From: Rugalucina vietnamica
Taxonomy: Eukaryota; Mollusca; Bivalvia; Lucinida; Lucinidae
Reading direction: 5' to 3'
Length of the DNA stretch: 64,000 bases
Assembly: GCA_964017185.1 (NCBI GenBank)
Contig: OZ024874.1
Span: forward strand, 33,766,721-33,830,720
In this document: positions 1-64,000 of the stretch, one piece after another
Layout: each line of letters begins with the position of its first letter
Position numbering within the stretch: position 1 is the stretch's first letter
Made by a program: the position numbers and the translations under genes
The notes under the pieces: generated by a model
Seen by the model: the letters and a program-made list of their open reading frames with translations, nothing else
Databases searched by the model: none
Told to the model about the DNA's origin: nothing

Positions 1-1
1 C

Positions 2-1687
2 AGTGCAGAGAAAACAGAAATATGCCTTTTCTCCAGGGGCAATACTAATGATGTCAGCTTAACCCTTAAAGTTAATTTAAAAGGGAAAGAAATATCATAC
101 AACCCAAATCCTAAAGTTCTAGGACTTTATCTAGATGAATCTCTGAACTTCCAGAACCACATAAAGAGAACAGAACAGAAAGCAAATAAGGCAGTTGGAA
201 TTTTAAGACAGATTAAGCATGTAGAAAAGATCAGCACTTTCAAACTTGTTCAGTTGTACAAGTCTCTGATATGTCCAATTTTAGAATATGCCTGTCCTGT
301 TTGGCAGATAGCTGATGCCAAGATGTTAGAAGAGGTACAGAGGAAAGCTCTATCCCTGTGTCTTGACTGTTATGCTACAAGCGGAAGAGAGGCTATGGAA
401 GTTGAATTGGGAGTTAAACCACTGAGCATCAGACGGCAAGAGTTGGCAATCAGAGAAGGAGCTAAGATTATCAGCAAATCTGAACAAGTCCCTATTAAGA
501 AGAGTTGGCTTTATTGGAAAGAAAACATTGATAGTGAGAAGTTTTTATCTCCCTTCGGTAAAGTTCAACTACAGCTTGAAGATCTTTCTTCAGAAACAGG
601 AACCACCACCTTTAATATTGAGCCAGAGTTTTCCTTTGAGGAATCATTACAACCTTCCAAGAGACGACCAGAATACTGGGATCGATTGGGCTCATCAAAA
701 TCGAGGACTGAAGAACAGCAAATTGAATCCCGTGCCATCATTCAAGGGCTGTTGGATACCTGCTCCCAGACCTCAGTCATTGCTTTTACTGATGGTTCTT
801 GCCAACCAAACCCTGGACCATGTGGTGCTGGTTCCTGCATCTTCATGCCCAATCAGGATGAACCAATCTGCCTGAAGAAGCCAGTTTCCAGTCATAGCTC
901 CATTCTCTTAGGCGAACTTGTTGCAATCCTACTGACCATAGACTATGTCACGGAAGAAATCAACAGAACAAATTTTACAGACATCCACATCTTCTCTGAC
1001 AGTCAATCGGCAATAGGGATTTTGAAACTGGGATGGCAGCCGACCCACCATAAGCAGACTGTAGCAGAAATCAGACAGAAAATAGAGAGACTTGAACATA
1101 ATAACATAACAGTAAATATCTCCTGGACTCCTGGACATGCTAACATCAGAGGAAATGAGGAGGCAGACAGATTAGCCAAAGAGGCGTCCAGTGAGGCAGC
1201 AGAAATGAAGAGTGAGACGGAGATAGTAACTATGGCAGACATTCAGCAGGCAGCTAGTAAGTTGGGTCTGTCACAGTGGCAGAGACAGTGGGAATCATCT
1301 GAAACTGGAAGATCATTGTTCACTTATAAACCAAATGTAAGAGACAAATCCCGAATTGACTTTCCCAATACAATTGTGTACAGGAACATTGCCAAACTAA
1401 GATTAGGTTACAATAAGTTGAAAGAATATCAGTTCAAAATAGGTATCTCTGACAGTAATTTATGTGAATGTGGACAAATTGAATCTGTGGAGCACTACCT
1501 TCTTAACTGTGAACTACATTTCAATGAAAGAGAGGCACTCAGAACACATATTTTTAATACTACTGGCACATTTGAATTGACATGTGAAATGCTCTTGGGC
1601 TGTTCTAAAACTGACTTTAGAAGAGATCATGGAGAGAATATTTCCTTAATGCTGGGTGACTTCATCACTCAGACAAATAGACTTTAA
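2..1687 (+). CDS. Non-LTR retrotransposon ORF2, 3' part: end of reverse transcriptase, RNase H, zinc knuckle
   Basis: The frame is open from base 2, so the gene is cut by the window edge; the in-frame TTG at 254 is not a real start. The first codons resemble the RT region around motif D (a KTE triplet), followed by an LGLYLDESLNFQNHIKR block like motif E of non-LTR RTs. An RNase H domain follows: FTDGS (Asp 791-793), GELVAI (Glu 914-916), SDSQSA (Asp 998-1000) and the EADRLA block (Asp 1166-1168), i.e. the complete D-E-D-D catalytic set. The C terminus has a CxC-x8-H-x4-C cluster (about 1463-1510), as in many jockey/I-type elements. There is no internal stop, so this copy is young or the gene is still under constraint. 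It would make cDNA from element RNA and remove the RNA strand. Clade (I, jockey, R1-like) is not resolved. Confidence 0.9.
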   Translation, partial: SAEKTEICLFSRGNTNDVSLTLKVNLKGKEISYNPNPKVLGLYLDESLNFQNHIKRTEQKANKAVGILRQIKHVEKISTFKLVQLYKSLICPILEYACPVWQIADAKMLEEVQRKALSLCLDCYATSGREAMEVELGVKPLSIRRQELAIREGAKIISKSEQVPIKKSWLYWKENIDSEKFLSPFGKVQLQLEDLSSETGTTTFNIEPEFSFEESLQPSKRRPEYWDRLGSSKSRTEEQQIESRAIIQGLLDTCSQTSVIAFTDGSCQPNPGPCGAGSCIFMPNQDEPICLKKPVSSHSSILLGELVAILLTIDYVTEEINRTNFTDIHIFSDSQSAIGILKLGWQPTHHKQTVAEIRQKIERLEHNNITVNISWTPGHANIRGNEEADRLAKEASSEAAEMKSETEIVTMADIQQAASKLGLSQWQRQWESSETGRSLFTYKPNVRDKSRIDFPNTIVYRNIAKLRLGYNKLKEYQFKIGISDSNLCECGQIESVEHYLLNCELHFNEREALRTHIFNTTGTFELTCEMLLGCSKTDFRRDHGENISLMLGDFITQTNRL

Positions 1688-1857
1688 GGTGCACCTCCCA
1701 AACGCGAAATAAAATACAGTGTGACTATTACTAAGAAGATAATTAAGCGTGAAAATACAAGAGACACACATACCAGAGAAGAACTCCACTACCTGAGAGA
1801 CCAATTCTGTCGTTACGACATAGATTCAACGATTCAACGATTAAAAGAGGCAGTTTG
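1688..1857 (+). mobile_element. 3' UTR and tail of the same retrotransposon
   Basis: No coding potential. The stretch contains an AATAAA-like run near 1707 and ends in short tandem copies of GATTCAAC (1823-1838 plus a partial copy). This is the kind of short tandem tail that some non-LTR elements use instead of poly(A). The satellite starts just after it. The exact end is inferred. Confidence 0.55.
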
Positions 1858-3420
1858 GGGTGAAAATGGAAAAAGTTCTAACATTGTCATTTATTGATCA
1901 ATTTGCAAAAATTAAAATTATTGATCAATTTGCAAAAATTAAAAAAAAAATCATCGTATCTCATCTAATTCTTTAAAATTTTTGAATTTGGAAAAAATTG
2001 AGTCTTATAACCTGTGCGGCGCTCAGGTTTTAAGGGATGAAAATGGAAAATGTTATAACTTTGTCATTTATTGATCAATTTTCAAAATTTTTAAACTGAT
2101 TTTATCATTTTTCGTCAATTGAAAGGTGTCAGTGCAGAATTTGCTGCATATTCTTGAAATTTTTGAATTTGGAAAAAATTGAGTTCTGAAACCTGTGCGG
2201 CGCACAGGCAGTTAGGGGTGATAATGAAAATTGTTATAACTTTGTCATTTATTGATCAATTTCCAAATTTTAAACACTTTTCATCTTATCTCATCAATTG
2301 AAAGGAGTTTATGCATGTTTTGCTGTATATTCTTGAAATTTTTGAATTTTGAAATTTTTCAGTCTTTTAACGTGTGCGGCGCACAGGTTTTAAGGGATGA
2401 AAATGGAAAATGTTATAACTTTGTCACTTATTGATCAATTTTCAAAATTTAAAAAGATTTTATCATTTTTCATCAATTGAAAGGTGTCAGTACAGAATTT
2501 GCTGCATATTCTTGAAATTTTTTAATTTGGAAAAAATGAGTCCTGAAACCTGTGCGGCTCACAGGCAGTTAGGGATGAAAATGGAAAATGTTATTACTTT
2601 GTCATTTATTGATCATTTTTCAAAATTTAAAAAGATTTTATCATTTTTCATCAATTGAAAGGTGTCAGTGCAGAATTTGCTGCATATTCTTGAAATTTTT
2701 GAATTTGGAAAAAATTGAGTCCTGAAACCTGTGCGGCGCACAGGCAGTTAGGGGTGATAATGAAAATGTTATAACTTTGTCATTTATTGATCAATTTCCA
2801 AATTTTAAACACTTTTCATCTCATCTCATCAATTGAGAGGAGTTTATGCATGTTTTGCTGTATATTCTTGAAATTTTTGAATTTTGAAATTTTTCAGTCT
2901 TTAACATGTGCGGCGCACAGGTTTTAAGGGATGAAAATGGAAAATGTTATAACTTTGTCACTTATTGATCAATTTTCAAAATTTAAAAAGATTTTATCAT
3001 TTTTCATCAATTGAAAGGTGTCAGTACAGAATTTGCTGCATATTCTTGAAAATTTTGAATTTGGAAAAATTGAGTCCTGAAACCTGTGCAGCGCACAGGA
3101 AGTTAGGGGTGAAAATGAAAAATGTTGTAACTTTGTCATCTGTTGATCAATTTCCAAAATTTAAACACTTTTCATCTTATCAATTTAAAGGTGTTTATGC
3201 CTATTTTGCTGTATATTCTTGAATTTTTTGAATTTCGAAAAAATTGAGTCCTGAAACCTGTGCGGCGCACAGGCAGTTAAGGATAATAATTGAAAATGTT
3301 ATAACTTTGTCATTTATTATTCAACTTTAAAAAAATCAATAACTTTTGATCTTTAATCTAATCAATTGAAAGGTTTCTATCCATGTTTTGATGGAAATTC
3401 TCATTTTTTAAGTTATTGTA
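1858..3420 (+). repeat. 178-bp AT-rich satellite with a trimeric higher-order repeat
   Basis: Nine or so tandem monomers. The landmark TGTGCGG recurs at 2013, 2194, 2373, 2551, 2730, 2907, 3085 and 3259, spacing 174-181 bp. Monomers differ in type: the variant with TTTATGCATGTTTTGCTG appears about every third unit (near 2310, 2845 and, diverged, 3195), giving a period of about 534 bp. Each unit carries CCTGTGCGGCGCACAGG, a 7-bp inverted repeat around GGC, perfect in several units and off by one in others. Short ORFs in this array repeat the array and are not genes. The first unit is degraded. Confidence 0.9.
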
Positions 3421-3890
3421 ACTTGTTATTTTATGTTGTCAATGTTGGTAAGACAATAAAAGACAAAGAATAAAATTTGTTTTCTTGTTTATTGTTGCCA
3501 AATTGTTTTCCAGATTGTACAGAAAATACCAGATACATAAAATGCCCTATATTGCTGATGACTAATAAATCTGACATCTGAATAAGTCTGATAAACAAAT
3601 GGGAATCCACTAAATAGATGGTAAGGAAATGCTCATACATGTCTAATATCCATAGATGCAATGTATAAACAGAGGTTATCCTTTGTGATTTGCATCATTA
3701 CAATGTATATAAGAGACACAAATATGGCATACATACATACACTGAAATAGTTCTTAAATATGCTATTTCTTGTTGCTGCATTGACAGAAAGATTGTTTAA
3801 ATGCATTATTTTGGATGTGTCTCCTCAATTCTCAAATTTCATATTTTTCATACATTCCATATTTAAAAAATACATTGTTTTTCATGTTTT
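3421..3890. other. Unassigned AT-rich stretch
   Basis: No convincing ORF, TIR or tandem structure. It separates the 178-bp satellite from the 147-bp array. A TACATACATACA run lies near 3730. Confidence 0.4.
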
Positions 3891-5420
3891 GTCAGTAGCA
3901 ATGTGTAGTGGTCCTCTTTATAAATCCTGCCAACCGTGCCCCTGGGGTCCATACGGGCCCCGCCCCGGGGGTGTCATGGGAAAAACTTTAAAAAATCTTC
4001 TTCTCCGAAACTACAAGACCCAAAGCTTTCATATTTTGTGTGTAGCAATGTATAGTGGTCCTTTTTATAAATCCTGCCAACTGTGCCCCTGGGGTCCATA
4101 CGGGCCCTGCCTGGCGGGGGGGGGGGGAGAGATCATGGGTAAAACATAAAAAAATCTTCTTCTCCGAAACCAAAAGGCCCAGAGCTTTCATATTTTGTTT
4201 GTAGCAATGTATAGTGGTCCTCTTTATAAATCCTGCCAACCGTGGCCCTGGGGTCCATACGGGCCCCGTCCCGGGGGCGTCATGGGAAAAACTTTAAAAA
4301 ATCTTCTTCTCCGAAACCACAAGACCCAAAGCTTTCATATTTTGTGTGTAGCAATGTATAGTGGTCCTCTTAATAAATCCTGCCAACCGTGCTCCTGGGG
4401 TCCATACGGGCCCTGCCCCTGGGGGGTCATGGGTAAAACATAAAAAAATCTTCTCAGAAACCACAAGGCCCAGAGCTTTCATATTTTGTGTGTAGCAATG
4501 TATAATGGTCCTCTTTATAAATCCTGCCTACCCTGCCCCTGGGGTCCATACGGGCCCCGCCTCGGGGGTGTCATGGGAAAAACATAAAAAAATCTTCTCC
4601 AAAACCACAAGGCCCAAAGCTTTCATATTTTGTATGTAGCAATGTTTAGTGGTCCTCTATTTAAATCCTGCCAATCATGCCCCTGGGGTCAAAAATGGCC
4701 CCGCCCTGGGTGTCATTAGCTCCCGTAGACTTACAATGGGAAAAACATAAAAAAAAATCTTCTTCTTCAAAACCACAAGGCCCAGAGCTTTCATGTTTTG
4801 TCAGTAGCAATGTGTAGCGGTCCTCTTTATAAATCCTGCCAACCGTGCTCCTGGGGTCCATACGGGCCCCGCCCCAGGGGTGTCATGGGAAAAACCGTGC
4901 CCCTGGGGTCCATACGGGTCATGCCCCTGAGGGGTCATGGGTAAAACATAAAAAAATCTTCTCCGAAACCACAAGGCCCAGAGCTTTCATATTTTGTGTG
5001 TAGCAATGTATAGTGGTCCTCTTTATAAATCCTGCCAACTGTGCCCCTGGGGTCCATACAGGCCCTGCCCCGGGGGTGTCATGGGAAAAACTTTAAAAAA
5101 TCTTCTTCTCCGAAACCACAAGGCCCAAAGCTTTTATATTTTGTGTGTAGCAATGTATAGTGGTCCTCTTTATAAATCCTGCTATAAATCCTGCCAACCG
5201 TGCCCCTGGGGTCCATATGGGCCCCGCCCTGGGGACGTCATGGGAAAAACATTAAAAAAATCTTTTCCGAAACCATATGGCCCAGGGCTTTCATATTTTG
5301 TGTGGACCAATGTATAATACTCTCCTTTATAAATGCTGCCAACCGATCCCCTGGGGTCCATACACAGGCCACGCCCCAGGCATGTCATTATCTACCATAG
5401 ACTTATAATGGAAATATATG
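3891..5420 (+). repeat. 147-bp tandem array of a Helentron-like element
   Basis: About ten units with the landmark GTAGCAATG at 3895, 4042, 4201, 4348, 4492, 4636, 4804, 5000 and 5147 (typical spacing 144-147 bp; longer ones hold local duplications such as 4894-4950). Each unit has a GGTCCTC block, GCCCCTGGGGTCCATACGGGCCC and an AATCTTCTTCTCCGAAACC block. The same layout is found in the array at 7140-8300, so the two arrays belong to related elements. ORFs here are repeat artefacts. No clear 5' hairpin end is visible upstream. Confidence 0.85.
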
Positions 5421-5775
5421 AAAAAATCTCTGCAACAGCATGACACAAAGCTTGTATATTTGATATACAACATTGTCATGTGGAGCTCTACATAAATCCT
5501 GCTAATCTTGCCCCTGGGGTCAAATATGGCCCCACCCCGCGTGTCATTATAGGACCCTGACCTTGTTAGATGATTTTTTCAATTGAACCAAAATGGCAGA
5601 AAAGAGGATACACAATCCAGACAAGAGCTCTTCTGCTGATGTAAGTAGGGTTTCAAGGTCACATGACCAAGATGGCCACCATACCCATTATGGTAAAAAC
5701 CCCAATTACTTTGTCCATTGACTGCACTTTTTGACTCTCAGGTGAGCGATCGTTGCCCTTGGGCTACTTTTGTTC
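5421..5775 (+). mobile_element. 3' end of a Helentron-like element, variant with GATCGTTGCCCTTGGGC terminus
   Basis: Contains the family's internal block (AGGTCACATGACC, then AAGATGGCCACC near 5660-5685, then ATGGTAAAAACCCC). It ends with CTCTCAGGTGAGCGATCG at about 5739-5756 followed by TTGCCCTTGGGC. The same terminus occurs at 56858-56890, which defines a subfamily distinct from the GGACCATTGGTCC-ended one. Confidence 0.6.
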
Positions 5776-6023
5776 AGACCGTTAGCGGAAACACAGCTAT
5801 TTTTTTTAGGCCTTATGACCCTGTGATGACCTTGACAGATTTTATGGTAAGGTCAACATAGGACACATATACAGAAAACTGTTATAATGTCAATGAAAGG
5901 AAAAAACTTTCAGGAAATGGACAGAATATTTATGAATTTGAAAAAGAAATTGACCTCAGTGGTTATTCTGACCCTGTCCTGGGGCTATATACCAGTGCTA
6001 CAGATAAGCAGTGTATCTGCGTA

Positions 6024-6710
6024 TTTACCCAATTAAATTGTCTTAAAACCCAATTAAGATTTACAGGTCTGCGTACAGAAAAGCAAAAGAAATCTTCGAT
6101 ACGCAAATCAGATTATTTTCTTTGCGTACAGCCCTATTTCAATTCATGTCAAAATACAGGATGTTTACCAAACTGTGCTTGCACATGCGTGTAGAGGGTC
6201 TTGATGATCAAGACTATGAGCCAAGAATTTCATCCAATCGATTTTCGCCGCCAGGTTGCCCTAGAGAAAAAGCTTGCGCAGTATGAATTGTACTTTCAGT
6301 TTGACTGGGAGAAAAGGAAGCCCAATTCTTTAGCTTATTTCTTTCAATAATGACACATCAGATTCAATTTTTTGTATGTAAAGTTAACAACACTTGTTAA
6401 AATTTTATTTTTCATTATTTCCACACAAACAATCCATTGATTCTGCAATTAAAAGCTAAAGAGCATCCTGAAATCTTACGCAACTTACGATCTTAACCGT
6501 ACCCCACCCACTATGCTTGTATTATAGACAGCGTAATGGCTCTGCATCTAGTTGAAGAAGGAGTTTATATAAAAAATAGATCAATTTCAGATATCACCTC
6601 ATTAAGCAAAACACTCTTTTTACAACAGGAAGCAGCTTCCAAAATATTTTGTGTCATTTGAAATGTGGATTTTTGTCTTTTCTTGTTGCTTAAAATAGAT
6701 TTAAGGATGT
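6024..6710. other. Interior of the 6.2-kb element, no gene
   Basis: Single-copy-looking sequence without a supported ORF. It includes the GTACCCCACCCA stretch near 6500. Confidence 0.4.
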
Positions 6711-6890
6711 TCGCTGCCAATGAAAAAGTATTCAAACTTTTTTTCTAACCCCTCTTTTTTGATTCCAAAATTTAACACAAGACATTTGATAACAAAATAA
6801 ATATAGGGTAGTGTGCATTTTTTCAAGCTACAGGCCTCTGAATGAGACCTTTGAGCACCATGTTTTAAATTTAGTAAAATTAATTTATTT

Positions 6891-8532
6891 TTAGCTCACC
6901 TGAGCCAAAGGCTCACAGGTGAGCTTATAGGATAGGCAGTCGTCCGTCCGTCCGTCGTCCATCCACAATTTCAAAGAAGAATATTTCTGAAGCTAGTAGG
7001 CCGATCTTGATCAAATTTAATGTGAACCATAATTGGGTTTGGGGATTCATGGCATTAGGTTTTGGAGCAGATTGTATCAAAATTGTGGTTTCCATGGCAA
7101 CAGATATGTCCCATAGACTTACATTGAGAAAAACTAAAAAAATCTTCTTCTCTGAAACCACTAGGCCCACAGCTTTGATATTTGGTATGTAGCAATGGCT
7201 AATGGTCCTCTACATAAATTGTGCCATTCATGCCCCTGGGGTCAAATTTGGCCACGCCCCGGGGGGTCGATAGTCTCCATAGACTTACTATGGGAAAAAA
7301 AATAAAAAAAAATCTTCTTCTCTGAAACCACAGGGCCCACAGCTTTGATATTTGGTATGTGGCAATGGCTAATGGTCCTCTACATAAATTGTGCCAGCCA
7401 TGCCCCTGGGGTCAAATTTGGCCACGCCCCGGGGGTCGATAGTCTCCATAGACTTACAATTGGAAAAACTAAAAAAATCTTCTTCTCTGAAACCACTAGG
7501 CCCACAGCTTTGATATTTGGTATGTAGCAATGGCTAATGCTCCTCTACATAAATTGTGCCATTCATGCCCCTGGGGTCAAATTTGGCCACGCCCCGGGGG
7601 TTGATAGTCTTCATAGACTTACTATGGAAAAAAAATTCAAAAATCTTCTTCTCTGAAACCACAGGGCCCACAGCTTTGATATTGTGTACGTGGCAATGGC
7701 TAATGGTCCTCTACATAAATTGTGCCATTCATGCCCCTGGGGTCAAATTTGGCCACGCCCCGGGGGGTTGATAGTCTCCATAGACTTACTATGGGAAAAA
7801 AAAATCTTCTTCTCTGAAACCACAGGGCCCACAGCTTTGATATTTTGTATGTAGCAATGGCTAATGGTCCTCTACATAAATTGTGCCATTCATTCCCCTG
7901 GGGTCAAATTTGGCCACGCCCAGGGGGTCGATAGTCTCCATAGACCTACAATAGGAAAAAAACTAAAAAAATCTTCTTCTCTGAAACCACTAGGCCAACA
8001 GCTTTGATATTTGGTATGTAGCAATGGCTAATGGTCCTCTACATAAATTGTGCCACTATGCCCCTGGGGTCAAATTTGGCCACGCCCCGGGGGTTGATAG
8101 TCTCCATAGACTTACTATGGGAAAAAAATTCAAAAATCTTCTCTGAAACCACAGGGCCCACAGCTTTGATATTTTGTATGTAGCAATGGCTAATGGTCCT
8201 CTACATAAATTGTGCCAGCCATGCCCCTGGGGTCAAATTTGGCCACGCCCCGGGGGTAGATAGTCTCCATAGACTTACAATGGGAAAAACTAAAAAAAAC
8301 TTCTTCTCTGAAACCAAAAGGCCCAGAGCTTCTATATTTTGTATATAGCAATGTTTGGTAGTCCCCATTATAAATTGTGCCAGTCATGCCCCTGGGTCAA
8401 ATTTGGCCATGCCCCGGGGGTCAATAGTGTCCATGCATAGACTTTCATTGGTCGATTCTCAATTAATTTAAATCTCATGAGCTTACAATGTGATAATCTC
8501 TCAGGTGAGCTACAGGACCAATGGTCCTCTAG
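6891..8532 (+). mobile_element. Helentron-like element, copy A, with 165-bp internal array
   Basis: The 5' end TTAGCTCACCTGAGCC folds back on GGCTCACAGGTGAGCT, then CGTCC microsatellite-like sequence. A tandem array follows: AGCAATGGCT (or a one-base variant) at 7191, 7361, 7526, 7692, 7853, 8020 and 8182 (about 165 bp). The 3' end has CTCAGGTGAGC followed by the hairpin AGGACCAATGGTCCT and CTAG. TT follows the end. It carries no protein gene. Confidence 0.85.
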
Positions 8533-9283
8533 TTTAATTCTTTGAAGCAAACGTGTCTTGAACAAATATATACTTAGAATGCTTTCAAAAGTCATAGTAT
8601 TTACGTATCGCAGACTATTTTGGACCAAAAGCAAAGAAAAATTTGCAACTTGAAGTGGATGACAAAATTTTACGATTCCTTTTCCAACCCTACCCCCATA
8701 CTTGAAAAGTTGGAAAATAGCAATATTTTGAAATGTGCCAAACCCATATTTGTTGATTCAAACTTTTTCTTGTATTTTCACACGACATAGAACTTGGTAA
8801 TATTGTTCGAATAAAAGAAAGAAATATATAGGGTAGTGTGCATATAAGAGAGAACCAACAACTTGAAAATCGCTGTTGAAAATCGGCTGTTTTGTTTTTT
8901 AAGGCCCATTTCATAAAACCACCTAAAATTTTATAACCAGCACACCAAAGACCCAAAGACTGACTTAGAAGACCATGTACACATATACTGCAGCTAAAAT
9001 AAACATCGAACTAGTGCAATTAATTTGAAGATGTGTAATATTCAAGTTTAATCTACCCTACCCCCTAAATTTTACTGACAACTAAAATTTTCTGAAATAT
9101 TGCAGAAAATGGGGTGAAAAAATGAAGTTTCTTAGATTGACAATTTTCATGGCTCATTCAATGCATATCATCAATATGTATCCAAATGTAAAATATTAGG
9201 AAAATATCTGCAACCGTTTGCGAGATATTCAACAAAAGAAAAAACGGAAGTTCCGAAATGTCAAATGTTAGCAGCGAACATCC
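8533..9283. other. Right interior of the TTAA-flanked element
   Basis: Low-complexity AT-rich sequence with no supported gene; the short minus-strand ORF at 8690-8956 has no recognisable features. Confidence 0.4.
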
Positions 9284-9447
9284 TTAACAGGTATTTTCTT
9301 TTAGAAAAATTTGAATAACATAGACCTGTAGTCAGTGATAATTGAGGATAACTTTTCAAGTATCACTTCCAATGTTCTTGCAAATGAGCTGAGATATCCT
9401 CAAAACAAGAGGCAAATCAGGTATTAATGAAACATGATTTTTGTTTT

Positions 9448-12022
9448 TAGCTCACCTGAGCCGAAGGCTCACAAGGTGAGCTTATAGGATGGCCATGATC
9501 CGGCGTCCGTCCGTCCGTCGGTCGTCCACAATTTCAAAGATCTTCTTCTCTGAAACCGCTTGGCCGATCTAGTTGAAATTTTATGTGGAGCCTCCTTGGG
9601 TAGTGGCATTTCAAGTTTGATCGTGAAATCCAGGTCACATGACCAAGATGGCCGCCACGCCCATATATGGTAAAAACCACTCAAAAATCTTCTTCTCCAG
9701 AACCGGTGGGCCGATTTCCACGAAACTTGGTATGTAGCATCGGAGACTTCAGCCCATCATAATTTGATAAAATGATGACCCTTGGATGACCTTGACCTAT
9801 TTTACGGCAAGGTCAAATTTGGAAACAAAGGCTTTTACATGGGAAAAAGTGAAAACTATGGATTTTTTAAAAACTATTGCAGCCTGAGGCCTGAAAAGTG
9901 GTAGATGCAAACAACTAATGGAGTAGATGAAGGTATGTGATTAATATAGGTCAAGGTCATCTCTTGACCTTGGCTAGTCTGTTGTCCATACACACTTTTC
10001 AAAGATCTTCTCTAAAACTGCTTGGCCAATCAGAGTGAAATTTTATGTGGAGCATCTATGGGTAGGGGAGACGAAAGTTTGATCGCGAAATCCAGGTCAC
10101 ATGACCAAGATGGCCACCACGCCCATATATGGTAAAAACCACTCAAAAATCTTCTTCTCCAGAACCGGCTGGCCGATTTCCACGAAACGTGGTATGTAGC
10201 ATCAAGGACCTCAGCCCATCATAGTTTGATAAAATGATGACCCTTGGATGACCTTGACCTATTTTATGGCAAGGTCAAATTTGGAAACATAGGCTTTTAC
10301 ATAGGAAAAAGTGAAAACTATGGATTTTTTGAAAACTATTGCAGCCTGAGGCCTGAAAAGTGGTAGATGCAAACAACTAATTGAGTAGATGAAGGTATGT
10401 AATTAATATAGGTCGAGGTCATCTCTTGACCTTGGCCAGTCTGTTGTCCATACACACTTTACAAAGATCTTCTTCTCTGAAACTGCTTGGCCAATCAAAG
10501 TGAAATTTTATGTGGAGCATCCATGGGTAGGGGAGACGAAAGTTTGATCGCGAAATCCAGGTCACATGACAAGATGGCCGCCACGCCCATATATGGTAAA
10601 AACCACTCAAAAATCTTCTTTTCCAGAACCGGTGGGCCGATTTCCACGAAACTTGGTATGTAGCATCAAGGTCCTCAGCCCATCATAGTTTGATAAAATG
10701 ATGACCCTTGGATGACCTTGACCTATTTTACGGCACAGTCAAATTTGGAAACATAGGCTTTTACATAGGAAAAAGAGAAAACTATGGAATTTTTTGAAAA
10801 CTGTTGCAGCCTGAGGCCTGAAAAGTGGTAGATGCAAACAACTAATGGAGTAGATGAAGGTATGTGATTAATATAGGTCAAGGTCATCTCTTGACCTTGG
10901 CCAGTCTGTTGTCCATACACACTTTTCAAAGATCTTCTTCTCTGAAACTGCTTGGCCAATCAGAGTGAAATTTTATGTGGAGCATCCATGGGTAGGGCAG
11001 ACGAAAGTTTGTTCGCGAAATCCAGGTCACATGACCAAGATGGCCACCACGCCCATATAATTATGGTAAAAACCACTCAAAAATCTTCTCCAGAACCGGT
11101 GGGCCGATTTCCACGAAACTTGGTATGTAGCATCAAGGACCTCAGCCCATCATAGTTTGATAAAATGATGACCCTTGGATGACCTTGACCTATTTTACGG
11201 CAAGGTCAAATTTGGAAACATAGGCTTTTACATAGGAAAAAGTGAAAACTATGGAATTTTTTGAAAACTGTTGCAGCCTGAGGCCTGAAAAGTGGTAGAT
11301 GCAAACAACTAATGGAGTAGATGAAGATATGTGATTAATATAGGTCAAGGTCATCTCTTGACCTTGGCCAGTCTGTTGTCCATACACACTTTACAAAGAT
11401 CTTCTTCTCTGAAACTGCTTGGCAAATCAAAGTGAAATTTCATGTGGAGCATCCATGGGTAGGGGAGACGAAAGTTTGATCACATGACCAAGATGGCCGC
11501 CACGCCCATATATGGTAAAAACCTTTCAAAAATCTTCTTCTCCAGAACCGGCAGGCCAATTTTCATGAAACTTGGTATGTAGCATTTGGGACTCCAGCCC
11601 ATCATAGTTTGTTGAAATGATGACCCTATTATGACCATGACCTATTTTATGGCAAGGTTAATTTTGGAAACATAGGCTTTCATATGGGAAAAGGCGAAAA
11701 CAAACTGTTGCAGCCTGAAACCTGAAAGTTGCTAGATGCAGACAACTAATGGAGTCAATGAAGGTAAGTAATTAATGAAGGGCAAGGTCATGTCTTGACC
11801 TTGGCCCAAGGTCATTTAAATATCAAAATTAAAATTATGGTTTTCTCAGAAATCACTTGGTTTGAAAACTATTGCAGCCTGAGACCTGAAACTTTGCAGA
11901 TGCAGACAACTTATGAAGTCAATAAAGGTGTGTGAGTATTCAAGGTCAAGGTCATATCATTATGACTTAATACTCCAAGATCAGGCTTCAGGTGAGCGTT
12001 CTCAGGACCAATGGTCCTCTGG
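9448..12022 (+). mobile_element. Helentron-like element, copy B, with about 465-bp internal repeats
   Basis: The 5' hairpin starts at 9448 (TAGCTCACCTGAGCCGAAGG) and is followed by CGTCCGTCC repeats. The interior has five tandem units; the GATCTTCT block recurs near 9540, 10003, 10465, 10935 and 11398. Each unit includes GGTCACATGACCAAGATGG and ATGACCTTGACCTATTTTA. The 3' end is AGGTGAGCGTTCTC followed by AGGACCAATGGTCCTCTGG. Copy H (40213-47006) shares this subtype. Confidence 0.85.
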
Positions 12023-12284
12023 TTAATTTTAACTTTTACTTTCATCCTCAATTAGGGTACCCAATACAAAAACGTGAAGTACCCAATTCGAAATTTAAAA
12101 AATTATATTTTTACCCAATGGAATCCGAAATACCCAATTAAGCCAAAAAGAGGTGGGTAAATACCCATTGACCATCAATCCTTATCTGGAGCACTGTATA
12201 TACATGTATATGGCCATTTATATAATCAAATAATATTGTTGGTATGTATCTCAGATCTCAGGTGAGTGTTTACAGGACCTCTGG

Positions 12285-12780
12285 TTTTGATTTGTTTTTT
12301 CATTTTGCTATTTTTGCATATCACTACTTTACAAGAGATTATCAAAAACTATGTGGACTTTTCTAATAGCATCTGATTTTATCACTCGATTCCACTGCAG
12401 ATGTTCCCTAGTAATATGCAACAGTCTGCAAAATTTCATCTTAAACCCTTCATCCGTTACAAAATGATAGTGAAATGAAAACACCCACTTTTACCGTCAT
12501 GGAGCAGTCCGATGACGTCAGTGACGTTGATGCAAAAACAATGATTTTGAACTACAAAATATTGTTTTTTGGGCTACTGTTTTTTTTTTACATTTTTACA
12601 GCTCAAAGTATGTTAAAATTTGTCCATTATAGAAGCATGGTTTAAATTACCTATCCATTTATAAAACAATTATGTATTACCTTGATTTGAGAATAAATAT
12701 GGACAGGGCATATTGATGTTGATTTTGAATATTATGGGTTAAATGTTACAACATTACAAATGACCGATCTGAACTTCTGA
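12285..12780. other. Unassigned stretch between repeats
   Basis: AT-rich with no ORF, TIR or tandem repeat seen. It could be ancestral non-repeat sequence flanking the element that ends at 12284. Confidence 0.35.
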
Positions 12781-14821
12781 TTAGCTCACCTGAGCCAAAG
12801 GCTCATAAGTGAGCTTATAGTATACCCATGCTCCGGCTTCCGTCCGTCGTCCGTCCATGGTCATCCACAATTTCAAAGATCTTCTTCTCTGAAACCGCTG
12901 AGCCAATTGTTCTCATATTACACATACACCATCTACAGGTACACTGTGTATAACCGTACAGTGAGCCAAAACGGAAGTGACACCAACTGTACGCAAATAA
13001 TCACTAGTTCCTAGCGATAAACAAAGACGCTCACGTTTTTCATATCGAGGTAAGTTCACTTTCACGCGACACTTTTAAAAGCGGTTTTCGGTTTTGAATA
13101 GCGAACTAAGCATAGTTTTCATACATGATTTTCAAAACACCCGAGCACGATGTATCTGTCTGCAAATCAACATATAATGCACGAAATCACTAAGATTTAT
13201 TATTTTTCGCCCGTAAGCACGACAGATTTTCCTCTAGAAAGGTATGCTATCGATTAAGTTGAAGCGATGGTTTTGGATATATACAAGCATAAAATAAGTC
13301 AACTATTTCACTACTGAGAATCACGTGGTATTGTCTACATACAAACCGATAAATGGTCGGTGACAACCATTGTAATTGAGGCCGATGTTGAGTTTAGATT
13401 TTCGAGTTTTCTACTATAGCGTTTACTCTATTGACTGATAGATACATGTAGGTGCAGGCAAAGCAGAAATTGAACATTTATGCTGCCACACTGTGACGTT
13501 TGGTATGTGGCTATATACGATCCATGTAGGCCCAAAAAGTATATCTATGTAATTAGACGGAATATTTCCATCGGTATTCCGTTAGACCTCTCCATACCGA
13601 GAAAGGAGCGAGGTCACAAAGTGTATCGGAGTGCAGGTTAGCCAGTTGATCTACTATGTAATCTGCGTATGAGATAACGGAATATTCAAAACATATTATA
13701 TATAAATACGCACAAAAATGGGCGAAATCCGCTAAAAATAAAATTCAATGATGACACAAGTCGTACAGTTTTTTCTTGATACGTTTTAACTAGTGATACT
13801 GTACGCTTGTCACTATTCGTACAGGCGATCGGAAGGGAGGCGTGCAATTCCTCGGTGAATACCCGAGTGAGTTTAATGACTTGGGGAATACCATGGTGTA
13901 GGGCTTCAACACAAATGATTTTCTTATCGTCCATCACTGGTTTGATCAAAATATGTGAACTCAGTTACTCATAATGGACTTCAAAACACAGATTTGACGG
14001 GTCATAAAAATGAAAAGTCAGTGCTTTGCCACTTAATTTACAAGATACTCTGGAAAGCGTAAACAAAATCACAATAAGCAACATATACGCTTATTAAGTT
14101 TTAAATTCTCTTTCCAACACCGAAAACCGCGTTTAGATTTGTTTCCTGAATTTTAATTTACATCGATATAAATGATCACTTACCTAAAGAAATCCTAAGG
14201 GCACTAATGATGTATTTGCGTACAGTATGTGTCACTTCCGTTTTGGCTCACTGTACGGTTATACACAGTGAGGTAGGGGGAAAGAATAATTGTGTTTTTT
14301 GTTTTGATCGGATAAGGACTCTGGTTACTATGGTAACTTATGCTTCCCATAGACTTATAATGGAAAAAAGTGAAAATTGCCATTTTTTGCTGTCTTGTTG
14401 GAGATATTTGAATTTTGTTTTTGCAGAAATGTTTATTGAGTAGTGCTTTACATTTCATGTGACTTTTGTCCTAATCCTTTATTTTGATTGGTTGCAGGGG
14501 CCCCATATAGGGCAAAATTTCGAAAAACATTCAAGAATCTTCTTCTCAGAAACTGTCAAGGGGATTAAGCCTGTACTTTGTATACATGTTCCTGACAGTG
14601 GCCTCTACATAATTTGTGTTTTTTATTCCAGGTGGAAGAGAACTCTTGTTGCTATGGCAACTTAAAGTTTCCATAGACTTATAATGGGAAAAGTGGAAAT
14701 CGGCTATTTTTCTGCTAAAAATTTTGTTTTTGCAGAAATGTTTATTGAGTAGTGTTTGACGTTTCTTGTGAGTTTTGTCCTAATCTTTTATTTTGATTGG
14801 TTGCTGGGGCCCCATAAAGGG

Positions 14822-14865
<44 letters not shown>

Positions 14866-15266
14866 TTCAAAAATCTTCTCAGATACTGTCAAGTGGATGA
14901 ATCCTGTACTTTGTATACATGTTCCTGACAGCAGTAGCCTCTACATAATTTGTGTTTTTTTATTCCAGTGGGATAAGAACTCTCAGGTTGCTATGGTTTC
15001 CATAGACTTATAATGGGAAAAGTGGAAATTAGCTATTTTTTCTGCACCAATTGTAGATATTTGAATTTTGTCTTTGCAGAAATATTTATGGAGTATATCT
15101 CTATGTTTCATATGACTTTTTTCCTAATTGGTTGCTGGGGCCACATAAAAGGTAAAATTTCGAAAAACATTTAAAAATCTTCTCCTCAGAAATTGTCTAC
15201 GGCATGAAGCCTGTACTTTGTATACATGTTACTGACAGTAGTCTCTACATAATTTGTGTTTTTTTT
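12781..15266 (+). mobile_element. Helentron-like element, copy D (interrupted at 12942; continues to 15266)
   Basis: The 5' hairpin TTAGCTCACCTGAGCC starts at 12781. After the CGTCC stretch the sequence is broken in CATCTACAGGTA by the 12942-14270 insertion and resumes at AGGTAGGGGG. The interior belongs to a subtype with roughly 300-bp units containing GTTTTGATCGGATAAG, TAACTTATGCTTCCCATAGA and GGGGCCCCATA. Another copy (E) starts inside it at 15267. A poly(A) run lies at 14830-14862. Confidence 0.75.
12942..14270. mobile_element. 1.33-kb MITE-like element, TIRs beginning CACTGTG, 5-bp TSD
   Basis: The first 42 bp (CACTGTGTATAACCGTACAG onward) are an exact inverted copy of the last 42 bp. 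With two mismatches the TIR extends to about 58 bp. AGGTA flanks both sides (12937-12941 and 14271-14275), and uninterrupted relatives at 15430 and 23580 lack the insertion. CACTGTG is a close variant of the heptamer of V(D)J recombination signals and of Transib/ProtoRAG TIRs, which also make 5-bp TSDs. No RAG1- or Transib-like protein is encoded; the longest ORF (13686-13949, minus) shows nothing recognisable. Confidence 0.8.
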
Positions 15267-16593
15267 TAGCTCACCTGAGCCGAAGGCTCATAGGTGAGCT
15301 TATAGTATACCCATGCTCCGGCGTCCGTCCGTCGTCCGTCCATCCGTCCGTCGTCGTCCACAATTTCAAAGATCTTCTTCTCTGAAACTGCTGGGCCGAT
15401 AGTTCTCATATTACACATACACCATCTACAGGTAGGGGGAAAGAATAATTGTGATTTTTGTTTTGATCGGATAAGGTCTCTGGTTACTATGGTAACTTAT
15501 GCTTCCCATAGACTTATAATGGAAAAAAAGTGAAAATTGCCAGTTTTTGCTGTCTTGTTGGAGATATTTGAATTTTGTTTTTGCAGAAATGTTTATTGAG
15601 TAGTCCTCTACGTTTCATGTGACTTTTGTCCTAATCCTTTATTTTGATTGTTTGCAGGGGCCCCATATAGGGCAAAATTTAAAAAAAAAACATTCAAAAA
15701 TCTTCTTCTCAGCAAATGTCAAGGGGATTAAGCCTGTACTTTGTATACATGTTCCTGACAGTGGCCTCTACATAATTTGTGTTTTTTATTCCAGGCGGAT
15801 AAGAACTCTGGTTGCTATGGCAACTTAAAGTTTCCATAGACTTATAATGGGAAAAGTGGAAATCGGCTATTTTTCCGCTAAAATTGCAGACATTAGAATT
15901 TTGTTTTTGCAGAAATGTTCATTGAGTAGTGTTTGACGTTTCTTGTGAGTTTTGTCCTAATCTTTTATTTTGATTGGTTGCTGGGGCCCCATAAAGGGCA
16001 ATATTTTGAGGAAAAAAAAAATCAAAAAACTGTCAAGTGGATGAATCCTGTACTTTGTATGCATGTTCCTGACAGTAGCCTCTACATAATTTGCGTTTTT
16101 TATTACAGTCGGATAAGAACTCTGGTTGCTATGGTTTCCATAGACTTATAATGGGAAAAGTGGAAATTAGCTATTTTTTCTGGACCAATTGTAGGTATTT
16201 GAATTTTGTCTTTGCAGAAATATTTATTGAGTATATCTCTATGTTTCGTGTGACTTTTTTCCTAATCCTTTATTTTGATTGGTTGCTGGGGCCACATAAA
16301 GGGTAAAATTTCGAAAAACATTTAAAAATCTTCTTCTCAGAAATTGTCTACGGCATGAAGCCTGTACTTTGTATACATGTTCCTGAGAGTAGTCTCTACA
16401 TAATTTGTGTTTTTTTATTTCAGTCGGATAAGAAATCTGGTTGCTATGGCAACTTAAAGTTTCGATAGCCTTAAAGCGGGAAAAGTGGAAATTGGCTATT
16501 TTTTCTGGTCCAATCGCAGATATTTGAATTCTATTTTTGCTGAAATGTTTATAGAGTACTCCTCTACAGTTTGGTTGACTTTTGTCCTAATTA
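15267..16593 (+). mobile_element. Helentron-like element, copy E (3' end missing)
   Basis: The 5' hairpin TAGCTCACCTGAGCCGAAGG starts at 15267, followed by CGTCCGTCC repeats and four roughly 300-bp units as in copy D. It breaks off at 16593 (TTTTGTCCTAA) where the G/C-tract satellite begins, so the canonical 3' hairpin is absent. Confidence 0.7.
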
Positions 16594-16985
16594 CAAGAGA
16601 AACTGATCTTTTATCATTATCTAAACAAATAACATACAACTAACAGGGGGGTCAAAATATTATACCATAATATATTGACCTCCCCCCCCCCCGTTCCAGT
16701 ATTATCGAAAATAGATGCATGTTGAAGCTGTTATATTTGATTAAGTGTTTGAATTTCATGTGTAATTACAGGAGAAAAAGCAATTTATCATCATATAAAT
16801 AAATAGGATAAACAGGGTAGGGGGGTCATAATATTATGACCCGCGGGTCACTTTTTGCCTATAATATTTTGACCCCCCCCCCCCCCTAAAAGATGCATGC
16901 TGAAGCTGTTATATTTGATTAAGTGTTTGAATTTCATGTGTAATTACATGTACAAGAGAAAAAGCAATTTATCATCATATAAATA
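16594..16985 (+). repeat. G/C-tract satellite, first block
   Basis: Two units of about 178-190 bp (GAAGCTGTTATATTTGATTAAG at 16724 and about 16902). Each unit has an AATTACAGGAGAAA block, the perfect palindrome GGGTCATAATATTATGACCC, a second palindrome TGACCCGCGGGTCA, and a run of 10-14 C. It continues after the LINE at 20955. Confidence 0.8.
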
Positions 16986-16996
16986 ATGGTGATTGC

Positions 16997-17854
16997 ATGG
17001 CCTTGAAAAGATCAATACGCAACTTGGCAAGGCGTATTTCCAATGGTCAAGTAGATAACATGCTAATAAAACATTACTACAGAGAAAAGAAGAGATACAA
17101 CACAATGGTTCGTAAAAAACACAGGCAATATAAAGCTAAGATTTTGAACAGTCTTGTCGATATGGAAAAAACAAACCCAAATGAATTTTGGAAATTAATT
17201 GATAAATTTAAAAATGAAGGTGGGATTCCGAGTGAGAAGTCAGGCAATATTTCTCCTGAGGACTGGTCAGTGTATTTCAGAAGATTGTTGAATAGTAATA
17301 AACAAAGTTGTACCATAGATAAGTCTGAATTTTTACAATTCAGTTGCACCACTATTACAGATGGTCCAATAACATTTAACGAAGTGCAGGCTGCAGTGAA
17401 AACCCTGAAAAATAATACCAGTTCTGGATTAGACAGAATCAGTAACGAAATGCTTAAACAGTCAACTTCACAACTGAAGGAATGCATCTGTAAATTGTTC
17501 AATATAATTCTTAATAATCAAATATATCCATCTAGATGGCGAGAAAACATTTTAAAGCCCATTCATAAAAAAGGAAGTGACACAGATCCTAGCAACTACA
17601 GAGGAATAGTGATATCAAGCTGCCTAAGCAAACTTTTTTCGAAAGTTTTGCATAGCAGAATTGAAAAACATGTGAGTGATAATAATATTTTGCATGAAAA
17701 CCAAATAGGCTTTAGGAAAAAGTATAGAACATCAGATCACATTTTAACACTTAAGTCAATAACTGAAAAGATGTTCAAGAAAGGCTCACATCTATATGCA
17801 TGCTTTGTTGATTTTGAAAAGGCTTTGATACAGTCTGGCGAGATGCTTTATTAA
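16997..17854 (+). pseudogene. LINE reverse transcriptase, N-terminal half
   Basis: 285 codons. The first part is the Lys-rich linker typical between endonuclease and RT (KKHRQYKAK, NPNEFWKLIDKF). The RT then begins: SGLDRISNEML, PIHKKG, NYRGI, ENQIGFR and CFVDFEKA (motif A). The reading frame leaves the conserved path at 17822-17823, where one base appears to be missing; motif A resumes in the +18 kb frame (TTTGATACAGTCTGG from 17824). Non-functional in this copy. Confidence 0.85.
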
Positions 17855-18816
17855 AAAAACTAGAATGTATGGGTATTAGAGGTAACACTCTTAAAATTCT
17901 AGAAAGTATGTATTCTGATGTAAACTACTCTATTAAGTTACCATATGGTCTAACTGATTCTGTCCAGTCTAGTACAGGGTTGAAACAGGGCTGTGTTTTA
18001 AGCCCCTTGATGTTCAATTTGTATGTTAATGATTTACCATTTTGCTTTAATCAAAGTCATGATCCTGTAATAGTTGGAAAATATTTGACCAATGTATTGA
18101 TGTATGCAGATGATCTTGTTTTACTGTCTACATCTAAAGAAGGTTTGCAGAAATGCCTTGATGATTTGAATATCTACTGCAGAAAATGGAAGCTTAGAGT
18201 CAATACAAGCAAAACGAAGGTTTTAATATTTAACAAAGGTGGAAAGTTTATTAAAAAGCACCAGTTTGTGTTTGAAAATAAAACATTAGAGATTGTTCAA
18301 GAATTTAAATACCTGGGGATAATAATTAAGGCATCTGGCATTTTCACAAAAGGAATATCAGAATTAAGTAATAAAGCCCTAAAAGTGCTCTTTCTGATCA
18401 GGAAAAAGTTTCAATCTTCTTTTATTTTCCCAACACTTCAGTGTAGGCTATTCGATACATGTGTTAAACCAATATTATTATACTGTTCTGAAATCTGGAG
18501 CCCCTATTGTATCAACTTCGTAAAGCTGGCATCGAAGAAATATAGATATTGTTTAGAAGAATCATATGAAGATTTCTACCCTGAGAAAATCCACACAAAA
18601 TTCTGCAAGTTTCTTATTGGTGTTAATAAATATTCATCAAATCTAGCCTGTAAAAGCGAAGTAGGTAGATACCCTTTGGCCATATCTGCTTCATTGCTCT
18701 CATTGAAATATTGGCTTCATATTAATGATGAAGAAAACAATAAATCTCAAGACAAATTTGTTTTTCAAAGTGTATCAGGTGAATATGAAGAAAAATCAAG
18801 TTTTGGTGACCAAATT
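17824..18816 (+). pseudogene. LINE reverse transcriptase, C-terminal half
   Basis: The downstream frame, open to a stop at 18933, carries STGLKQGCVLSPLMFNLYVND (motif B, near 17960-18030), YADD (18103-18114, motif C), NTSKTKVLIF and FKYLGIII (motifs D/E), and a CVKPILLYCSEIW block. Homology ends at 18816; residues encoded from 18817 come from the inserted DNA element. The ATG at 17878 is just an internal Met. Confidence 0.85.
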
Positions 18817-20163
18817 ACGAGGGACGATTGGAAAGTACGTAGCGTGGTCCATTATTTCAGTAACGGATCGGCAAACCAATACATGTTTGGTATCATTTTA
18901 ATCAACTATCTTTCCCCCACGTTCTCACACTAGTTTCACGAAGGTGACATGACGCAGTCAGAAAAAATATTATTGTAAACATGGGTACTGTTTGTATACT
19001 GGAAAAAGTGAAATTTTAATAAAATAGACAATTTATAATCATTTTTAAATTTAGCAGTGCATGAACACTATTTGATGGAATAAGATTATTTTGCACCATT
19101 TTGTAGCCCATCATAAAGGCAATTTATTATGCAAGTCTTGAATGAATTTGCAAATTCTTATAACTTATAAACGAGACGGCAATATCTGTGTCTCTTGGAA
19201 TTCTCTGCATTTTGTTCATTTTCTATGTCAAAACGCGCCCTTCACAATGATTTTAATTTGAAAATATAAAATCAGCATTTGTTTGAATTTATTTTAAGTT
19301 TAGTTTCATACCAAGCACTGTTTCCCTGCTTCGTAACAAGACAACCAAAAAAATATTCAGAGCACAACAAATGGTAGATAACTGTTTAAAACTGGTCATG
19401 GGTATGGGTGATTTTAGCTAGGAGGAATAGTTTTGTTTGTATAAATTGAGAACTGTGGCAAATAGAATGGTAAAAAAGAATTGTGAGTTAAAACCAATTA
19501 CTAGAGTGATGACTGACAAGTTATCTTGAAGAAACTTCCTATAGTTTATAAGATATGAGGGGGTTAGTTACCCCACCCACTTCTTGAAAATAGGGGGTAG
19601 TGTCATTAAGATTAATTTTTATAGGAACCGAGTAAGATGAGACGACATATTTGCATGACGAAATTCCCTTTGTGCAATGATCACAACGAATAACGCAGAA
19701 AATATACTCAGATGTCACAAATCTTGCTGCAGTATAAGCCTTAATCTCAAAACAAATATGAAGAAAACGCGCAAAAATGTTATGTTTTGAAATGGTACAG
19801 CTTTTATAGTAATCAATATTTTTCGCATCTAATTATACTAGCCGTGCAAGCAATAACCGCAGAAGACATCTACAGAAATAGAATTCCAAGAGATATCGCT
19901 TATTTGTTATAATGTGATATCGAATTAGGTCACTGATTTTCTGTTGATTTTTCTCAATATTTTTTCGAAAATATCCACCAGTATATAAACATGCCTTCAT
20001 TTTGAAAGTGCGAAGCACGTGCATGACTAGTCGCTCTACAAAAATCAATGCATCATCTTGAAGAAGAGAAATTCTACTTTCTATACATGTATTACTTTGA
20101 TATATTTAGCAACGCATTAGGAAATTACGATACCATACTACGAACTTTCCAATCGTCCCTCGT
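18817..20163. mobile_element. 1.35-kb TIR element (ACGAGGGACGATTGG) inside the LINE
   Basis: ACGAGGGACGATTGGAAAGT at 18817 is inverted exactly at 20144-20163, and partial TIR similarity extends about 30 bp. Flanks ACCAAATT and AAAAAATT may be an 8-bp TSD with two mismatches. There is no transposase ORF; the minus-strand ORF 19833-20048 is unremarkable. Splitting the RT coding sequence shows it arrived after the LINE. Confidence 0.75.
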
Positions 20164-20954
20164 AAAAAATTCTTGAATTTGATTGGATTTGAACACGTAT
20201 GGGAAAATAAAGGAACTTTTTCAAAGAGGAAGCTTATAAAAGCTGTTAAATGCAAATTGTTAGCAAGATATAATTTCTTCTTCAAAAAGGCTATATCTGG
20301 TGAGATCACTGTTAAAGGCAGAACACTTGATAAACTTAGAACATTTTTAAAAAGACATTTAAAAACAATTTTCAGTTGGAAAACTATATATGTATCAAGT
20401 TAGATAAACGTTTAATTTTCAATCTATCAAAATTAAGGATTTCCAACTATCAACTTGAGATAGAGACTGGTCGTTACAGTAAAAAAGCTGTTGACCAAAG
20501 ATTATGTAAACTTTGTCATGAAAGTGGTTGCGTTGAAGACGAATTTCACTTTTTGATGATCTGTAAAACCTATCAGCAACAAAGGGATGAGTTTTTTATT
20601 ACAACAATAAATACATTTAAGGTGCCTTTTGAGACCCTATCAATGGAAGAACAATTTATATTTTCATTTGATTTTTGTTAAGTACAAATGACACAGAGAT
20701 ATTAACCTTATTAATGTTGTTTATAGAAAGGTGCCTGCAGATACGCCAGTCCTGAGGTAGATAATGCAGCTGTAACAAATCTTTTTCAGAGACATTTACA
20801 ACATTTTATTTTAGTTTAGTAATTATATGTGTAGTTTGTCCTGTACGTTGGTATACGTCTTATATGTCTTTGAAGTGTCTTTTATGTTTTTCGGTCATGA
20901 TTCTCTGTTAAGGATCAATACTGAATAAATTTTGACTTGACTTGACTTGACTTG

Positions 20955-21533
20955 CCTATAATAATTTGACCCCCCCCCCCCCCCACCACACACACACACA
21001 CAAAAGTGGTGTCAGTAAATTTAACCCAGTGAAGCTGTTTTATTTCAATCAGATGTCTGAATTTCATGCATAATTACAGGAGAAACTGATCTTTTATCAT
21101 TATCTAAACAGATAACATACACCTAACGGGGGGGGGGGGGGGGGGGGGGGGTTGTTGAAGCTGTTTGATTAAGTGTTTGAATTTCATCTGTAATTACAGG
21201 AGAAAAAGTAATTTATCATCATATAAATAAATAGCATACACAGGGTAGGGGGGGTCATAATATTATGATCCGCGGGTCACTTTTTGCCTATAATATTTTG
21301 ACCCCCGCCCCCCCCCCCCCTAAAAGTGGTGTCGAATTTAATCTAGTGAAGCTGTTTTGTTTCAATCAGATGTCTAAATTTCATGCATAATTACAGGAGA
21401 AACTGGTCTTTTATCAGTATCTAAACAAATAACATACACCTAACAGGGGGGTCAAAATATTATACCATAATATATTGACCCCCCCCCCCCCCCCGCCTGT
21501 TTCAGTATTATAGAAAATAGATGCATGTTGAAA
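20955..21533 (+). repeat. G/C-tract satellite, second block
   Basis: Three further units with C runs (20972-20985, 21307-21320, 21480-21494), a 24-bp G run at about 21128, a CA run (20987-21002) and the TGACCCGCGGGTCA-type palindrome near 21270. It is broken at GATGCATGTTGAA (21533) by the following insertion; the missing continuation is at 27651. Confidence 0.8.
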
Positions 21534-21784
21534 CCCCTTCTGAAAATATCCATTGTAATTTCACTGAAATGTCTGTGTAATTTCATGCAAAAATTCCCCC
21601 TTATTTCACCGAAATTTCAGTGCTATATCACTCAAATTTCAATGAATTTCATTGAAATTTCAGTGCTATTTCACTGAAATATCACTGAAATTTCAGTGTA
21701 AAAATTACCCCTCATTTCACTGAAATTTCAGTGATATAGCACTGAAATTTCAATGAAATAGCACTGAAATTTCAGTTTCACCCC

Positions 21785-22055
21785 TGCCAGACACCTAGTT
21801 GCAATATGTCTGGAGGATTGGCTAGAAAATGCAAACAATTACAAAGAAGTTATTATATAAAACAAACATATTTTCATTTAACACAACTTTTAAGATCTTT
21901 CTTTATATCTAGTATATGTACTGTCAGTTTTGCTACTACATGTACTTCCACATAGCTGTTTGGTTTTCAATGTCTTATAGGACTGACTTGTGATTTGTAA
22001 CTTTGAGAGGTAATGGGTGGGGGTATGGGGTTGTGTTCACATTCTTGGCTGTTTT
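21785..22055. other. Left interior of the 6.1-kb insertion, no gene
   Basis: Plain AT-rich sequence between the palindrome-rich end and the element at 22056. Confidence 0.35.
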
Positions 22056-23157
22056 TAGCTCAACTGCACGAAGTGCATAGAGCTATTGCAGTCACCCCGG
22101 TCGTCCACGTTCCCGTTCCCGTGCGCGTTCCCGTGCGCATTCCCGTGCGCGTCACACTTGCGTTAAAGTTTTCTAGAAGTCTATATCTTGACAACCACTC
22201 ATCAGAAAGCATTCATACTTGAACCATAGATACCCTGTAGGGTTAGCTTTCATTCCATGGCATCGGGCCCCTGGGTCCAAGCCAGGGGGTGGGGCTGGAG
22301 GTTAAAAACTAGAACACCTTCAAAAATGGCAATTCTTGTGTTTAAGTTTTCTAGAAGTCCATATCTTGACAACCGCTCATCAGAAAGCATTGATACTTGG
22401 GCCATTGACACCCTGTAGGGTCGGCTTTCATTCCATGGCATCAGATCCCTGGGTCGATGCCAGGGGGTGGGGCTAGAGGTTTAAATCTAGAACACCATTA
22501 ATAATAATGGCTTTTCTGTAATATGGTATTCTAGAAGTTTATATCTTAAAAAATTTTTATCAGAGGGCTTTCATACTTGGACCATAGGTACCCTGTAGGG
22601 TTAAGTTTCATTTCATGGCATCGGATCTCTGGGTCCATGCCTGGGGGGTGGGGCTAGAGGTTAAAAACTAGAACACTGTAAAAATAGATGTACTGCTGTG
22701 TAACTTTTACAAGGAGTCCATATCTTGACAACAACTTATCATAAAGCATTCATACTTCATGCACTTTAGGTTCCATGACATCGGACCTCTGGGTCTGAGT
22801 CAGGGGGTGGGGCTAGATGTCAAAATCTAGAACTCCCTGAATTTTTTTTTTTTTTTCATTTCTTAATAGAAACAACTTAGGAAGATGGTTCGTCATTCAT
22901 CTTTTGACTTTGTGACACTGACTTGTGTGTCATGACGGTAAGGGTCGGTTGACCTACTTTCTATGGTTCAGTGATTTTGCCTTATATCTTGACACTCAAT
23001 TAGTATATTTTCATACTTTTTTCAGATTATGAGTGAGTACGACCAGGCCTTTGACCCCAATATACTTATAGGTGACTGTGACCTAATTTCACGGTTCAGT
23101 GACTTTGCCTTATATCTCGGTACTCAAATGGTTTATGAACAAACTTCGTTAGTAAGT

Positions 23158-25331
23158 TATTTGGCGCCCAGGGATCTCCATCGTCGGGCAGCTTACTGAA
23201 TCTGTGAGTCCTGGTTTTTGATTCATCAGGATGTTTATCATGATTTATTTGTTTGTGTTGATGATTCATTTACTAGTTAGAGATTCACCACGAGGACCGA
23301 AGAACTAACTAAATGTTATGAACCACTGCAGAAGCTGAGGGTGAGGTTACGGCCGTGTAAAATCGATTTAAACCCGCCAGTAACTTTGTGTTACTGATCG
23401 TTCCAAGTCGATACTTCTGTGGTGGTTTTTAGCTCACCTGAGCCGAAGGCTCATAGGTGAGCTTATAGTATACCCATGCTCCGTCGTCCGTCCGTCGTCC
23501 GTCCGTCGTCCACAATTTCAAAGATCTTCTTCTCTGAAACCGCTGGGCCGATTGTTCTCATATTACACATACACCATCTACAGATAGGGGGAAAGAATAA
23601 TTGTGTTTTTTGTTTTGATCGGATAAGGACTTTGGTTGCTATGGCAACTTATGCTTCCCATAGACTTATAATGGAAAAAAGTGAAAATTGCAAGTTTTTG
23701 CTGTCTTGTTGGAGATATTTGAATTTTGTTTTTGCAGATATGTTTATTGAGTAGTCCTCTACGTTTCATGTGACTTTTGTCCTAATCCTTCATTTTGATT
23801 GGTTGCAGGGGCCCCATATAGGGCAAAATTTTGAAAAACATTCAAAAATCTTCTTCTCAGAAACTGTCAAGGGGATGAAGCCTATACTTTGTATACATGT
23901 TCCTGACAGTGGCCTCTACATAATTTGTGTTTTTTATTCCCGGCGGATAAGAACTCTGGTTGCTATGGCAACTTATAGTTTCCATAGACTTATAATGGGA
24001 AAAGTGTAAATCGGCTATTTTTCCGCTAAAATTGCAGACATTTGAATTTTGTTTTTGCAGAAATGTTTATTGAGTAGTGTTTGACGTTTCTTGCGAGTTT
24101 TGTCCTAATCCTTTATTTTGATTGGTTGCTGGGGCCCCATAAAGGGCAAAATTTTGAAAAAAAACATTCAAAAATCTTCTCCTCAGAAACTGTCAAGTGG
24201 ATGAATCCTGTACTTTGTATACATGTTCCTGACAGTAGCCTCTAAATAATTTGTGTTTTTTATTCCAGTCGGCTTAGAACTCTGGTTGCTATGGTAACTT
24301 TAATTTTCCATAGACTTATAATGGGAAAAGTGGAAATTAGCTATTTTTTGAAAACTATTGCAGCCTGAGATCTGAAAAGTGGTAGATGCAAACAACTAAT
24401 GGATTAGATGAAGCTATATGATTAATTTAGGTCAAGGTCATCTCTTGACCTTGGCCGTTCTGTCGTCCATACACACTTTTCAAAGATTTTTTTCTCTGAA
24501 ACCACTTGGCCAATCAAAGCCAAATTTTATATGAAGCATCTATAGGAAGTGGGAACCAATGTATATATAAATAATCCAGGTCACATGACCAAGATGGCCG
24601 CCATGCCCATATATGGTAAAAACCCTGAAAATATCTTCTTCTCCAGAACTGGTGGATCGATTTTAACGAAACTTTGCATGAAGTATGGATGACTCAAGTA
24701 CTACAATGTATATATAAAACATGACCCTGTGGTGACCTTGGCCTATTTTATGGCAAGGTCAACATAGGTCGTCAATGCATTTGAATGGGGAAAATGTCAT
24801 TTTAAGTGAAAGTCTTGCAGGAAATGGGCAGTAGGACTGAAATTTAATGATTCTGAAAAACAAATGGACCCCAGGGGCTCATCTGCTTTTAAAATGTTAT
24901 TTGAAGGGGAAAATCAGCAGGAAATTGGCAAATGTACAGAATATTGATTATTCTGAAAAAAGAAAATGGCCAAAGGGCTTCATCTGCCCTGCACTGGGGT
25001 TAAATACCATAATATTCAAATATGTTTATTGGTATATGAAGCAGATCTCAGGTGAGCGTTTACAGGACCATTGGTCCTCTGGTTTTTGTTTTATGTCTTG
25101 GTGTTTAAAATATTTTTGTGCTGTTGGCGCCTTATGTATGTTTGCATATTTTTAGTTAAGTTAAGGTAACTGAGTGGCCACCTATTGGGAAAATAGCTGC
25201 TCATTCGGCTTACGAAGTGTTTTCATGGTATAAGTGCCTGATTGTTAGTTTGGTTTTTTCCCACCTTGGTTTTTGGAGTGGGAGTCTTTTTCTGATTGCG
25301 CCTTTTCCTGATCTTTGCCTACTTGTACTTT
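23158..25331. mobile_element. Insertion of unknown class inside the 125-bp array
   Basis: Array sequence stops at AACAAACTTC (23157) and resumes at CTTTCAAAGTATG (about 25335). The flanking parts (23158-23429 and 25083-25331) are unique and non-coding in appearance; most of the centre is a Helentron-like copy (23430-25082). A short ACTT duplication may be the TSD. No clear TIR. Confidence 0.5.
23430..25082 (+). mobile_element. Helentron-like element, copy F
   Basis: The 5' hairpin TAGCTCACCTGAGCCGAAGG follows GGTTTT. It combines the roughly 300-bp GGATAAG-type units (as copies D/E) with the AGGTCACATGACC/AAGATGGCCGCC module at about 24580-24605. The 3' end CAGATCTCAGGTGAGCG, then ACAGGACCATTGGTCCTCTGG (about 25043-25082), is followed by TTTT. 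A complete reference copy for the family. Confidence 0.85.
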
Positions 25332-25342
25332 TTTTCTTTCAA

Positions 25343-26900
25343 AGTATGTTTGCGTATGACAAGACCTTTGACCCTGAAGTAGTCCTAGGTCACTGTGACC
25401 TTATTTCACGGTTCAGTGATTTTGCCTTATATCTTGACACTCAATTAGTATATTTTCATACTTTTTCAGATTATGAGTGAGTATGACCAGACCTTTGACC
25501 CCAATATACTTATAGGTCACTGTGACCTAATTTCACGGTTCAGTGACTTTGCCTTATATCTCGGCACTCAAGTGGTTTATGAACAAACTTCTTTCACACT
25601 ATGTTTGCGTATGACAAGACCTTTGACCCTGAAGTAGTCCTAGGTCACTGTGACCTAATTTCACGGTTCAGTGATTTTGCCTTATATCTTGACACTCAAT
25701 TAGTATATTTTCATACTTTTTTCAGATTATGAGTGAGTATGACCAGACCTTTGACCCCAATATACTTATAGGTGACTGTGACCTAATTTCACGGTTCAGT
25801 GACTTTGCCTTATATCTCGGTACTCAAATGGTTTATGAACAAACTTCTTTCAAAGTATGTTTGCGTATGACAAGACCTTTGACCCTGAAGTAGTCCTAGG
25901 TCACTGTGACGTAATTTCACGGCTCAGTGATTTTGCCTTATATCTTGACACTCAGTATATTTTCATACTTTTTCAGATTATGAGTGAGTATGACCAGACC
26001 TTTGACCCCAATATACTTATAGGTCACTGTGACCTAATTTCACGGTTCAGTGACTTTGCCTTATATCTCGGCACTCAAGTGGTTTATGAACAAACTTCTT
26101 TCACACTATGTTTGCGTATGACAAGACCTTTGACCCTGAAGTAGTCCTAGGTCACTGTGACCTAATTTCACGGTTCAGTGATTTTGCCTTATATCTTGAC
26201 ACTCAATTAGTATATTTTAATACTTTTTTCAGATTATGAGTGAGTATGACCAGACCTTTGACCCCAATATACTTATAGGTCACTGTGACCTTATTTCACG
26301 GTTCAGTGACTTTGCCTTATATCTCGGCACTCAAGTGGTGTATGAACAAACTTCTTTCACACTATGTTTGCGTATGACAAGACTTTTGACCCTAAAGTAG
26401 TCCTAGGTCAATATGACCTAATTTCACGGTTCAATGATTTTCCTTTATATCTCAGCACTCAATTGGTATATGAACATACTTCTTTCATGATATGTTTGCG
26501 TATGACAAGACATTTGACCGTAAAGTATTCCTGGGTCACTATGACCTAATTTCATGGTTCAGTGATTTTGCCTTATATCTCGACACTCAGTTGGTATTTT
26601 TTCATACTTCTTTTTGATTATGAATGAGTATGACCAGACCTTTAACCTAAACATACTTATAGGTCACTATGACCTAATTTCATGGTTCAGTGATTTTGCT
26701 TTATATCTCAACACTGAATGGGTATATGATCATATTTCTTTCACACTATGAGTAAGTATCACTAGACCTTTGACCCTGAAATACTTATAGGTCAGTGTGA
26801 CCTTATTTCACGGTTCAGTGATTTTGCGTTGTGTCTTGGCACTCAGTTGGTATATGAACACACTTCTTTCACAATATGAAGGAGACCTTTAAATCTTAGG
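25343..26900 (+). repeat. 125-bp (dimeric 252-bp) array with AGGTCAnnnTGACCT palindromes
   Basis: Alternating units read TGCGTATGACAAGACC and GAGTATGACCAGACC, each followed by a palindrome and CACGGTTCAGTGA. Perfect AGGTCAnnnTGACCT sites start at 25387, 25514, 25642, 26021, 26149, 26277, 26405, 26661 and 26789. One-base variants are at 23070, 25770, 25898 and 26533. The sequence is the textbook consensus of the estrogen response element (inverted repeat, 3-base spacer). Units decay toward 26900. Confidence 0.9.
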
Positions 26901-27045
26901 TAGTTATAGTTAACTTTCATGGTTCAGTGATTTTGCCTTGTTGCATCAAGGCAAAAAAGATGTATGAGCATAATGCTTTGGGTTACTGGTCGGGTTTGGC
27001 CTTATGTTTGACAAAGGTCAGAAGCAGTCGAGCACGCTGTCCTTT

Positions 27046-27416
27046 CACTATGTTATGAAGAACATGCACATATTTTCATATCTTAAAAAAAGTAGTTCTT
27101 CAAAGTAACTTACATATACTAAGCCCTGTAAAGCCTTTATCATTTTTTTCTATCCATTATTGTCCTCTCATTCCCTCATGTCTTCTACATAAACATTCTC
27201 TAGACCACTTCCTATATCCTCTTCCTGTTGCTAACTCTGAACTTGTCTGTTGTTTTGTCTTCGAATTTCTAGTTTGTAGTCATTCTGATGCCTTAGATGT
27301 TTGAAGATTTTGTTCAGATTAGATTTTTGTTTGCCTTTCAAAATTATATGCAACAGGAAAAGGAAGTAGGGTCAGAGGTCATGGGATTATGGGTAATGTT
27401 GTTTTGGTCATGTGAT
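27046..27416. other. Right interior of the 6.1-kb insertion, no gene
   Basis: No ORF or repeat structure recognised. Confidence 0.35.
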
Positions 27417-27650
27417 CATTGAAATTTCATTGAAATAGCACTGAAAATTTCAGTGATATTTCGTTGATATTTCACTGAAATTTCAATGGAATATATCATT
27501 GACATTCCACTGAAATTTCATTGACATTCCATTGAAAAATAAAAGTTCACTGACATTTCAGTGATATTTTATTGCTGATAAGGGTTCCATTGCAATTCAC
27601 TGAAATATCATTGAAATTTCAGTGATATTTCACTCATACTTTCAGTAGGG

Positions 27651-28190
27651 AACTGTTATATTTGATTAAGTGTTTGAATTTCATCTGTAATTACAGGAGA
27701 AAAAGTAATTTATCATCATATAAATAAATAGCATACACAGGGTAGGGGGGTCATAATATTATGACCCGCGGGTCACTTTTTGCGTATAATATTTTGACCC
27801 CCCCCCCCCCCCATCTACCAGTGATAATGGAAATAGATTAATGGAAATAGTTTTTGCACTTGTTTGGTTTCGTTTGTGATAACAAGAGAAAAAGGCTAAC
27901 TATTATCATTAGAAAAGTAACTTGAACATGGGGGGGGGGGGGGGTCAATATATTATGAAATTTTTATCTTTGACGAACCTTAGTAAATATATTATAATAT
28001 TCTTATTGAGTGCATACATAAGTATTCCAATGTTGTTTTAAGAAGATGACAGAAAAAATAGGGTGGGGGTCAATATTTTATAGGGGCGGGGGTCAAAATA
28101 TTATAGGGAAAAAGTGACCCGCGGGTCATTATATTATGACCCGCGGCCGCAGTCACTTTTTAGGCGGGTCAAAATATTATATAACACCGG
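27651..28190 (+). repeat. G/C-tract satellite, third block
   Basis: It resumes the unit interrupted at 21533 (CTGTTATATTTGATTAAG). It contains GGGTCATAATATTATGACC at about 27748, C and G runs (27800, 27930) and a dense cluster of GGGTCA palindromes at 28070-28175, with a GCGGCCGC site at about 28145. Confidence 0.8.
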
Positions 28191-28898
28191 TTTCAATGCC
28201 AAATTTTAACGACCAAAATAACAAAATCTGTGGACGATTTTTAAAATTTTCAAAATCTATCAGAGTCAAGTATTAAACATAAATGATCGCTGAAAATTTC
28301 AATGCGGTGCTGCTGCTATTAATGCAACTGGAGAAGAACAAAGTTTGTATGCAAATTGCATGCAAAAAGCTGAATTCCTGTTTTTCATGTTGCTGTCTTC
28401 TTGCATTTACAAAACTGAAAAGAAAATTCTTATTGCAGCAACACATTTAACATGATTTTATCATACACCATAGCAGTCAATAACACTTTCAAATAAATTA
28501 AAATGTAAAGCACAAGGTCGTAATATGACATTTAATTTGGTGTTAATAAAGTGTGATTTTGTGAAATGAGGGTACCTTTACTCATGCTGCGTCTGTGTGA
28601 AAAGTATCACACATTTTTAAATGCAGAAACTCACAGAGCCACTGTTAGACATTGGTTTACTCATGATCATGAATTGTAATTGATTGGCTTTTACTTCCTA
28701 AACTAGAAGGAAAAAACTATAAGGCGGCCTCTTATTTTTTTTCAGTGTATGACACTAGGATACTAGCGATGTGTAAATCCTTAGACAGAAATCATTATGC
28801 GTTGTACTACAAGTAAATTGTGCGCGTTTCAACAAAATAAATTTGGACATTATAATAATATTGTTGTAATTTTTCTGTGTCCTACTATCTCCCCCTAG
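28191..28898. other. Putative intron upstream of the CARF-like exon
   Basis: Single-copy-looking AT-rich sequence with no repeat structure. It ends in a good acceptor: a pyrimidine-rich TTTTTCTGTGTCCTAC then CCCCCTAG (28897-28898). Confidence 0.5.
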
Positions 28899-29071
28899 GT
28901 GATGTCCCACTACAGACCCTGGATGAGAGAGACCCAGTCAGCTCTGCTGGTATCATAGATACTGATACTGTACCCATAGCTGGTGTGGTGATGCCCCCAC
29001 CACCACCACCACCACCACAGAAACTGCCCCCAGGATGCCCAAACTGGGCTGCTAGGATGAAAGGATGTGAA
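28899..29071 (+). CDS. Internal exon of a CARF/ALS2CR8-like calcium-responsive transcription factor (partial)
   Basis: Bounded by a strong acceptor (CCCCCTAG) and a GTAAAT donor at 29072. The exon starts in the second base of a codon and ends on a whole codon. It reads DVPLQTLDERDPVSSAG, then an 8-residue proline run (CCACCACC repeats), then GCPNWAARMKGCE. In vertebrate CARF, as I recall it, a W-A-x-R-L-R-x-C-E segment opens the conserved ALS2CR8 region. The identical spacing of W, R, C and E here is the basis for the call. CARF binds a calcium-response element in promoters. Codon use is more GC-rich than the surroundings. No neighbouring exons are seen; it could instead be an isolated fragment of a multicopy CARF-like pseudogene. 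Confidence 0.55.
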
Positions 29072-29095
29072 GTAAATTTCTCATATACATATATA

Positions 29096-30685
29096 CAGGT
29101 GCGTTCACTTATCAATATACCCCTGCGATATTCAGAAATAAATTGACAACTTTTCTTGTTTTTGAACAATCGTCACTGGCAAGAAATAGACAACTGGATG
29201 AATTTGTTTATATAATATGTTAAGTATGTCTATAAATATTTACTCTGTATAAAAAACTTCCAGATCATGTGATGTTATATGCCTTAATTGATTACATAAT
29301 ATCTGGAGCCAATTTTTTTTAAAAAAAATTGCTGATATTCGAGTTTCAAAGATTCCACAAGGAACCATGGTTAATGGTTTGTAATTTTGTTTGTAAATTA
29401 TGAAAGAATAGCCATTTTTGTACTACGGCTGAAAATTTTGTGTCTTTATGAGCACTATTTACAGAGTTACATCCTGATTTCCATTTATTGTATATTTTAG
29501 AGTTTCATGATAAAGCGGTTGTTACAATATAAAAACTAAGCATGTCAGTGTTATTTTGCAAGAAAACAAATATTCTACTAGGGTGGTTATTCGACCAAAG
29601 CTTGCTAGTGGGTTCCTTCATGAGGTAAGCATGTCTTAAAGCAATTTGGAGTCACCCATGACTTTTTATTCTGCCAAAACGTGGGTTGGCATTTCATTAA
29701 CAAGTCATGATTGTTTCCTACGCACCGAGGGCTAAGTGGGCTGAATTTATTGTTGGACGCGACTCACAACTCTCCTGTTCGTAATATTGAAAACCTCTTC
29801 TATAGCGATTAAGTCACGGAAATTAACATGCCAATAAAGGATGTCAAAATGGTTCATTTGTATTTATGCAAAGCAAATGTTCTTTGCATTCATCCCTATT
29901 ATTGATATTAGATGAACCTCTGTCTTTGAATGTCCTGGTGATTTCCTTGATTTTATGCCTAAACAAGAGGATTTAAATATCATGAATATGAGCAGTGAGC
30001 GATAGCCTAAGTATGAAAGTTTCTCTGTGAAAGTCCCAGTCCCCTATGGTATTCTGTGCCGAGAAACAAATCATGAATTGTATGATGAAATGTCAACCCA
30101 CGTTTTGGCAGAATACAAAGCCATATGTGACTCCACAGTGCCTTAAGGCGTGCTTACCTCATAAAAGAACCCACTAGCAAGTTTTGTTCGTAAAACCGTC
30201 CTGGTAGAATATTAGTTTTCTTGCAAAACAACACTGACATGCTTAGTTTTATATTGTAAGAACCGTTTTACTATGAAATTCTAAAATGCACAATAAATGA
30301 AAAGCAGGCTGTAACTCTGTAAATAGTGCTCATAAAGACACCAAGTTTTCAGCCGTAGTACAAAAGTGACTATTCTTTCATAATTTATACACAAAATTAC
30401 AAACCATTAACCATGGTTCCTTGTGGAATCTTTGAACCTCGAATATCAGCGAATTTTTTGTTACAAATTTGGTTCCATATGTTATGTAATCAATTTAGGC
30501 ATACAACATCACACGATCTGGAAGTTTTTTATACAGAGTAAATATTTATAGACATACTTAACATATTATATAAACAAATTCATCCAGTTGTCTATTTCTT
30601 GCCAGTGACGATTGTTCAAAAACAAGAAAAGTTGTCAATTTATTTCTGAATATCGCAGGGGTATATTAATAAGTGAACGCACCTG
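29096..30685. mobile_element. Foldback TA-flanked element, about 640-bp TIRs
   Basis: CAGGTGCGTTCACTTAT (29096) is inverted at 30669-30685, and the two arms match for roughly 640 bp (29096-29735 against about 30040-30685) with scattered differences. TA lies on both sides (29094-29095 and 30686-30687), as for Tc1/mariner-type insertions. The loop of about 300 bp shows no ORF. It begins only 24 bp beyond the exon's splice donor. Confidence 0.85.
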
Positions 30686-31412
30686 TACAATGTATAATTA
30701 AAAATGAAGTTGTTTTTTTTTTAGCTCACCTGAGCCATTAGGCTCACAAGGTGAGCTTATAGGATGGCCATGATGCGGCATCCATCCGTCCACAATTTCA
30801 AAGATCTTCTCTGAAACTGCTTGGCAGATCTTCTCTGAAACTGCTTGGCCAATCAAAGCCAAATTTTATATGAGGCATCTATAGCAAGAGGGAACCAATG
30901 TATATATAAATAATTCAGGTCACATGACCAAGATGCCGACACACCCATATATGGTAAAAACCTTTAAAAATCTTCTTCTCCAGAACCGATGAACCAATTT
31001 CAACGAAACTTGGCATGAAGTATGGATGACTCAAGTACTACAATGTATATATAAATCATGACCCTGTGATGACCTTGACCTATTTTGTGGCAAGGTCAAC
31101 ATAGGTCGCCAATGCAATTGAATGGGGAAAAATTTTAAAATGTCATTTAAAGTAAAAGTCTTACAGGAAATGGGCAACAGGACTGAATATTAATGATTCC
31201 GAAAAAAATGGACCCCATGGGCTCATATACCCCCACCCTGGGGCAATATACATGTATATCTCCATAATAATCAAGCATCTTCTCCTCTGAAACCACTTGG
31301 CCAATCAAAGCCAAATTTTATGTGAAACATCTATAAGATGGTGTAACCAATGTATATATAAATAATCCAGGTCATCTGACCAAGATGGCCGCCATGCCCA
31401 TATATGGTAAAA

Positions 31413-32824
31413 GGGTGCTGGTCAACTCGTACTTTTTTTTTCTCGTACTGTGGTCGACTCGTACTAAAAAAACTTGTACCGCATTTTACCTTAGTCAACT
31501 CGTACTTTTTACTTTGGTCAACTTGTACTTTATAATTGGTCAAGTCGTACTTTTGCCAAATTGCACCCCATTTGTTATCTTGAGGTTAATTAGAGTAGAT
31601 AATTGTATCCAATTATGGAGCAATCAGTGAGTCTTTGTTGGGGGTTAGACTACGTTTTTCAGACATAAAAGCAAGTAAGAATTTATTCATATATTTAATT
31701 CTTGCAAAACTGGTTACAAAGATCAAAGCAACTTTATAAAATGTACAACAATAGCTTTATTAGCATTATTTTCTACTGCAGTTTAAACAAATAATAATAA
31801 AATGTCAAACTAATAAATGTGTAATGCAAGTAATTATACAAATAATCTTATTTTTATAAAACAATTTGGAGGACACAATTTAAAAATTAATTTGTTTCTA
31901 GCTAAAACGGTTTTGCAAAAATTAAAAGTGCGCTTTCTAAGATATAAAAATGTTTAATTCTAAATAAAAAGTTTTAATGCCAGCACAAGCAAGTTTACAA
32001 CCGTTAGAATGATAAAAGCACACAGCTGAGTGATAAATTTGCTAAAATAATTCGATGACACAACCTTAAAATGAGTTAATTTATAGCTAAAACATTAAAA
32101 GTTAGTTTCTAAGGTATAATTATATTGATTTATCTCTAAATAAAATAAAATATAGTTCATGCAAGTGTAACGAACGGCCGAGACAAGCCACAGAAAACCC
32201 CGTCGGTGATTATGTACAGCATTTAAAAATGAAAAGCACATGATTGAGTAACACAGTGACAGTTGCCTATGGAAACGAATTCGACCCGAATGTATTTTTA
32301 ACACAAGGATGAGCATTAATTTCAGTTTTTCTTTTATTCCCCATTTATGTTAAAATTGATAAAATCATAAAACTGATAAAACTTTAAAATAATTTAAAAG
32401 ACGCAGTCGTTTCCATTCTGCATGGTCATGTAGGTAAAATATTCAATTAACCGTTACTATTATGTAGTAAAATCCGCTCACTCAGGTGATGATTTACGGC
32501 ATGCATGTCTAAGCCTGAATATGAGATTCAGATAAATTCTGCTCACACGGTCAATGATTTTATTAACTAAAGCATAAATACGTCATGCATGTAGTGCTTG
32601 TGATTACATCTTTTTTCAAGAAAAGGCACCATAAAATGCGAAACATCATATTTATCAAATAAATATTCATAAGATATACGCATAAGATTATTTCAAAAGT
32701 ACGAGTTGACCAAAAAAAGTACGAGTTGACTAAAGGTACGAGTTTACGTCAGTACGAGTTGACCAATTGAAAAGTACGACTTGACTAGGGACGAGTTGGA
32801 AAAAGTACGAGTTGACCATAACCC
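31413..32824. mobile_element. 1.4-kb TIR element with 8-bp TSD and subterminal GTCAACTCGTAC repeats
   Basis: The TSD TGGTAAAA is exact at 31405-31412 and 32825-32832. Terminal GGGTGCTGGTCAACTCGTAC (31413) is mirrored by GTACGAGTTGACCATAACCC (32805-32824). Within about 150 bp of each end the 11-mer GTCAACTCGTA or a one-base variant recurs five to six times. Length, TSD and subterminal repeats fit a non-autonomous hAT-like element. No gene is seen inside. Confidence 0.8.
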
Positions 32825-32906
32825 TGGTAAAAACCCTTCCAAAATCTTCTCCGGAACCGATGGACCGATTTCAACGAAACTTGGCATGAAGTATTGATGA
32901 TTCAAG

Positions 32907-33063
32907 CATAGGCGTACCGCCCATTACGCACAGTACGCAAGTGCGTAATGTAAAAAAGCTAGAAGTAGCTAAAATTATGGCATTTTTTTGCCATTTTTTT
33001 TATCAAAAATTAACTTTTTTGCCCTTGGTGCGTATAAATTGAAATTTTCTGGTTACGCCTATG
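32907..33063. mobile_element. 157-bp MITE, TIR CATAGGCGTACC, TSD TCAAG
   Basis: CATAGGCGTACC at 32907 is mirrored by GGTTACGCCTATG ending 33063. TCAAG flanks both sides (32902-32906 and 33064-33068). Related Helentron-like copies are uninterrupted at this place. Confidence 0.75.
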
Positions 33064-33083
33064 TCAAGAACTACAAAGTATAT

Positions 33084-33680
33084 GGGCCAAGATCTGATAA
33101 AAGGGGTCTTATGGCAGAAAAATCAAAATTAAGATATTAATTACATATGAAAGACCAAGTTTCTCTGAGTATTTCCTGAAAATTTGAAGAGATTATCTTT
33201 ACAAATAGCAAAGATATGAAGGTTGAAGGGTATGCAGTTGATGCAATCTAAACATGACGTCATAAAACGGTTGATGACGTTTGGACGTTGATGACGTTAA
33301 CGTCTTTAAATCACTGTAATTAAAAGAAGGTAAGACTAAAATTCTCAAGATTCTATGTGTTTCTTGAGGTTTAACATCTATACTACTGCACAGACTATGC
33401 AATAGGCACGAATTCACAAACTGTTTGATAAAACATGCAAAACAAAGGGTGTACCTGGTTTTGTAAAATGAGGGTAGTCCTTATGGCACAATGGTTGCCA
33501 TGGCAACATACATGATACAAATAACGTTTGACCATAAGAAAAGTATGTGTTACAATTTTAAAGCCATATGAAATAAATATCAGAACATGCCAAATATTTC
33601 AAATTTAGATGGTTTTCAAATTTTAATAGCATAAAATGTCTTTGAATGCCCGAAGACACCTTTTTCCAGATCTGCACTCA
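33084..33680. mobile_element. 597-bp MITE, TIR with AGATCTG, TSD TATAT
   Basis: The left end GGGCCAAGATCTGATAAAAG and the right end (inverse of TGAGTGCAGATCTGGAAAAA) are imperfect TIRs. TATAT occurs at 33079-33083 and 33681-33685. Host copies have ATGTATATATAAATC here. A GACGTCA/GACGTT cluster lies at 33254-33305. Confidence 0.7.
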
Positions 33681-34529
33681 TATATAAATCATGACCCTGT
33701 GATGACCTTGACCTATTTTATGGCAAGGTCAACATAGGTCGCCAATGCATTTGAATGGGGAAATTTTTTAAAATGTCATTTAAAGTGAAAGTCTTTCAGT
33801 AGGAGTGAATATTAGTGATTTAAAAAAAAATGGTCCCCAGGAGCTCATATACCCCCACCCCGGGGCAGTATACATATTCAAACATCTTCTCCTCTGTTAC
33901 CACTTGGCCAATCAAAGCCAAATTTTATGTGTGCAGCATAAAAAATCTAGGTCATATGACCAAGATGGCCGCCATGCCCATATATGGTAAAAACCCTTCA
34001 AAAATCTTCTTCTCCAGAACCAGTGAACCAATTTCAAAAAAACGGCTTGAAGCATTGATGGCTAAAGTACTACAATGTATATATAAATCATGACCCTGTG
34101 GTGACGTTGACCTATTTTACAACAAGGTCAACATAGGTCGCTTATGCCTTTGAATGGGGAAAACTGTTAAAATGTCTTTGGTCTTGAAGATGAGATGTAG
34201 CATCAGGGACTTACATATCACATGCCTGGGAACCAAAGCTAGTTTGCAGAAACTTGGTCACACAGCCAAGATGGCTGCTACACTTGTTTTGTGCAGATCG
34301 AACTGGAACTCTGGTTGCCATGGCTACATATACATTTTAATGGTAAAAAAAAAAAAAATCTTCTTCTCTGAAACCACAAAGCCCACAGCTGTGATATTTG
34401 GTATGTGGCATTTGCTAATGGTCCTCTATATAATTTGTGCCAATCATGCCCCTGGGGCCAAATTTGGCCATGCTTCAAGGGTTGATAGTCTCCATAGACT
34501 TACTATAGGAAAACATTCAAACATCAATA

Positions 34530-35130
34530 TCTACTAGTACATGTATAAGCTTTAACAAAAAGCTTGGTCTATGCTTCGCATATATAAACTAGAATGTCAA
34601 AGAATCTGACCGTACTCCCATTTCATCGTGGTGCATTTGACTGAACAGAAATAAAACGCTGCGCGGTGAAAGCATTCATACATGACAATCGACCGTCACA
34701 ATACTGTCGGTTCATTTCATTCTGTTGTGGCTTGGATAGAATGTAAATGGCTACACGACAGGTGGGGCATGGTCAAAGCTTTCATACCTGACCATATAGC
34801 ATCACAATACCGTCGGTTCATTTCATTCCGTTGTTGCTTAGATAGAATGCAATCATGCACCAGTTCCACGAATTTAACAATTTGCCCCATTTTTGGTACC
34901 TATTGCACCATTGGTACAAGTGTTACCAACCAATTGGGGTTTGCATGGGTTTTTGGGGGTGTTTACACGGTCCTTGGCGAAACGACCCGGAATCCTACTA
35001 ACACGATGGTCAAGCCACTAGACTCAAATGTGCAGTTGCAGTTGTAGAGAGGTGTATGAGTTGTCTTGTAAGTAGGTCAATCTCAAACCTTAGAGTAGTC
35101 TACGCGCTGGCGCGTAGACAATAAAACGAG
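34530..35130. other. Insertion or remnant of unknown class inside copy G
   Basis: It does not match other Helentron-like copies. It contains a 107-bp tandem duplication (34683 and 34789 start GAC(A/C)AT..., sharing GTCGGTTCATTTCATTC) and a perfect hairpin GTCTACGCGC-TG-GCGCGTAGAC at 35098-35119 near its right side. Ends and TSD are unresolved. The 121-codon ORF at 34682-35047 spans the duplication and is probably chance. Confidence 0.4.
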
Positions 35131-35746
35131 TAGGCGGATCTTGGTCAAATAAAACACACAGCATCTCTGGGCAGTAGGAGAGGTTACATTGTTGTTTTTT
35201 GGCAGATCAGACTTGAACTCTGGTTGCCATGGCAATTATAAGTGGGGGTGTAGGTGTCTGACCGGAGAAGAAGTCTCACTATGCCTCACAGATGGCCACA
35301 CGCCCAGTTAGCAGCCAGCCGCGGCGGAAATCTCAACCCACATTTCTGTGTTTGTGCGTACAATATATATTGGCCTTTTGTAAACGTTTCAAACAATTTT
35401 CGTGTTTTAAATACATTTTGCATTCTCGTATTCTGAGTACTTCTATATAAAGTGGGGGGTGTAGGTGTCTGACCGGAGAAGAGGTCCCATTCCGCCTCGG
35501 ACTACTCACATGCCCAGTTAGTGAAGTAGACCCGGATAGTCTCACCCCTAATGTCTTTTTGTAGCGCCCTTTACCACTATTTATCTGCTTGTTAGGTTGC
35601 ATAGTGGTGGTAATGATTACGGCCCTTTGTTTTCCGTAATTTAAAAACCACTGATGCCACACCCTGTTTTTGGTGCGTATATTTTGCTAAGATGATGTGG
35701 CACTGAGTGTGGTATAAAAGTGTCAATTTGACACTGATGTACTATA

Positions 35747-36906
35747 CTGAAAGGAAATAGAAACTTAAGTCTTGTCTCTTGGAAGTTCCTGCGTTTAACC
35801 AATAAACACATTTTGTTTCTTGTTATAATTTTTCCATAGAGTAACGTGTCTGCTGCAAAATTGGTGCGTCAAAAATGAAGAAATTTGCTTAGGGGACTTC
35901 TACGGTCAGTTTTTTGATGCAATAGTGGAAATCAGTGTGTTCAAGTTTATTCATCAAATCTAAGCATTTGGTGTATGATGCATCAAAGAACCATAAAATC
36001 TGTATGATTTGTCTCAGTCCACTGCACTAGAAAAAAGCTGTCCCAAGAGAACCTCATGCGTCGAAAAATCACACTAAAGATTCCTACGGCATTTTTTAAC
36101 TGACGTCATTAACGTAGCCCATTTGTTTTGCTTCTGTTACGTTTTTTGCAGAATTATTCTTGGATTTGGTTTTAAAAGTAATGATACGGTATCGAGTTTT
36201 GTATTGCAAGCAGTTTTTCATAAACGTAAACGTCCACTCAGCTGTGTGTGACGTGACGCTGACGTTTTTTAAATAACAGCGATTCATGCTTTTTGATAAA
36301 AAGAAAAGAATTCAAATAATCATTTAATTAATGGGTATATCATTTGTTATCAAATGAAATGTCTGTATGCAAAATTGGGACCTCATTTCCCGACGTTGAC
36401 GTGACGCTCTCAATAAAAAGATAAACCGTTAAAACACCGGAAACAGATTTAGAATCTCAATGCCGATAAGAAAAATGCTTCTTTTGAGTTACCATAAACA
36501 TGAACTTTAATCATTTATCGTGAAAACCTTTTCACAGCGTTAGAAAACATCGAAAATGCACTTGCATGTTTGACGTTAAAAACTAAACGTTACGTTTTTC
36601 AGGATAAAATCCCAAGTTATCAATGTTTTGAGGGTATTCTAACAAGGTTGATCACTGACGCCTAATATCAGCATCTTACAAAGCGAAACCGGCTCTAATC
36701 ATGGTCTTGCATGCAAATTGGGGTGAAAACATCTGAATGACGTAACTCTATTTCGTTTGACGAAATGCATTTTTAAAATGCAAAATGTGAAGCAAAAATT
36801 ACACACTGTCACAATCAGAATATACCAACTGGTTACATTTTAAATTGGTTTAAAAATAAGTGAACAATAAGTAATGATGAAAACTTAAGTTTCTAATTCC
36901 TCTCAG
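35747..36906. mobile_element. 1.16-kb TA-flanked element, TIR CTGAAAGGAAATAG
   Basis: CTGAAAGGAAATAGAAACTT (35747) is mirrored by AAGTTTCTAATTCCTCTCAG (36887-36906), with TA on both sides (35745-35746 and 36907-36908). The Penelope-like arm at 48110 is uninterrupted at the matching point. The interior (36090-36780) is unusually rich in TGACGT/GACGTT words. No transposase ORF. Confidence 0.75.
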
Positions 36907-37399
36907 TATATAAATGTGTTTTTCCTGTGTTTTACAGATAATCACAGGTGTACCAAATATGTCTTTACTCCAGTAGACAATAACCGGATACAGCAAAATC
37001 GCGATTTCGGGTGGTCGTCCACCCTTCGTCAGTTGCTTATAAAAACACAAAGGTACATGTATATGTCGACAGTGATAATATTGGTGTTTGTCGCTGAGGT
37101 AGTGCACAACGACTATGAACTTCGTGTCACCTTTGTAACTGAAGTCTCTATACTAATAAAGATAAATGTGTATTGTTGGTTTGCGCTAACAGACACACTC
37201 ACATGCAGTGAGACAATACACACAGTGGACACTTGTCCGCGCTAGCTATCTTGCTCGAACCAAATACTGTTGTCGCTTAAAAAGCAACGTATTTGGTTTA
37301 TTTGCGCTGTTTCGCAGTTGTCAGGTTGGTACTGACGATATCTGCTAAAGATAGCTAGTCAGGGGTTGGTACCCTGTTTATAAGGGGTTGGTACCCTTT

Positions 37400-38411
37400 T
37401 ATGTGGCTTTTTTGTAAAAAGCTCGTAACTTTGATGATTTGAAAGACAGAAAATAATTTCACACGGTAGTTTCCGAAGAAACATACATGTGTACTAGTCA
37501 AAGATGGAACTCTGACTGACTGTATAGAGACAAGTTCATTCCTATGCCGTTGTTCTAATTAACATCTCAGCTGGCCGATAGTTCTGGTGTTTTAGCAAAT
37601 CCAGTCGCTACTTTGATCGTGGAGACGACCGAGCAACCAAATGCTGTCCTCATTAAAGAAATCGTTTATTGATTAGTCTGATCGAATCAATGATATCATA
37701 AACACTCTTATTTTATTGTTTCCTGATGTAAGATTACCGATGTCTTATCATATACTGCATCTGTATCGTTTTGATGTAATCGCCGTATTCTTTTTTAATT
37801 ATTTATTTTATTTATTATTTATTTTATTTATTATTTATTTTATTTATTTATTTGTTTATCTTTTTATTTATTTATGTATGTATTAATTTAAGGTGTAGCA
37901 TGGGCTAGTGTTTAGCTGTGTTTTGCATGTTTGGTCATTCCTGGTGATAGAATATTAAGTATTTGCATGTGTTTGTTTTCGTATTCTGTGCAATATTAAG
38001 TAGTTGCATGTATTTGTTTTCGTCTTTTGAACATGCTTTTCTGTAATGTACCAAGTCTGTTCTGTTAGAAGTCAAAGCCGAAGTGTGTTGAACTATAATT
38101 ATGCTGGTTTGTTCTCGAAATAACATGTCCAGTGTCCAGCTAAATACGCGGTCGATATTGTTTACATGTGTATGATTTGATCGTTTTGTCATCTAACTGT
38201 TATCTTATTAATTTTATTAAGTATTAAGAGTTACGCTTCCATGGAATAAGTGTTTTCATGGTTTAGTAGTCCAAATAGTCGACCGATTCGTCTGTACAAT
38301 ATATAATTTTGCAGTTTGCCCTGGAGGGTAGAGTGCATGTTTCTCCTAAGTCGAGTTTGTTCATGCCTATATAAAAGTTTGGTGGGGTGTATTGCCCACG
38401 TAATAACCATT

Positions 38412-38448
<37 letters not shown>

Positions 38449-38640
38449 TGGTGTGTTTGGCGGTATATGTTCTGCCTTGTTTGTTCATAAGTTATCAATT
38501 TATTAATGTGAATAAGGTGATTGTTTTATTTGTTTTGCATTTATTTATTGGGCCAATAAGTGACATCCATGTATAAGGTTTTTCTTTCTTGTTATTTGGT
38601 GGTCCTGAAAAGGACCGTTGGTGTAAAGCAATAAAATTGC
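37400..38640. other. Non-coding interior of the Penelope-like element
   Basis: Includes a TTTATTTATTATTTATTTTA microsatellite (37795-37880) and a 26-bp T run with a GT tail (38408-38440). The minus-strand ORFs here are short and unremarkable. AATAAA at about 38630 is on the plus strand. Confidence 0.45.
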
Positions 38641-38642
38641 TT

Positions 38643-39362
38643 TTATTCAGTGGCCGTTTGCTGCACGGAAGAAGCCCCGGTCGGCGCTGCCCTTTCTGTG
38701 TCCCTGCTCTGGATTCTGATCATCGTGCGTGCCAGATTTTCCATCATAGATGACATTGTTTTCTCGTAGTGAGACACAAATCTTTCAGTAAGGCTGCGCC
38801 ACATTAGCTCTTCTTTTGAAGCAGGTGGGTTTTGCACTCTGTCCTCTGCCGCTGCAATGCAGGATTGCAAGTGCTCTTCTATTGCCTGAGCAAACTGGTT
38901 CACCGTCGTTGACAAGATGGCGTCGATTTTAGAATTTATCACATCAGCATCCGGCATTCGATGTGTGTCCGACGGCCTAGGAGGTGTGTATCTTCCTCGT
39001 TCGAAGTACTTAGCATAGTACGTCTTCCAGTCGTTGGCTACTCGGACGTCGTATTTCGCTCTTGCCAGTGTTTTTTCAGACGGTGTTGTTCCACTGAGTT
39101 TCTCCTCAGGTACAGGGCTTGGAAATCTTCCGTCAAATGCAGGCGCCGTTCTAACATGGGCGTAGGGGGCTGGTCTTCTTGTCCCACGACCTCGGCCTCG
39201 TCCTCTTCCTCTGTGTGCGTTGTGATACATGGTGTTGTTGTCTCGAAGAAAAACTAAGAGTGATAAGGCCAGTTTGTAGAATGTCACCTTATAATGCCGT
39301 TTCAGGCATATTATCTTTGCGAGTTTTACGCATGAAATAATTTGATTGGTCAGAAGTATCAC
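38643..39362 (-). CDS. Unrecognised basic protein, possible first ORF of the Penelope-like element
   Basis: 239 codons as an open frame; the likely start is the Met at about 39231 (MYHNAHRGRGRGRGRG), giving about 195 residues. The N terminus is an Arg-Gly repeat, an RNA-binding-like feature. The middle is Pro-rich, and the C-terminal half looks helical (NSKIDAILSTTVNQFAQAIE; SMMENLARTMIRIQ) with coiled-coil character. It lies downstream of the RT remnant on the same strand, as expected if two copies are arranged in tandem or if it is ORF1 of the next unit. No catalytic motif is seen; the link to the RT is inferred from position. Confidence 0.45.
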   Translation of the reverse strand: MILLTNQIISCVKLAKIICLKRHYKVTFYKLALSLLVFLRDNNTMYHNAHRGRGRGRGRGTRRPAPYAHVRTAPAFDGRFPSPVPEEKLSGTTPSEKTLARAKYDVRVANDWKTYYAKYFERGRYTPPRPSDTHRMPDADVINSKIDAILSTTVNQFAQAIEEHLQSCIAAAEDRVQNPPASKEELMWRSLTERFVSHYEKTMSSMMENLARTMIRIQSRDTERAAPTGASSVQQTATE

Positions 39363-39369
39363 AGTATCA

Positions 39370-39915
39370 CCTTACTAATGTTGTCCTGGTGTGTTCTTCA
39401 CCACAGGGGTGTCTTATTTCCGCTATTATTGGTAGATTGTGCATTCTCGACTCCATGGGGAGTCATCCTGTAAGATCTCTGACACTCCATGGGGAGTCAT
39501 ACTGTAGGGAATGTTTTTTTTTTTTTTTTTTTTTTTTTTTTTCTCCTTCGTTCGTTATATTTATTAATAAAGTCATAATTTATAGGTCATATAAATGTGT
39601 TCGTTTTTTCCTGTACGGTACATGCATAAGGGTGTATTTGTATTTAGAAGATGAATTTGATAATTGTATTTTTTCTGTTCCTAACGTAGCTCTACGGCAT
39701 TGATGTTTATCATGTTTTATTTTTTCTTATCTATGGTATAGATGTAGTTTTTAGCTAATGTTCATTTTTGTTGCATTCGTATTTCGCTGTTTATTTGCAT
39801 GGGTCGTATAAAATCAAATGCGTATCAGTATCCTGCTGGAACGGTTGTTGTAGTCGTTTGTCTCCTCTTGCTGGACAGAATTTATTTCGTAATAACATTC
39901 TATTCACCATTTACC
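39370..39915. other. Non-coding spacer with a repeated CTCCATGGGGAGTCAT motif
   Basis: CTCCATGGGGAGTCAT occurs twice (39451 and 39485). CTCCATGGGGAG is itself a near-perfect palindrome. A T run of about 32 lies at 39510-39541. Confidence 0.4.
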
Positions 39916-40212
39916 TTACATAACACTCGTATCAGGGTCTTTCCTGAGGAGCGAAATCAGTAAATCTAGTTCGTCCGTGTCCTGGCCTGCTGCCATTTCC
40001 ATGCTGTCTGGTTTCAGTCTAGCTCTAACTAGCGTGTCTTTTAAGTTTTTGTTTCTCCTAAATGCCAAAATAGGTTTATTGGGAAATACTGCTTTCAGGT
40101 GCTTGCTGTCATTGATTATGTCCCAATGTTTCGATAGGGCTCGTTTGAACCCTGCCACATGTGGATTATAGACTGTTGTGAATACCAGTGGTATTTGTTT
40201 GTTGTGTATTTT
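39916..40212 (-). pseudogene. Penelope-like reverse transcriptase, C-terminal part
   Basis: Minus-strand reading from the insertion edge gives PLVFTTVYNPHVAGF, then KHWDIINDS, KAVFPNKPILAFRRNKNLKD and LVRARLK. This is the conserved block after the RT thumb in Penelope-like elements (VFxTxYxP ... HW ... FP..P...FRR..NL.D.LVRA.L). A stop follows at 39916; no GIY-YIG endonuclease is visible. The upstream part of the same coding sequence lies at 47007-47530, displaced by Helentron-like copy H. Confidence 0.7.
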
Positions 40213-40714
40213 TAGCTCACCTGAGCCGAAGGCTCACAGGTGAGCTTATAGTATACCCATGCTCCGGCGTCCGTCCGTCGTCCGTCGTCCACAATTTCAA
40301 AGATCTTCTGCTCTGAAACCGCTTGGCCGATCAAGTTGAAATTTTATGTGGAGCCTCCTTGGGTAGTGGCATTTTAAGTTTGATCGCGAAATCCAGGTCA
40401 CATGACCAAGATGGCCGCCACGCCCATATATGGTAAAAAACCCTTCAAAAATCTTCTTCTCGAGAACCGGTGTAACAGTTTATCTTGCCCCCCTGGACAG
40501 CTTGCCCCCCGGGGGGCAAAATTTCCCGGGAAATCTTACCCCCCACCCTGATTATCTTCACCCCCCGGGGGGTAAGCTGTCCAGGCCAGTTTATCTTGCC
40601 CCCCACCCACTCGGAAAGAAAGTGTTTTTAGAATATATATGTTTATTTTCCTGCACCAATGAAATAATATCATGTCCTTTTACCATTATTTAGTGACATG
40701 TTGTCTAATCCGCC

Positions 40715-40777
<63 letters not shown>

Positions 40778-41267
40778 ATTTACCTAGGTGGGGGTGAAGC
40801 TGTCCAGGGCGGTTTATCTTGCCCCCCGCCTAGGTATTGGAGGATCAATTTTTCTAAGCTTATTACACTGTTTCAAAATTAATACCATAAGAATACCTAC
40901 CTTTTAGAAATGCAATTTATTTGATTAAAAAGCCCTTTTCCTTATCATTCAGTTTTTATACCCTCAGTTACATAGGCGGGGGTGAAGCTGTCCAGGGCGG
41001 TTTATCTCGCCCCCCGCCTATGTATTGGATGATAAAATTTTCTAGGCTTATTACAACTGTTTCCAATTAATACTTAAGAAGCTTGATCAGTTTTAACTGC
41101 AATCAATTTTATTATCAAGACATTTTCCTCGTCTTTCCATTCTATACCCTCAGTTATACAGGCAGGGGTGAAGCTGTCCAGGGCGGTTTATCTTGCCCCC
41201 CGCCTATGTATTGGATGATAAAATTTTCTAGGCTTATTACACTGATTAAAAATTAATGCAGTAGGAA

Positions 41268-41706
41268 ATAAAATAAAACTGATAAATAAAATAAAACTGA
41301 GATCCTTTAAGAGCAGTGAGCATATTTTCGAGAAAGGTGATGGGCCATACCGCGGTTTCGGCTATTCAAGCCTCGTCAGTGACCCTTTAGATTTGGCAAC
41401 ATGGAGCCAAAGAGAGTTACAGTAATTTTTCAACTTTCGGCAGGCTAGTAGATACAAAGACTAGTTAAAAATGGGGCCAAACTATATTGAACGTTGGTTA
41501 GAATATGAATCTAGCCGATAATACTTTTCTGATTTCTCTAAATATCCTCTCTGATCTCAAAGGACCAAAAGGAAAATATAATCTGCACTATGGATGATGT
41601 ACGGGGAGACTTTTTAGGGCCGCCACATGGCACAACACCAGCTGCAGTAATAGCAAATAAAATAAAACTGAGATCCTTTAAGAGCAGTGAGCATATTTTC
41701 GAGAAA
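41268..41706 (-). mobile_element. Retrozyme-like insertion: 1.2 copies of a 371-bp monomer with a hammerhead ribozyme
   Basis: The 187-bp satellite is interrupted between GCAGTAGGAA and GAATTATCAG, a junction that is continuous at about 41890. A segment including AAAACTGAGATCCTTTAAG, through to ATTTTCGAGAAAG, occurs at both ends with a period of 371 bp (41293 and 41664). One complete ribozyme lies inside. A partial tandem of a circular-RNA-sized unit with a ribozyme and no ORF is what animal retrozymes look like. It depends on another element's reverse transcriptase for mobility (inference). Confidence 0.8.
41342..41385 (-). ncRNA. Type I hammerhead ribozyme
   Basis: Read on the minus strand: stem I 5' strand GGGTCA (41385-41380); core CTGACGA (41379-41373); stem II GGCT-TGAAT-AGCC (41372-41360); core GAAA (41359-41356); stem III CCGCGG (41355-41350), two base pairs and palindromic; cleavage-site triplet GTA with U16.1-H17 at 41349-41348; stem I 3' strand TGGCCC (41347-41342). 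All conserved positions of the hammerhead core are present and stem I pairs over six positions (one G-U). Predicted cleavage is between 41348 and 41347. Such short palindromic stem III forms usually act as dimers. Confidence 0.9.
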
Positions 41707-44700
41707 GAATTATCAGTTAGAAGTGCATTTAGTTTGAATACATATCTCTTTTCCTCCTCATTCAGTTCCTATCTTCACTTTCTCAGGTGGGGGTGAAGCT
41801 GTCCAGGGCGGTTTAACTCACCCCCCGCCTAGGTATAGGATGATAAAATTTTCTAGGCTTATTACACTGATTAAAAATTAATGCAGTAGGAAGAATTATC
41901 AGTTAGAAGTGCATTTAGTTTGAATACATAACCCTTTTCCTCCTCATTCAGTTCCTATCTTCACTTTCTCAGGCGGGGGTGAAGCTGTCCAGGGCGGTTT
42001 ATCTTGCCCCCCGCCTAGGTATTGGAGGATCAATTTTTCAAAGCATGTTACACTGTTTCAAAATTAATACCATAAGAAGGTCTACCTTTTAGAAATGCAA
42101 TTTATTTGATTAAAAAGCCCATTTTTCTCGTCATTCAGTTTTATACCCTCAGTTACATAGGCGGGGGTGAAGCTGTCCAGGGCGGTTTATCTTGCCCCCC
42201 GCCTATGTATTGGATGATAAAATTTTCTAGGCTTATTACACTGATTAAAAATTAATGCAGTAGGAAGAATTATCAGTTAGAAGTGCATTTAGTTTGAATA
42301 CATATCTCTTTTCCTCCTCATTCAGTTCCTATCTTCACTTTCTCAGGTGGGGGTGAAGCTGTCCAGGGCGGTTTATCTCGCCCCCCACCTAGGTATTGGA
42401 GGATGAAATTTTCGAGGCTTATTACAACTGTCTCAAATTAATACTTAAGAAGCTTTATCAGTTTTAACTGCAATCCATTTTATTATCAAGACATTTTCCT
42501 CGTCTTTCCATTCTATATCCTCAGTTATACAGGTGGGGGTGAAGCTGTCCAGGGTGGTTTATCTTGCCCCCCGCCTAGGTATTGGAGGAACAATTTTTCA
42601 AAGCATGTTACACTGTTTCAAAATTAATACCATAAGAAGGTCTCCCTTTTAGAAACACCTGGGTGGGGGGGGGGGGGGGGGGGCAAGATAAACCGCCCTG
42701 GACAGCTTACCCCCCACCCATGTACCAATTAGTTTCTTCTTTTCCGACATTGAAAACAAGTTTACAGGGCTTGTCTTGTGAGTATAAAGCCAATTCTTTT
42801 TTATATGAAGGTTGTTCAAGTGATGGTGAAGAAAAAAATATCAACATCAAAAACCTGGGTGGGGGTCAGTTCAAACCGCCCTGGACAGGTTACCCCCCAC
42901 CCCTGTACCAATAAGTTTCTTCTTTTCTGACACTGAAAACAAGTTTATAGGGCTTATCTTGTGATTTAAATCCAATATTATTTTATATGAAGGATGTTCA
43001 AATGATGGTGAAGAAAAAAAAATCAACATCAAAAACCTAGGTGGGGGGCAAGATAAACCGCCCTGGACAGGTTACCCCCCACCCTTGTACCAATTACATG
43101 TAGTTTCTTCTTTTCCGACATTGAAAAAAAGTTTATAGGACTCGTCTTGTGATTTTAAATCCACTTTTATTTTATATCAAGGTGGTTCAAATGATGGTTA
43201 AGAAAAAAAAATCGACATCAAAAAACCTGGGTGGGGGGCGAGATAAACCGCCCTGGACAGGTTGCCCCCCACCCAGGTACCAATTTTTTTCTATTTTTCT
43301 GACACTGAAAACAAGTTTATAGGACTTGTCTTGTGATTTTAAATCCATTTTTATTTTATATTTAGGTTGTACAAATGATAGTGATGAAAAAAAAATCAAC
43401 ATCAAAAAACCTGGTGGGGGGCGAGATAAACCGCCCTGGACAGGTTACCCCCCACCCTTGTACCAATTAGTTTCTTCTTTTCCAACATTGAAAACAAGTT
43501 TATAGGGCTTGTCTTGTGAGTATAAAGCCAATACTTTTTTATATTAAGGTTGTTCAAGTGATGGTGAAGAAAAAAATATCAACATAAAAAACCTGGGTGG
43601 GGGTCAGTTCAAACCGCCCTGGATATGTTACCCCCCACCCCTGTACCAATAAGTTTATTCTTTTCTGACACTGAAAACAAGTTTATAGGGCTTATCTTGT
43701 GATTTAAATCCAATATTATTTTATATTAAGTTGTTCAAATGATGGTGAAGAAAAAAAAATCAACATCAAAAACCTAGGTGGGGGGCAAGATAAACCGCCC
43801 TGGACAGGTTACCCCCCACCCTTGTACCAATTACATGTAGTTTCTTCTTTTCTGACATTGAAAGAAAGTTTATAGGACTCGTCTTGTGATTTTAAATCCA
43901 GTTTTATTTTATATCAAGGTGGTTCAAATGATGGTGAAGAAAAAAAAACAACATAAAAAAACCTGGGGGGGGGGGGGGAGATAAACTGCCCTGGACAGGT
44001 TGCCCCCCACCAAGGTACAATTTTTTTTTCTATTTTTCTGACATTGAAAACAAGTTTATAGGGCTTGTCTTGTGATTTTAAAGCCACTACTATTTATATT
44101 AAGGTTGTTCAAGTGATGGTGAAGAAAAAAGATCAACATCAAAAACCTGGGTGGGGGTGGGGGTGGGGGGGACAAGATAAACTGCCCTGGACAGCTTACC
44201 CCCCACCCATGTACCAATTAGTTTCTTCTTTTCCGACATTGAAAACAAGTTTACAGGGCTTGTCTTGTGAGTATAAAGCCAATACTTTTTTATATGAAGG
44301 TTGTTCAAGTGATGGTGAAGAAAAAAATATCAACATCAAAAACCTGGGTGGGGGTCAGTTCAAACCGCCCTGGACAGGTTACCTCCCAACCCTGTACCAA
44401 TAAGTTTCTTCTTTTCTGACACTGAAAACAAGTTTATAGGGCTTATCTTGTGATTTAAATCCAATATTATTTTATATTAAGGTTGTTCAAATGATGGTGA
44501 AGAAAAAAAATCAACATCAAAAACCTAGGTGGGGGGGCAAGATAAACCGCCCTGGACAGGTTACCCCCCACCCTTGTACCAATTACATGTAGTTTCTTCT
44601 TTTCCGACATTGAAAAAAGTTTATAGGACTCATCTTGTGATTTTAAATCCACTTTTATTTTAAATCAACGTGGTTCAAATGATGGTGACGAAAAAAATAT

Positions 44701-47006
44701 CACTATCAAAAACCTGGGTGGGGGTCAGTTCAAACCGCCCAGGTTACCCCCCACCCTTATAACAATTAGTTTCTTCTTTTTGGACATTGAAAACAAGTTT
44801 ATAGGGCTTGTCATGTGATTTAAATCCAATATTATTTTATATTAAGGTTGGTCAAGTGATAGTGAAGAGAAAAAAATCATCATCAAAAACCTGATGGGGG
44901 GCAAGATAAACCGACCTGGACAGGTTACCCCCCACCCTTGTACCAATAACATGTAGTTTCTTCTTTTCCGACATTCAAAACTTGTTTATAGGACGTACTT
45001 GTCTTTTGATTGAAATCCAATATTATTTCATATTAAGGTTGTACAAATGATGATCAAGACAAAGAATATCAACATCAAAGTCTGGGTGGGGGGTAAGATA
45101 AACCGCCCTGGACAGGTTACCCCCCCCCATCCTTTTACCAATTAGTTTCTACTTTTCCGACACTGAAAACAAGTTTATAGGATCTGTTTTGTTATTTTAA
45201 TTCAATATTCAATATTCTTTTATTTGCAGATGCTTTGTATAGATAATATAGTTATAATGGGGTGGGGGGCAAGATAACCTGCCCTGGACAGGTTACCCCC
45301 AATAAGTTTCCACTTTTGCCACTCTGAAAACAACTTTTTAGGACTTGTCTTGTGATCTTAATCCAACATTTTCATTTTTGGATAGTTAAAAAAATGTGTA
45401 TAAAAATCAATCACAACCAATACTTGAAACTGGGTGGGGGGCAAGATAAACCGGCCTGGACAGCTTGCCCCCCGGGGGTGAAGATATCCAGGGTGGGGAC
45501 AAAATTTCCCGGGACAGCTTACCCCCCGGGGGGTAAGCCAACCGCGGTCAGCTTACCCCCCGGGGGTAAGCTGTCCAGGGGGTAAGATAAACTGGGACAC
45601 CGGCAAGCCGATTTCCACGAAACTTGGTATGTAGCATTGGGGACTTCAGCCCATCATAGTTTGATAAAATGATGACCCTTGGATGACCTTGACCTATTTT
45701 ACGGCTAGGTCAATTTTGGAAACATAGGCTTTTACATGGGAAAAAGTGAAAACTATGGATTTTTTGAAAACTATTGCAGCCTGAGGCCTGAAAAGTGGTA
45801 GATGCAAAACAACTAATGGAGTAGATGAAGGTTTGTGATTGATTTAGGTCAAGGTCATCTCTTGACCTTGGCCAGTCTGTCGTCCATTCACACTTTTCAA
45901 TGATCTTCTTCTCTGAAACTGCTGGGCCAATCAAAGTGAAATTTTATGTGGAGCATTCATGGGTAGGGGAGACGAAAGTTTGATCGCGAAATCCAGGTCA
46001 CATGACCAAGATGGCTGCCACGCCCATATATGGTAAAAACCACTAAAAAATCTTCTTCTCCAGAACCGGTGGGCCGATTTCCACGAAACTTGGTATGTAG
46101 CATCAAGGACCTCAGCCCATCATAATTTGATAAAATGATGACCCTTGGATGACCTTGACCTATTTTACGGCAAGGTCAAATTTGGAAACATAGGCTTTTA
46201 CATAGGAAAAAAACGAAAACTATGGATTTTTTGAAAACTATTGCAGCCTGAGGCCTGAAAAGTGGTAGATGCAAACAACTAATGGAGTAGATGAAGGTAT
46301 GTGATTAATATAGGTCAAGGTCATCTCTTGACCTTGGCCAGTCTGTTGTCCATACACACTTTTCAAAGATCTTCTTCTCTGAAACTGCTTGGCAAATCAT
46401 AGTGAAATTTTATGTGGAGCATCCGTGGGTAGGGGAGACGAAAGTTTGGTTGCAAAATCCAGGTCACATGACCAAGATGGCCGCCACTCCCATATATGGT
46501 AAAAACCTTTCAAAAATCTTCTTCTCCAGAACCGGCAGGCCAATTTTCATGAAACTTGGTATGTAGCATTTGGGACTCCAGCCCATCATAGTTTGTTGAA
46601 ATGATGACCCTATGATGACCTTGACCTATTTTACGGCAAGGTCAACTTTGGAAACATAGGCTTTCACATGGGAAAAGGCAAAAACAAACTGTTGCAGCCT
46701 GAGACCTGAAAGTTGCTAGATGCAGACAACTAATGGAGTCAATGAAGGTAAGTAATTAATGAAGGCCAAGGTCATGTCTTGACCTTGGCCCAAGGTCATT
46801 TAAATATCAAAATTAAAATTATGGTTTTCTCAGAAATCACTGGGTTTGGAAACTATTGCAGCCTGAGACCTGAAACTTTGCAGATGCAGACAACTTATGA
46901 AGTCAATAAAGGTGTGTGAGTATTCAAGGTCAAGGTCATTTCATTATGACTTAATACTCCAAGATCAGGCTTCAGGTGAGCGTTCTCAGGACCAATGGTC
47001 CTCTGG

Positions 47007-47530
47007 TTTCCTTTTCTTTCAGGTACATTGCTCTGTTTTGATGACTGACCTGCTCAAATGCATTGTTAAATTCAATTGCGGTGTTACCCTTGTAGTAGGA
47101 GCTTTTCTTTGAATAGTTTTGCTCTGTTTTCATAATCTTCTCTGTTTGTCGACGTTCTAACAAAACGTATCAATTCGCCTTTGATCAAGCCTTGAAATAC
47201 TGCCTTTGGGTGTGAAGATTGTCTGTGTATATACTGAAATTTTTCACTAGGTTTTACATATGGTTTGAAGTCGAGAATGTTTTCTTTTTCGAACCTTTTT
47301 CCTTTAAATACTATCGTATCTAGGAATGTGCCACATGTATGGGAGATTTCATATTTGAATTTGAGTGTGGGGTGTATTTGATTTGCCATGTCCAGGAAGG
47401 TGGCTGCTTCGTGTTCTTTGCCGATATAAATGGCAAATACATCATCACGGAACCTTAGCCATTCGAATATTTTGCCATCGGCAAGGGAGAGAATGTGGGA
47501 ATATGGAGTCGGAGTTCCAACTTTGACTCG
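47007..47530 (-). pseudogene. Penelope-like reverse transcriptase, central part
   Basis: Minus-strand reading: KVGTPTPYSH, EWLRFRDDVFAIYIG (motif C, DD present, about 47425-47475), then HPTLKFKYEIS, FLDTIVFKG, KPSEKFQYIHRQSSHP, LIKGELIRFVR. These match the palm/thumb order of Penelope-type RTs. A frameshift near 47085 separates this from the continuing EFNNAFEQVSHQNRAMYLKE, which runs into copy H at 47006. N-terminal fingers and motif A are missing; sequence beyond 47590 is the inverted terminal arm. Dead copy. Confidence 0.75.
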
Positions 47531-49805
47531 AACACACGTACGTTTCTCAGAAAACTACTGTGTACACATATATTCACTTAGTTGAATTATTTTTTAGCTT
47601 TCACTATAAAAGCTATCTAAAAGGGTACCAACCCCTTATAATACAGGGTACCAACCCCTGTCTAGCTATAGCAGAAATTGTCAGTACCAACCTGACAACT
47701 GCAAATCAGCGCATACAGTTTACTTATTGTGTTGCCTCCTAGCGACATTTTTGTAAAAGTATACGCGTGATTTCGACCAATATAGCTAGAACGGAAAATT
47801 GATTCCACTGTGTACATTGTCTCACTACATGTGAGAGCACTTTTCAGCGCTATTCTAAAATACACAGTTGTCTCAATTCAATACAGAGTTTGTAATCACA
47901 AAGAATATTTACTGCATCACCATTGCTCTACACCTCAGCAAAAGAAACTTATATATTGTTACTATAAAACAGATACATGTACCACGGTGTTTTTATAAGC
48001 AACTGAAGAAGGGTGGACGACCACCCGAAATCGCGATCTTGCTGAATCCGGCTATTGTCTGCTGGAGTAAAGACATACTTGGTACCTTCATATATCATAA
48101 TAAAACACGAAAAACAAGTTAAAATACCTAGTGTCAGACTGACACTGACCAGTGCCAAGAATCAATCCACGCGCCAAAGGCACTGTGATTTGTCATTATT
48201 TTTCACAATTACGGAAAACACAAGGCCGTAAATTAACACCGCCGCTATGAACCCTAATAAGTTGAAAAATAATGGAGCAAGGCGCCACAAAAAGACATTA
48301 GGGATGAGACTATCCGGATCTACCTCACTAACTGGGCATGTGAGTAGTCCGAGGCGAAGTGGGACCTCTTCTACGGTCAGACACCTACAACCCCCAATTA
48401 ATTTGCTTGATCTGGATATTGTCTTCCAGAGTAAAGACATGCGACTACAGAAATCGCATAAACTGAAATACAAGTACTCCCCATAATGAGAAGGGAGCGA
48501 ACGATAAAACAATGCTACATGCTTAGCCAAATGACCTGATTACGATAACGCAAATTGCATTTAAAACATGAAAATGTGTCAGACTTTTACAAAAGGCCAA
48601 TATATATATTTTGTTTCATCTGGATATTAGCTTCCAGAGTAAAGATATGCGACAACATAATCGCATAAACTTCCATAGATACACTCCCAAGAATGGAAGA
48701 AAAATGATACATGTATAAAGAAATGACACGAAAACACGAATGCAAAATGCATTTCAAACACGAAAATTGCATGTAACACTTTTACATGGCCAATTTATAT
48801 TTTTCTTTATCCGGGTATCCTTCAGAGTAAAGTCATGCGAGAACAAAAATCGCATAAACTGACAAACATGCACTCCCCAGAACTGAATGGGAGCAAAATG
48901 AAAATCATACATGTATAGAGAAGTACTCAGAATACGAGAATGCAAAATGTATTTAAAACACGAAAATTGTTTGAAACGTTTACAAAAGGCCAATATATAT
49001 TGTACGCACAAACTGAGATTTCCGCCGCGGTTGGCTGCTAACTGGGCGTGTGGCCATCTGTGAGGCATAGTGAGACTTCTTCTCCGGTCAGACACCTACA
49101 CCCCCACTTATAACTATACGTTTTGATGGGGGGAAAAATAAAAAATCTTTTTCTCTTAAACCATAGATTTGATATTTGGTATGTGGCAATGGCTAATAGT
49201 CCTCTACATAAATTGTGCCATTCATGCCCCTGGGGTCAAATTTGGCCACGCCCCGGGGGCAGATAGTCGCCATAAACTTACTACTATAGGAAAACCTTCA
49301 AACTTCCCTATGGAACGCCAAAGCTGTCTGATGGTAAGGAATAAAACCATTTGATGCATCATCGTCATTATATCCTGCTCACATTTGATTATATGTTGTA
49401 TAGTGTGCATTATATGATGAGAAAAGTCCATTATATGTTGAACCAGGTTCTTTATATTATGAAAAGTTTCATTATTATGATGAGTAAACATCTTTATATT
49501 ATGGTAGACTTACATTATATGATGAGTAAACATCTTTAAATTATGGTAGACTTACATTATATGCTGATACAACCTCATTATATTATGTATGTTTCTCATT
49601 ATATTATGAGCTATTGTCTTTATATGCATCAAGTTCATTATATGGTTCAATAACTTCATTATATGCGCAAACTTCATTATAATTATGCGCAAACTTCATT
49701 ATATAATGTGACAACTACATTATATGATGTGGACGATTTTGCGAGAAGAAGAATTACATTGACACCATTTAGAGAGTTATTGTATACATGCCGGGACTAT
49801 TGATT

Positions 49806-49829
49806 CTATCTATCTATGATATCTATGAT

Positions 49830-49919
<90 letters not shown>
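49806..49919 (+). repeat. (CTAT)n microsatellite in the left arm
   Basis: About 25 uninterrupted CTAT units. The mirror (GATA)n copy at 53885-53958 is shorter. The ORF reading YLSIYLSIYLS is this repeat. Confidence 0.95.
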
Positions 49920-49987
49920 ATGATGATATATCATCATATCAATATCGATCATCATCATGATCGAAAGTAGTATAGAGGGTGGATTTT

Positions 49988-51380
49988 TAGCTCACCTGAG
50001 CCTTATAGTATACCCATGCTCCAGCGTTCGTCCGTCCGTCGTCCATCGTCCACAATTTCAAAGATCTTCTTCTCTGAAACCGCTTGGGCGATTGTTCTCA
50101 TATTACACATACACCATCTTCAGGTAGGGGGAAAGGATAATTGTGTTTTTTGTTTTGATCGGATAAGGACTCTGGTTGCTATGGCAACTTATGCTTCCCA
50201 TAGACTTATAATGGAAAAAAGTGAAAATTGCCAGTTTTTGCTGTCTTGTTGGAGATATTTGAATTTTGCTTTTGCAGAAATGTTTATTGAGTAGTCCTCT
50301 ACGTTTCATGTGACTTTTGTCCTAATCCTTTATTTTGATTGGTTGCAGGGGCCCCATATAGGGCAAAATTTCGAAAAACATTCAAAAATCTTCTTCTCAG
50401 AAACTGTCAAGGGGATGAAGCCTGTACTTGTATACATGTTCCTGACAGTGGCCTCTACATAATTTGTGTTTTTTATTCCAGGCGGATAAGAACTCTGGTT
50501 GCTATGGTAACTTTAAGTTTCCATAGACTTATAATGGGAAAAGTGGAAATTAGCTATTTTTTGAAAACTATTGTAGCCTGGGATCTGATCCAATCAAAAT
50601 AAAGGATTAGGACAAAACTCGCAAGAAACGTCAAACACTACTCAATAAACATTTCTGCAAAAACAAAATTCAAATGTCTGCAATTTTAGCGGAAAAATAG
50701 CCGATTTCCACTTTTCCCATTATAAGTGTATGGAAAGGTCATCTCTTGACCTTGGCCGGTCTGTCGTCCATACTCACTTTTCGAAGATTTTTTTCTCTGA
50801 AACCAATCAAAGCCAAATTTTATATGAAGCATCTGTAGGAAGTGGGAACCAATGTGTATATAAGTAATCCAGGTCACATGACCAAGATGGCCGCCATGCC
50901 CATATAATGGTAAAAACCCTTAAAATATCCAGAACCGATGAACCAATTTCAACGAAACTTTGCATGAAGTATGGATGACTGAAGTACTACAATGTATGTA
51001 TAAATCATGACCCTGTGGTGACCTTGACCTATTTTATGGCAAGGTCAACATAGGTCGTCAATGCATTTGAATGGGGAAAACTTTTAAAATGTCATTTTAA
51101 GTGAAAGTCTTGCAGGAAATGGGCAGTAGGACTGAATATTAATGATTCTGAAAAAAAAAATGGACCCCAGGGGCTCATCTGCTTTTAAAATGTTATTTGA
51201 AGGGGAAAATGAGCAGGAAAATGGCAAATGGACAGAATATTGATTATTCTGAAAAAAAGAAAATGGCCCAAGGGCTTCATCTGCCCCTGCACTGGGGTTA
51301 AATACCATAATATTTTAATATGTTTATTGGTATATGAAGCGGATCTCAGGTGAGCGTTTACAGGACCATTGGTCCTCTGG
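49988..51380 (+). mobile_element. Helentron-like element, copy I
   Basis: It starts TAGCTCACCTGAGCC after GGATTTT; the second half of the 5' hairpin is missing. It ends CAGGTGAGCGTTTACAGGACC, CTCTGG (51380) before TTAATC. The interior contains an inverted segment (about 50585-50735) of its own GGATAAG-type unit. The uninterrupted other arm (53755-53775) shows insertion between two T. Confidence 0.8.
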
Positions 51381-51559
51381 TTAATCTACTTTCATGGTCG
51401 CATGGTGTTGTTTGGTTGTTCAAGATAGCGGCCTCCATGGGACCGATATTGCGCAATATTTCGTAAGATCCACGAATCATTCTATTTCCGTTTCCATGCC
51501 ACTTTCGATCCGGTTTCTTATTGGCATTTTAAGAACGGCTAGCGTCATCCTGGCCACCA

Positions 51560-52610
51560 TTAGCAGACTTCCAGGATACCGGTGCCAATTAGATTAAGCT
51601 TAGATTTCAACTCCCAATACCCTCCCGAGTCAAAAACGTCAGTCTGCGACACTACCAGACCACTCGCAGTCTTCCAGGATACCGGTGCCAATTAGTTTAA
51701 GCTTAGATTTCGACCCCCAAGACCCTCCCGAGTTGAAAGCGTCAGTCTGCGACACTATCAGACCACTCGCAGACTTCCAGGATACCGGTGCCAATTAGTT
51801 TAAGCATCTATTTTGACTCTCAAGACCCTCCCGAGTTGAAAGTGTCGGTCTGCGACACTACCAGACCACTCACAGACTTCCAGGATACCGGTGCCAATTA
51901 GTTTCAGCTTAGATTTCGACCCCCAAGACCCTCCCGAGCCGAAAGCGTCGGTCTGCGACACTATCAGACCACTCGCAGACTTCCAGCATACCGGTGCCAA
52001 TTAGTTTAAGCATATATTTCGACTCCCAAGACCCTTCCGAGTCGAAAGTGTCGGTCTGCGACACTATCAGACCACTCACAGACTTCCAGGATACCGGTGC
52101 CAATTAGTTTAAGCATATATTTCGACTCCCAAGACCCTTCCGAGTCGAAAGCGTTGGTCTGCGACACTATCAGACCACTCGCAGACTTCCAGGATTCTGG
52201 TGCCAATAAGCTTAGATTTCGACTATCAAGACCATCCGGAATCGAATGCGTCGGTCTGCGATAATATCAGACCACTTGCAGACTTCCAGGAGTACGGTGC
52301 CAATAGAGTAAAAGCCTGATTTGACCTTCTCAAACCATATAACACGGTTTGAAATAGTCTGCGAGACGTTCTGACTACTCGCAGACTTCCAGGATTCCGG
52401 TGCCAATAGGGTAAAAGCATCATTTGATATTCTGAGATCCTATAAGACCATTTGAAACGGTCTGCGAGACGGTTTGACTACTTGCAGACTTCCAGGATTC
52501 CGGGGTCAATAGAGTTAAAATGATTTGACCTTGTTAGACCCTATAAGACCATTTGAATTGTCTGCGACAAGTTTGGACTGCTCACAGACTTCCAGGAATC
52601 TGGTGACACA
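51560..52610 (+). repeat. 103-bp satellite, forward array
   Basis: CTTCCAGG starts at 51568, 51671, 51774, 51877, 51980, 52083, 52186, 52283, 52386, 52489 and 52589. Units contain GGTCTGCGACACTATCAGAC and GATACCGGTGCCAATTAG. Units grow more divergent toward the centre. Confidence 0.95.
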
Positions 52611-52844
52611 ACTGTTGCTACCAAACCTTGACTATCGTTCGTCCAAATACACATATATCCAATGTATGTAGCACACAACTGCCCATAAACCATATAGTAT
52701 ACGGGGGTGGGGTGGGGTTTTCGCTGAGTATGACAGTCACCGAAAAGTGTCAAATAGCCATTTTGTAGGGTGCAAGGAGTCAGAATGAGGAACTGGGGAG
52801 GCATGAAGATAACCTAGCTCCATAAACTCCAATCAGAGCTAAAT

Positions 52845-53590
52845 CCTGGAAGTCTGCGAGTGGTCTGATATTGTCGCAGACCGACGCTTTCGATTCGGGA
52901 TGGTCTTGAGAGTCGAAATCTAAGCTTTCACTTATTGGCACCGGAATCCTGGAAGTCTGCGAGTGGTCTGGTAGTGTCGCAGACCGACTATATCGACTCG
53001 GGAGGGTCTTGGGAGTCGAAATATATGCTTAAAACTAATTGACACCGGTATCCTGGAAGTCTGCGAGTGGTCTGATAGTGTCGCAGACCAACGCTTTCGA
53101 CTCGGGAGGGTCTTTGGGGTAGACATCTAAGCTTAAACTAATTGGCACTGGTATCCTGGAAGTCTGCGAGTGGTCTGGTAGTGTCGCAGACCGACGCTTT
53201 CGACTCAGGAGGGTCGGGAGTTGTAATATATGCTTAAACTAATTGGCACCGGTATCCTGGAAGTCTGCGAGTGGTCCGATAGTGTCGCAGACCGACGCTT
53301 TCGACTCGGGAGGGTCTTGGGAGTCGTAATATATGCTTAAACTAATTGGCACTGGTATCCTGGAAGTCTGCGAGTGGTCTGATAGTGTCGCAGACCAACG
53401 CTTTCGACGTGGAAGGGTCTTGGGGGTCGAAATCTAAGCTTAAACTAATTGGCACCGGTATCCTGGAAGTCTGCGAGTGGTCTGGTAGTGTCGCAGACCG
53501 ACGCTTTCGACTCGGGAGGGTATTGGGAGTCGAAATCTAAGCTTAATATAATTGGCACCGGTATCCTGGAAGTCTGCTAGTGGTGGCCAG
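52845..53590 (-). repeat. 103-bp satellite, inverted array
   Basis: The same monomer in reverse orientation, about eight copies (CCTGGAAGTCTGCGAGTGG near 52845, 52948, 53051, 53154, 53255, 53358, 53461, 53564). The unique centre 52611-52844 separates the two arrays. Confidence 0.95.
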
Positions 53591-53884
53591 GATGACGCTA
53601 GCCATTCTTAAAATGCCAATAAGAAGCGGGATCAGATATCGAAAGTGGCACGGAAATGGAAATAGAATGATTCGTGGATCTTACGAAATATTGCGCAATA
53701 TCGGTCCCATGGAGACCGCCATCTTGAACAACCGAACAACACCAGGCGACCAGGAAAGTAGATTAAAAATCCACCCTCTATACTACTTTCGATCATGATG
53801 ATGATGATGATCGATATTGATGATGATATATCATCATGACGATGATGATGATGGTGATGATCGATCATGATCATGATGATTATG

Positions 53885-53958
<74 letters not shown>
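53885..53958 (+). repeat. (GATA)n microsatellite in the right arm
   Basis: Mirror of the (CTAT)n run, preceded by a GATGAT-rich stretch (53794-53880). Confidence 0.95.
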
Positions 53959-54681
53959 ATCAGCAGTATGTCCGGTAGTCCCGGCATGTATACAATAACT
54001 CTCTAAACGGTGTCAATGTAATTCTTCTTCTTGCAAAATCGTCCACATCATATAATGTAGTTGTCAAATCATATAATGAAGTTTGCGCATATAATGAAGT
54101 TTGCGCATATTGAACCATATAATGAACTTGATGCATATAAAGACAATAGCCCATAATAATGAGAAACATACATAATATAATGAGGTTGTATCAGCATATA
54201 ATGTACCATAATATAAAGATTTTTACTCATCATATAATGTAAGTCTACCATAATATAAAGATGTTTACTCATCATATAATGAAAACTTCCATAATATTAA
54301 GAACCTGGTCCAACATATAATGGACTTTTCTCATCACATAATGCACACTATACAACATATAAATAATCAAATGTGAGCAGGATATAATGATGATGCATCA
54401 AATGTTTTTATTCCTTACCATCAGACAGCTTTGGAGTTTCATACTTCCCCATTGACTCTTTGTTCTCATGCAAGTGAAGCTGTCCAGATCAGGTGAGTGT
54501 TTACAGGACCATTGGTCCACTGGTTTATCTCACCTGAACCAATGGCAGCAAGTAACCCATGCTCTGGAATCTGTCGTCATTGTTGTTGTCATGTTCAAAC
54601 ACCTTTTTCTCTGAAATCACTTGGCCAATCAATGTTAAACTTCCTATGGAGCATCCTAAGGAAAGGGGAATAAAAGCTTTT

Positions 54682-56168
54682 TAGCTCACCTGAGCCGTTA
54701 GGCTCACAAGGTGAGCTAATAGGATGGCCATGATCCGGCGTCCGTCCATTGTCCACCATTTTCAAAGATCTTCTTCTCTGAAACCCCTTGGCCATTCAAA
54801 GCCAAATTTTATATAAAACATTTATAGGAAGGGGGAACCAATGTGTTTATAAATAATCCAGGTCACATGACCAAGATGGTCGCCATGCCCATATATGGTA
54901 AAAACCCTTCAAAATTCTTCTTCTCCGGAACCACTGGACCGATTTCAACGAAACTTGGCATGAAGCATAGGGGACTAGAGTACTACAATGTGTTTATAAA
55001 TTATGACCTTTGGATGACCTTGACCTATTTTACGGCAAGGTCAACATAGGTTGCCCATGCATTTGAATGGGGAAAAATTGTTAAAATGTCATTTGAAAGG
55101 CAAATCTTGCAGGAAATGGGCAAATGGACTGAAGGTAGGTAATTCTGAAAAAAAAACATGGACCCCAGGGGTTGGTCTGCCCCCACCCCGGGGCAATATA
55201 CATGCATATTACAAAAAATATTCAAAGATCTTCTTCTCTGAAACCACTTGGCCAATCAAAGCCAAATTTATAGGAAGCATCTATGGGAAGGGGGAATCAA
55301 TGTGTTTATCAATAATTTAGGTCACATGACCAAGATGGCCGCCATGCCCATATATGGTAAAAACCCTTTAAAATTCTTCTTCTCCTGAACCAATGGACCG
55401 ATTTCAACGAAACTTGGCAAGAAGCATCGGGGACTGAAGTACTACAATGTATTTATGAATTATGACGTTTGGATGACCTTGATCTATTTTACAACAAGGT
55501 CAGCATAGGTCACCAATGCATTTGAATGGGGAAAACTTTTAAAATGTCATTTAAAGTGAAAGTCTTGCAGGAAATGGGCAGTAGGACTGAATATTAGTGA
55601 TTCTGAAAAAAATTGGACCCCAGGGGCTCATTTGCCCCAGCCGCGGTGCATTATACATGTATAATACCATAATATTCAAACGTCTTCTCCTCTGAAACCG
55701 CTTGGCCAATCAAAGCCAAATTTCATGTGAAGCATCTATAGAATGGGGGAATCAATGTGTATATAAATAATCAAGGTCACATGACCAAGATGGCCGCCAT
55801 GCCCATATATGGTATGAACCCTTCAAAAATCTTCTTCTCCGGAACCGGTGGACCGATTTCGAAGAAACTTGGCATGAAGCATCGATGACTCAAGTACTAC
55901 AATGTATGTATAAATCATGACCCTGTGATGACCTTCACCTATTTTAATGCAAGGTCAACATGGGTTGCCTATGTATTTGATAGGTAAACTGTTAAAATGT
56001 CAAGGGAAAGGAAAAACTTGTATGGACAGTATATTGATTATTCTGAAAAAAAAAAAAAAAATGGCCCAAGGGCTTCATCTGCCCCTATACTGGGACTATT
56101 TTCTATAACATTCGTATATACAGCAGATCTCAGCTAGGTGAGCGTTTACAGGACCATTGGTCCTCTGG
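54682..56168 (+). mobile_element. Helentron-like element, copy J
   Basis: The 5' hairpin starts TAGCTCACCTGAGCCGTTAGG. Three roughly 460-bp units follow, each with GGTCACATGACCAAGATGG and ACGAAACTTGGCA. The 3' end is GGTGAGCGTTTACAGGACC, ATTGGTCC, CTCTGG (56168), followed by TT. Confidence 0.85.
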
Positions 56169-56890
56169 TTCATACTTGCAAGTAACAAGGATAGCCATAA
56201 CATCTCGGATGAGTTCGAATTTCAGCCAGATCCGACCCTTGACTGCAGAGTGATCTGCCCTTGTCTGTTTGAAAAATCAATATTTAGTGTTGTGGCCACT
56301 CTAGCGCCTTCATTTTTATTCGGATTTTCTTTATTCTTGGAAGTAACAAGGACATCTATAACATCTTGGATGAGTTTGAATTTTGACCAGCTCGGACTTC
56401 TGAATGCAGAGTTATCTGCCCTTGAGTGTTTGAAAAAATCCATATTTTGTGTTGTGGCCACTCTAGCATCTTTGTTTTTCAGTGGATCTTCTTCATTCTT
56501 GCAGGTAACAAGGATAACTACAATATCTCGCATGAGTTTGAATTTCGGCCAGATCTGACCTCTGATTGCGGAGTTAGCTGCCGTTTAGTGTTTGAAAAAT
56601 CAATATTTTGTATTGTGACCACTCTAGGGCCTTTAATTTTGATCGGATCTTCTTCATTCTTGGAAGAAACAAGGATAACCATAACATCTTGGATGAGTTT
56701 GAATTTGAGCAAGATTCGATCGTGGACTGTGGAGTTAGCTGTCCTTGAATGTTTGAAAAATCAATTTTTAGTGTTGTGGCCACTCCAGCATCTTCAATTT
56801 TGATCACATTTTTAAAAACAAAAAATCACTTTGTCCAGTGACTGTACTTGTTGACTCTCAGGTGAGCGATCGTTGCCCTTGGGCTACTTG
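56169..56890 (+). repeat. About 162-bp tandem array ending in the GATCGTTGCCCTTGGGC terminus
   Basis: Four units: GTAACAAGG at 56182, 56343 and 56505, a variant at about 56666. They share ATAACATCTTGGATGAGTTTG and TTGTGGCCACTCTAG. The array ends in TTGACTCTCAGGTGAGCGATCG (about 56853-56874), the same terminus as at 5739-5772. Confidence 0.8.
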
Positions 56891-57231
56891 TTTATAAATT
56901 GTCCAGATCACATGGCCATCAGGGCAATAATAGCAAAAACATTTAAAAAATCTTCTCCAGAACCAGTAGACTAATTTAAAAAAAACCTTGGTATCTAGCA
57001 CCTGGGGCTCAGACCCATCATAGTTTGTACAAATCATGACTGACCTTGGGTTGACTGTGACCTATTTTACAGTAATGTCAAATTTAGTCACATACATGTT
57101 AGTACAGTCGGTAAGTAGGGATTTTCATGAAAATCGTTCAAATTGTGATAAAAGTGTGAAATTTGGCACAAAGCTTCATTATTTGATTATAAATCAAAAC
57201 AGACCGGGACACAAGTGATATGAGCATTTTC

Positions 57232-57266
57232 ATGGCGGCCATCTTGGATTTCAAGATGGCCGCCAT
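57232..57266. repeat. Perfect hairpin of two AAGATGGCCGCC motifs
   Basis: ATGGCGGCCATCTTG (57232-57246), 5-base loop, exact inverse (57252-57266). An imperfect counterpart is at 63215-63245. Confidence 0.9.
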
Positions 57267-57329
57267 AAAAATACAAATATGACAATATCTTGAATTCTGT
57301 TTGTGTTTTTGACTCGATTTCAATTCCGA

Positions 57330-58054
57330 TTTATGTGTTCTGATTCAAGAAACGTTTTAAATAAGTTTATTTGGCTCAGTGAATGTAGGAAAGCCACGTA
57401 ACACTTCATACATTTGTAGCTACCAAAACGGTATGTGTCACTGCAAGCCAAAATCAACAGAGTGACATTTTTAGCTCGACTGCACGAAGTGCATAGAGCT
57501 ATTGCAGTCACCCCGGTCGTCCACGTTCCCGTTCCCTGTTTGAACAAAGAATATTAATGTCATAGACAAACCCATTTAAGCCAGTGAAGTCTCTTACCAG
57601 ACTGGGTGGATGCTTAGAGTGATACGTTTACTTGTACTGACATATGTTCGTATGGTAGTTAATAGTGACAATGGGGACATCGTCGCGACATGGCCATAGC
57701 TGTAGCAACAACTAAAACTAACAAACCTGCTTGACTTTTTGTGTTAAGAAATAACAATTCCCAATGTCAAAACAATGTAAAATGATAGATCCTGGAGGGC
57801 ATGTTCTAATCTGTAGCCTGGCCTACCCTAGCCTAACCTGGTCCGATTATGTAAAATGATGTAACAACTAAATTGGTGACATAACACTTGAGACCAAGCC
57901 AGCCCAGACCAAAGTTCAACTTGAAGTTCTAATACATGACATATGCCAGTCTTTGCTAATTAGTATTCTCAAGAGAATTCTGCACACATTACAGTTTGTT
58001 AGTGAGGTAAACACTTTGAAATAAGCCGTATCATGAGAAAATAGACAACACTTT
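57330..58054. other. Non-coding interior with a truncated start of the second Helentron-like family
   Basis: 57472-57538 matches the start at 22056 (AGCTCGACTGCACGAAGTGC, CACCCCGGTCGTCCACG) and then stops. The remainder shows no gene or repeat. Confidence 0.55.
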
Positions 58055-58384
58055 ATCCTCTGTCACACTATAACATATCGACTCCCGTATCTACGGCGTA
58101 TCAAGATACGAAAGAAACGTCAAGCGTACGTCGTACATACGTGAGCATACATAGCTCATACTCCTCGATACGTAGCACATACTCCTCATACACCGAGGTG
58201 CTACGTTTTTTATGTGTGCACTTAAAAATCTGTAGCACGTACGTGGCAGGTCCAATACGCCGTCCATACATCACACGTCGTACATACAAACGCAAAGTGA
58301 CAGGTATGTCGCGGTTAACATGCCACGTATCCGTGACATATCAATTCATATCAAAGATATGATTCTTCTTAAAGAAAACCGAAC
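58055..58384 (+). repeat. Duplicated block B, copy 1
   Basis: ATCCTCTGTCACACTATAAC to AAAGAAAACCGAAC. Matches 59671-60000 at an offset of 1616 with no difference that I could see. Rich in TACGT words. Confidence 0.9.
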
Positions 58385-58745
58385 CCAGCATTTTGTCAAA
58401 TGTTTGCACTTCAATATGCATATACAACTGATTCTCACAAATCTATAGATGATTACTTAAAATTAGAATTTTATTATAATTATTGAAAGTAATTTAATTC
58501 TGGTTGTAAGACATACTTGCTATGTACCAAATGGATAATGATAGCTTCCTTCAACAGTAGTTCATTGATAAAATAAGTAATTGTGAAAATAGTAAATTAT
58601 TAAGTTTGTATAGGTTTGAAAAGGAAATTACATGTAGATCTATTTGAAAAAAAAAAATCTAAATTGTGCAGATAAGAAAAAGAGAAATAAACTAATGCAA
58701 AAAAGAGGTTTGAAGGTGAAAAGAGGAAAAAAAAATATCTTTTTT

Positions 58746-58780
<35 letters not shown>

Positions 58781-58781
<1 letters not shown>

Positions 58782-58852
58782 CTCCAGCGGAGATTCAAAC
58801 TCACGACCTCCCGCGTGACAAGCCAACACCTTAACCACTGCACCACTTGGCC
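58781..58852 (-). repeat. tRNA-Asp(GTC)-like SINE head, copy 1
   Basis: On the minus strand: A box TGGTGCAGTGGTTAAGG, anticodon arm CTTGTCACGCGGGAGG as in tRNA-Asp(GTC), B box GGTCGTGAGTTTGAATC. The acceptor ends do not pair, so it is not a working tRNA. A T run (poly(A) on the other strand) lies immediately 3'. Confidence 0.75.
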
Positions 58853-59379
58853 ATGATGACGTCATAGCACTCCAGCATTTGACCAGACGTAAAAAGCACA
58901 TGGTTTATGTTTACACAATAAATAATTGCATATAAATGGAAAGCTGTGTATTGTCATTTGTTTACTTCGAGTCTTAGAACAAGTTATTGGAACATGTTGG
59001 AATAGTGTTTTGGAGTAATATTATTGGGATTATTGCTTTTTTGAAGGTTGGTGTATTTTTTTTATCAAGCTCAAGACAAACCCCAATGATCACCGATCAA
59101 TCAACCATGTCAACTGATGATCCTTACGTAAGCTTACCTGACATCCTCAAATCAAGTACGACAATTACCTAGCACCTTATAGCGTTAATCCAATTACCCG
59201 AGGCCAATTATCACACCTGTCACTTCACAGTACGAAAATTCGTCGAGTAGGTGCTGTAAACATTCTGCCAAACGATCTTTTTGGGGAAAACTAAAAAAAT
59301 GGTGGCTTGCGGAAAAACACCATAGGAATTTTTCTTCATCGGGTTTTAGGTTTTTATATCGTGAGAGCGTTTTTGGGAC

Positions 59380-59672
59380 CAAAATATCGGGAGATTCACG
59401 ATCAATCGTTAGATATCACATGTATGTGTTGGGGGACAGACCCTTGTTGGGAATCAGGAGTTACCGAGTCTTGGAGAATGGGGCTGGAAGAAACGCACAA
59501 TTCTCCTTCCTGGACGTCACTTCCAGAAGCAGCCAAAGTGTGTAAAGAGCTTGTCAAATGTGGTTGCAAAGAAAAGCATGTCGGCGGCCATGCAAATGCA
59601 TGTCTGTTTCACTCCATGCACAGAGCTCTGCAACTGCGCGGCAACCTGTTATCAATAAAAAACGTATTGGAT
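59380..59672 (+). pseudogene. C-terminal remnant of a multicopy metazoan gene, copy 1
   Basis: Reads WESGVTESWRMGLEETHNSP and TSLPEAAKVCKELVKCGCK, then loses the Cys-rich pattern through a frameshift. I recall this ending from a large, unnamed family of multicopy metazoan proteins whose last part is LPEA..VC.EL.KCGC followed by a Cys-rich tail. The same segment is at 62576-62866. Confidence 0.5.
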
Positions 59673-60000
59673 CCTCTGTCACACTATAACATATCGACTC
59701 CCGTATCTACGGCGTATCAAGATACGAAAGAAACGTCAAGCGTACGTCGTACATACGTGAGCATACATAGCTCATACTCCTCGATACGTAGCACATACTC
59801 CTCATACACCGAGGTGCTACGTTTTTTATGTGTGCACTTAAAAATCTGTAGCACGTACGTGGCAGGTCCAATACGCCGTCCATACATCACACGTCGTACA
59901 TACAAACGCAAAGTGACAGGTATGTCGCGGTTAACATGCCACGTATCCGTGACATATCAATTCATATCAAAGATATGATTCTTCTTAAAGAAAACCGAAC
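59671..60000 (+). repeat. Duplicated block B, copy 2
   Basis: Second copy of 58055-58384, here followed by the block that is absent from copy 1. Confidence 0.9.
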
Positions 60001-61460
60001 TGTGCCGTCAGCGTCAAAGGCAACTTCATTGTACAGAAGCCACCACAAGACAATGGATCAGGCCCATGAAGAGATGGATGATTTAATAAAAAGAGATGGT
60101 GGTGTAATCGGGATTACTGATAATCCATTGATATAATGGATGGCTGGCCCAGAGATCGCCCTCATTATTGAGGACTTTGAAAACTCACCGCCTGCAAAAG
60201 GTTCACATCATCATGGTTTAGAGCCCTCAGTTCAAGCACAATTTGTAAGTCACATCAAGGCAATGATATCAGCCTTTGTGGTATGAGGAAATCCCTTCAA
60301 TGAAGGTAGTCAGGATCTGGTTACCTTATAGATTCAAAGGAGGTTATGGGTGAAACGACTGTTGGTTCAGACAATTGCTCAGTCACAGTATGAGATGTAT
60401 GTAGATGAAAGGTTGAAGCAAAGATCAGTTCTGATTTCAAACATCATTCCTAGAAACAATGTCTCCCTGTTCAGGAAAACGCAGCAAACTAAGAACTCCA
60501 GAACAGCCCATGAAATCAAATCTTTGAAGAATAATTACGAGTTTTTCAGCAGAATGTAGCGTATATATCACGTCAATCAAGAGATGGATATACTGGTAAA
60601 TTTTTCCGACATGAAAATCAGGGAATGCCCCCACCACTTTCAGACATGGGAGATCTAAGACATGATGCAAAGTCTGATCTAAGGGGGTGTCTTGAAAGCC
60701 TTATTACAGTACCACAGAAAGATATGCCAGGGTTGAGGCAAAATTGTTGATGGGTCTGTGGTTGTGAATATGCTTGAACCGAAAGCTTCTACTACAACTT
60801 TTGGTGACTGCGCTGAAGTTGTGTTCATACCATATCTGGTCAATCTACTGCAGACATCGGAAGTACGCTTAGGTGTTGTTTGGGACTGTTTCATCGAGGG
60901 AAGCCCTAGAAGTTCCACAAGGGAAAAGCGCGGTTCAGGTTGTCGAATCATTGTGAAAAGCACAACTCCAAAGAACTGGCAAAGCTTCCTTCGGGTTGAT
61001 GAAAACAAAACAGAGTTGTACAACTATCTTACAGATTGCGTATCGGTTTAACCAACCCCAAGAAAACAGTTTAATGCAGCAAGGGTACAGTGTAATAGGC
61101 GCTGGTATTGCCCCATGTAATCACTTAGACTCCGACACTCGACTAAGCATTCGTGCTCTTCATTGTGCAAAACAGGGTAATCGCAGAATTTTGATTAGGA
61201 CTGTAGACACTGATGTTGTAGTCGGTTTCCATAGGTTATGATCTCGGCAATATGCCACTTTCACTGTCGGACGAGACTATGAAACATCTGCAGAGGTTCG
61301 TGATTCTGCTTTATGACAGAACAAGTCAGAGCACACAGTAGAAAATTGTCGTTTGCCATGGAAGGCAAATAGATCGCATACCTCCAACTGAGGCTGCTCT
61401 GAAAGAGCATGTCAAACGTGCAGTGTATCAAGCGGGGTACTGTTGGGGCATACATGTGAT
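60001..61460 (+). pseudogene. Degraded multicopy metazoan gene with RTVDTDVVV motif (PIN-like family, function unknown)
   Basis: Pieces in several frames: HEEMDDLIKRDGGVIGITDN (60060-60125), MAGPEIALIIEDFE, QYEMYVDERLKQRS (60390), SRTAHEIKSLKNNYEFFSRM (60500), HENQGMPPPLSDMGDLR (about 60610), NMLEPKASTTTFGDCAEVVF (60768), NWQSFLRVDENKTELYNYL (60970), RTVDTDVVV (61198-61224) and PPTEAALKEHVKRAVYQAGY (61381-61440). The order matches the family I recall; many stops and frameshifts make it a pseudogene. The last part continues after an insertion, at 62576. Absent from the first duplicate. Confidence 0.6.
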
Positions 61461-61582
61461 ACATTCTTAGGCCCAAATAGGGAGATTGGACATTTTTGGT
61501 AGGGAGATTTAGGTCTGAAATAGGGAGGTTTTTTCTCGACAAAATTATAGCCGATTTTACCCCGGAAAATATTTTCAGCAGT

Positions 61583-61944
61583 CCAGCATTTTGTCAAATG
61601 TTTGCACTTCAATATGCATATACAACTGATTCTCACAAATCTATAGATGATTACTTAAAATTAGAATTTTATTATAATTATTGAAAGTAATTTAATTCTG
61701 GTTGTAAGACATACTTGCTATGTACCAAATGGATAATGATAGCTTCCTTCAACAGTAGTTCATTGATAAAATAAGTAATTGTGAAAATAGTAAATTATTA
61801 AGTTTGTATAGGTTTGAAAAGGAAATTACATGTAGATCTATTTGAAAAAAAAAAATCTAAATTGTGCAGATAAGAAAAAGAGAAATAAACTAATGCAAAA
61901 AAGAGGTTTGAAGGTGAAAAGAGGAAAAAAAAATATCTTTTTTC

Positions 61945-61975
<31 letters not shown>

Positions 61976-62866
61976 CTCCAGCGGAGATTCAAACTCACGA
62001 CCTCCCGCGTGACAAGCCAACACCTTAACCACTGCACCACTTGGCCATGATGACGTCATAGCACTCCAGCATTTGACCAGACGTAAAAAGCACATGGTTT
62101 ATGTTTACACAATAAATAATTGCATATAAATGGAAAGCTGTGTATTGTCATTTGTTTACTTCGAGTCTTAGAACAAGTTATTGGAACATGTTGGAATAGT
62201 GTTTTGGAGTAATATTATTGGGATTATTGCTTTTTTGAAGGTTGGTGTATTTTTTTTATCAAGCTCAAGACAAACCCCAATGATCACCGATCAATCAACC
62301 ATGTCAACTGATGATCCTTACGTAAGCTTACCTGACATCCTCAAATCAAGTACGACAATTACCTAGCACCTTATAGCGTTAATCCAATTACCCGAGGCCA
62401 ATTATCACACCTGTCACTTCACAGTACGAAAATTCGTCGAGTAGGTGCTGTAAACATTCTGCCAAACGATCTTTTTGGGGAAAACTAAAAAAATGGTGGC
62501 CTGCGGAAAAACACCATAGGAATTTTTCTTCATCGGGTTTTAGGTTTTTATATCGTGAGAGCGTTTTTGGGACCAAAATATCGGGAGATTCACGATCAAT
62601 CGTTAGATATCACATGTATGTGTTGGGGGACAGACCCTTGTTGGGAATCAGGAGTTACCGAGTCTTGGAGAATGGGGCTGGAAGAAACGCACAATTCTCC
62701 TTCCTGGACGTCACTTCCAGAAGCAGCCAAAGTGTGTAAAGAGCTTGTCAAATGTGGTTGCAAAGAAAAGCATGTCGGCGGCCATGCAAATGCATGTCTG
62801 TTTCACTCCATGCACAGAGCTCTGCAACTGCGCGGCAACCTGTTATCAATAAAAAACGTATTGGAT
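61583..62866 (+). repeat. Duplicated block C, copy 2
   Basis: Second copy of 58385-59672, offset about 3195. It includes the poly(A) run 61946-61971 and the gene's C-terminal remnant at 62576-62866. Confidence 0.9.
61975..62046 (-). repeat. tRNA-Asp(GTC)-like SINE head, copy 2
   Basis: Same sequence as 58781-58852. Confidence 0.75.
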
Positions 62867-63180
62867 ACGTTTCAATGGGCATACATATACATACATGTAA
62901 TTGAATTATTCAATGTCAAGTAATTACTCTGTCCAGGTTTCAGCAAAAATTAATATATAGTTGTTTTAGTGTCATCTTTAACATGTTTAACCGTAGAAAT
63001 GTTTTGTTAAAGATTACACCTCAATGTTCATCTTTACGGTGGCTTTATTTAGACGAAATACCCTCTGTAGAGAATTTTCATACACAAACATGTAAAATAA
63101 TGTTTTTTTCTTCATCGTTCTGGCTTCCTCGTGTGCCAAAACATATAAAATGACATTTAAATCATGTCTCTATGTAGTCT
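62867..63180. other. Unassigned sequence right of the duplication
   Basis: No gene or repeat structure seen; it precedes the right TIR of the 57115-63374 element. Confidence 0.4.
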
Positions 63181-63660
63181 GAGAGCCAAATTATTCACTT
63201 GACAACTTCTTATTGACGGCCATTTTGAAATTCAAGATGGCGGCCACAATTTTTGTCCTATCACTTAATTGTGTCCCGGCATTTTCTAAAATCAAGTGGT
63301 CAAAGGAGGTATTGTGCCAAGTTTCATACTTTTATCACTTTTTGAACGATTTTTCCCTTATCTCCCATACTATGTAGGCTTTTCAATGGGAAAAATTGTA
63401 GACAGAAAGTTTTACAGCTTATGACCTGAAAGTTTGTAGATACAGACAACCTATGCATTGATGAAGTTATGTGAGCATTTAAGATCAAGGTTATTTCTTG
63501 ACCTTGGCCAAAAAACATTTACACATTAAAATTAAAACTTAATTTTCTCAGAAGCCACTTAGTCAATCAATGCCATTTTTATGTGGAGCTTCATTGGGAA
63601 GGTTGAATGAAAGTTTGGCTACGCACCCATTGATGATAAAAACTCTTTAACATGTTACAA

Positions 63661-64000
63661 GCAAGCATAACTAGACAAATAAAGAAACTTTCAACCCTAA
63701 AATGATTTCAAGAGTCTGGCTAATTCAGCAAAGAACAACCAACAAAGTTTAAATCTCAATATTGTAATCTAAATCAAACAACTTAACAAATAAATGCAAT
63801 TTATACATACAAATAACTGAATAAATAAGTAAATAAATAAATAATCAACTTACAATATAAGTGTCTAAATAAATCCTTGTCCCTCAAAATGTCAGTTCAC
63901 AGATATCCTCAGTCCAGTTTCCAAAAGAGCACAAGATGTATGTCTTCCATTTATAATAATAATCCACAGAGAATAATACTAATCCAAAACCAGTGAAACA
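63661..64000. other. Unassigned A-rich end of the window
   Basis: Contains an AAATAAATAAGTAAATAAAT run (63817-63845). No ORF or repeat family recognised. Confidence 0.4.

Follow-up and report, generated by a model that had tools for sequence, protein, structure and literature searches.

The window analysed here, a 64,000-nt stretch of the genome of the bivalve Rugalucina vietnamica (C6:33766721-33830720), contains only one copy of a short, ribozyme-bearing element that interrupts a satellite unit inside a larger foldback element. The features of this locus are as follows:

40466-45603 (also delimited as 40471..45598), no strand assigned: foldback element of approximately 5.1 kb, built from 186-bp and 183-bp units in inverted arrays and carrying the retrozyme
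41268..41706, minus strand: retrozyme insertion, 439 nt, with a period of 371 and an empty site in the sister repeat at 42164-42420
41268..41283, minus strand: 16-nt repeat of the unit end, seen in the sequence as part of an 18-nt tandem repeat at 41266-41300
41284..41654, minus strand: one full 371-nt unit, 40.4% GC, longest ORF 68 aa
41284..41298, minus strand: U-rich tract AGUUUUAUUUUAUUU, unit positions 50-64, the common RNA-sense 3' end of the family
41342..41385, minus strand: type I hammerhead ribozyme, from a descriptor scan with a chance expectation of 0.0018
41655..41706, minus strand: start of the second lap, 52 nt; the variable RNA-sense 5' end of this copy lies at its outer edge
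42164..42420, plus strand: empty target site in the neighbouring satellite unit, matched by the joined flanks of the insertion

The insertion consists of one 371-nt unit that continues for 52 nt into a second lap and, on the left, a partial repeat of 16 nt, which corresponds to approximately 1.14 laps of the unit plus the 16-nt repeat, or 1.18 copies overall. It contains a direct repeat of 53 nt (spacing 371, 100% identical). The unit lacks a long ORF: when it is treated as a circle, the longest ORF starting with ATG is 26 aa in the sense direction and 68 aa in the antisense direction. An earlier, sequence-only reading of this DNA had described the insertion as about 1.2 copies of a 371-bp unit with one ribozyme and no ORF, and the 53-nt repeat at this spacing and the absence of any ORF above 68 aa bear this out. 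That reading had also placed the right edge about 12 nt from the predicted 5' end of the cleaved RNA; the measured start of the insert is at +12/+13. The interrupted target is a 186-bp satellite unit. When the flanks of the insertion are joined and compared with positions 42164-42420, the first 211 nt are identical except for one G that belongs to the target, and no target-site duplication was found at this copy beyond a 2-nt ambiguity. From its sequence, the 16-nt repeat at 41268..41283 is interpreted as an abortive start of the reverse transcriptase at the U-rich tract, followed by a second start there.

The foldback element has the termini TGTAACAG...CTGGGAC(A), with the ends TGTAACAGTTTATCTTGCCCCC and TGTCCCAGTTTATCTTACCCCC (reverse complement), and ACCGG adjoins it on both sides as a possible 5-bp target-site duplication. 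The same retrozyme insertion recurs in a second copy of the foldback arm (L128, C8:34278682), which is 97.96% identical to the window over 2254 nt, flanks included. The suggestion that this copy and its place inside a foldback element might be new was consequently not upheld. Elsewhere in the window (49400-54300) there is a second inverted structure with outer repeats of 42 bp and 21 bp and inner 103-bp tandem repeats in opposed orientation (51556-52605 and 52843-53584). Closely downstream of an ORF with an arginine-glycine-rich start (38575-39362) there is a histone 3' stem-loop (Rfam, 37.2 bits); the protein has no Pfam match at E≤0.01, and two homologues were found besides the window's own protein (67% and 42% identity). 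The window also encodes a reverse transcriptase; in a list of 120 relatives, the best named one comes from the pearl oyster Pinctada imbricata (45%), suggestive of a mollusc.

The minus strand at 41342-41385 folds into a complete type I hammerhead that is open at stem I: GGGUCA-CUGACGA-GGCU-UGAAU-AGCC-GAA-AC-CGCG-GU-A-UGGCCC. Stem I has 6 bp, stem II has 4 bp and a 5-nt loop, and stem III has 2 bp closed by the palindromic tetraloop CGCG; the core consists of CUGACGA, GAA and the A-U pair followed by A (H17). Judging from this arrangement, cleavage would occur between 41348 and 41347. This was the sole match in the window in a scan with a type I descriptor, and a relaxed scan for types I and III returned the same single site. 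The descriptor gave 11 matches in 787 Mb of order-2 Markov sequence, i.e. 0.0018 expected per 128 kb, so that the hammerhead described in the sequence-only reading, with all core positions, stems I and II and a 2-bp palindromic stem III, is well founded. Rfam speaks against the site: at the gathering score none of its hammerhead models was reported for the window, and a search of 41200-41800 at E≤10 did not list one. Among 20 sister loci scanned, Hammerhead_1 was reported in one (L238), over model positions 1-45 of 45 and in the register of the sequence-only reading, with 23.1 bits (E-value: 0.16) against a gathering score of 34. The covariance-model check that had been proposed is therefore negative for the window site itself and gives a match below the gathering score in one sister. 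As there was no call at threshold and a score of 23.1 bits in 1/20 sister loci, Rfam was dropped as sole judge of the ribozyme.

Constraint on the ribozyme was assessed in 53 distinct 44-nt sequences, in which 92.1% of the cells pair. At one pair of stem II, 32 of the sequences have G-C and 15 have A-U. None of 500 shuffles reached the observed covariation score or the observed number of cells with changes on both sides, and no slid structure reached the score. Shuffles did match the number of pairs with changes on both sides (1) and that of further pair types (10), so the G-C/A-U exchange may be a single event. The test covers stems I and II only, because the pattern used to collect most of the ribozymes fixes the core and stem III.

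Folding predictions concern the way in which such a short stem III might be used. For a single 44-mer another fold is favoured (-14.6 kcal/mol, compared with -10.7 kcal/mol for the hammerhead), while two 44-mers together fold exactly into a double hammerhead (-39.3 kcal/mol). In a tandem dimer RNA, the cost over the best fold is 0.7 kcal/mol for the double hammerhead versus 11.2 kcal/mol for two single hammerheads. In these models, the palindromic stem III would favour the double hammerhead in a tandem dimer. The pairing gain of the 44-mer dimer was equalled in 175/500 shuffles; because that many shuffled 44-mers gain as much, the energy gain alone proves nothing, and it was rejected as stand-alone evidence. 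The stability of the circular unit was reached by 1/100 shuffles for the ribozyme strand (z -2.5), compared with an ordinary stability for the opposite strand (z -0.6). The element is thus of the retrozyme type, with thousands of relatives and an intact type I hammerhead for which self-cleavage is predicted.

The genome searched comprises 1.09 Gb in 47 contigs. The core pattern CTGANGAN{10,20}GAAACCGCGGTA was matched 6607 times, compared with 1 match for a reversed control; several matches are possible per multi-lap copy, so the figure counts matches to the core pattern. With the insert as query, at least 68 matches were obtained (40 of 3601 candidates scored). The sequence-only reading had proposed looking for other genomic copies, and with 6607 matches against 1 they are evidently present. 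The spacings in 12 sister units were 362-382, and 29 of the 127 ribozyme instances in near-relative loci, many of which are not independent, depart from the core pattern. One other insertion, represented by L138 and its relatives, lies inside another multi-copy element with repeats of approximately 40 bp. Most of its loci contain 1.27 laps, whereas L160 and L161 contain 2.26, and unit number therefore changes by whole units after insertion. There is also a long rearranged array of retrozyme units at C6:32086785-32096508, interrupted by foreign sequence and with ends that fall elsewhere than in the usual tract. No comparable element was found among the sites listed from prokaryote and virus contigs: at least 127 sites in at least 126 loci matched a partial pattern, of which 8 had stem II and none was a complete hammerhead, and blastn among these sites detected no similarity to the retrozyme unit. 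A stricter pattern with a 14-nt hairpin, which does not match the window copy, had zero matches in viral contigs.

Two samples of copies were used to compare ends, with unit position 1 defined as the first nucleotide after the cut. The near-relative sample consists of well-preserved copies, one per insertion (n=14), and is biased toward long copies; two older copies, L130 (end 65, 0.66 lap) and L142 (end 18), and the pieces of the rearranged C6 array were placed outside it. The pattern sample consists of 75 loci, of which 15 came from the stricter pattern and 60 were taken in order along C1 from the core-pattern list, leaving out 989622 and 12713058 (already among the sampled places) and 7658488 (skipped). 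This second sample is free of the length bias, apart from the requirement that every copy carry an intact ribozyme. An alignment containing the ribozyme was obtained for 74/75 loci, the exception being L243, and 8 that ran off the 3' side were dropped, leaving n=66. Junctions were mapped in 72 elements, comprising the 14 near relatives and 58 of the 59 tract-ending copies described below (one runs off the 5' side).

The RNA-sense 3' ends of these copies are nearly fixed. They lie at unit positions 58-72 in 59/66 pattern-sampled copies, compared with approximately 2.7 expected if they were uniform, and at positions 64-67 in 47 of the 66; all 14 near relatives end at positions 60-68. This common end lies at the U-rich tract, approximately 65 nt downstream of the cleavage site. 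In the remaining 7/66 copies the end is elsewhere (L178, L180, L183, L191, L192, L225 and L226), with L183 and L191 having had ends at 60 and 67 under an earlier alignment. The RNA-sense 5' ends, in contrast, are spread around the unit: those of the near relatives are at 12, 20, 362, 68, 100, 254, 337, 131, 210, 357, 346, 284, 126 and 370. Copies range in length from 0.27 to 3.0 laps, and 36 of the 72 junction-mapped copies have at least one lap. In the C1 sample (n=47), 30 copies are shorter than one lap, 11 have one to two laps and 6 have two or more, a distribution for which an exponential fall-off is not rejected (p 0.14). The sequence-only reading had pointed to the right edge near the cleavage position as fitting reverse transcription of a cleaved or circular RNA. 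As a defining end, this edge does not survive comparison with the sister copies, whose 5' ends are spread and whose defining end is the U-rich tract.

An accumulation of 5' ends precisely at the cut was considered and discarded, the excess there being mild. Of the 36 copies of at least one lap, 7 begin no more than 12 nt from the cut, compared with 2.4 expected, and 2 no more than 3 nt from it, compared with 0.7 expected; L183, which is outside the 36, begins exactly at the cut. The number of 5' ends in the interval from 337 to 20 was 12/36 compared with 5.3 expected, and because the range was picked after the near relatives had been seen, this is taken only as a hint that the enzyme is slowed in the ribozyme region or that cut RNAs serve as some of the templates. 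At the RNA-sense 5' junction of L159 there is an inverted 12-nt copy of retrozyme sequence, resembling a second-strand snap-back.

No regular target-site duplication was found in the 72 elements, which show a mild excess of flank matches. Matches immediately at the two junctions were no better than in shuffled pairs (72 elements, p 0.19). In a wider flank comparison, matches of at least 8 nt occurred in 8/70 elements (3.6 expected), and 7/61 and 3/61 were above the shuffled 95% and 99% levels, respectively (3.1 and 0.6 expected). The three above the 99% level are L219 and L138, both in tandem repeats, and L241, which may have a real 13-nt target-site duplication; duplication may thus occur in a minority of copies. 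Empty sites reconstructed from neighbouring repeats are clean for L127 and L219, with nothing duplicated or lost. The empty site of L138 is less sharp owing to diverged repeats; it is best read in the same way, 5 additional nt being assigned to the element end. At least 3 of the 72 junction-mapped insertions (L127, L138 and L219) lie inside tandem repeats.

When 66-nt flanks of the 72 elements were compared (E≤1e-4), no two matched at the same offset from the junction. Three pairs have common repeats at another offset or on the other strand. One of these pairs, L201 and L203, has 45 nt in common (97.8%) just upstream of the 5' ends, at different offsets; this may be a common repeat, sequence carried over from a source locus or the result of a template switch. 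A target preference for CA after the tract was rejected, since this dinucleotide showed no enrichment (7 compared with 5.75 expected). Close to the 3' junction, two flank positions rarely have G (3/71 and 2/71, counts only). With thousands of core matches, a common 3' end and unrelated flanks, this retrozyme is a dispersed, high-copy, retrotransposed element.

A fixed end at the tract, combined with variable opposite ends and copies of more than one lap, requires the tract to be the starting point of synthesis and the template to run unbroken across the cleavage site. Since this start is downstream of the cut and the copies cross an intact junction, a cut linear monomer cannot have been the template of the sampled copies, all of which were chosen for an intact ribozyme; inserts from a cut monomer (up to approximately 65 nt, without a ribozyme) fall outside such a sample. 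The sequence-only reading had offered reverse transcription of a cleaved or circular RNA. The circular alternative gains support here, while the cleaved linear monomer is set aside for the sampled copies. At the level of sequence, the data fit a circular or multimeric RNA that is reverse-transcribed from one fixed internal site, and a circle is the simplest template.

We consider it probable that this is a non-autonomous animal retrozyme of which a circle is copied in trans from the U-rich tract, with a variable stop and usually without target-site duplication. Transcription, cleavage, circularity, the mode of priming and the enzyme are inferred from the comparison of copies. In the mechanism proposed, the palindromic stem III of the minus-strand RNA would favour double-hammerhead action in tandem transcripts, and the cut monomer would then be closed into a circle, by analogy with what has been published for Mytilus. 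A reverse transcriptase supplied in trans would begin on the U-rich tract, in most cases at 64-67 downstream of the closed cleavage site, with the 3' end of nicked or broken target DNA as the most likely primer. The enzyme would circle the template and leave it at varying points, 0.27 to 3.0 laps on in the copies measured, and the cDNA would be joined to the target, usually without a target-site duplication. Two observations make a target-primed start the preferred reading: the empty sites are clean, and on the left side of the window copy, next to a target ending in GGAA, the cDNA opens with ATAAAATAAAACTGA and then starts over.

The same features could be approached from a different starting molecule or a different order of events. 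The cDNA might be made first, primed at the tract by a small RNA or by itself, and then captured at a double-strand break by end joining; the absence of regular target-site duplications and the lack of CA enrichment after the tract (7 compared with 5.75 expected) speak for this. Set against it, there is no visible deletion at any of the three empty sites (3/3, L138 being less sharp), the GGAA target end beside an A-rich cDNA start and the 16-nt restart resemble priming at the junction, and the scarcity of G near the 3' junction (counts only) could mean a target preference. We regard capture of finished cDNA as doubtful. An uncut linear multimer transcribed from tandem genomic copies would make a circle unnecessary and would equally yield copies of more than one lap. 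Tandem arrays do exist, as at C6:32086785-32096508, and the 45 nt common to L201 and L203 could be source-locus sequence. However, 30/47 C1 copies are shorter than one lap, so that most copies are not arrays themselves, and the 5' flanks differ apart from the three pairs with common repeats; we think a multimeric template unlikely.

RNA polymerase III tends to stop at runs of T4-T5, and the tract contains such runs. The fixed 3' end might on this basis be a transcription end, belonging to a linear RNA that stops at the T-rich tract and is copied from its 3' end. This is improbable, as copies of more than one lap read through one or two internal tracts and many ends are at the final UAUU(UG), beyond the T runs. 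It is least credible of all, and in our judgement very nearly dismissible, that these are ordinary satellite monomers which DNA recombination has spread and whose ribozyme is a relic or arose by chance. In its favour, some copies are arrayed, unit number changes after insertion (L138 compared with L160 and L161) and 29/127 ribozyme instances in the near-relative loci, many not independent, are off the core pattern. The dispersed insertions with unrelated flanks, the empty sites and the 6607 intact-core matches against 1 in the control all point the other way, and a satellite origin is contradicted by the common 3' end.

The window element belongs to a kind already described, the animal non-LTR retrozymes: the type I core is intact, the 371-nt unit falls within 150-450 bp and is noncoding, and the GC content of 40.4% is below 50%. 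The sequence-only reading had stated that retrozymes are known in some animals, and the kind has indeed been described for the mussel Mytilus galloprovincialis (PMC7229834). According to that description, the Mytilus family has type I hammerheads (approximately 5000) in units of 350-390 bp with low GC content and no LTR, most of the conserved loop-loop nucleotides are missing from the mussel hammerheads, and circles of retrozyme RNA are reported. Compared by description, the two families have in common the type I hammerhead, a unit length within 350-390 bp and low GC content. They differ in that the start of reverse transcription is mapped here and no regular duplication accompanies it; in PMC7229834, as far as it was consulted, the start is not mapped, and target-site duplications of animal retrozymes, when present, are given as >4 bp. 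Tandem repeats with type I hammerheads also occur in Nematostella (PMC4918200). Those repeats have LINE-like target-site duplications of 15 bp, in contrast to the lack of regular duplications in the family described here.

Other hammerhead-bearing repeats are less similar. Plant LTR retrozymes (PMC4918200) are likewise non-autonomous and have a hammerhead and a circular RNA intermediate, the last of which is presumed for the window family. They carry type III hammerheads in LTRs, 4-bp duplications, and PBS and PPT boxes (PMC4918200). The window element was rejected as a plant LTR retrozyme, having type I topology, no type III match and no duplication at the window copy. The hammerhead satellites of newt and axolotl have a short stem III with a palindromic loop that favours a double hammerhead, as here; these amphibian repeats are approximately 330-350 bp, and a fixed insertion end is not among the properties described for them in the part of PMC7229834 used here. 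Penelope-like elements also contain type I hammerheads in tandem, but they are autonomous and their minimal ribozymes are missing most of helix III (PMC7761336). The window element does not encode its own reverse transcriptase (longest ORF 68 aa) and was rejected as a Penelope-like element. Such elements have been proposed to mobilise retrozymes (PMC7229834).

The return of hammerhead circles into animal genomes has been proposed before, with priming of the circle by target DNA or by a small RNA left open in the account in PMC7229834; the start of reverse transcription is mapped here from the comparison of genomic copies. A search of the literature on retrozymes (bivalves, Mytilus, target-primed synthesis and truncation) identified no title or abstract on a mapped start of reverse transcription for an animal retrozyme, with an earlier report being possible, and the strings "truncat" and "priming" are absent from the main text of PMC7229834. 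Extended to animal retrozymes, the pattern would be one dedicated U-rich start tract approximately 65 nt past the healed cleavage site, up to three laps of synthesis and, usually, neither duplication nor deletion. We would give this extension an even chance, and it is weighted lower because of the mild excess of flank matches.

The combination of a fixed start tract and variable stops makes the integration route directly testable and names the sequence to mutate. The tract, rather than the cleavage site, is predicted to define the end of the element, and the self-cleaved linear monomer is excluded as the template of ribozyme-bearing copies. If this is true, the family would be based on a ribozyme-made circle equipped with a dedicated site at which a helper reverse transcriptase starts. 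This route would be unlike the one reported for the Nematostella repeats with their 15-bp duplications.
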